Part shown: positions 1 through 34,258 of the stretch, one piece after another
How the letters are laid out: every line of letters starts with the position of its first letter
How positions within the stretch are numbered: the stretch's first letter is position 1
Assembly: GCA_026388315.1 (NCBI GenBank)
Contig: JAPLKA010000037.1
Span: 1 to 34,258 of the forward strand
Direction of reading: 5' to 3'
Length of the DNA: 34,258 bases
Source: Pseudomonadota bacterium
Lineage (GTDB): Bacteria; Desulfobacterota; Syntrophorhabdia; Syntrophorhabdales; Syntrophorhabdaceae
Translations under genes and position numbers: made by a program
The notes under the pieces: generated by a model
Databases searched by the model: none
What the model saw: the letters and a program-made list of their open reading frames with translations, nothing else
Told to the model about the DNA's origin: nothing

Positions 1-1
1 A

Positions 2-388
2 GAATGGGAATATGCAGCCCGTAGTGGCGGTAAGAAAGAGAAATATGCAGGCACAAGCTCCAATTCAAACCTTGGAAGCTATGCCTGGTACGCCTCTAAC
101 TCAAGCAAAACAACCCACCCCGTAGGCCGGAAACGACCCAATTCCCTCGGTCTTTACGACATGTCCGGCAATGTCTGGGAATGGGTGTCTGACTGGTACG
201 GTAAAGACTATTATTCCAGCAGCCCCAGAGACAATCCCGGAGGACCTTCTATTGGTAGTACCCGGGTCCTTCGTGGCGGCGGGTGGGGCTACAATCCGGG
301 GAACGTCCGGGCTTCCTACCGGGACTTCAACAGTCCGTCGTACAGGGGCAGCATCTACGGGTTTCGGGTTGTCACATCCCATAGGTAG
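2..388 (+). CDS. FGE-sulfatase (SUMF1)-like protein, 5'-truncated by window edge
   Basis: Only the last 128 codons are present; the frame is open to the left edge. Family hallmarks are visible: EWEYAARSG near the left edge, GLYDMSGNVWEWVSDW in the middle, RVLRGGGW, and a final GFRVV. These belong to the formylglycine-generating-enzyme/sulfatase-modifying fold, a C-type-lectin-like fold also used in binding proteins with no oxidase activity. The catalytic cysteines of true FGE cannot be judged from this end alone. Between the GGGW and GFRVV motifs most non-scaffold codons have the form NNC (GGC, TAC, AAC, GTC, TCC, TAC, GAC, TTC, AAC and so on), as in variable regions of diversity-generating retroelements. 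A perfect 7-bp hairpin follows 67 bases after the stop. Family assignment is sure; the biochemical role is not. Confidence 0.85.
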   Translation, partial: EWEYAARSGGKKEKYAGTSSNSNLGSYAWYASNSSKTTHPVGRKRPNSLGLYDMSGNVWEWVSDWYGKDYYSSSPRDNPGGPSIGSTRVLRGGGWGYNPGNVRASYRDFNSPSYRGSIYGFRVVTSHR

Positions 389-455
389 TTGTTTTATGGG
401 TTCTGAATTTGTAATTATTGATTGTATAATTTTACCAGGGAGCAGTTGAAGAAAC

Positions 456-476
456 TTTATAGCCCGAGACTATAAA
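456..476. terminator. 7-bp hairpin downstream of the FGE-like gene
   Basis: TTTATAG and CTATAAA form a perfect 7-bp stem around a 7-base loop (CCCGAGA). There is no U-run directly after it, so it is a weak terminator candidate. It could instead be a structural element downstream of the possible variable region of the preceding gene, since diversity-generating retroelements often place a hairpin there. Confidence 0.4.
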
Positions 477-502
477 ATATCGAGATCATTAGAAGGAGAG
501 TG

Positions 503-1165
503 ATGTCTTCCAAGGCAAAACCGGATACAGTGAAACACACCGGTGCAAAGGCTGGTGACATTCTTGTTGGAAGAGAGAAAAAAAATCAAGGCCTGCGAAT
601 TAGAGTCCATAGCAGTCAAAAGGAAGTGGGAACGCGTATTGAAGGCGGTTTCGAACTGCTTGATGCCGGAAACGGTGACTATGCATCCTCGATGTCGGAA
701 TTTACAGGCCATCAGTTCGAGAACGCACGACAACTTATCGATTTAATAAAAACCAAACCAGCCGGGAAGAGATGTAAATTCATACTTGGCAGGGATATGC
801 TCCGTATCGAGGCGCCCACAGGGCTTTCAGCCGAAGCTGAGTTCCCTGAAGGGAAAGAGTTTGAGCGAAAACATAAGGCGAGAGAACGAAGCCAGGTGGT
901 CATAAGACTGGCTAAAGAGAATTTCAGACAAAAAAATAACGGACAGCTCTGTTGCGAAGTATGCTACTTTAGTTTTCATTCAGTCTATGGGCAGATAGGA
1001 AGTGACTATATCGAGGGCCACCACCTCTTGCCTCTCAGTGAACTCGATGGCAGAAGGAAGACGCGGGTCGAGGACATAGCTCTGGTTTGCTCCAACTGCC
1101 ATCGAATGTTGCATAGACGAAGACCGTGGTTAGGTGTGTCGGAACTAAAGAAATTATTGGCGTGA
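503..1165 (+). CDS. HNH endonuclease domain protein
   Basis: A protein of 220 residues. The C-terminal third is an HNH (beta-beta-alpha metal) nuclease: zinc-type cysteines at C151 and C154, the catalytic-type EGHH at residues 171-174, and CSNCHRMLH at 196-204 supplying the second CxxC pair and a further histidine. The N-terminal 120 residues resemble nothing I recognise and may be a recognition domain. The ATG at 503 is preferred over the GTG at 500, because AGGAG (494-498) is only one base from the GTG. It stands alone, between the FGE-like gene and a broken lipoprotein gene. Likely role is DNA cleavage, as in restriction or other defence nucleases; the target is unknown. Confidence 0.75.
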   Translation: MSSKAKPDTVKHTGAKAGDILVGREKKNQGLRIRVHSSQKEVGTRIEGGFELLDAGNGDYASSMSEFTGHQFENARQLIDLIKTKPAGKRCKFILGRDMLRIEAPTGLSAEAEFPEGKEFERKHKARERSQVVIRLAKENFRQKNNGQLCCEVCYFSFHSVYGQIGSDYIEGHHLLPLSELDGRRKTRVEDIALVCSNCHRMLHRRRPWLGVSELKKLLA

Positions 1166-1268
1166 CAGAACGAGGCGATACTGCTCTGGCTGATCTTCAT
1201 ATTATGAAAGAGGTGGTATAAATTGCCACGATTTTATAGACTATTCCTAATTATATTGCGAGGTAAAT

Positions 1269-1496
1269 ATGAAAAAATAATTTTTTGTTTTTTTGTGTGT
1301 AATTATATTCTGTGCCATAGTCTTTGGATGCGCATCTTTTTTTCACCAAGTCCTGAACAGATTGCTGCAGCAGACTACGGAACATATCTCGATAATTACA
1401 AGACTTGGTAAAGGATGTATAGTGTCTATTTTGTTAAAGAATCCGGATAGTGTTGTTTGTGCTGGTTGGCGAGGGCCAGCAAAAGGATGTAAATAA
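1269..1496 (+). pseudogene. Broken small lipoprotein gene (frameshifted, internal stop)
   Basis: The ATG at 1269 is followed by MKK and then a stop. The same frame then resumes with a hydrophobic stretch ending in the lipobox-like VFGCAS. The conserved middle, SPEQIAAADYGTYLDNYK, lies in another frame (about 1346-1408), and the tail ILLKNPDSVV continues in the first frame to the stop at 1494-1496. Joined across the shifts, the pieces give one short lipoprotein of a kind I recognise as widespread but functionally unknown (PxxIAAADYGxYPxNY followed by LKDPxS). Several A- and T-runs are likely slippage points. It needs at least two frameshifts and one stop to be bypassed, so it is probably dead. 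Confidence 0.6.
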
Positions 1497-1518
1497 TAAG
1501 TAGACCAAGGAGTCCACA

Positions 1519-2061
1519 ATGGATGAAAGAGATCAAATAGAATTGTCTTCTGATAATATGGTCAAAATCTATGAAATATTTAGAAAAAACCTATTGGCAT
1601 CGATGAATCTCCATAGACAACATGCCCAACACTATTTGACATTTATTGCAGTTGTAACAGCGGCAACCATCGCCGGTTTTGTTGCTATGCTTAATGCGAA
1701 CTCATCTAAAACCTGTTTTTTGGTAGTAGGCCCTATTTTCAACGTTTATCTCAGTGTATTGGCAATTTGCATGTGCAACCGCTACTATAAGGGATTTCTT
1801 GAGGAAGTCAGTGTAACTGCCAAAATTGAAGAACTAATTGGCTTGTCAACTCCTCATAGTCAAAGACAAAACAGTTGTTTCAAAGAAGATGAAACAATAG
1901 TGCCGTCGAGATGGATAAAGGGAAGAGAACGATTTAAAAATTCTGCTGATTTTGTAAAGGACAACATGAATAGGGGTTCAAATAAAGTATTGCATTTTAC
2001 GTTTGTGGGATTGATAATTGTCAATATTGTCATGGCAGTACTCATCGTTTTCTTGTTTTAG
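1519..2061 (+). CDS. Small three-helix membrane protein, unknown function
   Basis: A protein of 180 residues started by an ATG 6 bases after AAGGAG (1507-1512). Three hydrophobic segments are seen at about residues 40-59, 66-86 and 158-180, with a polar loop of about 70 residues between the second and third. The layout of a helical N-terminus, a TM hairpin and a soluble stretch resembles SLATT/RipA-like small membrane proteins, some of which sit in defence or conflict loci, but I see no diagnostic motif. It lies just upstream of a caspase-like gene on the same strand. Function unknown; a membrane role is the only safe statement. Confidence 0.6.
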   Translation: MDERDQIELSSDNMVKIYEIFRKNLLASMNLHRQHAQHYLTFIAVVTAATIAGFVAMLNANSSKTCFLVVGPIFNVYLSVLAICMCNRYYKGFLEEVSVTAKIEELIGLSTPHSQRQNSCFKEDETIVPSRWIKGRERFKNSADFVKDNMNRGSNKVLHFTFVGLIIVNIVMAVLIVFLF

Positions 2062-2147
2062 GTGATGTAAACGATTTTTGGCTGACACAGGAAGACTACA
2101 CGTGGTCATATAATTTTAATTAATTGCAAGAGTACAGAGGAAAAAAT

Positions 2148-4736
2148 ATGAAAATCATTTTAATCGTTCTGCTCATGATTTCTTTGTTCATCACGCCTGT
2201 TTTTGCCTATAAAGATACTTTATTGTTACCTAACGGAAAGAAGCTTACCTTGAAAAGGTTAGGTAGAGACTGGGAACCTTACAGTGTCTTACTTGATGGA
2301 AAACCGATTTATAAGGGCAGTGATCAAGTTATGTTCCTTGAGAAGGCATTCCTCTTAAGCAATGGAGTAGCAGTTATAGTTGAGGAAGCATGTGGGGGGA
2401 ATGCGTGTGAAAGCTACCCACATTATTTTTTGACAGTTTACCACGACAATAAGGTTAAGGTTTCTAAAGATATTGGCGGTAAGGTTGTTAAATCCGAGCA
2501 AAAAGGTGACACAGTTACTCTACTTGTGGCTGAAAATTTGTTAAGGAAAATTTACAAACAGATCATCTATAAAGATGGCCAGATAACAAAATTGAAAACA
2601 ATAGACAATTGGACTGGCAAAAAAGGAAAGGTATTGCCAGTTTCGGAAATATTCAAGATGGTTGGCAAATACCCTTATGAAATTCTAAGCGATTTAAACG
2701 TAAAGACTACCATCATGGACAAGTTAAAGATAAATGAAAATATATACAACGAATTTGATAAAAGAGTGACTTTTACCAGTCCATCAACAATCAATGGGTC
2801 GACTCTGGTTTTGAAAGGCAGTATAAAATATACATCAACTGCCGGTATATTACAGGTTAGCAAAAATGGCGATATAAGCATGTTCTTTTATGATGAAGAC
2901 AAAAAAGGTTTTTATTATACAAATTCGCCCAAGCATGCTTCTTCAATTGATGAAATTTCAGCAGAAAATTTCTATAGTACGATGGTCCAAGGCAAAATGA
3001 ATGTCCAACATAACTATCTAAACAATGTGAAAAATATCGTTCTCCTTATTGATAAGGGAACAAGATCGCAAAACGAGGTCTTCACTACACCAGGAATACC
3101 CACCCAAACGGCCAAGAAAGATACTTTACCTCCATCAGTAACCACAAAACAACGAAAAGCATCACCCGATTTATTAATCAGCTCGATATCATTTAGTGAA
3201 CCATCGGGCAACGGAGCTCTTGATGCAGGAGAAAAGGGTTCGATCATTGTTAAAGCAAAAAATAACGGTAAGGGTGAAGCATTAGGAGTCGCTTTACTCA
3301 TCGAGACAATCGACGCCAAAGGCAATGCCAGTTCTATTAATGGTATGAATTTCCGCAGCAAACTTCATATAGGCACCATTGAATCCGGCGAAGAAAAGAC
3401 ATTTTCTATTGACATAACTGCATCCGAAGATATTCCCACATCAGGTGTAATTATCAAAGCTACTTTATCGGAAGAAGGCGGTTTTGATTCTCAGCCGGTT
3501 GCAATTTCTTTCAAAACAAAAGAACTTGTACCTCCTCTTCTTCAAGTGGCAAAAGTAGAGATTCAAGATGTAGATGGCAAGAGGATCATTACTAAAGGTA
3601 AAGAAATAAATATAGCGTTAACGATACAGAATGCGGGAATTGGCGTAGCGAGGGATATTGTCGCAACGATAGAATCTCAGAATAAAGAGATCGTGTTATT
3701 TGGAGAGAATCAATTTAAAATTGGTAGTATTTCGCCGGGAGCGTCAAGCAAGGCTAATTTCACTATAAATGTTACACGACGGTATTCCGGTTCAAATACG
3801 CTGCCTATTTTTTTCAGAATTGATGAAAAACAGGAAAGATTTTCTGTTAAACCAAATATTGAGTTAGTAATTAACGAAGAAGCGCCTGAAATAAAGATTG
3901 TCAAGATTGAAGCGAAAGAAACCCCATTACCGATAATAAAAACAGAAACTGATCAGACGAATATAAATGTAGTCCCTAAATTCACTAAAGATGAGAAGGT
4001 TTTCGGGCCAAATGATGTGGCGGTTGTAATAGGCATCGAGCAATATCGGAAGAATCTCCCAAAATCAGAATATTCATACAATGATGCAAAGCTAATAAAA
4101 AACTATCTGGAAGCCATGGGATTTTCCCCAAGAAATACCGAGTACCTCCTGAATGAAAACGCAACTCGCACAGACATTCAGAAGACAATTGAAAGATGGC
4201 TCCCCAATAGATCGAAAAAGGAAAGCAAGGTCTTCATTTATTACTCTGGCCATGGTGCACCTGACCCGAAGACAGGCGAGGCATATATTGTTCCTTATGA
4301 TGGTGATCCTGAATATATCTCGGACACCGGGTATTCTCTTAAAAAACTATATGAAAACCTGAGAAAGCTTGAAGTAAATGAGATCATTGTTGCTCTCGAC
4401 ACATGTTTTTCGGGTATGGGCGGTCGGTCTGTCCTTGCCAAGGGGGTACGTCCAGCTGTAATTACCTTGAAGACGAATGCCCCTCCTCAAAACACAGTTG
4501 TGCTTTCTGCTACACAGGGGGAACAGATCAGCACATCGTCACCAGACAAAGAGCATGGGCTTTTTACGTACTATTTCCTGAAGGCAATAAAAGAGGGGAA
4601 GAAGTCTATCCCTGACGTATATGAGTACATAAAACCACGTGTGGAGGATGAGGCAAAACGGCTGAACGTGAGCCAAAGCCCAGCAATATACCCTGATACC
4701 GGTAGTTTACATGGTGGATTTGCTTTGGTTAAGTGA
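2148..4736 (+). CDS. Secreted caspase-like (peptidase C14) protein with CARDB-like repeats
   Basis: A protein of 862 residues. The ATG at 2148 follows AGAGG and opens a classic signal peptide (MKIILIVLLMISLFITPVFA, cleavage near residue 20), so a longer TTG start at 2124 is unlikely. Residues about 345-600 hold two CARDB/NEW3-like beta-sandwich repeats (for example LDAGEKGSIIVKAKNNG). The C-terminal domain (about 625-860) is a caspase fold: VVIGIEQY opens it, the catalytic histidine is H702 in YYSGHG, and the catalytic cysteine is C753 in DTCFSG. Both residues of the dyad are present, so it should be active. Specificity is unknown; bacterial members usually cut after basic residues. The signal peptide places it in the periplasm or outside. 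Caspase and FGE-like genes often co-occur, and an FGE-like gene lies 1.8 kb upstream. Confidence 0.85.
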   Translation: MKIILIVLLMISLFITPVFAYKDTLLLPNGKKLTLKRLGRDWEPYSVLLDGKPIYKGSDQVMFLEKAFLLSNGVAVIVEEACGGNACESYPHYFLTVYHDNKVKVSKDIGGKVVKSEQKGDTVTLLVAENLLRKIYKQIIYKDGQITKLKTIDNWTGKKGKVLPVSEIFKMVGKYPYEILSDLNVKTTIMDKLKINENIYNEFDKRVTFTSPSTINGSTLVLKGSIKYTSTAGILQVSKNGDISMFFYDEDKKGFYYTNSPKHASSIDEISAENFYSTMVQGKMNVQHNYLNNVKNIVLLIDKGTRSQNEVFTTPGIPTQTAKKDTLPPSVTTKQRKASPDLLISSISFSEPSGNGALDAGEKGSIIVKAKNNGKGEALGVALLIETIDAKGNASSINGMNFRSKLHIGTIESGEEKTFSIDITASEDIPTSGVIIKATLSEEGGFDSQPVAISFKTKELVPPLLQVAKVEIQDVDGKRIITKGKEINIALTIQNAGIGVARDIVATIESQNKEIVLFGENQFKIGSISPGASSKANFTINVTRRYSGSNTLPIFFRIDEKQERFSVKPNIELVINEEAPEIKIVKIEAKETPLPIIKTETDQTNINVVPKFTKDEKVFGPNDVAVVIGIEQYRKNLPKSEYSYNDAKLIKNYLEAMGFSPRNTEYLLNENATRTDIQKTIERWLPNRSKKESKVFIYYSGHGAPDPKTGEAYIVPYDGDPEYISDTGYSLKKLYENLRKLEVNEIIVALDTCFSGMGGRSVLAKGVRPAVITLKTNAPPQNTVVLSATQGEQISTSSPDKEHGLFTYYFLKAIKEGKKSIPDVYEYIKPRVEDEAKRLNVSQSPAIYPDTGSLHGGFALVK

Positions 4737-4941
4737 GGTATATTTTAAAAAACATATCTCTTTATCGGTATGACCATATGAAATTTTCCGATGAGATGCA
4801 GGCGGCAACCCGGCAAGGAAATTTCCCCTGTCCCCAAGGTTATCTTTTTGCTGCAGACCTCAATTGTCCCCATCTTTGAAGCTTATACAATCTTGACAGC
4901 TTTCGAGGTGTAAGGTATATTCAACGAAAAAGGGGCACCAT

Positions 4942-5640
4942 ATGAAACCAGCGGTTAGGATTTTCTTTATTGTTCTCGTTATCGGGTTGTTTGTTGGATG
5001 TGGAGGGAAGAAATCGGGTATCGAAGGAAAGGTGCTTGACGGCAAAGGGCAACCCATGTCCGGGGTAAAAATCATCGCAAAACAGGTACAGCCTATCAAG
5101 GGATATGAGCGATTCGAAACCACAACCGGCTCAGATGGAGTCTTCCTGTTCAAGGAGCTTTTCCCCGCATCGGAATATTCAATTTTTCCATTGTCGGATA
5201 AATGGAAGATGTCTGCCGAAGTAAATCTACTGAGCGGTCCCGAAGGACAGACAAGCTTACTCCCGTCACCTATTACGATCCGATTCACCGTGTCAAGCGA
5301 TGGCATCATAACAGACAATCAGTCGGGGCTCCAGTGGGTGCCCGCGCAGAATCAGCGTGTAAGTTGGTTTCAGGCCCAAGACTATGCACAGAACCTCTCT
5401 CTTGGCGGCGGCGGATGGAGGCTGCCCACCAGATCGGAACTGAAAAACATATATAATAAATTAATGAAAGGTGGTGCAGACCCTGTTTTCCATATTAATA
5501 AAGATAATTGGGCATGGGCCTCGGAAACTCGGGGTGAGGATGCGTGGACTGTCAATTTCCGGTCTGGCAACGAGTACTTGGGAGCCCCCAGTGTCCCTTT
5601 CTACGCTGCTCGCGTGCTGGCGGTTCGTTCCGCGAAGTGA
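4942..5640 (+). CDS. Lipoprotein with carboxypeptidase-regulatory-like and DUF1566 domains
   Basis: A protein of 232 residues. A signal peptide ends in LFVGC, putting the lipidated cysteine at position 20. Residues about 28-75 (GIEGKVLDGKGQPMSGVKI) form a carboxypeptidase-regulatory-like beta-sandwich. Residues about 115-230 match the DUF1566 (Lcl C-terminal) domain, with TDNQSGLQWV, GGWRLPTRSEL and a final AARVLAVRS. DUF1566 is distantly related to FGE/C-type-lectin folds. It starts at an ATG 6 bases after AAGGGG. Probably a surface or periplasmic binding lipoprotein; the ligand is unknown. Confidence 0.75.
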   Translation: MKPAVRIFFIVLVIGLFVGCGGKKSGIEGKVLDGKGQPMSGVKIIAKQVQPIKGYERFETTTGSDGVFLFKELFPASEYSIFPLSDKWKMSAEVNLLSGPEGQTSLLPSPITIRFTVSSDGIITDNQSGLQWVPAQNQRVSWFQAQDYAQNLSLGGGGWRLPTRSELKNIYNKLMKGGADPVFHINKDNWAWASETRGEDAWTVNFRSGNEYLGAPSVPFYAARVLAVRSAK

Positions 5641-6649
5641 TGTGGAAGGAGGGTTAGGGGTAAAGTCTCGTTTCTTGCTCCCGCTATGATGTTAATAAAA
5701 CCAACCATTCCTTTTCGTAATCCACTATCAAGACCAAAATACCCCTATACAACAGTTGTAGGTGTTCTAAATAACAGGCAAATTCAACTTTCACTATGGT
5801 TACCCCTGAGTATTACTAAGTGAAAGTCACTACAAAAACCCATCTGCTGCAAATCCCTGATATCCCCGCTACCGGATGACCCGACCCCCCGGAACAATAC
5901 TCCAGATGAAGAAGCATTTGAGGAAGGGCATTCAAGCCTTTTGTTTTTTTTAACAGTCCGGGGGGAACATTTGCCGTTGCGATCCCGTATTGAGGAATTT
6001 TCAGCTAAAATAATTCTCAACAGGGGGAAACGCAAGGCACAAAGAGCAACCCGAGAACGGCTGCCATTTCGAATCCTTTGCCTTTAGACGTGAATAGGGC
6101 ACCAGCATTCAATTAAATCGATTACAGGGCAACGTAGAGACCTGTTGTTTATTGTGTAGCAACTATTAGTCAGACGGAGGGGTTAACACAATCTGTCCCC
6201 CTATTGTCTTGAGACATGTCCCGTCAATGTCCCCTGTCCCTTGCAGGCCAGCAGTAATCATCCAGCGTTTCAACCAACCTGGAATCCTGGAGTGCATAAA
6301 CGGCACGTTGGAAAGCCTTTTTCTTTGATCCGGGTTCGGTTGAGGCTGAAATACCCTTCGAGCATGGCAAGTGGTTCATTGTCCGTTTTGGGGCGTCATA
6401 CCTGTCCCCGGACAGTTTTAAGGATATAGATGCTTCAGGATGCACATAGAGCACGTTTAGACATGGAGCTATATGGTAGGATGATATCAATGAATATTTT
6501 AAAACAGAGAATGCATAAAAAAGTACATGATCCTCGGAGAGATTCAGGTTTTTTTATTGCCTTGAAAAATAATGCGGGACAGAAGAGGGACAATTAGTCT
6601 TATGTTTTTATTACAACGTTGTAAATAGCTAATATAATTCATAAAAATA
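5641..6649. other. Gene-poor stretch with decayed coding remnants
   Basis: About 1 kb with no convincing intact gene. A frame without ATG (about 5824-6087, plus) encodes an unrecognised segment containing DEEAFEEGHSS. A second frame (6300-6528, plus) is interrupted by two TAG codons and reads like protein (for example EHGKWFIVRFG, then YLSPDSFKDI, then DDINEYFKTENA). CTGTCCC motifs recur around 6196-6250, and CTGTCC/GGACAG form a small hairpin at 6402-6415. I take this as the edge of a degraded insertion. Confidence 0.4.
6300..6528 (+). pseudogene. Unrecognised coding remnant with two in-frame TAG codons
   Basis: Reading this frame gives about 76 codons of protein-like sequence broken only by TAG after residues GCT and again after GAIW, then ended by TAA. 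The sense segments have balanced, globular-looking composition (FEHGKWFIVRF, LSPDSFKDIDASG). There is no start codon. I do not recognise the family. It could be a decayed gene or a chance open frame; the identity of both interrupting stops (TAG) is noted but not over-read. Confidence 0.3.
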
Positions 6650-7033
6650 TTGATATCATTAGACCACAAATCGGTACATGCAGTGAGGCTTGACCAGTAT
6701 GCGCTATGTTTCATGCTTCTTTTTGCAGTCAATGAACTCAAGGAAGAGATTGATACCCCTATCATCAAACTTGCGATTGAACTTGTTGAGTGGGAGCACA
6801 AGACAAGACAACAATTTGACCCCATTGACGTAGACAACGAATCTGCAAAAATTGAAGAACGGATAAAGCGTAAATTGAAGCTGGAGCCACAGGCAAGGCG
6901 TAAGTTACAGCAGAATACCTCAGCCCATCGAAGCGGTTTATACCTGTGGAACAATGCCCTTGAAAATCTTCTTACCGATAAACAAGTTTTCTACGACCAA
7001 AAACACAAGGTTTACATTTTGGTGAGCGAATGA
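6650..7033 (+). pseudogene. C-terminal remnant of a primase/helicase-like (DUF3987-type) protein
   Basis: An open frame of 127 codons beginning at a TTG with no ribosome-binding site, right after a stop at 6635, so the 5' part seems lost. A helical segment (YALCFMLLFAVNELKE, then IKLAIELVEWEH) is followed by a basic stretch (IEERIKRKLKLE) and a winged-helix-like tail (ENLLTDKQVFYD, KVYILVSE). This resembles the C-terminal part of the primase-helicase proteins found on integrative elements. Its position in a stretch of other element remnants supports this, but the match rests on pattern only. An ATG overlapping the stop (7030) opens an 84-codon frame that I do not consider a real gene. Confidence 0.4.
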
Positions 7034-7450
7034 GAAAAAATGTAGGCAAAACTGTAGACACCCCTAAAAACGAGCATAACAATATGATATTATTGGTAAA
7101 AGTATGCTTTTGCAGCCCCTATAGGCACGAGGATGTGTCTTCCGTGTGTGCGTTTTTTTGTGTGTATATAATATACAATCACACATTCATCTATGATTAC
7201 GAATGGTTAACCCCTATAAATGGGGTGTCTACAAAACTGTCTACAAATTATTTCAGGGACAAAAGGGGTAGCGGTTATGTGTGAAATAAAAATAATAGGA
7301 CATACTCTGTTTTTCGACAAAAGAGATTCGACCGGCAAAAGAGATTTCAAAAATGACTAAACTTGTAAAATTTGGATTTTACGATTTTACAGACTTGCAT
7401 TGCCATATTTTCAAAATTGCGTATTTTACAAGTTTTAAAGGAGGCAACAG
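7034..7450. promoter_or_regulatory. Non-coding stretch with two inverted repeats upstream of the GHKL remnant
   Basis: TGTAGACACCCC (7053-7064) and GGGGTGTCTACA (7222-7233) are a perfect 12-bp inverted pair 157 bases apart. AAACTTGTAAAAT (7359-7371) and ATTTTACAAGTTT (7423-7435) are a perfect 13-bp pair enclosing 51 bases, right before an AAAGGAGG ribosome-binding site. A direct repeat AAAAGAGATT lies near 7318-7346. The second pair looks like an operator or an RNA fold controlling the following, now broken, gene. Confidence 0.5.
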
Positions 7451-7782
7451 ATGCGTGATGTCTTAACGTCAAACAGGCAGGCTGAATATTTCGTTCCATC
7501 AGGACCAAGGTCAATTAACAGGACTTGACGAATCAAGATGGATTTTCGCTGTGTTTAAGGAACTGGTTTGACAATGCTCTTGATGCAATAAACGAATGCC
7601 AGGGCAAGAGGATTGAAATAACTTTGAGTGCGGGCGGTCTTGCCATATTCGACAGCGGCCAGGGCATACCCGAAGATGTACTCGATACGATTTATGATTT
7701 TGACAAATACGCCTTCAGTAAAAATAATTTCAGAACACCAACACGAGGTTATCAGGGCAATGCTTTGAAAGGCAGCGGATGA
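7451..7782 (+). pseudogene. GHKL ATPase (topoisomerase VI B-like) gene, frameshifted and truncated
   Basis: The ATG at 7451 has a strong AAAGGAGG six bases upstream and starts RQAEYFVPSG. After a stop, a second frame gives TGLDESRWIFAVFKELV, and a third frame continues with DNALDAINECQGKR, IFDSGQGIPEDV and TRGYQGNALKG. Joined, these are the N-box (ELVDNALDA), G1-box (DSGQGIP) and G-rich box (GYQGNALK) of a GHKL ATP-binding domain, like the topo-VI-B-like ATPases found on mobile elements. At least two frameshifts and an early stop break it. Weak traces continue to about 7970, including a phage-terminase-like EITGTDGGVIE (7902-7934). Confidence 0.7.
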
Positions 7783-7859
7783 AGATCGTCCGTTGTGACG
7801 GTAAACCTGTGGAGGTACCCTACACAGAATATTAACCCGGATGTTACCGCACAATATTT

Positions 7860-7970
7860 TGGCTAAAAAGCAGAAGCCCAAAACATTGGAGAGACAGACA
7901 GGAAATTACCGGAACCGATGGCGGAGTGATTGAGTTTAGCAGGACAGGAAGAGCGGTGTGCCTTCTATAG
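7860..7970 (+). pseudogene. Possible phage terminase small-subunit tail remnant
   Basis: In the frame ending at the TAG of 7968-7970 the sequence reads WRDRQEITGTDGGVIEF, similar to the EITGxDGGPIE signature near the C-terminus of many phage terminase small subunits. No start and no upstream domain are seen. The match is short and could be chance. Confidence 0.25.
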
Positions 7971-8023
7971 CTGGTGAATTTGGCAGTAGAGAGAAGAATC
8001 CAAAAAGCCTTGGAGGTGCTAAA

Positions 8024-8161
8024 ATGAATGAAAAAAAGCTATTTGAAATTCTTACTGTGGTTTTTGATAAGATGAGCACAAAAGAACTTGTTGAATTGAT
8101 TGCACGATTGACGGTTCTCGAAAAGTTTACATTGAATTTGCTGCTTAACGATATTGAGTGA
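8024..8161 (+). CDS. Small helical protein of 45 residues, unknown
   Basis: The ATG at 8024 lies 6 bases after GGAGGT (8012-8017), a strong start; upstream codons in the same frame have no such site. The product is short and helical (KLFEILTVVFDKM, then ELVELIARLTVLEKFTLNLLLNDIE), with a leucine-rich amphipathic second half. It sits among element remnants and may be an intact small element gene. A possible 18-codon frame follows at 8164-8220. Function unknown. Confidence 0.45.
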   Translation: MNEKKLFEILTVVFDKMSTKELVELIARLTVLEKFTLNLLLNDIE

Positions 8162-8646
8162 GGTATGCAAGATTTGAAATGGATTAAAGAACACGGTAAA
8201 GCTGTCTTTGGTAAACGATAGTATATTGATTATCTCGAAGGCAAACAATTGTCACCGGCGAAGGGGCCATAGAGCAACACATTATAATTGTACCCTGTTC
8301 GATGGTACGCGCGACCGCGAGATAATTTCATTCCCATTGTATTTATTCACAACCGTTCCGAAAAGATAAGGAACAGTCAAAGAGGCCCAGGGTCAGAAAA
8401 ATAGATTGAAACAAGCCGGAAGTTATCCCTTTTAGGTTCTGGAAGTAACAAGAAACCTATGCTACAGGAAGTAATACAATAGAGGTAAGGAATTTAACTC
8501 ATGGCAATATGCAAACATAGAAAAGGCAAAGGCAAGATGAAACAATATAATTCATTTACGGGCACAATTTTAGGCACAGGGTTTATAAAGCTATAGTGGA
8601 TAAGGGTTTAAAATGATACATAGGATATACAATCCTTTGAGAGTAT
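8162..8646. other. 485 bases of element debris without an intact gene
   Basis: No convincing gene is seen. The stretch includes an 18-codon frame (8164-8220), short stop-broken frames, and a 31-codon frame (8501-8596) that looks like a collapsed integrase gene, described separately. Confidence 0.4.
8501..8596 (+). pseudogene. Collapsed integrase remnant (31 codons)
   Basis: It starts MAICKHRKGKGK, like the first strand of a tyrosine-integrase arm-binding domain, and ends TGTILGTG. The DNA of the end (8560-8578) matches the 3' end of the downstream integrase gene (10231-10249) at 17 of 19 bases. I read it as an older integrase copy reduced by an internal deletion. The evidence is short, so this is tentative. 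Confidence 0.3.
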
Positions 8647-8841
8647 ATGAAAAAGCCTGATACAAAGAGACTTTATAATATAAAAGAAGCGGGCACATTC
8701 TTAGGTAGAAGCACATGGAGTGTCCGTGAAATGTTATGGGCGGGCAAGCTACCTTATATTAAAGATGGTAAAAGAATATTTGTTGACGTATTAGACATGG
8801 AAGCATGGATTGAACAGAACAAGACACGATTTGGATTCTAA
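8647..8841 (+). CDS. Excisionase-like helix-turn-helix protein
   Basis: A protein of 64 residues with a MerR/AlpA-like (HTH_17) layout: YNIKEAGTFLGRSTWSV forms the helix-turn-helix, LPYIKDGKRIFVDVLDMEAW the wing and final helix. Such proteins act as recombination directionality factors or regulators for nearby integrases, and one lies 250 bases downstream on the same strand. The ribosome-binding site is weak. The length is normal for the family, so it may be intact. Confidence 0.7.
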   Translation: MKKPDTKRLYNIKEAGTFLGRSTWSVREMLWAGKLPYIKDGKRIFVDVLDMEAWIEQNKTRFGF

Positions 8842-8889
8842 TAAAATAACTTGACAATCATAGACCGATAGTCTATGTAATATATAAAC

Positions 8890-9111
8890 ATGCTACCGCA
8901 AGACCTCATAGAATGGAGAAGTAAAAACGGATTCAGTCAATCACAGCTTGCCAAACGGTTGAATGTTGATACTATGACTGTAAGCAGATGGGAACGAGGC
9001 CTAAGGGCGTCAATCCCATCTTATTTATGGCTTGCACTTCAGGCCATAGAATGTGAACGAAAAACGGAAATGGAAAAGGGAGGAAAAGAAAATGGGAAGC
9101 ATATATCTTAG
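8890..9111 (+). CDS. XRE-family (Cro/C1) helix-turn-helix regulator
   Basis: A protein of 73 residues. Residues 5-55 form a Cro/C1 helix-turn-helix: WRSKNGFSQSQLAKRLNVD, then TVSRWERGLRASIPSYL. No Shine-Dalgarno is evident before the ATG; a promoter-like TTGACA (8852-8857) followed by TATGTAAT is close upstream, so the mRNA leader is short. Its last codons overlap the start region of the integrase, suggesting coupled expression. Probable role is control of the excisionase/integrase module. Confidence 0.75.
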   Translation: MLPQDLIEWRSKNGFSQSQLAKRLNVDTMTVSRWERGLRASIPSYLWLALQAIECERKTEMEKGGKENGKHIS

Positions 9112-10282
9112 AGGCGAAACCTTATGGATCAAATATTATAGACTTGGCAAGCCTTACCGGGAAAGCGCAAACACCAAAAAGGAAACCGAGGCTAAAAGGC
9201 TTTTGAAGCTCCGGGAAGGACAGGTTGAAGAAGGTAAGTTCCCAGGCTTACAAGTCAACAGAACACGTTTTAACGATCTAAAAGATGGTTTTCTTTTGGA
9301 TTATAAAATTAATAATAAAAAATCACTTGATAGGGCAGAGCTCAGCTTCAAACACCTTGAAACCTTTTTTGGAAACTGTAAGGCCACCGACATTACAACA
9401 AACAGGATAAAGGAATATATCACCAAAAAGCAAGATGAAGGGATGGCTAACGGGTCAATCAATAGAACCCTTGCGGCTTTGAAAAGGTCTTTCTCTCTTG
9501 CTCTAAGGCAGACCCCGCCAATTGTGGCAAGTATGCCCTATATCCCTATGTTGAAGGAAAATAATGTCAGGACAGGCTTTTACTCTTATGAGGAATATGT
9601 ATCAATACTGGACAAGCTCCCGGACTACATGAAGGGCGTTTTTAAAATGGGATATTTCACCGGAATGAGAAAAGAGGAAATATTATCCTTGCAATGGAGC
9701 CAGGTTAATCTTTTCGACCGGACCATTAACCTTGAAGCCGGAACCACAAAGAATGATGAAGCCCGGATCCTTTATCTTGCCGGGGAACTTCATGAAACCA
9801 TCCTTGAACAACAAAAGAATAAAAACGGGGCTCACGTATTTCACAGGAAAGGGGAAAGGATTAAAGACTTTCGATTTGTGTGGGAAAAGGCCTTAAGGGC
9901 GTGTGGGTACAAGCCTACATTCAAATGTAAGGAATGTAATACTGTATTCGAAGCAGACGAAAAGGAGAGACAGAAAGTTATATGTCCAAAATGTGAAAGT
10001 AAAAAAGTGTGGAAGCATGACAAGTTACTGCACGACCTCAGAAGATCAGCGGTAAGAAACATGATCCGGGCGGGCATTCCTGAAAAGGTTGCTATGAAAA
10101 TATCAGGGCACAAGACCAGATCGGTCTTTGATAGATATAATATTGTAAATGAGGAAGATTTGAAAGTTGCCGCTTTAAAAGTTTCAGACCTTCATAAAGA
10201 ACATGAAAAACTTGTTGAAAATATTGAGGCGGGCACAGTTTTGGGCACAATCGCAATTTCAAGCTATCGGAAGGTTGGGTAA
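9092..10282 (+). CDS. Tyrosine site-specific recombinase with zinc-ribbon insertion
   Basis: A protein of 396 residues starting at the ATG 8 bases after GGGAGG (9078-9083), in frame with but shorter than the longest open frame. An N-terminal SAM-like DNA-binding domain (about 60-160) precedes the catalytic domain. The active-site set is complete: R193 (TGMRKEE), H314 and R317 (HDLRR), H340 (SGHK) and the nucleophile Y349 (DRY). A four-cysteine zinc ribbon (C279, C282, C298, C301) is inserted just before the HxxR box, which is unusual for the family. Its 3' end stops 31 bases from the 3' end of a tRNA-Leu gene, the usual target of such enzymes. It is therefore probably the integrase of the degraded element to its left. 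Confidence 0.9.
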   Translation: MGSIYLRGETLWIKYYRLGKPYRESANTKKETEAKRLLKLREGQVEEGKFPGLQVNRTRFNDLKDGFLLDYKINNKKSLDRAELSFKHLETFFGNCKATDITTNRIKEYITKKQDEGMANGSINRTLAALKRSFSLALRQTPPIVASMPYIPMLKENNVRTGFYSYEEYVSILDKLPDYMKGVFKMGYFTGMRKEEILSLQWSQVNLFDRTINLEAGTTKNDEARILYLAGELHETILEQQKNKNGAHVFHRKGERIKDFRFVWEKALRACGYKPTFKCKECNTVFEADEKERQKVICPKCESKKVWKHDKLLHDLRRSAVRNMIRAGIPEKVAMKISGHKTRSVFDRYNIVNEEDLKVAALKVSDLHKEHEKLVENIEAGTVLGTIAISSYRKVG

Positions 10283-10313
10283 ATTGTCTTGTAAGTAACT
10301 AATATTAATAGAA

Positions 10314-10397
10314 TGCCGAAGGCGGGAATTGAACCCGCACGAGGTTGCCCTCACCGGATTTTGAGTCCGGCGCGTCTGCCTGTTCCACCACTCCGGC
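10314..10397 (-). tRNA. tRNA-Leu (anticodon CAA)
   Basis: On the minus strand an 84-base cloverleaf begins GCCGGAG and ends CTTCGGC plus A. These acceptor arms pair over 7 bp with one G-U. The anticodon arm is CCGGA-CTCAAAA-TCCGG with anticodon CAA (reads UUG). A long variable arm (TGAGGGCAACCTCG) identifies it as leucine, and the T-arm GCGGGTTCAATTCCCGC is standard. The 3' CCA is not encoded. It is flanked on both sides by different tyrosine integrases, so it looks like an insertion hot spot. I found no second copy of its 3' end in the window that would mark the far attachment site. Confidence 0.95.
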
Positions 10398-10432
10398 ATG
10401 TAGTTAACATTATAGAGGTTTTTTTCTCAAAG

Positions 10433-11458
10433 TCAACCTGTTTTTTCCTTTTTTTGCTCAATTGTAGCAAAATTGTAGCAACTCAACCTGTCCAGTATTT
10501 CTATGCTTCCCCGTAAAGATTCCGGGTAGTGGTGCGCATATCTTAGCGTCATGTTGATTGTTTTGTGCCCGAGAATCTCTTTTATCTTGTAAAGATCAAC
10601 ACCGTTCTGGACAAGTCTTGTTGCAAACGTATGCCTTAAATCATGAAAATGAAAATCATTTATCCCTGCCTTTAATATTGCCTTGTCGTAAGCTTCCCTG
10701 ATGCTCCTTACGCTGATGTTGAATACCTTGCCCTTAATGCCTCTTTCCCTGTAGCTTTTTAAGGTTTGAAAGACAAGGTTGCTCATGGGAATGCCCCGCT
10801 TATCCCCGTTTTTGGATTCCATAACGGTGATAAGCTTCCTTTCAAAATCTACATCTTCCCATCTAATGTTCAGGATCTCTCCTCGCCTCATGCCTGTGTG
10901 CAAGGCTAATATGAGCAAAGCCCTGAGGTAATAGGGGTTAGTAGCGCATTCCAGCAAGGTTTGTTCCTCTGCAAGAGTCAACCAGCGTGTCCTTGCGTTT
11001 TTGTTTCCAACCGAAAAGGACAGCTTGCTTACCGGGTTGTCCTTCAATAGCTCCCATTCGCGAATTGCCACATTAAAGACCCTTCTCAAGAAAGAAAGCT
11101 CTTGATAGATCGTTGCGGGTTTCCTGCCCGCCTGTTTTCTCTGATCTCTGTAATCGGAAACAAACCTTGAGTTGATTTCCAGCACGTTTCTTCCTGAAAA
11201 AAAAGCATTCAGTGCTTTAAGGCTGGTTCTGTCTCTCATGTGTTCATGGGATTTCATGTACTTTTCAATCAACTGGTCGAAGGTCATTCTCTTGGCCTCC
11301 GCTCCGTCAAAATAGCGGTTTTCCGTCATTTCGGTGATTGCTTTGGCGTAAATCTTCTGTGCAAGGCTCTTGTTTCCGGTTTCCAATGATTTTTGGATCC
11401 TTTTAGCGTTATGCATGACGTTCATCCAGTATGTATCTCCCCGTTTATATAGCCCCAT
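10433..11458 (-). CDS. Tyrosine site-specific recombinase (integrase)
   Basis: A protein of 341 residues. The start MGLYKRGDTYWM at 11458 is preferred over an ATG at 11479 because AAGGAGGG lies between them and matches the usual family N-terminus. The catalytic residues are all visible: R in HTGMRRGEIL, HDLRHTFATRLV, LGHKTINMT and the tyrosine in RYAHHYPES. It differs clearly from the integrase on the other side of the tRNA and lacks the zinc ribbon. Its stop codon is 35 bases from the 5' end of tRNA-Leu. Upstream on the same strand are an AlpA-like gene and a primase-like remnant, the usual order of a small integrative element. Confidence 0.9.
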   Translation of the reverse strand: MGLYKRGDTYWMNVMHNAKRIQKSLETGNKSLAQKIYAKAITEMTENRYFDGAEAKRMTFDQLIEKYMKSHEHMRDRTSLKALNAFFSGRNVLEINSRFVSDYRDQRKQAGRKPATIYQELSFLRRVFNVAIREWELLKDNPVSKLSFSVGNKNARTRWLTLAEEQTLLECATNPYYLRALLILALHTGMRRGEILNIRWEDVDFERKLITVMESKNGDKRGIPMSNLVFQTLKSYRERGIKGKVFNISVRSIREAYDKAILKAGINDFHFHDLRHTFATRLVQNGVDLYKIKEILGHKTINMTLRYAHHYPESLRGSIEILDRLSCYNFATIEQKKEKTG

Positions 11459-11536
11459 TAACTTAACCCTCCTTTCCATGGGGCTTCCGGTCTGTGATTA
11501 AAAGCATATATCATCTTTCTGATAATCATGGCAAGG

Positions 11537-11710
11537 TTATTTTATCTCCTTCTTTTGCCTCTGGATCCATTTAATCAATTCTTCCTGGTCAAACCTTAGA
11601 CATCCATGGATCTTAACGTGTGGGATCTTGCTCTGTTCCGCCCAAGCGTAAATCGTGCTTTTTTTAGTGCAAAGCAGTTCCGAAGCTTCCTTGACATCAA
11701 TAATTTTCAT
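11537..11710 (-). CDS. AlpA/excisionase-like helix-turn-helix protein (57 residues)
   Basis: This gene is short. The ATG at 11710 follows a strong AAGGAGG (11718-11724). The product has the compact HTH_17 layout: VKEASELLCTKKSTIYAWA as helix-turn-helix, then KIPHVKIHGCLRFDQEELIKWI as wing and last helix, with a basic tail. Such proteins regulate or direct excision with the adjacent integrase, which lies 79 bases downstream on the same strand. It probably belongs to one operon with that gene. Confidence 0.8.
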   Translation of the reverse strand: MKIIDVKEASELLCTKKSTIYAWAEQSKIPHVKIHGCLRFDQEELIKWIQRQKKEIK

Positions 11711-11711
11711 A

Positions 11712-12251
11712 TTAAAACCTCCTTAACGCTGTTTTGCTAATAATATTAGATATGTATCTTGTAGTTAGTTTTTCCCCCTGTTTTTCGCATTTTTCCTTCA
11801 ACACCTCGACTCTCCGGATGATGTGCTCCAAATCACTCAATCCGTGTTCCTCAAGCAACCATTTCACATCGTTTAGGTGCAAAACTGAAATCCTTGCCGC
11901 CCACCCGATGTCTTTTGCGTCGAACTTTATGTCCGGCTTTTTAAAAAGAATATGATAGAGTAACGCGTATTTAACCGCCCCGAACAAAACTCTGCGATAA
12001 AATGATCCCGGTATCTCGCCTACCTTTGAGAACAAAAGTTTGAAAGAAGTTCTGAAGGCTTCTTCCTCTTCATCGCTTATTTCATAAACTTGATGCACCG
12101 GAGTGTTTATGATGTCGTTCCATTTTTTTGTAATATTGTCCCGGTATGCCCTCAGATCATTGATTGGATAATCCTTCATGGGGGCTCTGGATCCGACTTC
12201 GCCACGATGTAGTTGTAACGTTGAGCCCCCATGTTGATATGCTACCGCCAT
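11712..12251 (-). pseudogene. C-terminal remnant of a DUF3987-type primase/helicase
   Basis: An open frame of up to 179 codons. Its body (YRRVLFGAVKYALLYHIL, IGWAARISVLHLND, WLLEEHGLSDLEHIIRRVEVLK) resembles the C-terminal helical part of DUF3987-like primase/helicase proteins of integrative elements, which are normally several times longer. The first 24 codons are unlike the family, and a later ATG (12179, MKDYPINDL) is more plausible, though no ribosome-binding site supports either. I read it as the 3' end of a larger gene cut by deletion. It is followed by the AlpA-like gene and integrase on the same strand. Confidence 0.5.
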
Positions 12252-12355
12252 TACAAATAATAAATACCCCTGCCGGTATAAAATGCAATTGCAAAACCAA
12301 TATATTTTATTTGCATTAAGATGTCAAGACAAATTTAAAATCATTTTTATTTGAT

Positions 12356-12379
12356 TTGCAACTACTTTTATGATATAAG
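12356..12379 (+). promoter_or_regulatory. Candidate promoter of the XRE gene, very close to its ATG
   Basis: TATAAG (12374-12379) has TTGATT about 17 bases upstream. The ATG at 12388 begins only 8 bases after the -10 box, so the transcript would have almost no leader. No Shine-Dalgarno is seen. The TCATATATG around the start also occurs at the hipB-like start. Confidence 0.45.
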
Positions 12380-12387
12380 AATCATAT

Positions 12388-13140
12388 ATGAATTACAATC
12401 AGTTATTCAGACTGTCCAGGATAATGCAAGGCAAGACCCAAAGCGAGGTTGGAGCAGCGGCAGGAGTCACACATCAGGCAGTTAATGCTTTCGAGAAAGG
12501 ATCAGCCTCCCTCTCAATGGAAACTCTTCGTAAAATGGCAATATCCATAAACATAAACCCGGACTATCTAATCGATCCTTCTGTAAATCCTTTCCTGTCG
12601 CAAGAACTTATAAAAATGGAATTCCCCGAGAATCTGTTTCTTCCCGGCTTAAACTTTCAGATCATATATTTTCTTGCAGAAAAGAATTATGTATTAGAAC
12701 TATGTTTCCTCTTCTCCAACACAAGACTTGGCAACAAATTGACTAAACTTCGCCACAGTTTAACTCAGGGTACCATTGCTGAAAACCCTGTAGTAGCAAT
12801 TGCTTGTCAGGACGCAAATCGGAATATTTTTCTGTTTAAACGAAGAAAGATCATTATGGGTCCTATTCTTGGAGATCGCGAACTTAGGCTGGAGCTACCT
12901 AAATATAAGACTGGAAATAAATCTATTATTATTGGTGACAGAGAGGTCAGCGACAGTCTTCTTGAGAAAATAAGGGATGTTACAGTCACAAAGGATGAAT
13001 TGGCGCGCTTGTTCAATGAGAGAAATGACGTAGTGCTCGATGAAGGCGAAAGGTTGATTATATCAAAGAAACGTGAAAAAGGAATAGCCCACTCAGAGAT
13101 ATTACGCTTTATAGACAGTTTTCCACGCGAACAGGAATAA
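12388..13140 (+). CDS. XRE-family regulator with long C-terminal domain
   Basis: A protein of 250 residues. Residues about 5-62 form a Cro/C1 helix-turn-helix (MQGKTQSEVGAAAGVTHQAV, then FEKGSASLSMETLRKMA) followed by ININPDYLI, typical of this family. The remaining 190 residues contain no protease motif (no LexA-type Ser/Lys pair that I can see) and are not recognised; they may sense a ligand or oligomerise. The gene stands alone, divergent from the element remnant to its left and convergent with hipA. It may be a chromosomal or former element repressor. Confidence 0.75.
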   Translation: MNYNQLFRLSRIMQGKTQSEVGAAAGVTHQAVNAFEKGSASLSMETLRKMAISININPDYLIDPSVNPFLSQELIKMEFPENLFLPGLNFQIIYFLAEKNYVLELCFLFSNTRLGNKLTKLRHSLTQGTIAENPVVAIACQDANRNIFLFKRRKIIMGPILGDRELRLELPKYKTGNKSIIIGDREVSDSLLEKIRDVTVTKDELARLFNERNDVVLDEGERLIISKKREKGIAHSEILRFIDSFPREQE

Positions 13141-13169
13141 TTTGAGATATGCTTAAAGAAATATCATGA

Positions 13170-13210
13170 AACCTGTACGTTATATATACTGGCAGGTTCT
13201 GTTTAGTTTT
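13170..13210 (+). terminator. Possible terminator between the XRE gene and hipA
   Basis: AACCTG (13170-13175) and CAGGTT (13193-13198) can pair around a 17-base loop, followed by a T-rich stretch. It lies between two convergent genes where a terminator is expected. The stem is short and the loop long, so support is weak. Confidence 0.3.
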
Positions 13211-13275
13211 ATTTGCACCCTAAATTTAAATTTTGTGGACCTTCAATTTGAAGGGTTAATGATTGTGTGCTTGTA

Positions 13276-14472
13276 TTAGCCAACAAGTCCCTTTACTCCT
13301 TCTTCCCACTCCGCCATCATTTGCTCACCGATTTCACGGAATTCGGGGTGTTCGGCAAAATAGCCAGGAATCATCCTCCTCGTTTCCGTCACTGCTTCGG
13401 CTGTCCTGCTAAAAGTCTCGGAGATCGTTCCTATCGGCAAGGAAAGATGGGTCATTGCAAAACGCTCCAGCACCTTGCGCGACCACCATTTTTTTGTTCC
13501 TGCAAGAGAGAGAGCCGGCACATCTTTTCTGGTGTATGTTGTCGTGGTCACTATGTCGTACACCGGCGCGAGTTTCACAACGTCCAGGGGTGAGGCATAC
13601 AGGACACCAAAATTTTTCAAGTGGGCATCACCGTTTCGCAGCATAATCGACAGCACCAGCGTCGTGAAAAATTGTTCTCTGGCCGCCATCAGGTGGTCAC
13701 CGGAGATAAAGTCCCTGATGCTCTTCGCTACCCGTTCGTAGCTGCTAGAATATTTATGTGCAGTTCCGAGGGCCTGGAGGCTGCACATATCCTCAAAGCC
13801 AATAAAAGAGCCATCGGGGGCAACATCGAACCGGCGCATAATAAATAGGCCGCCGTTGTCTGAGAGAAAGAATTCCGGTGTTGGCAGCCCGGACCGTTTT
13901 ACAGCCGTCATGCAAAAGTGCTCGTTGGCGGCAAGGTATGGGTAATCAGTGCCCCAGGACTTGACGATGTAGCCGGACGATGTCAACGCAGCGCGTTCCG
14001 TGGCCTCCAGCAAGACTTTTGGCTGGACCCCGGAAATCCCGGAACGGAGGGCATATCTGTCCACCAGTTCGTGGAAAAGCTCTCTTGTGTCCGGATAGGT
14101 AAGCAATTCGTCCAGCGATTCTGGAGTTTCAGAAATGTGTGGCGACTTGTTGCTCGGGAGTGAAAATCGGTTTCTTCCAACTTGGTTTCCTCCGGTCACT
14201 CGTAGGATCGACAGGTCATCATTTCCCACCACCTTGGCAATAGCCCGACGAATCGCCTCAAGTAGTGCCCCCTCCGGCAGGTTCATCTGAAATATGGGGT
14301 GTAGATCGCGACTTACCCAACTTTCCAGGCGCACCGGCATGGTCAAAGACACCTGCGCGCTGGTGTCGGCATCCGGGGAATAGGCAAACACATACTCCTG
14401 ACCCAGTTCGCGGGCAATAAGTCCCGACCGCCTGTTTGCGGTCCACACGGCAAGCAAAGAGACGCCCGGCAT
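13276..14472 (-). CDS. hipA: HipA-family serine/threonine kinase toxin
   Basis: A protein of 398 residues, within the usual range. It shows a couple-HipA N-terminal region (about 10-100, ending RVTGGNQVG) and the kinase core: SGISGVQPKVLL (144-155, nucleotide-binding loop), RRFD (213-216), the catalytic loop NGDAHLKNF with D282, and the metal-binding YD at 305-306. Characterised HipA toxins phosphorylate glutamyl-tRNA synthetase or other substrates, cause dormancy, and are neutralised by a HipB antitoxin. Here the ATG overlaps the stop of the hipB-like gene by one base (TGATG), so the pair is translationally coupled with the antitoxin first. All key residues are present, so the kinase should be active. 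Confidence 0.88.
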   Translation of the reverse strand: MPGVSLLAVWTANRRSGLIARELGQEYVFAYSPDADTSAQVSLTMPVRLESWVSRDLHPIFQMNLPEGALLEAIRRAIAKVVGNDDLSILRVTGGNQVGRNRFSLPSNKSPHISETPESLDELLTYPDTRELFHELVDRYALRSGISGVQPKVLLEATERAALTSSGYIVKSWGTDYPYLAANEHFCMTAVKRSGLPTPEFFLSDNGGLFIMRRFDVAPDGSFIGFEDMCSLQALGTAHKYSSSYERVAKSIRDFISGDHLMAAREQFFTTLVLSIMLRNGDAHLKNFGVLYASPLDVVKLAPVYDIVTTTTYTRKDVPALSLAGTKKWWSRKVLERFAMTHLSLPIGTISETFSRTAEAVTETRRMIPGYFAEHPEFREIGEQMMAEWEEGVKGLVG

Positions 14473-14717
14473 CAGCGGACCTCCTCTTCACGGAGTTCCT
14501 CCAGCGTCGGAGGTTTGCCTGCTGGACGGGCACGCAGTTCCAGTTCCAGGTATTCCAACACTCGGATTAGTTTCCGTACGCCGATCTCCTGTACAGAGCC
14601 GCTCTCGATTTGTCCGATAGTTGTGCGACTCATCCCTAATGCTTTTGCCACATCCGCCTGGGAAACCTTGCGACTCTTGCGGGCCTGCCGAATTTGTTTA
14701 CCGATATTAAAAAGCAT
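14472..14717 (-). CDS. hipB: HipB-family antitoxin (XRE helix-turn-helix)
   Basis: A protein of 81 residues with a Cro/C1 helix-turn-helix in residues 5-60 (RQARKSRKVSQADVAKALGM, then TTIGQIESG) and a charged C-terminal tail (PPTLEELREEEVR) suited to contact the kinase. It is the first gene of the pair and should repress its own promoter. The ATG is 6 bases after the -10 box of a consensus promoter, and there is no Shine-Dalgarno, so the mRNA is probably leaderless. Confidence 0.85.
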   Translation of the reverse strand: MLFNIGKQIRQARKSRKVSQADVAKALGMSRTTIGQIESGSVQEIGVRKLIRVLEYLELELRARPAGKPPTLEELREEEVR

Positions 14718-14723
14718 ATATGA

Positions 14724-14752
14724 ATTATATATAGTGCATTATTAACTGTCAA
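14724..14752 (-). promoter_or_regulatory. Sigma70 promoter of hipBA
   Basis: On the minus strand TTGACA (14752-14747) and TATAAT (14729-14724) are perfect consensus boxes with a 17-base spacer. The expected transcription start, about 7 bases on, falls at the hipB ATG (14717). AT-rich repeats containing CTATATAT overlap and flank the boxes (14717-14780) and are likely operator sites for HipB. Confidence 0.8.
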
Positions 14753-14989
14753 GAATAATATGACCTATATATGATGCAATATGACTTTCCAGCCCCCCTT
14801 TATTTATTATGGACGGTGAAAATAAGAAGTAGCACGTAGTATACAAATTCCCCAACTTGTCGTCCCGGTGCAGGCTTCCATTATGGATTTAAGAGGTCGG
14901 CTTATGTCCAGATGTAGAAAAACCGTACCGTTAGGTCCCTGTATAAAAATTGCTCCACTTGGTGACTCCTTAACCTCGTTGTCACCTAA

Positions 14990-15107
14990 TTTATTTACTA
15001 AAGTACCATACTAATAATATCTTTTTTGTTCATTCTGTCAATTCAGCATTTATTTACTAAAGTACCATACTAATAATATCTTTTTTGTTCATTCTGTCAA
15101 TTCAGCA
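14990..15107. repeat. Perfect 59-bp tandem duplication
   Basis: Bases 14990-15048 and 15049-15107 are identical and directly abut. The second copy contains the last six codons, including the stop, of the minus-strand HExxH lipoprotein gene; the first copy therefore lies downstream of that gene as a duplicated 3' end. The lack of any difference suggests a recent event. Confidence 0.9.
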
Positions 15108-15733
15108 AAACGATCCGGGTCTGCAATCGAACCATAAGAGAAATTTAATGAATGTGTCATTTCATGCCCAAGAGCAAATTCATTGGCTATAACTTGGCCA
15201 TTTAACTTCTTCCCAAGTACCCATATCGTATTTGTGGCAGGATCATAGTATCCATACCTTTTCTGCTTGGCAAATTGACTATATGGATATTTACTGTAAT
15301 CTCCAACAACACGGATGGTTACAGTAATAGTGTACGTTTCATCAATTTCGCGCGTATAGGCCAATTCATCATATGCCCGATAATATTCATCATACGAGTT
15401 TTGTCTCTTTTTTAAGAACCCATCATTATTTGAGCCGAAATATTTTTCAAAGAAACTCTTCGAACTCTTTTTGTCAGCCGGAATAATGGCACTATCAGTA
15501 TTGAGACGCTCTTTATAAGGTGCCGCGTATACCTTATCAGGTTTTACATCTTGTCCCTGAGCAGTCTTTCCATCTACAACAGGTTTCTGGGTACCATGGA
15601 TTCCAGCAAGATAAACGCTTTTACGTTGATATGACTCAGCACTACCCGGTTCCAGTGTGGCACAGCTTACACATACAACAGCAACAATGGCGTAAAACAA
15701 AAAGTTTATGCCTGTTTTGACTGATATACGCAT
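15089..15733 (-). CDS. Lipoprotein with an HExxH metallopeptidase-like motif
   Basis: A product of 214 residues from the ATG at 15733 (MRISVKTGINFLF); a longer frame starts at 15796. The signal peptide ends in VCVSCAT, placing the lipidated cysteine near residue 24. Near the C-terminus, EFALGHEMTHSLNF supplies a HExxH zinc-binding motif of the zincin fold. A third zinc ligand is not obvious in the short remainder (about 20 residues), so activity is uncertain. The protein is probably anchored in the periplasm. Its last codons lie in the 59-bp duplication, so its present C-terminus may be a product of that event. The family is not recognised beyond this. Confidence 0.6.
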   Translation of the reverse strand: MRISVKTGINFLFYAIVAVVCVSCATLEPGSAESYQRKSVYLAGIHGTQKPVVDGKTAQGQDVKPDKVYAAPYKERLNTDSAIIPADKKSSKSFFEKYFGSNNDGFLKKRQNSYDEYYRAYDELAYTREIDETYTITVTIRVVGDYSKYPYSQFAKQKRYGYYDPATNTIWVLGKKLNGQVIANEFALGHEMTHSLNFSYGSIADPDRFAELTE

Positions 15734-15990
15734 GATGTTGAAGAAATCATGTATACCGATTAAGAACATTGTGAGAGAGATTAGAGCTTTTATCATTAGT
15801 ATTATAGTTTCGTATCCTTATTTTATTATCGTTCATTAAAAAAATATCTTAAGTTTTTGTCACAATTACACATTACATGCACACGCATAAACAGTGCCAG
15901 ACCGTACTTAAAGATGTCATGTATGGAATAATCATGTTATTTCAAAATATTATGGCTGATTAAGAGTATGGGGTAGTTAAGAAAAACATA

Positions 15991-16020
15991 TTGACAAAGT
16001 TGCTTTTGTAATTTTAAAGT
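15991..16020 (+). promoter_or_regulatory. Candidate promoter of the polysaccharide locus
   Basis: TTGACA (15991-15996) is followed after 17-18 bases by TTAAAG/TAAAGT, a moderate -10 box. It is the only good promoter-like pair ahead of the plus-strand gene series starting at 16096. Confidence 0.45.
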
Positions 16021-16046
16021 ATTACAAACAAAAAATATTATTTTTC

Positions 16047-16075
16047 CCTTGGAGCACTGCACCAAGGTATTTTTA
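16047..16075 (+). terminator. Terminator-like hairpin in the leader of the fecR-like gene
   Basis: CCTTGG (16047-16052) and CCAAGG (16062-16067) form a 6-bp stem, with an inner GC/GC pair around ACT, followed by TATTTTTATT. It lies between the candidate promoter and the first gene of the locus, so it could act as an attenuator read through under some condition. Confidence 0.45.
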
Positions 16076-16095
16076 TTAAAAAAGCGGGGTAAGCC

Positions 16096-17481
16096 ATGGA
16101 ACAAAAAAAACGAAACATTTTTTATCTAACGAAGGGTTTTATGTTTTTCTGTGCAATCCTTTTTTTATTTGGTTGTTTTTCCATTGCTGATGCAGCGCAC
16201 GTTGGAAAGATTACACAGGTTCAAGGCTCTGCTACCGTATTAAAAGCGCATAAAAACGTTGCCACCCCTGTTAAAATGGGTGATTCTGTCGATGTAGGTG
16301 ACCACTACAGAACAAGGGGGGAGAGCGGGATAGAAATTACATTCAACAACAAAAATGTTGTGAAAATTGCAGAAAATACCCGCTTTGAGATTACTGAATA
16401 TACCGTTACACATCAGAAGACCTCCAACATTTTTAAACTGCCAGAAGGAAAGGTGCAGGCCACTACCGGAGAAGACTTTATTAAGAAGGCATCAGCCTCT
16501 CCCGGGGGCCACAAGTTCGAAGTGCATACCCCTGTTGCCGTTGCCGGGATAAGAGGTTCCACTGCGAATATTGCCCATGTGGGCGGGGTAACCGGTGCTT
16601 TGATGACAGTGGGGAATGGGTACATGTCCAACCCTAACTTCCCTGGACAGTTACAAAACGTAACGACCGGCACATCATCTTTTACATCAGTCGTTATACC
16701 GCCGACGCCACCCCAGGCAATGCAGGGTGCAGTTGCTCAGATTACAAGGGCATCGGCCACAGCACAACAACAATCATCGGCAATACAGGCTGCTGTCAGA
16801 ATCGGGGTTACACAGGCTAATGTTACGGCAGTAGTAAATGGTGCGCTTCAGGGAGGCGCTACGGTCACAAATACGGTTTCCTCGGCCGTCACCGCATCCC
16901 CGACCCAGGCAGGTAATATTACTTCCGCAGCCATCATCGCAGCTCCAACCCAGGCTGTTAACATTACTAATGCCGCCGTTACAGCAGCTCCGACTCAGGC
17001 AGGCAACATTACTAATGCCGCCGTTACAGCAGCTCCGACTCAGGCAGGCAACATTACTAATGCCGCCATCATCGCAGCCCCAACACAGGCAACTAACATT
17101 GTAGCAGGCGCATTGGCAGCAGCCCCGGCACAAACTGTTACAATTACCGGCGCTGCTACACAGGCAGGCGCAACTACAATGCAGATCACGCAGGGTGTAG
17201 CCCAGTCAACAACTCCTACCCCAACCCCTACTCCTACCCCAACCCCTACTCCTACCCCAACCCCTACACCGACACCAACACCAGAATCTACTCCGACTCC
17301 AACTCCTACACCGACACCTACTCCAACACCAACTCCTACACCGACACCTACTCCTACCCCAACTCCAACACCTACTCCTACCCCAACTCCAACACCGACA
17401 CCAGTTCCTCCACCACCTCCACCACCACCACCTCCACCACCACCACCTCCACCACCACCACCGACAAGTCCAAGTAGATAA
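16096..17481 (+). CDS. FecR-domain protein with Thr-Pro and polyproline tail
   Basis: A protein of 461 residues with an N-terminal signal segment (about 10-34). Residues about 35-190 form a FecR domain ([28 protein letters not shown], and [13 protein letters not shown], the family's typical end). Next come repeats of the type [15 protein letters not shown] (about 275-360). Then follows a Thr-Pro tract from about residue 375 to 435, broken once by ES, and then an almost pure polyproline run near the end. FecR here is not the iron sensor; secreted FecR proteins with low-complexity tails are common in exopolysaccharide loci. The tail may span the periplasm or bind the wall or glycan. The polyproline run should require EF-P. 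It is followed at 21 bases by the barrel gene. Confidence 0.8.
17213..17463 (+). repeat. Coding minisatellite (Thr-Pro then polyproline)
   Basis: Six-base ACN-CCN units encode Thr-Pro pairs and are followed by CCT/CCA units in 9-12 base periods encoding proline. Different synonymous codons occur in blocks, which suggests expansion by local duplication. Length change here would keep the frame if whole units are lost or gained. Confidence 0.75.
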
Positions 17482-17484
17482 GGA

Positions 17485-17494
17485 GGGGGGGGGG
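17485..17494 (+). promoter_or_regulatory. G10 tract inside the ribosome-binding site of the barrel gene
   Basis: Ten consecutive G bases follow AAGGAG directly and end 7 bases before the ATG at 17502. Slippage would alter the distance between Shine-Dalgarno and start, so translation of the barrel could vary between cells. Confidence 0.7.
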
Positions 17495-17501
17495 TAAAAA
17501 T

Positions 17502-18842
17502 ATGAATATAAAAAGAAAAAAAAATACGAAGGGATTTGATATCACGAAGAAAAGCTGCACTTTATTTTTCCTTGCGATTGTAATCTTCGCCTTTACAATT
17601 CCTGTGTATGCTGCAGCCCCGGAAGGCATGATGGACCCTGATTCCATCCCCGGCAATATTAAGCTCGGGGCGCTGAAGATCCACCCCTATGTCTACGTCG
17701 ATCAGACATGGACCGATAACGTGTTTCAGAGGAACAACATGTGGGGACCCACAGTCTATAACGGCAAAGGGTATACATCAAGCGGAAACAGAAGCGATAC
17801 CGTTAACACGGTAACCCCGGGAATCAGGCTCTTTCTTCCCTTCGGGACACACCTGTTCCATCTGAATTATAATGCAGCCCTTAAAACTTACAACGTTTTT
17901 GACCAGTTTAACAACCAGGATCAGTTGCTACATGCAGCCGTCGGTTTTAATTTTGGCAGCGGATTGAATGTTCTCCTCAGGAATGATTTCATCAAGGCAG
18001 CAAACCCTCCCCGTGCTATCTACCTCATGACGGATGACTATACCCTGAATACCACTGGCATCGAGGCTTCATACAAGTTAGCCGACCGGTATAAGGTCAA
18101 AGCCTTCTATGAATACGAGACGAAAGGCTACAGCCCGAGTCAGACGAGTGCCCAGTGGGATGATTACAAACAGAACAAACCCGGTGTGGCACTGTATTAT
18201 CGCTTCCTCCCCCTCACCTCTGCCCTTCTGGAGTTCAGCTACCAGCAAAGGGACTATTCACGACCCAGCTATGTAACCACCAATGTCAATTCAGAGGTTT
18301 ACAATCTATGGACAGGTCTTGCATGGGAACCTGCAGCAAGGATCAAGGGAACCTTCAAAATCGGCTATACTGAGGCCAGATTTAAAGGAGGTTCTGTGCC
18401 AAACTGGAATGGTATAGGGTTTATGGGCAACGTAAATTATGCTTTTACAGAGCGGACGACTGTTATCTTCAACGCATTCAGAGGACCGATAGCCACATCT
18501 TACACCGCATTCAATTCAGCTTACGGCGACTATTATGTTTCAACAAGCGCAAGCCTTGCCGTTAACCACCAGTTACCTTCAAACTTTGTTGCAAAGGCAA
18601 ACATTTCCTATACAAACAATAGCTACGCTCAATATGGCACTTATGTTGCTAACCGTACAAATGGTCAAAGCATAGTAAAGCAGAGTGTAAACATCCCTGC
18701 TTTCGGCCTGGGCCTTGACTATGTCATCCGAAAAGGCATGAGTCTCGGGATTCATTATGACTATAGCCTATACGACAGCAATATCGATATTGAAGGATGG
18801 AAGGAAAACAGAATCGGTCTGTTGTTATCAATTGTGCTTTAA
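17502..18842 (+). CDS. Outer-membrane beta-barrel protein of the polysaccharide locus
   Basis: A protein of 446 residues with a signal peptide ending near VYAAA (about residue 38). The rest alternates polar and hydrophobic residues with many aromatic girdles (YVYVDQTWTDNVF, LFHLNYNAALKTY, GLGLDYVIRKGMSLGIHYDY) and ends in a strand (NRIGLLLSIVL), as expected of an outer-membrane barrel. It resembles the BBP2-type barrels that accompany Wza and Wzc genes in exopolysaccharide clusters, where they may help the glycan cross the outer membrane. The start has AAGGAGG upstream, but the site merges with a G10 tract (17485-17494) whose length would change the spacing to the ATG. Confidence 0.75.
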   Translation: MNIKRKKNTKGFDITKKSCTLFFLAIVIFAFTIPVYAAAPEGMMDPDSIPGNIKLGALKIHPYVYVDQTWTDNVFQRNNMWGPTVYNGKGYTSSGNRSDTVNTVTPGIRLFLPFGTHLFHLNYNAALKTYNVFDQFNNQDQLLHAAVGFNFGSGLNVLLRNDFIKAANPPRAIYLMTDDYTLNTTGIEASYKLADRYKVKAFYEYETKGYSPSQTSAQWDDYKQNKPGVALYYRFLPLTSALLEFSYQQRDYSRPSYVTTNVNSEVYNLWTGLAWEPAARIKGTFKIGYTEARFKGGSVPNWNGIGFMGNVNYAFTERTTVIFNAFRGPIATSYTAFNSAYGDYYVSTSASLAVNHQLPSNFVAKANISYTNNSYAQYGTYVANRTNGQSIVKQSVNIPAFGLGLDYVIRKGMSLGIHYDYSLYDSNIDIEGWKENRIGLLLSIVL

Positions 18843-18912
18843 ATGATTATGGTGTAAAATTTGAACTGTTTATTTTTAATAGATAGTTTGTTGTCACTGC
18901 AAAACAGTAACT

Positions 18913-19896
18913 ATGAGGAAAATAATGTTATTTGTAAAAAGAAAAAGAACAGTTTCGATTATATTTTTCATGCTTGTTTTTCAAGTCTGCTTTTTAACTT
19001 TATTGCAAACATCTGCATTCCCCGCTGCGGGGAATGCAGATTCCAGTGAACAAACTGATAGTGCTGTAAAACAATCTGATAAAACCTTAAAAAAGTCCTC
19101 ATTTGTAACATCACGCGAAGACGATAAAGATTACGTAGTCGGCCCGGAAGATACTATCAAAATAACGGTCTGGGATCACGAAGATTTAACAAAAGAATTT
19201 TTTGTGTCCCGCGATGGGTGGTTCAGCTTTCCTCTCATTGGAAAAGTCTATGCAGACGGCCTCAGTGTCGGCGATCTTGAAAAAAAGATCGTAGAGGCCC
19301 TTTCCGGAAAGTATATCGTTAACCCTCAGGTGTCGATATTTGTAACGCAGGTCAAAAGCAAGGTTGTTTATGTAATGGGGGAAGTGGGAGGAAAATTATT
19401 TGGAGCCGGAAAGGGCCCGGGATCCTATCCACTTACCGGCAGGACGAGTTTACTTGAAATCCTTTCCGTTGCAGGCGGTCCGACTGCAGATGCGGCCTCG
19501 GAAATAATTATTGTGAGACCAAAGGTAAAGCGCAATATGCCTGTACCCATTGAAGATGCACGGAAGGACGAAATCACAACCATCAACATGAAGAAACTCC
19601 TCGAAGGAGATTTATCACAGAATATCCTTTTAGAACCTAATGATACTGTATACGTACCGAAGGCGGAATTCTTTTTCGCTTCAGGCGAGGTTATGAAGCC
19701 GGGGAAATTTGTTCTGGAAAAGGGCTTGACAGTTCTAAAAGCCATTGCAACAGCGGGAGGAAAAACTAACAAGGCAGCGATAAACAGAACCCGTATCATC
19801 CGCGTGAAGGGAGGGGAAAGGAAGGAATTTCGGGTAACCCTGGATGAAATGGTGTTGCCTGAGGATATCATTGTAGTGCCTGAAAGCTTCTTCTGA
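18913..19896 (+). CDS. Wza-like polysaccharide export protein
   Basis: A protein of 327 residues with an N-terminal hydrophobic segment (about 13-35); no lipobox cysteine is evident in place of the one in Wza. Residues about 75-155 form the polysaccharide-export domain (YVVGPEDTIKITVWDHEDL, DGWFSFPLIGKVYADG, ILSVAGGPT following). Two SLBB-type beta-grasp segments follow (VYVMGEVG to about 200, FFASGEVMKPGKFVLE to about 300). Wza forms the octameric outer-membrane channel for capsule export. It sits between the barrel gene and the Wzc-like kinase, its usual neighbour. Confidence 0.85.
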   Translation: MRKIMLFVKRKRTVSIIFFMLVFQVCFLTLLQTSAFPAAGNADSSEQTDSAVKQSDKTLKKSSFVTSREDDKDYVVGPEDTIKITVWDHEDLTKEFFVSRDGWFSFPLIGKVYADGLSVGDLEKKIVEALSGKYIVNPQVSIFVTQVKSKVVYVMGEVGGKLFGAGKGPGSYPLTGRTSLLEILSVAGGPTADAASEIIIVRPKVKRNMPVPIEDARKDEITTINMKKLLEGDLSQNILLEPNDTVYVPKAEFFFASGEVMKPGKFVLEKGLTVLKAIATAGGKTNKAAINRTRIIRVKGGERKEFRVTLDEMVLPEDIIVVPESFF

Positions 19897-19961
19897 TCTG
19901 TAATACGCCTATGAAAATATCAGCTACTATCAGCACTAAGCACTATGAATTATACTCTACT

Positions 19962-20085
19962 CGCCTTGCACTATGCGCTATGCTCCATGCTTCTTGTACT
20001 ATGCACTATGTGCCATGCGCTTTGCGCCATGCTCCATGCGTCTTTGCTATGCTTCTTGCGCCATGCGCCATGCGCTATGCGCTGT
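19962..20085. repeat. Degenerate heptamer array (CGCYATG type)
   Basis: About 17 seven-base units such as CACTATG, CGCTATG, CTCCATG and CGCCATG fill the space between the Wza-like and Wzc-like genes. The period of 7 is kept despite many substitutions, with an occasional 8-base unit. It contains no credible gene; short frames through it are chance. Related units recur at 23910-23947 and 27578-27640. Confidence 0.8.
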
Positions 20086-20117
20086 TTACCTTTCACCAAC
20101 CGTAGGAGGAATTATTC

Positions 20118-22376
20118 ATGCCTAAGATGTTTCAGATAGAAGAACCCCATTTAATGGACTATGTTCATGTCATATTCAAAAGAAGATGGGTGGTGGCAAC
20201 GGTCTTTCTCGTAATCTTTTTCTCCGTAGCAATACGGTCATTCACCGTGACGCCTGTGTACAGGGCAACGGCACAGATACTTATAGACAAGGAAAACCCC
20301 AATGTCACCAATATCAAAGAAATCCTCGATATAAAATCGTCCGATATTGATTACTATCAGACACAGTATAATATTCTGAAAAGCAATGCCCTTGCCTTAA
20401 AGGTCATCAGGGCGCTGAACCTCAAAGACAATAAAGAATTCGGCCCGGTTAAGGAAGAAACAGAGGCAGCGCAGAATAACCTTATTGCAAACTACCTCGG
20501 CAAACTGAAGGTTGAACCTATCAGGAGCAGCAGACTTGCAAATGTGAGCTTTGATTCTGCTGATAAAAAGCTTGCTGCAACCATCGCAAATGCCCATGCG
20601 AGGCTCTATATAGAAAGCGACCTCGAAAGGAAGTTCTCTGCATCCCAGGATGCAACGGGCTGGCTATCCACACGGATTAAAGAAGTAAAAGAGAGACTGG
20701 AGGAATCAGAGACAAAGCTGCAGAGTTACAGAAAAGAACAGGGTGTTATTGCGATAGATATGGATGAAAAGTACAATGTTGACTCTCAGAAACTGAAAGA
20801 TTTGAATACAGCATTGGGTGCAGCAAAGACCGAGCGTTTTGCAAAAGAAAACCAGTATAATGAGATGAAAAATCTCAGCAGAAATCCCGAGACAATTGAG
20901 GCACTGCCTGCTGTTGTGTCAAGCTATCTCATTGGCCAATTAAAGAACGAATATATAAAAATCTCAGGTAGTTATTATGAACTATCTCAGAAGTACGGGC
21001 CGGAACACCCGAAAATTATACGGCTTAACTCGGAATTGAATGAGTTGAAGAATAAAATAAGACAGGAAGTTCAGAAGATTGCGCAATCGATAGAAAGTGA
21101 ATACAGGATGGCTGTTGCACGCGAAAGGTCTTTGCATGGCGCACTGGAAGCACAGAAAAAGGCCGTGCTGGATTTTAATGAAAAGGAAAGCGAATTCAAT
21201 ATTATAAAACGGGATGTTGATGCAAACCGTTCCCTCTATGAGTCTTTGCTCAAGAGGATAAAAGAGACAAATGTGACAGAAGGCATCAGCATATCCAATA
21301 TTATGGTTATTGACCCTGCAAGGGTGCCGAACAGTCCGGTAAAACCGAAAATCATGCAGAACCTCCTTCTTGCCCTTGTCTCCGGCCTTGCCTTTGGAGT
21401 AGGCCTTGCCTTTTTCTTTGAATACCTTGACAATACAATCAAATCCCCTGATGATGTCAAAAAGTACCTTGAGGTGCCGCTCCTCGGCATTCTGGGGAAG
21501 TTTGAACCTTCATCACAGGGGGAGGATAAAAAAGAGATCCCTTTACTTGATGCACCGCGCTCATCCATTGCTGAAGCGATAAGGACGGTGAGAACAAATA
21601 TCCTCTTCAGTTCATCGGATAGCGAAAAAAAGGTTATTCTTGTCACATCGGCATTGCCAAGCGAAGGGAAGACAATTCTGTCTGTGAACCTGGCCGTCGG
21701 TTTTGCCCAGCTTGGCAAAAAGGTGCTGTTCATCGACGCAGATATGAGAAAACCAAGATCCCATACTGTTTTTAAGGTGGAGCGCGAGCCCGGCCTCTCC
21801 GAGATTCTCGTAGATGCTAAAGAACCGTTTTCAATCATCCGGGATACCCAAGTGGAAAATTTAAAACTGATTACCTGCGGGACGATTCCCCCCAACCCGT
21901 CAGAACTCCTCATTTCCAGTCATATGGATATATTTATTGAAAAAATGAAGGAGCAATTCGATATCGTGATTTTTGACTCGCCGCCCATTACATCTGTTAC
22001 CGATGCAGTCGAGATCGGGTCCTATGTGGATGGCGTTGTCCTGATTATAAAAACGGGTGTAACGCCACGACCTGCTGCCCAGTCGGCGATTCATCAGCTT
22101 TCAGAGGTGAACGCAAACATCTTTGGCGTTGTCCTCAATGATGTTGACTTCCAGAAGGAGAATTATTACTATCCTTACTACAAGTACTATTCACGGTATT
22201 ACTCAAGATACTATTACCATTACGGAAACTATTACGGCGAGGACGGGCAGAAGAAAAAGACGAGAATGAGGGGCGACGGAAATAAGCATCCCGTGAAGAA
22301 CATGATGGATTTAAAGAATATCATATCCACTGTTTTTAAAAGAAAGCCGGAGCATAGAGACAAGAAGGAAACATGA
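20118..22376 (+). CDS. Wzc-like polysaccharide co-polymerase and tyrosine autokinase
   Basis: A protein of 752 residues in the inner membrane, with ATG 8 bases after AGGAGG. An N-terminal Wzz domain includes the first membrane helix (24-42), a long coiled-coil periplasmic part (about 180-400) follows, then the second helix (about 412-436). The C-terminal BY-kinase has Walker A (SEGKT with K518), Walker A' (FIDAD with D540 and D542) and Walker B (IFDSPP with D620). The tail is tyrosine-rich between 683 and 707 (YYYPYYKYYSRYYSRYYYHY), the autophosphorylation cluster. It controls chain length and export together with Wza. The next gene, a matching phosphatase, overlaps its stop by four bases (ATGA). 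Confidence 0.92.
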   Translation: MPKMFQIEEPHLMDYVHVIFKRRWVVATVFLVIFFSVAIRSFTVTPVYRATAQILIDKENPNVTNIKEILDIKSSDIDYYQTQYNILKSNALALKVIRALNLKDNKEFGPVKEETEAAQNNLIANYLGKLKVEPIRSSRLANVSFDSADKKLAATIANAHARLYIESDLERKFSASQDATGWLSTRIKEVKERLEESETKLQSYRKEQGVIAIDMDEKYNVDSQKLKDLNTALGAAKTERFAKENQYNEMKNLSRNPETIEALPAVVSSYLIGQLKNEYIKISGSYYELSQKYGPEHPKIIRLNSELNELKNKIRQEVQKIAQSIESEYRMAVARERSLHGALEAQKKAVLDFNEKESEFNIIKRDVDANRSLYESLLKRIKETNVTEGISISNIMVIDPARVPNSPVKPKIMQNLLLALVSGLAFGVGLAFFFEYLDNTIKSPDDVKKYLEVPLLGILGKFEPSSQGEDKKEIPLLDAPRSSIAEAIRTVRTNILFSSSDSEKKVILVTSALPSEGKTILSVNLAVGFAQLGKKVLFIDADMRKPRSHTVFKVEREPGLSEILVDAKEPFSIIRDTQVENLKLITCGTIPPNPSELLISSHMDIFIEKMKEQFDIVIFDSPPITSVTDAVEIGSYVDGVVLIIKTGVTPRPAAQSAIHQLSEVNANIFGVVLNDVDFQKENYYYPYYKYYSRYYSRYYYHYGNYYGEDGQKKKTRMRGDGNKHPVKNMMDLKNIISTVFKRKPEHRDKKET

Positions 22377-23110
22377 TCGACCTTCATGCGCATATACTCC
22401 CCAATCTTGACGACGGGCCGCGTGGTTGGGATGAATCCCTTGAGATGTGCAGGATGGCCTTCGATGATGGCATAAGGACCATAGTTGCCACGCCGCATAC
22501 GTTGAATGGCGTATACAAAAATAATACAGCAAAAATAAAGGAACAGTCCCTCCAACTGCAGGAATTACTTGATAAAAACGGTATTTTACTCAATATTGTC
22601 CCCGGGTCTGATGTCCGGATATACCCTGCATTAACCAGTCTTATCGAAAAGGGTGAAGCGCTTACAGTGAACGATAATAAGCGTTACATTATCCTGGAAC
22701 TCCCGGACCTTTTTCCGCTCCATGCCGTAAAGAAGTTGATTCTCGATTTAATCGGGCAGGGGATTACACCCGTTATCAGCCATCCCGAGAGAGTATCGCA
22801 GATTCAGCAGGATAGTGAGGTTATTTATGAACTGCTCGAAAAAGGAGCCCTGTCACAGGTCACTGCCATGAGTGTAACAGGCGAATTCGGCAAAGGGATA
22901 AAGGGTTTTGTGGAAAAGATGTTAAAGTATGATATGGTGCACATTATTGCCACTGATTGTCATGACGTGATCCGCAGACCGCCGGTCCTGTCCGGGGCAG
23001 TCGAAATGGCTTCCCGGATAGTCGGCAGAGAAAAGGCATTGACAATGGTCACCACCATACCGCAGGCAGTGATAGAGGGAAAAACAATAGAGAGACGAGT
23101 AATTAAGTAA
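22373..23110 (+). CDS. PHP-family protein-tyrosine phosphatase (CpsB/YwqE type)
   Basis: A protein of 245 residues with the metal-binding motifs of PHP phosphatases: DLHAHILPNLDDG (H5, H7), TPHT (H42), ISHPER and a final TDCHD. CpsB/YwqE enzymes remove phosphate from the tyrosine tail of the cognate BY-kinase, and the gene overlaps the stop of that kinase by four bases. The last residues (RRVIK) run into the first units of an octamer array, so the natural C-terminus may have been changed by repeat growth. Confidence 0.88.
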   Translation: MIDLHAHILPNLDDGPRGWDESLEMCRMAFDDGIRTIVATPHTLNGVYKNNTAKIKEQSLQLQELLDKNGILLNIVPGSDVRIYPALTSLIEKGEALTVNDNKRYIILELPDLFPLHAVKKLILDLIGQGITPVISHPERVSQIQQDSEVIYELLEKGALSQVTAMSVTGEFGKGIKGFVEKMLKYDMVHIIATDCHDVIRRPPVLSGAVEMASRIVGREKALTMVTTIPQAVIEGKTIERRVIK

Positions 23111-23191
23111 TTAAGTGATTGAGCGATTAAGTGATTGAGTAAATAAGTGATTAAGTGAATGAGTGATTGAGTGATTAAGTAACTGAGTGAG
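23102..23191. repeat. Degenerate octamer array (TRAGTGAT type)
   Basis: About ten 8-base units (TAAGTGAT, TGAGCGAT, TGAGTAAA, TAAGTGAA, TGAGTGAT and others) alternate TAAG and TGAG beginnings. It starts at the end of the phosphatase gene. The rest of the gap up to 23396 is unique sequence holding no gene, apart from an ops-like site at 23365-23375. Confidence 0.8.
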
Positions 23192-23364
23192 AGAAAGGAC
23201 GCATAGCGCAGGAGAAGGCAGATAGCTGCACTCAGCAAGCAAATATGGTAGAATATAAGGTATTTGATTAACCGCAGATGTTTAGCGGTATTTGACATTA
23301 ATTAAATGGGGCAACACCAAGGACATCTCAAACAGAAATTGCTCGGGCATGAATCCATGCCAAT

Positions 23365-23375
23365 GGCGGTAGCCT
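23365..23375 (+). promoter_or_regulatory. ops-like (RfaH-recruitment) motif GGCGGTAGCCT
   Basis: The sequence fits the GGCGGTAG core of the ops element that recruits RfaH to polysaccharide operons, followed by a further CCTGCC. Its strand matches the locus. However, ops normally lies in the leader of the first gene, whereas this one is mid-locus, so chance is possible. Confidence 0.3.
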
Positions 23376-23396
23376 GCCGCAGCACAGCTGTAGCGA

Positions 23397-23438
23397 TAAG
23401 TAACTGAGTGATTAAGTGATTGAGTAACTGAGTAATTA
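23397..23438 (+). repeat. Octamer array, left flank of the first S23 gene
   Basis: Five units of the TRAGTGAT/TGAGTAAC type end 5 bases before the ATG of the four-helix-bundle gene. TAAGTGATTGAGT (23413-23425) is an exact inverted match of ACTCAATCACTTA (23863-23875) on the other side of that gene. Confidence 0.8.
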
Positions 23439-23442
23439 ACAG

Positions 23443-23835
23443 ATGCCATCTTCAATAACATCTTTCGAAGATTTGTACGTATATAGCCTTGCAAGAGAAT
23501 TTAACAAAAATATAAGCAAATTGATAAAGATGTTGCCTGATAGCGAAAAATATAATTTAAAAAGCCAGATGAGTCGGGCAAAACTCAGCATTACAAATAA
23601 TATAGCAGAGGGTTTTGGCAGATATCACTATCAGGAAAATATACAGTTTTGTAGGCAATCGAGAGGATCGATTTGTGAACTGATAGACGATTTTAATGAA
23701 TGTTTCGATGAAGGTTATATTGATAAGAATCTACTTGATACGTATAAAAAAGAAGGATATTCTCTGATTAAGGTGCTTAATAGTTACATTGCTTCCCAGA
23801 AGAAACAAAAAAAGATTATTCAAGATTCTAAATGA
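23443..23835 (+). CDS. Four-helix-bundle protein, S23/bAvd family
   Basis: A protein of 130 residues. The family signature is clear: LYVYSLAREFNKNI in helix 1, LKSQMSRAKLSITNNIAEGFGR at the helix 2 end, a following FCRQSRGSICELIDD, and a basic last helix. The S23 family was named from proteins encoded in intervening sequences of 23S rRNA genes and is related to Avd of diversity-generating retroelements. No rRNA or reverse transcriptase is nearby. The gene is bounded by octamer arrays in opposite orientation, so a transcript could fold with this frame in the loop. No Shine-Dalgarno is seen; the array itself (GTAATTAACAG) occupies that place. Its job in a capsule locus is unknown. Confidence 0.85.
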   Translation: MPSSITSFEDLYVYSLAREFNKNISKLIKMLPDSEKYNLKSQMSRAKLSITNNIAEGFGRYHYQENIQFCRQSRGSICELIDDFNECFDEGYIDKNLLDTYKKEGYSLIKVLNSYIASQKKQKKIIQDSK

Positions 23836-23906
23836 ATTATTTAATTATTTAATCACTTATTCACTCAATCACTTACTTACCCAATCACTTATTCACTCAA
23901 TTACTT
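23836..23906 (-). repeat. Octamer array, right flank of the first S23 gene (inverted)
   Basis: Units such as ATCACTTA, TTCACTCA and CCAATCAC are the reverse complement of the left-flank TAAGTGAT/TGAGTGAT units. Together the two arrays form an inverted pair around the gene. Confidence 0.8.
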
Positions 23907-23909
23907 GTC

Positions 23910-23970
23910 TTTTGCTCCATGCGCTCTGCTCCATGCGCTATGCGTTTTTGTAATCCCTAATCCCTAACAT
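23910..23970. repeat. Heptamer array (CTCCATG, CGCTATG), then TAATCCC units
   Basis: About five seven-base units of the family at 19962-20085 are followed by two to three TAATCCC units. The stretch has no gene. Confidence 0.65.
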
Positions 23971-24003
23971 GTCTGAGAAAATTCTCATCACAAACACGGT
24001 AAG

Positions 24004-24270
24004 ATGATACGCAAAAAGGTGCGCCCCAAGCGCAGCCTCAAGGTTCGTCTTAAAAATAAACTCAGTTTCTCGCTCGGCAAAGAGAAGATTATCTATATCA
24101 TCATCGGCATCATCCTTGCTGCGCTTGTTGCCAAAGCCCTCATCTGGTATATCCAGAAGACAGAAGAATACGCCTTTCTCAGTATACATCAATATGCCGC
24201 ATCCAAATCAGAAGCTGTTCACGGTTCACAGTTCACGGTTCACAATCATGAGTCGCCAGTCATGAGCTAA
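24004..24270 (+). CDS. Small single-pass membrane protein with repeat-derived tail
   Basis: A product of 88 residues: a strongly basic N-terminus (MIRKKVRPKRSLKVRLKNK), one membrane helix (about 29-50, IIYIIIGIILAALVAKALIW), and a short tail. The last 18 codons run through four GTTCAC(G/A) heptamers (24217-24244) and further CATGAGC units, so the original end was probably nearer residue 70. No family is recognised and no Shine-Dalgarno is clear. Its place between phosphatase and dehydrogenase suggests an accessory capsule protein, but it may not be expressed. Confidence 0.45.
   Translation: MIRKKVRPKRSLKVRLKNKLSFSLGKEKIIYIIIGIILAALVAKALIWYIQKTEEYAFLSIHQYAASKSEAVHGSQFTVHNHESPVMS
24217..24244. 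repeat. Four exact-period heptamers (GTTCACR)
   Basis: GTTCACG and GTTCACA alternate over exactly 28 bases inside the 3' end of the small membrane-protein frame. Confidence 0.85.
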
Positions 24271-24340
24271 CATTTATACTATAAGACTGTAAGAAAAGTA
24301 GTGGTAGAGTCAGATGAACAGGGATGAAAGACAAAAGATA

Positions 24341-24537
24341 TATGTATCTCTCGCAGAGCCGCAGAGGTCACAGAGAAAAGCGAGATATGCTTGTGGCCAG
24401 AATTCAGAGAAAGACGAATTCTGTCCACACTCCATGCCCCTTCGGGGCAGAAGTAAATTTTTAAGAAACATCCCCTCTCTGCGAACTCTGCGTCTCGAAG
24501 GAGCGTAAGCGACTGGGCGAGAGGAAAGAATTTAGAA
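24341..24537. repeat. Interspersed intergenic repeat, copy 1, with stem-loops
   Basis: This gap (24271-24634) has no gene. Its ends carry imperfectly inverted CGCAGAG / CTCTGCG motifs. A 14-bp stem with one mismatch (TGTGGCCAGAATTC at 24392-24405 and its partner at 24416-24429) and the stable TGCCCC-TTC-GGGGCA hairpin (24435-24449) lie inside. The right end (24476-24537) is clearly homologous to 26460-26524, including the shared GGGCGAGAGGAAAG. Each copy lies directly before a sugar-nucleotide gene. Confidence 0.65.
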
Positions 24538-24634
24538 GTAAATGTTTTATTGAAGTCATACGATTCAATCACGACTGAGGAGGGACAACTTAACACCCAA
24601 AACTCAACACTGCATTTTAAAAAAGGGGAAATGA

Positions 24635-26269
24635 ATGAGCCATAATATCTCAATTGCTCCGGATGGAACACAATACACGTTACCAACAACAGAAGATGAC
24701 TACAAACAGGAACTTGCCCGTATCGAAAAGCTTGTCTCCAAAGCCCACGCAAAAGGCCAGGAAATCGTCGTTGTCATGGGTGTTGGCTTTGTCGGTGCCG
24801 TTATGGCAGCGATTGTTGCCGATACTGTAAATGAATCATGCACCCCCTCCAAGTTTGTCATCGGTATGCAGCGGCCCAGCCCGCGTAGTTACTGGAAAAT
24901 TCCAAAGCTCAACGAGGGAATTTCTCCTGTTAGGGCCGAGGACCCTGAAGTAGACCCCATGATCCGGCGTTGCGTTCTTGACAAGAAGACCCTCACAGCT
25001 ACCTTTACTTATGATGTCCTACAATTTGCAGATGTCGTGATAGTCGATGTCCAGCTCGATTATACAAAAACAGAACTCGGAAATGTTCGCTCCGGCCATG
25101 TTGAGATGACCGCCCTGGAGGAATCCTTTGATATCATTGCCCGGCGTATTAAACCGGAATGTCTTGTCCTCATTGAAACAACCGTTGCCCCGGGAACGAC
25201 AGAGCAGGTAGCATTTCCTGCCATGAAGAAGATCTTCCGTCAGCGTGGCATCGAAAGTGATCCCCTCCTTGCACACAGTTATGAGCGGGTTATGCCCGGT
25301 CGCGACTACGTGGCATCCATCAGGGATTTCTGGCGCGTCTGCAGCGGTATCAACGAGGAAGCGAAACAGCGGGTTGTTAAGTTCTTAAATGAGGTACTCA
25401 ATACTAAGAAATTCCCCCTTACTGTTCTTGACCGACCCATAGAATCGGAAACGGCCAAGATTGTTGAAAATAGTTACCGTGCAACCATACTTGCCTTCCT
25501 CGATGAGTGGAGTAGATTTGCCGAACAGAATGGCGTAGATATTATGAAGGTAATTAAAGCGATCAAAGTGCGTCCTACCCATAATAACATGATATTTCCC
25601 GGTCCCGGTATCGGCGGTTACTGCCTTCCAAAAGACGGCGGTCTCGGTATCTGGGCATATAAACATATCCTCGGCTTTGAAGACGATATTTTCAAGATAA
25701 CACCACTTGCTATAGATATAAATGATACCCGTGCTCTCCATGCGGCACAGCTTGTCCGTGATGCTCTGCGGAATATGAATAAACCCATAGCAAATGCAGA
25801 GGTATTGGTTCTCGGCGCCTCGTATCGTGAGGATGTGGGTGACACACGCTACAGCGGTTCAGAGATACTCATCCGTAGGCTTACAGAGATGGGTGCAGAG
25901 ATACGAGTCCACGATCCTTATGTAGAGCAATGGTGGGAGTTTACCAACCAGGAATCATATCCCGATAACAACAAAAGTATCTTTTTCAGGAACCAGAAGA
26001 GGTTAAATGATCTTGTGGTCTTAAACGATCTTAAAGCTGCCCTTAAAGACATTGATGTCCTTGTTCTTGCTGTCCGACATGAAGAATACCTGAATCTTGA
26101 TCCGGATGAGATTGTGGATTTAGCCCAAAAACCTATAGCTGTTGTTGATTGTTTCGGTATCCTCGACGATGGAAAGATCAAACGGTATCTTCAATTGGAA
26201 TGTGAAGTAAAGGGATTGGGAAGAGGGCACATTAGAAGGCTGAAAGAAGAAATGAAAGGAAGCTCATAG
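24635..26269 (+). CDS. UDP-glucose/GDP-mannose dehydrogenase family enzyme
   Basis: A protein of 544 residues, about 100 longer than typical UDP-glucose dehydrogenases. The N-terminal Rossmann domain has VMGVGFVGAVMAA; a central helical domain follows; the catalytic cysteine is C330 in GPGIGGYCLPKD; the C-terminal domain contains GASYREDVGDTRYSGS and VHDPYVEQWW. These enzymes oxidise C6 of a nucleotide sugar twice, using NAD+, to give a uronic acid. Its substrate is not clear, but the neighbouring WbpP-like epimerase favours a UDP-HexNAc. The ATG at 24635 follows AAAAGGGG at 6 bases; an out-of-frame ATG lies just before it. The extra length comes from an N-terminal extension of about 40 residues and insertions. 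Confidence 0.85.
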   Translation: MSHNISIAPDGTQYTLPTTEDDYKQELARIEKLVSKAHAKGQEIVVVMGVGFVGAVMAAIVADTVNESCTPSKFVIGMQRPSPRSYWKIPKLNEGISPVRAEDPEVDPMIRRCVLDKKTLTATFTYDVLQFADVVIVDVQLDYTKTELGNVRSGHVEMTALEESFDIIARRIKPECLVLIETTVAPGTTEQVAFPAMKKIFRQRGIESDPLLAHSYERVMPGRDYVASIRDFWRVCSGINEEAKQRVVKFLNEVLNTKKFPLTVLDRPIESETAKIVENSYRATILAFLDEWSRFAEQNGVDIMKVIKAIKVRPTHNNMIFPGPGIGGYCLPKDGGLGIWAYKHILGFEDDIFKITPLAIDINDTRALHAAQLVRDALRNMNKPIANAEVLVLGASYREDVGDTRYSGSEILIRRLTEMGAEIRVHDPYVEQWWEFTNQESYPDNNKSIFFRNQKRLNDLVVLNDLKAALKDIDVLVLAVRHEEYLNLDPDEIVDLAQKPIAVVDCFGILDDGKIKRYLQLECEVKGLGRGHIRRLKEEMKGSS

Positions 26270-26299
26270 CTGATAGTGAATAGCAATCCCACAATGATT

Positions 26300-26524
26300 T
26301 TGTCTCTTGCAAAGGCGCAGAGCCCGAAGAAAAAAACTCTTTTTTGCCGCCCGCTGCGCTCGACAAAGGCGGACAAAAGATGGACGGTCTTAAATTTTAC
26401 CCGCAGGGTTGCGGGTTTGCTGGAATAAATCTTTCTACCCATTCCAGCAAAAAACATCTGCTCTCAGCGTACTCAGCGCCTCGAACGACCGCAGGGAGTG
26501 GGCGAGAGGAAAGGAATTTTAGCA
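26300..26524. repeat. Interspersed intergenic repeat, copy 2, with stem-loops
   Basis: The left end CTCTTGCAAAGGCGCAGAG and right end CTCAGCGCCTCGAACG match the copy at 24341-24537. It holds ACCCGCA/TGCGGGT (26399-26405, 26410-26416) and a perfect 11-bp stem TTTGCTGGAAT/ATTCCAGCAAA (26416-26426, 26441-26451). It ends just before the ribosome-binding site of the epimerase gene and contains no gene of its own, although the epimerase frame can be extended through it. Confidence 0.65.
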
Positions 26525-26526
26525 TT

Positions 26527-27588
26527 ATGAATCAATACGAAAAATTACAACAAAAACTGCTCCATTCACCGAAGAAGTGGCTCATCACCGGTGTGGCTGG
26601 ATTCATTGGTTCCAACCTCCTCGAGGCCCTCCTTAAATTGAACCAACAGGCTGTTGGATTGGACAACTTCCTGACCGGGCACACGAGCAACCTTGAAGAG
26701 GTCAAATCCCTCGTTTCTCCAGGGCAGTGGAGTAACTTTACCTTCGTAGAAGGGGACATCAGAGATTTAGCGACATGTCAGAAAGCATGTGACCGCGTAG
26801 ATTATGTTCTGCATCAGGCGGCCCTCGGTTCTGTGCCCCGCTCCATAGAGAACCCCATTGCAACGAATGAAAACAACCTCGTCGGTTTTTTGAACATGAT
26901 TGTAGCCGCGAAGGATGCCGAGGTAAAGCGTTTTGTCTATGCCACGTCCAGTTCAGTCTATGGAGATCACCTCGATTTGCCAAAAGTAGAAGAGAAGGTG
27001 GGCCGGCCTCTGTCTCCCTATGCGGTAACAAAAAAGATGAATGAAATATATGCGGATGTTTTTGCGAGGGTTTATGATTTTCAGAGTATAGGGCTTCGTT
27101 ATTTTAACGTTTTTAGTCCACGACAGGATCCGAATGGTCCCTATGCGGCGGCAATTCCACGATGGTTTGCAGCGCTCAGAGAAGGAAAAGAAGTTTACAT
27201 TTATGGTGATGGAGAAACGAGCAGAGACTTCTGTTTTGTTGAGAATACGGTGCAGGCAAATATACTTGCAGCCTGCACAGACAATATAGATGCTCTTAAT
27301 CAGGTTTTTAACATAGCTTTCGGCGGGCGAACAACACTGAACGAACTGTTTGAGCTTATTCGCGATATCGTCTTTCCTTCCCACTTTGTGTCTGATGTTC
27401 CTGCTCTCAACCATCCACCATCCACTATTCACCATTCACTGATTTACATGGATTTCCGGCCAGGTGATATACGCCATTCCCTTGCTGATATCAGCAAAGC
27501 AAAAATGTTCTTAGGATACAAACCGCAGTATTCTGTGAGGGATGGTTTGGAAAAAGCCGGGGAATGGTATATCAGCCATGAGCTATGA
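26527..27588 (+). CDS. UDP-N-acetylhexosamine 4-epimerase-like SDR (WbpP type)
   Basis: A protein of 353 residues of the extended SDR family. The ATG at 26527 is chosen because MNQYEKLQQ matches the family start and the upstream codons belong to the intergenic repeat. GVAGFIG (22-28) binds [11 protein letters not shown] and Y165-K169 (SPYAVTK) are catalytic; [12 protein letters not shown] and [14 protein letters not shown] bind the nucleotide sugar. [14 protein letters not shown] is characteristic of WbpP/TviC, which interconvert UDP-GlcNAc and UDP-GalNAc or their uronates. Residues about 295-304 derive from four heptamers (ACCATCC, ACTATTC, ACCATTC) that seem to be inserted between FELIRD and [10 protein letters not shown], where the family has a short loop. 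Confidence 0.85.
27410..27437. repeat. Four heptamers inside the epimerase gene
   Basis: ACCATCC, ACCATCC, ACTATTC and ACCATTC follow without gaps over 28 bases within the reading frame, just before the conserved DFRPGD motif. The encoded residues ([10 protein letters not shown]) are unlike the enzyme family. Confidence 0.75.
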
Positions 27589-27640
27589 ACCATGAGCCAT
27601 TGCCTATCGCCCCTTGCCTCTTGCCTGTCTTTTTTAACCT
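27578..27640. repeat. Heptamer array after the epimerase gene
   Basis: Units such as CATGAGC, TATGAAC, CATGAGC, CATTGCC and TCTTGCC keep a 7-base period through the end of the gene and the gap to 27661. The last codons of the epimerase (SHEL) are inside it. Confidence 0.65.
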
Positions 27641-27661
27641 ATCACCATAATATATAAAACC

Positions 27662-29377
27662 ATGGCTGGGATTATTAAAAAATATTCACTCAAAGATGTT
27701 TTGCAATTCCTGGTAGTTGTGTTGATTGGCTATCTAACAGCCAAAGCATTATTCAACATTATGGCGGAAGGAACGTTGGGAAGTATTTTTCGAAATATGA
27801 TGCCCGTATTTCCTTGTCTATTTATCCTATTGATACTAAACGCTTTCGATATAAGAAGGGCTTCGTTCCGCGAAATCAGTCAGAGTGTTTTCTCTATCTT
27901 TATCTTTGATCAAAAACTGATTTCGAAACGCTCGATTTTACTTCTTATACCTGTGATGATAGCAGGCATATTTTTCACACTATACTCAATCGAATTTAGT
28001 ATCATAAATATGCTTTCATTTTTCGCATTGTTATATGTATTTTTCCTGTCAGTTCGCTATATATTATTGAGTGAAAAGAAATTTTATGGCGTGCTGATTT
28101 ATATTCTGGCGATACCATTATTGTCTTTTATACAATGGGAAAACGTAAAATATCATTGGCTTGATTTAATCATTAACGATATCTATATATCTTACAACGC
28201 TATCGGTCTTGTCATTATTTTCATCTGTTTTCTTTTTGGAAACAGGGGCAGTGCTATGCTATCCCGAAAGGAAAAGAATTTTATTAAACTATGTGCGCTG
28301 TTTGTACTTGTACCATTAACCTATATCTTACTTTCCAAAGACCCAATGCATAGTATCGTATATTACTGTATGGATTTGCTTCTGCCGTTCATATTTTTCA
28401 TTATCCTCATGATATCAATGAAGAATGAAAATGATGTAATAAAATTATTATTTTCAATAGTTATTTGTATAACAATTCACCAATTGCTTGCTCTTTATTT
28501 TTTGTTTCAGAAGGAAGGGTTGGCAAGCGTAACTGGAGGACTTTACGGAGCGGAAGAATCGAATTTTAGCCCTGCCTTGTGTCTCATCCTAATTCCGGTT
28601 CATATAGCCTTGATGCGTAGATTAAGCGGTTGGAAACGAAATTCCTTTTTTTGTGCTTTGATATTTTTAATCATATTTCTTATTTTAAGTAATTGGCGAA
28701 CAGGTTTTTTTGCCCTTTTGTTCGGATTATTTGAATACTTTCTTTTTTTTCGGGCCAATATGATTAAAAAATCGTACTTTATACTCTCCGGATCTTTTTT
28801 AACTATATTAATAACACTGATAATTGTTGAATATTTTTATGAAATTGCTTTCATCCATAGGGCGTTACAGACATTTGTCCAGATAGCCTCAGGTGAAGGA
28901 TGGGATACAATCTTAACTCAAAGAGCATCAATCTGGAGTGCCGCATTCAACATGATTGCTGATTTCCCTTTTTTTGGCATCGGGCCGGACATGTGGTCTC
29001 AATATATACCCGAATACGCCCGATCATCTTATTTCTATAGGGACATATTAGGAAACCTTGTCAGATATTATGAACACGACCCGCATAATCTTTATTTATT
29101 GGTTTATCTAAACTACGGCATGTTAGGTTTCTTATTTTATATTCTCATATTATACAGGACTTTCAGAACCGGCCTTTCAAGCATGGCAAAAAGCATGTCA
29201 GGTTCTGAGAGAAATATTGCGGAGGCTTTGATAATATCTTTGTCAATGTGGGCGGTTTCAGGGCTTTTTACCATGAGATTCTTTAGTAACTCAGACATTT
29301 TGTTTGCACTTCTTTTCTGGTCTATCGTTGCTGCCATACTGAAACTTCATATACAATCAGATTATAAGACTGCATGA
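27662..29377 (+). CDS. O-antigen polymerase/ligase-like polytopic membrane protein
   Basis: A protein of 571 residues with about 12-14 hydrophobic helices. The Wzy_C-type region has NWRTGFFALLFG, then a large periplasmic loop with RASIWSAAFNMIADFPFFGI, GPDMWSQY and DPHNLYLLVYLNYG, the pattern shared by O-antigen ligases and Wzy polymerases. It most likely polymerises or transfers the lipid-linked glycan on the periplasmic face. Polymerase versus ligase cannot be decided here. The ATG has only a weak ribosome-binding site; the gene overlaps the next start by 4 bases (ATGA). Codon use is more AT-rich than the flanking genes, which is usual for Wzy. Confidence 0.8.
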   Translation: MAGIIKKYSLKDVLQFLVVVLIGYLTAKALFNIMAEGTLGSIFRNMMPVFPCLFILLILNAFDIRRASFREISQSVFSIFIFDQKLISKRSILLLIPVMIAGIFFTLYSIEFSIINMLSFFALLYVFFLSVRYILLSEKKFYGVLIYILAIPLLSFIQWENVKYHWLDLIINDIYISYNAIGLVIIFICFLFGNRGSAMLSRKEKNFIKLCALFVLVPLTYILLSKDPMHSIVYYCMDLLLPFIFFIILMISMKNENDVIKLLFSIVICITIHQLLALYFLFQKEGLASVTGGLYGAEESNFSPALCLILIPVHIALMRRLSGWKRNSFFCALIFLIIFLILSNWRTGFFALLFGLFEYFLFFRANMIKKSYFILSGSFLTILITLIIVEYFYEIAFIHRALQTFVQIASGEGWDTILTQRASIWSAAFNMIADFPFFGIGPDMWSQYIPEYARSSYFYRDILGNLVRYYEHDPHNLYLLVYLNYGMLGFLFYILILYRTFRTGLSSMAKSMSGSERNIAEALIISLSMWAVSGLFTMRFFSNSDILFALLFWSIVAAILKLHIQSDYKTA

Positions 29378-30153
29378 TGTTTTTTAAGAACCTCTATAAC
29401 TACAGGGAACTGCTGCTGCAATTGGCTGCAAGGCAGATAAAAACACGGTATAAGCAGTCGGTATTGGGTATTCTTTGGGCAATTCTGAACCCACTTTTCA
29501 TGATGGTTATATTTACTGTTATATTTTCGTACTTCATAAAAATCCCGAGCGATGGTATTCCTTACCCGCTGTTTTCATTCTGTGCCCTGATCTCATGGCA
29601 ATTCTTTTCAGGCGCGGTCTCGTCAGCAACTTCAAGTCTTGTCGGTAATTCAAGCCTTGTTCAGCAGATCTATTTTCCCAGAGAGATATTTCCCGTTACC
29701 TCGATTATCGCCTCATTTGTAGATTTTCTGATAGCTTCCTCCATTTTCGTACTCCTGTTGGTCTTCTACAAGGTTCATATAACCCCATATGCATTTATTG
29801 CAATTTTACTGATTATACTTCAATGCTTCTTAATAGCGGGTATTTCATTCCTCGGCTCAGCATTGAATGTATTTTATAGAGATGTAGGTTTTGCACTCAA
29901 CTTTCTCCTCCAGATATGGATGTATGCAACACCTGTTATCTACCCGCTCAGCGTCGTTCCTGAAAAACTGCTCCCTTTCTATTTAATGAATCCCATGGTG
30001 GGCATCATAGACGGCTATAGAAGGGTCATAATTCAGGGTATCCCGCCAAACTGGAACTATATGGGCATATCAGCAATCGTCACGCTCATTGTCCTCTTTT
30101 TTTCTTACTGGTATTTCAAAAAAATGGAGTCCAAATTCGCAGATGTGATTTAA
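29374..30153 (+). CDS. ABC-2 type polysaccharide export permease (Wzm type)
   Basis: A protein of 259 residues with six membrane helices. The N-terminal LLLQLAARQIKTRYKQSVLG and the core PREIFPVTSIIASFVDFLIA, NVFYRDVGFALNFLLQIWMY, ATPVIYP and LNPM-like YLMNPMVGIIDGYR are hallmarks of Wzm/KpsM-like permeases. It pairs with the Wzt-like ATPase encoded at 30668 to move finished glycan or lipid-linked chains across the inner membrane. Its start overlaps the polymerase stop. Between permease and ATPase a second S23-type gene interrupts an otherwise standard pair. Confidence 0.9.
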   Translation: MMFFKNLYNYRELLLQLAARQIKTRYKQSVLGILWAILNPLFMMVIFTVIFSYFIKIPSDGIPYPLFSFCALISWQFFSGAVSSATSSLVGNSSLVQQIYFPREIFPVTSIIASFVDFLIASSIFVLLLVFYKVHITPYAFIAILLIILQCFLIAGISFLGSALNVFYRDVGFALNFLLQIWMYATPVIYPLSVVPEKLLPFYLMNPMVGIIDGYRRVIIQGIPPNWNYMGISAIVTLIVLFFSYWYFKKMESKFADVI

Positions 30154-30177
30154 TAGAGAAAGGTGAACAAAGATATT

Positions 30178-30212
30178 TTGAATTGTGAATTTTCAATTTC
30201 GAATTTATAAAC
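30178..30212. repeat. AT-rich short-repeat flank, left of the second S23 gene
   Basis: Units like TTGAATTG, TGAATTTT, CAATTTCG and AATTTATA precede the gene. AATTTCGAATTT (30195-30206) is an exact inverted match of AAATTCGAAATT (30635-30646) beyond its other end. Confidence 0.65.
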
Positions 30213-30216
30213 CAAA

Positions 30217-30570
30217 GTGGATAAAGCCGAGCTCGAAACAAGAACGAAATATTTTGCAATCAGAATCATTCAATTTGTGACTGGGTTACCTAAGAGCAAG
30301 GTTACAGACGTAGTAGGATATCAATTGTTAAAGTCGGGAACATCAATTGGGGCAAACTACCGCGAAGCTAATCGAGCAGTATCGCGTCCAGATTTTGTGA
30401 ACAAGATTGGAATAGTTGAAAAAGAAGCTGCAGAAACTCAATATTGGCTGGAATTATGCGAGAAAGCTACAGTTGGTAATTCCTCTGACCGGCAATGGCT
30501 TCTCAATGAGGCGACCGAACTTCTTGCCATATTTTCCTCTATCGGTAAAACCAGCAAGAAACGTCGATGA
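30217..30570 (+). CDS. Four-helix-bundle protein, S23/bAvd family (second copy)
   Basis: A protein of 117 residues starting at GTG 30217. Helix pattern and signature fit the S23/TIGR02436 family: YFAIRIIQFVTGLPKSK, QLLKSGTSIGANYREANRAV, then FVNKIGIVEKEAAETQYWLE and LLNEATELLAIFSSI. It belongs to a different branch from the copy at 23443 (GANYREA instead of AEGFGR), so it is not a recent duplication. It interrupts the permease-ATPase pair and is surrounded by AT-rich short repeats in inverted orientation, as the first copy is by octamers. No Shine-Dalgarno is visible. Function unknown. Confidence 0.85.
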   Translation: MDKAELETRTKYFAIRIIQFVTGLPKSKVTDVVGYQLLKSGTSIGANYREANRAVSRPDFVNKIGIVEKEAAETQYWLELCEKATVGNSSDRQWLLNEATELLAIFSSIGKTSKKRR

Positions 30571-30574
30571 ATCG

Positions 30575-30662
30575 TTAAATCTGCAAGTCGAAATTGTAAA
30601 TTAGAAATTCCCTCGATTTTGTACATTAAATTCTAAATTCGAAATTCTAAATCCGCAATTAC
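30575..30662. repeat. AT-rich short-repeat flank, right of the second S23 gene
   Basis: Units such as CGAAATTG, TAAATTAG, TAAATTCT and AAATTCGA fill the whole gap to the ATPase start. The 12-base AAATTCGAAATT (30635-30646) pairs with the left flank. Confidence 0.65.
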
Positions 30663-30667
30663 CTGTT

Positions 30668-31972
30668 ATGTCCGACATCGTCATCCAATTCAAAAACGTC
30701 TCCAAATCCTACAACATCCGTCAGCGCGGGTACGGCTCTCTCCGCGAAGAGATATCCCGTTCCCTCAAGTCCCTTCTCTCTGGGAGACATGCAATTCAAA
30801 ATTCAAAATTCAAAATTCAAAACTGCAGTACAAGTAGTCCCAGCAGTATCCTCTGGGCCTTAAAGGACGTCTCGTTTTCTGTAAAAAGAGGTGAAGCCGT
30901 TGGTATAATTGGCGCCAACGGTTCAGGAAAAACAACCACATTACGCCTATTGTCCAGGGTGACTGCCCCGACAGAAGGCAGTATAGATATCTTAGGCAGG
31001 GTTGCCCCGCTCATCCAGGTTGGCGCCGGTTTCCATCCGGAACTTACCGGGAGGGAAAATGTGTATCTGAATGCGACTATAATGGGGCTTGCCAAAAAAG
31101 ATATTGATAAGAAATACGATGACATTGTCTCATTTGCCGAATTGGATGGCTTCATGGATACGCCGGTAAAAAGATATTCCTCCGGTATGTATGTCAGGCT
31201 GGGATTTGCGGTAGTAGCAAATATTGATCCCGATATTTTTCTGATTGATGAAATATTGTCAGTCGGTGATTTGAATTTTCAGAGAAAATGTCTCGATACG
31301 ATGGGCAGGATTCGTAAAAGCAACAAAAGTATTGTTTTTGTCTCTCATAATATTTCCGCAGTGCGAGGGTTGTGCGACAGGGTAATCTGGTTAAACAAAG
31401 GCGTTATTGAGCAGGAAGGTGATCCGGATGATGTAATAAATGCATACGTATCGTATATGACCTCAAAATCAACTTTTATCAACGATACATCATACGTGGG
31501 CGGAAAAACCCGGTGGGGAACCGGGGAGGTACGATTTACAGCCGTAGAAGTGTTGAATTCAGAAGGCGTCAGGTCAAATAGATTCCAACCCGGAGATAAA
31601 ATAGTAGTGAAGTTGGAATATGAAGCTGATAAGAAAATATATTCACCTACTTTCTGGGTGGGTTTAATGAATAAGGATGAGATAAAGGTGTTCGGCACAT
31701 ATTATAATAAAAACAGGGTTGGCGAATACTCTATCGATAACAGAGGGTCGTTAAGCTGCGTGATAGATTCTCTCCCGATGCGCCCGGGTGTTTATTATGT
31801 CATGGCAGGAATATATGGAGAATTTGGAGACCTTGCTATTGACAGAATTGGGAGAGCGGCAGAGTTTGAAATTGAACCTATGAATGGAAATGATTATGAC
31901 AATTACAATGGCTATGGAGCAGACGGCGCTGTAAATTTGTCACATCAGTGGAACAACTTTGATAACATCTAA
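30668..31972 (+). CDS. ABC polysaccharide exporter ATPase (Wzt type)
   Basis: A protein of 434 residues. The ATPase domain has Walker A GANGSGKTT (K88), Q-loop region RVAPLIQVGAGFHPELTGRE, signature YSSGMYVRL (near 170-178), Walker B FLIDEIL (D194, E195) and the H-loop FVSHN. Residues about 255-434 form a Wzt-type C-terminal beta-sandwich that recognises the modified chain end (VKLEYEADKKIYSPTFWVG, GVYYVMAGIYG). Residues 42-51 (AIQNSKFKIQN) are encoded by four AATTCAA heptamers between the first strand and DVSFSVKRGEAVG, where relatives have a shorter loop. It works with the permease at 29374. Confidence 0.9.
   Translation: MSDIVIQFKNVSKSYNIRQRGYGSLREEISRSLKSLLSGRHAIQNSKFKIQNCSTSSPSSILWALKDVSFSVKRGEAVGIIGANGSGKTTTLRLLSRVTAPTEGSIDILGRVAPLIQVGAGFHPELTGRENVYLNATIMGLAKKDIDKKYDDIVSFAELDGFMDTPVKRYSSGMYVRLGFAVVANIDPDIFLIDEILSVGDLNFQRKCLDTMGRIRKSNKSIVFVSHNISAVRGLCDRVIWLNKGVIEQEGDPDDVINAYVSYMTSKSTFINDTSYVGGKTRWGTGEVRFTAVEVLNSEGVRSNRFQPGDKIVVKLEYEADKKIYSPTFWVGLMNKDEIKVFGTYYNKNRVGEYSIDNRGSLSCVIDSLPMRPGVYYVMAGIYGEFGDLAIDRIGRAAEFEIEPMNGNDYDNYNGYGADGAVNLSHQWNNFDNI
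30793..30820. repeat. Four perfect AATTCAA heptamers inside the Wzt-like gene
   Basis: Four identical units cover exactly 28 bases in the coding region, in frame with the rest of the protein. The same heptamer motif is known from short tandem repeats of some cyanobacterial genomes. Confidence 0.9.
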
Positions 31973-32173
31973 AACTCGCCAATTATTCGTGTTATCGCTG
32001 TTATTACGATGAGATATGATTTCTTAGCCTCACCGGTTTCTAAAAAGACATCACACAAAATCAAACACTTATATAGGCATTGGCCAGTTTTAGTTTAAAG
32101 ATTAAGAATATTGTCGGTCGTGCAACGTGCGATGGATTATGGGATAATCAAATGGATAGGGGGTAGAATTAAA

Positions 32174-32938
32174 GTGATCCCACAGAATTTTGTACTTTTG
32201 GCAGCTGGTCGGGGCAGTCGCTTAGCACAGCTCACTACCCAGACGCATAAGGCCTTGTTGCCGATAGCGGGGAAGCCTGCATTGCAATATCTTCTGGATC
32301 ATCTGATGATTTTGAAAAAACATGATATTGTTGTTGTCACCGGTTATCGAAGTGATGATATTAATTTATTCCTAAAAGCTAAGTATGGAAATGCAATTAA
32401 AACGGTATTCAACCAGCGTTATGAGTCAGATACTAACATCCTTTCAGTAGATTTAGGTATCGATGCTTTGCTGTGCCGTGATGCAGGTTACATGATTATT
32501 GAAACCGATATCATCCTTGAACCGGCAGGTTGGCAATGTTTGATAGGACCACGACAATCCTCAATATCAGAATGGGCAACAATTGGGAAATATAGTACGA
32601 ATTTAACTGGTGCGGCTTTGAAAACTGACGAAACTGGCCGAGTTACAGATATTGTTTATGCACCAAAGTACGACAAACAATTCGATGGCTGGAAAAAATT
32701 GCTCGGAACCCTTTATGTTGGAGCAAACGAAGTAGCCTTGGATATCGCGGTGCGGAAAGAAGCGATACAGCGTTCAATTGCACAATTCTACTTGATGCCG
32801 TGGATAGAAAATATTAATAAGTTTCCCTGCCAAGAGCTCGATTTGAGTAACTATTATGCGGCTTCGTTTAACGATATTGAAGCGTATAAAAAAGCAGATA
32901 AAGGATATGAACGGGCTGTTCAAAGAGAAAAGGAGTAA
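32174..32938 (+). CDS. LicC/PntC-like nucleotidyltransferase
   Basis: A protein of 254 residues from the GTG at 32174, ten bases after AGGGGG. Longer in-frame starts (ATG 32132, TTG 32111) have no ribosome-binding site, and the family begins just before the nucleotide loop. LLAAGRGSRLAQLT with THKALLP (K26) binds the NTP; VVTGYRSDDI and NQRYESDTNILSVDLGID correspond to the TNNIxSL motif of LicC/PntC-type enzymes. These transfer CMP (or another nucleotide) to phosphocholine, phosphonates or similar small phosphates. The next gene follows at 4 bases. Substrate unknown. Confidence 0.75.
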   Translation: MIPQNFVLLAAGRGSRLAQLTTQTHKALLPIAGKPALQYLLDHLMILKKHDIVVVTGYRSDDINLFLKAKYGNAIKTVFNQRYESDTNILSVDLGIDALLCRDAGYMIIETDIILEPAGWQCLIGPRQSSISEWATIGKYSTNLTGAALKTDETGRVTDIVYAPKYDKQFDGWKKLLGTLYVGANEVALDIAVRKEAIQRSIAQFYLMPWIENINKFPCQELDLSNYYAASFNDIEAYKKADKGYERAVQREKE

Positions 32939-32942
32939 CATC

Positions 32943-33335
32943 GTGGGTGTTCCGGTGATCGAATTGGTTGATGTGGGTAGTTTACGGCATATCGAAGGGT
33001 TTAGTCGCCGGCGTGTTGAATGGCTTAGGGAAAAGATATTGAAAGAAGAATTTTGGGTTAAACCAATCGCAATAGATGCCCATAACTTTTTGGTACTCGA
33101 TGGCCAACATCGCATGGAAGTGGCACTTGCGTTGGAGTTGAAGAAGGTTCCGGCAGTAAAATATGAGTATGCGAGAGTCGAAGTGTGGAGCCTTCGCAAA
33201 AAATACCAGTTTGACTGGCAGTTAGTTACGGAGCGAGCGCTCGTTGGGGATATTTATCCTTATAAGACGGTGAAACATCGATTCCCGGAACCGTTACCGT
33301 TATGTCAATATTCGTTGGAGGAGTTAAAAAGATGA
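32943..33335 (+). CDS. SerK/SbnI-like protein with ParB-type fold
   Basis: A protein of 130 residues. The GTG at 32943 has AAAAGGAG at 7 bases and is preferred over the ATG at 32910 inside the previous gene. The motif VLDGQHRMEVALAL (D53-R57) is the DGxHR nucleotide-binding motif of ParB-fold proteins, and VGDIYPYKTVKHRFPEPLP is the G-x-x-P-x-KTxxHxFP box of free-serine kinases (SerK, SbnI). Such enzymes phosphorylate free L-serine to O-phosphoserine. It lies between two nucleotidyltransferases and its stop overlaps the next ATG. A phospho-amino acid for nucleotide activation is therefore a reasonable inference; transcriptional regulation by this fold is an alternative. Confidence 0.65.
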   Translation: MGVPVIELVDVGSLRHIEGFSRRRVEWLREKILKEEFWVKPIAIDAHNFLVLDGQHRMEVALALELKKVPAVKYEYARVEVWSLRKKYQFDWQLVTERALVGDIYPYKTVKHRFPEPLPLCQYSLEELKR

Positions 33336-34003
33336 GAAAAGTTTCTCGTGCTATTATCCTTGCGGCTGGTCGCGGGCATCAGGTTGATGGCGTAAGTAAG
33401 ATCCTTATTAAACATCCGGTAACTGGAATGACAATCTTAGATCATGCGATATTAGCCTTTCACGGAAAGAAGATAACTGTCGTAGTTGGGTTCCGGGCAA
33501 TACAAATCATGCAGCAATATCCACAGTTGGATTATGTCATCAATCATGAATGGGCGCTTTCCAACAATGCTATGAGTCTTGGTTTGGCCTTGGACAACGA
33601 GCCATCCTATGTAATATCCGGCGACATCTTCATCGACAGTCCGTTGATTAGCGAGCTCGATGAATGTGGACCAAACATAGCGCTGACCGAGCAGCGGGAG
33701 AATCGTACATTGACGGCTATTCATTGTATTCTGCGTGAAGACAACACTGTCGCAGAAGTTTACCAAGGCGCAGTACGCGATATGAGTCATCCGGAAGCTA
33801 TTGGTCTTTTTAAAATAAGTGATGAGGCGTTGCTGAAAAATTGGAAACAGTTATGTGTTAGACACGGCAATCTTTTTGTTGCACAGACCCTTCCTTGTGA
33901 TGGAAAGCCAATTGATTCAGTGCCGGTAAAAAATCATGCCTTTGTGGAAATTAATACGCCTGCTGATTATCTGCGATTTATACAGAAGACTCGATCAAAA
34001 TGA
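33332..34003 (+). CDS. Second LicC/PntC-like nucleotidyltransferase
   Basis: A protein of 223 residues from the ATG at 33332, which overlaps the stop of the SerK-like gene (ATGA) and follows GGAGG at 11 bases. IILAAGRGHQVDGVSK (K23) is the NTP loop, VVVGFRAIQI the second strand, and NHEWALSNNAMSLGLALD the SNNxxSL motif of PntC/LicC-like cytidylyltransferases; YVISGDIFID carries the metal-binding aspartate. It is a different enzyme from the one at 32174, not a recent duplicate. Two such activities around one kinase-like gene suggest successive activation steps or two products. The next start overlaps its stop by 4 bases. Confidence 0.75.
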   Translation: MRKVSRAIILAAGRGHQVDGVSKILIKHPVTGMTILDHAILAFHGKKITVVVGFRAIQIMQQYPQLDYVINHEWALSNNAMSLGLALDNEPSYVISGDIFIDSPLISELDECGPNIALTEQRENRTLTAIHCILREDNTVAEVYQGAVRDMSHPEAIGLFKISDEALLKNWKQLCVRHGNLFVAQTLPCDGKPIDSVPVKNHAFVEINTPADYLRFIQKTRSK

Positions 34004-34258
34004 TAAGATCCTTAACCATTGGCATTCCTGTAGGTACGAAGTCACAGTCTAAAATTGAAGCTGCTTCTAAGCGAATGCTTCAGATTTCCGGCGAGTTACT
34101 TCGTGAGGTGCAATTGACACCACGGACTATTCGATATACTCTTCCACCTATTGGCATTGAAGGAGAGAACGAAGGTCTGATTCTTTCTATGATTAAGTTC
34201 GTTGACGGCTTGGCCACGGAGACTAATGTGAGGTGGTTCTGTTTACCACTAGATTTTA
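34000..34258 (+). CDS. DUF711/UPF0210-like protein, 3'-truncated by window edge
   Basis: Only the first 86 codons are present. The ATG overlaps the previous stop (ATGA). The beginning MIRSLTIGIPVG and the later VQLTPRTIRYTLPPIG with FVDGLATETNVRWF resemble the N-terminal part of DUF711/UPF0210 proteins, which are related to glycyl-radical-enzyme folds but of unknown activity. The assignment is from pattern only. It seems to belong to the same operon as the two nucleotidyltransferases. Confidence 0.45.
   Translation, partial: MIRSLTIGIPVGTKSQSKIEAASKRMLQISGELLREVQLTPRTIRYTLPPIGIEGENEGLILSMIKFVDGLATETNVRWFCLPLDF

Follow-up and report, generated by a model that had tools for sequence, protein, structure and literature searches.

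Described systems related to the locus

A CDP-threonine route has been proposed for the Type A flagellin glycan of C. difficile (PMC10714395), and the b-type flagellin glycan of P. aeruginosa PAO1 includes N,N-dimethylthreonine, with PA1091 fusing a glycosyltransferase and a phosphotransferase (PMC11833859). In both gene sets, CD0241–CD0244 and PA1088–PA1091, a LicC-like nucleotidyltransferase proposed to form the CDP-amino acid is accompanied by a methyltransferase and a TagF-like phosphotransferase (PMC10714395, PMC11833859). CDP-L-serine is also said to have been described, in C. jejuni cytidylyltransferase work that is cited in PMC10714395. Further points of comparison are the serine kinases SerK (Thermococcus) and SbnI (Staphylococcus) and the LicC and PntC enzymes of the Lic and Pnt pathways. 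SbnI makes O-phosphoserine in the context of staphyloferrin B, and the O-methyl phosphoramidate pathway of C. jejuni employs a glutamine kinase and CDP-glutamine, with the phosphate on the amide nitrogen.

The operon described here begins near the end of a 34,258-nucleotide stretch of DNA (the window) and consists of seven genes, encoding a nucleotidyltransferase (NTase1), a SerK-like protein, a second nucleotidyltransferase (NTase2), a DUF711 protein, a SAM-methyltransferase, an Asp/Glu-racemase-like protein and a PF04464 phosphotransferase-like protein. As in C. difficile and P. aeruginosa, a nucleotidyltransferase, a methyltransferase and a TagF-like phosphotransferase are found in one operon, both in the window and in a copy from Pantoea, and the fusion seen in PA1091 has a counterpart in two of the relatives described below. 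However, the amino acid in the flagellin systems is N-methyl- or N,N-dimethylthreonine and here would be serine, the phosphate is associated there with a phosphoserine-phosphatase-like protein and here with a SerK-type kinase, and DUF711, the second nucleotidyltransferase and the racemase-like protein set the cassette apart. Neither a phosphoserine-phosphatase-like protein (CD0241) nor flagellin was recognised in the gene neighbourhoods examined for the window, Pantoea and G978 copies. The combination of a kinase with CTP activation of a phospho-amino acid would recall C. jejuni phosphoramidate synthesis, but a hydroxyl rather than an amide nitrogen would be phosphorylated, the kinase belongs to another family and DUF711 is present.

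Organization of the operon

The first-pass annotation had placed four genes, joined by 4-base overlaps and a 4-base gap, between 32111 and 34258. The genes are real and tightly coupled, on the forward strand at 32174–34258, and their junctions were borne out by the frames opening at 32943, 33332 and 34000, but both ends of the span had to be moved. NTase1, a LicC/PntC-type cytidylyltransferase-like protein of 254 aa, is encoded at 32174..32938 (+). Alternative starts are possible at TTG 32111 or ATG 32132; judging from the N-termini of relatives, GTG 32174, downstream of GGGGG, is more likely to be the start than TTG 32111. The gene for the SerK-like protein (32943..33335, +; a minimal free-serine-kinase-like protein of 130 aa) begins with a GTG that is preceded by an AAGGAG ribosome site and separated by 4 bases from the NTase1 stop at 32938. 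NTase2 (33332..34003, +; 223 aa) is a divergent CTP-type nucleotidyltransferase without the GxGxR arginine, and its ATG overlaps the end of the SerK-like gene by 4 bases. The ATG of the DUF711 (PF05167) gene in turn overlaps the NTase2 end by 4 bases, and the 5' part of this gene (34000..34258, +) lies within the window.

The contig runs to 99,823 bases, of which the window covers the first 34,258, so the operon could be read past the window end. The complete DUF711 gene extends to 35277 (contig 34000–35277, 425 aa; also L080:2001–3275). It is followed directly by the SAM-methyltransferase (contig 35278–35976), then by the Asp/Glu-racemase-like gene (contig 35981–36766) and a CDP-glycerol:poly(glycerophosphate) glycerophosphotransferase-like gene (PF04464; contig 36778–38022), all beyond the window. 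The annotation had pointed to this region as a place to look for transferases, decarboxylases or phosphatases; it encodes the methyltransferase and the PF04464 phosphotransferase-like protein, and no decarboxylase of the PLP or pyruvoyl type was found in the cassette.

On the 5' side, the operon is preceded by genes for an O-antigen-ligase-like protein, a Wzm-type ABC-2 permease (29374..30153, +; PF01061, 1.1e-16) and a Wzt-type ATPase with a C-terminal glycan-binding domain (30668..31972, +; PF00005, 5.6e-20; Wzt_C, 4.3e-19), and on the 3' side it is followed by a long series of sugar genes. Two short ORFs within this polysaccharide locus (window 30217–30570 and 23443–23835) resemble four-helix-bundle proteins of the 23S rRNA intervening-sequence type.

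The cassette recurs in bacteria, an archaeon and viruses

The order NTase1–SerK–(NTase2)–DUF711–methyltransferase was found in eight loci, the window and seven others. Three of the seven are bacterial: L011, from a Thermodesulfobacteriota MAG of the same phylum as the window, L037, from Pantoea wallisii, and L126, from a second enterobacterial genome recovered by a search of the family around Pantoea. The others are L039, from a marine Euryarchaeota MAG, and the marine viral contigs L040, L119 and L120. Conservation of the order, a check that had been suggested at first pass, is thereby confirmed, and recurrence in seven other loci excludes a chance association. All seven functions are present in both enterobacterial copies, which are compact islands among unrelated genes. 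The cassette is therefore independent of Wzm/Wzt, and the earlier suggestion that the decorated glycan is the one exported by Wzm/Wzt was not upheld, as neither enterobacterial copy is part of a Wzm/Wzt locus. The gene set, which occurs in bacteria, one archaeon and viruses, looks mobile.

NTase1 and the SerK-like protein are a single fused protein in L039 and L040. NTase2 accompanies each of the four bacterial copies but is missing from the archaeal and phage ones. Identities of the other bacterial copies to the window copy were 52–66 % for SerK, 47–58 % for NTase2, 43–47 % for DUF711 and 48–57 % for the methyltransferase, which is far more diverged in the phage and archaeal copies. The cassette is rare: of 297 genomes searched in the window's phylum 2 carry it, as do 2 of 198 in the family around Pantoea, and DNA-level searches of E. 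coli genomes and plasmids did not detect it. When phage records were searched with the fused NTase1–SerK protein, the only matches were an isolated NTase in Cobetia phage Carin-5 and, in Vibrio phage Va2, an isolated SerK-like protein. An 899-aa frame in L041 (1079–3778), in which NTase1–SerK runs into portal-like protein sequence, is a probable assembly chimera and was excluded from the count of loci.

A probable minimal SerK-like kinase

Used as a single sequence, the SerK-like protein matched the SerK and SbnI models weakly (E 5e-5 and 2e-4, respectively), under the curated equivalog cut-offs. A profile of 11 small relatives found SerK at 8e-18 in two stretches, SerK residues 15–116 and 204–241, and the intervening part of SerK is therefore missing in the 130-aa protein. 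This middle domain (SerK residues from about 117 to 203) has no counterpart, and the longer proteins are about 242–254 aa. The predicted structure (pLDDT 94) superposed on Thermococcus SerK over 129 of 130 residues (rmsd 1.7–2.2 Å, Z 15–19.5) and on SbnI over 130 residues (1.8–2.0 Å, Z 14–17), compared with Z scores of up to 8.6 and about 85 aligned residues for sulfiredoxin (Srx) and ParB. A ParB/Srx-type core is thus joined to a SerK-specific C-terminal segment that is absent from ParB and Srx, and both profile and fold agree with the initial SerK-like call.

Glu18 of the window protein aligns with SerK Glu30, the residue changed to Ala or Gln in the SerK structures holding phosphoserine and AMP, and the position is invariant across the cassette set. 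The C-terminal motif K-T-x-(K/R)-H (KTTRH-like) is retained as in SerK. The DGHHR motif reads DG(Q/M)HR, the first His being replaced by Gln or Met, but DGxHR is common to all and SbnI also lacks the first His, where it has Val. The cassette proteins formed one group in the tree (support 94/86). They share the full core fold with SerK and SbnI and differ from both in their short length and in having nucleotidyltransferases as neighbours. Structure, the catalytic residue and the independent amino-acid contexts of relatives strongly support the prediction that the SerK-like protein, as modelled, is a complete minimal serine kinase, a variant working like SerK rather than a SerK equivalog.

On Rhizobiales plasmids and in Enterobacterales, small SerK relatives occur within staphyloferrin-B-like operons as neighbours of SbnA-, SbnB- and SbnH-like genes; in five of these loci (L043, L044, L045, L128 and L129) single-domain relatives apparently replace the longer SbnI. 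Single-domain relatives were also detected in 99 of 293 genomes of the archaeal phylum of L039. In glycine-cleavage operons from one family of the window's phylum (L012–L016, f9 genomes) they directly adjoin gcvH/gcvP/lipB/lpd/lipA, with an ACT-domain gene also nearby in several.

The two nucleotidyltransferases

NTase1 matched the Pfam families NTP_transferase (6.5e-9) and NTP_transf_3 (1.1e-8), and its closest solved relative is LicC (1JYK, E 4.9e-11). The signature GxG(T/S)Rx4-8PK described for LicC and PntC (PMC6697681) is complete, as GxG(S/T)R...PK, in L037, L126 and L039. The window copy has HK for PK, with His for the Pro preceding the catalytic Lys, in L011 and L040 the T/S position is occupied by K or A, and the signature is partial in L119 and L120, the phage copies departing from the GxGxR motif. 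The cassette resembles the Lic and Pnt systems in the fold and the largely retained GxG(S/T)R...K residues of NTase1 and, in one relative, in a LicD gene, but has a predicted serine kinase in place of choline kinase or PEP mutase.

NTase2 matched PF12804 at 7.7e-6, slightly under the cut-off, and a sequence search of solved proteins found no relative for it. The structures closest to its model, which is of modest quality (pLDDT 70), were CTP:inositol-1-P cytidylyltransferase, LicC and PntC; the closest solved relatives of both proteins, by sequence for NTase1 and by model for NTase2, are thus CTP users. Both had been annotated as LicC/PntC-like, but a pair of equal enzymes was not supported, NTase2 being confined to the bacterial copies and having lost the pyrophosphate-binding Arg of GxGxR in all four. 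Since this Arg is missing, NTase2 may be regulatory, or active on a different substrate.

Another small SerK relative paired with a LicC-type nucleotidyltransferase was found in an enterobacterial cluster (L127:6411–11832, G1096:C17) with genes for an MFS protein, the small SerK, a flavin monooxygenase-like protein, an NTase–PLP fusion and a formyltransferase. The PLP domain joined to this NTase is of the class I/II aminotransferase type, and the layout resembles that of the FR900098 enzymes FrbH and FrbG. Fosfoxacin, the phosphate analogue of fosmidomycin, is a natural product named in PMC9782300, and from layout only our guess is that this cluster could make it from serine phosphate.

DUF711

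The full cassette protein matched PF05167 at 4.2e-58 (197.5 bits against a curated cut-off of 25), confirming the family call made from its 5' part, and the window protein is 47 % identical to the Pantoea copy. When cassette members were compared with residues fixed in 27 ordinary members, one Cys, together with Asp-Met and Glu-Asp pairs, proved common to both groups. An extra Cys gives the cassette proteins a specific C-x-C, and there are further fixed, cassette-specific differences at positions invariant in the 27, so that the cassette proteins make up a subfamily of their own. The Streptococcus pneumoniae protein SP0239 (UPF0210/DUF711, PDB 2HA9) belongs to the same family and shares Cys325, Glu300–Asp301 and Asp330 (Pantoea numbering), but falls outside this subfamily, which has the second Cys (C-x-C) and Asn147/Arg149 in place of Cys/Lys. 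Unlike UPF0210/DUF711, the cassette proteins are without an ACT protein partner; one ordinary DUF711 gene adjoins an ACT-domain gene. A lone DUF711 protein (L114:138–1367, G026:C148) represents a third, intermediate type with GLDT for GLDM. By its fold, DUF711 is a relative of pyruvate formate-lyase and ribonucleotide reductase (PMC4390871); the open literature searched for DUF711 yielded the fold only and no function.

Putative tailoring and phosphotransfer genes

A SAM-methyltransferase with generic matches follows DUF711 in every copy, and the racemase-like gene is common to the window, Pantoea and L126 (43–44 % identity). A CDP-donor phosphotransferase-like gene was found in each of the four bacterial copies, of the PF04464 type in the window, Pantoea and L126 and of the LicD type in L011, where it follows the methyltransferase and has its nearest match, under the cut-off, in a cholinephosphotransferase model. 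In Pantoea and L126, the PF04464 domain forms a fusion with the GT25 LPS glycosyltransferase directly upstream. The match in L126 is under the curated cut-off (17.6 vs 22.1 bits), and the window protein is only 21 % identical to the Pantoea domain.

The archaeal and phage copies yielded no clear phosphotransferase. A sulfatase/alkaline-phosphatase-superfamily gene lies just 5' of the cassette in the three marine phage contigs (L040:7163–8479, L119:1675–3069 and L120:3177–4640), with a PF00884 match in the two tested. Possibly this protein is the phosphotransferase there.

Proposed pathway and alternatives

The pathway proposed here builds on gene order, protein families, folds and retained residues, which were observed directly. 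We put at roughly 0.6 the probability that the cassette makes CTP-activated serine phosphate and transfers it onto a surface glycan, all activities being predicted. The SerK-like kinase would, very probably, convert free L-serine to O-phosphoserine using ADP or ATP. NTase1 would use CTP to attach CMP to O-phosphoserine, or to a modified form of it, which would yield a donor of the CDP-serine type. The serine part might then be tailored by DUF711, the methyltransferase and the racemase-like protein, for example by N-methylation and a changed configuration, with NTase2 assisting or taking a second substrate. The PF04464 or LicD phosphotransferase would probably link the phospho-amino acid to the surface glycan as a phosphodiester. 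With no step assigned to DUF711 or the racemase-like protein, the real product could be far from plain phosphoserine. The core of the first-pass proposal, that these genes supply a nucleotide-activated phospho-amino acid with which a glycan is decorated, is well supported by the conserved order, by the minimal kinase fold and its catalytic Glu position and by the phosphotransferase-like genes of all four bacterial copies. In the open literature searched nothing was found on a phosphoserine cytidylyltransferase, CDP-serine being mentioned either incidentally or in a review on another subject, and in the O-polysaccharide literature no paper combining phosphoserine and phosphodiester was found.

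Serine could instead be the source of CDP-ethanolamine or CDP-choline, with phosphoserine decarboxylated, perhaps by DUF711, N-methylated by the methyltransferase to give phosphocholine, activated by a LicC-like NTase and moved by LicD or the TagF-like protein. LicC as closest relative of NTase1, the LicD protein of L011 and the methyltransferase found after DUF711 in all copies are consistent with this, but the cassette lacks a PLP or pyruvoyl decarboxylase, DUF711 is no known decarboxylase, the methyltransferase matches are generic and the racemase-like gene would be without a role because the intermediates are achiral. We consider this route unlikely. A slightly less likely reading takes the SerK-like protein for a nucleotide-binding regulator of the ParB/Srx fold and not for a kinase, with the NTases acting on another phospho-compound. 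ParB-fold proteins vary in nucleotide use, a SerK-like archaeal protein bound CTP (PMC12704722) and the first His of DGHHR is replaced here; against this stand the end-to-end superposition on SerK and SbnI, which includes the C-terminal segment missing in ParB and Srx, the invariant E30 position and the loss of the same His in SbnI.

It is also improbable that O-phosphoserine feeds another amino acid, such as 2,3-diaminopropionate or cysteine, that is put on a sugar as an amide while the NTases activate sugars. The locus does sit amid sugar genes and small SerK relatives do serve staphyloferrin-B-like operons, but no cassette has an SbnA- or CysK-like gene, the NTase1–SerK fusion argues for successive use of one substrate and the CDP-donor phosphotransferases would be left unexplained. 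A phosphonate (Pnt) pathway would fit the PntC-like NTase fold, but the PEP mutase motif EDKxxxxxNS is absent from all cassette loci and from the genome's only strong PF13714 match; this reading is very improbable and a CMP-phosphonate route was set aside.

Implications

If the reading of the cassette as a source of CTP-activated serine phosphate is correct, serine would join the short list of amino acids that CDP is known or proposed to carry and that are attached to glycans as phosphodiesters, 130 residues would be enough for a serine kinase, and DUF711, a widespread family with a solved structure (2HA9), would be linked to a testable reaction. More tentatively, and with rather less than even confidence, the cassette may represent an undescribed nucleotide-activated serine pathway common to bacteria, an archaeon and large marine phages, with DUF711 as a Cys-x-Cys enzyme that acts on phosphoserine or CDP-serine. 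DUF711 would then gain its first biochemical role. The marine phage cassettes suggest selection for surface decoration relevant to phage–host contact.
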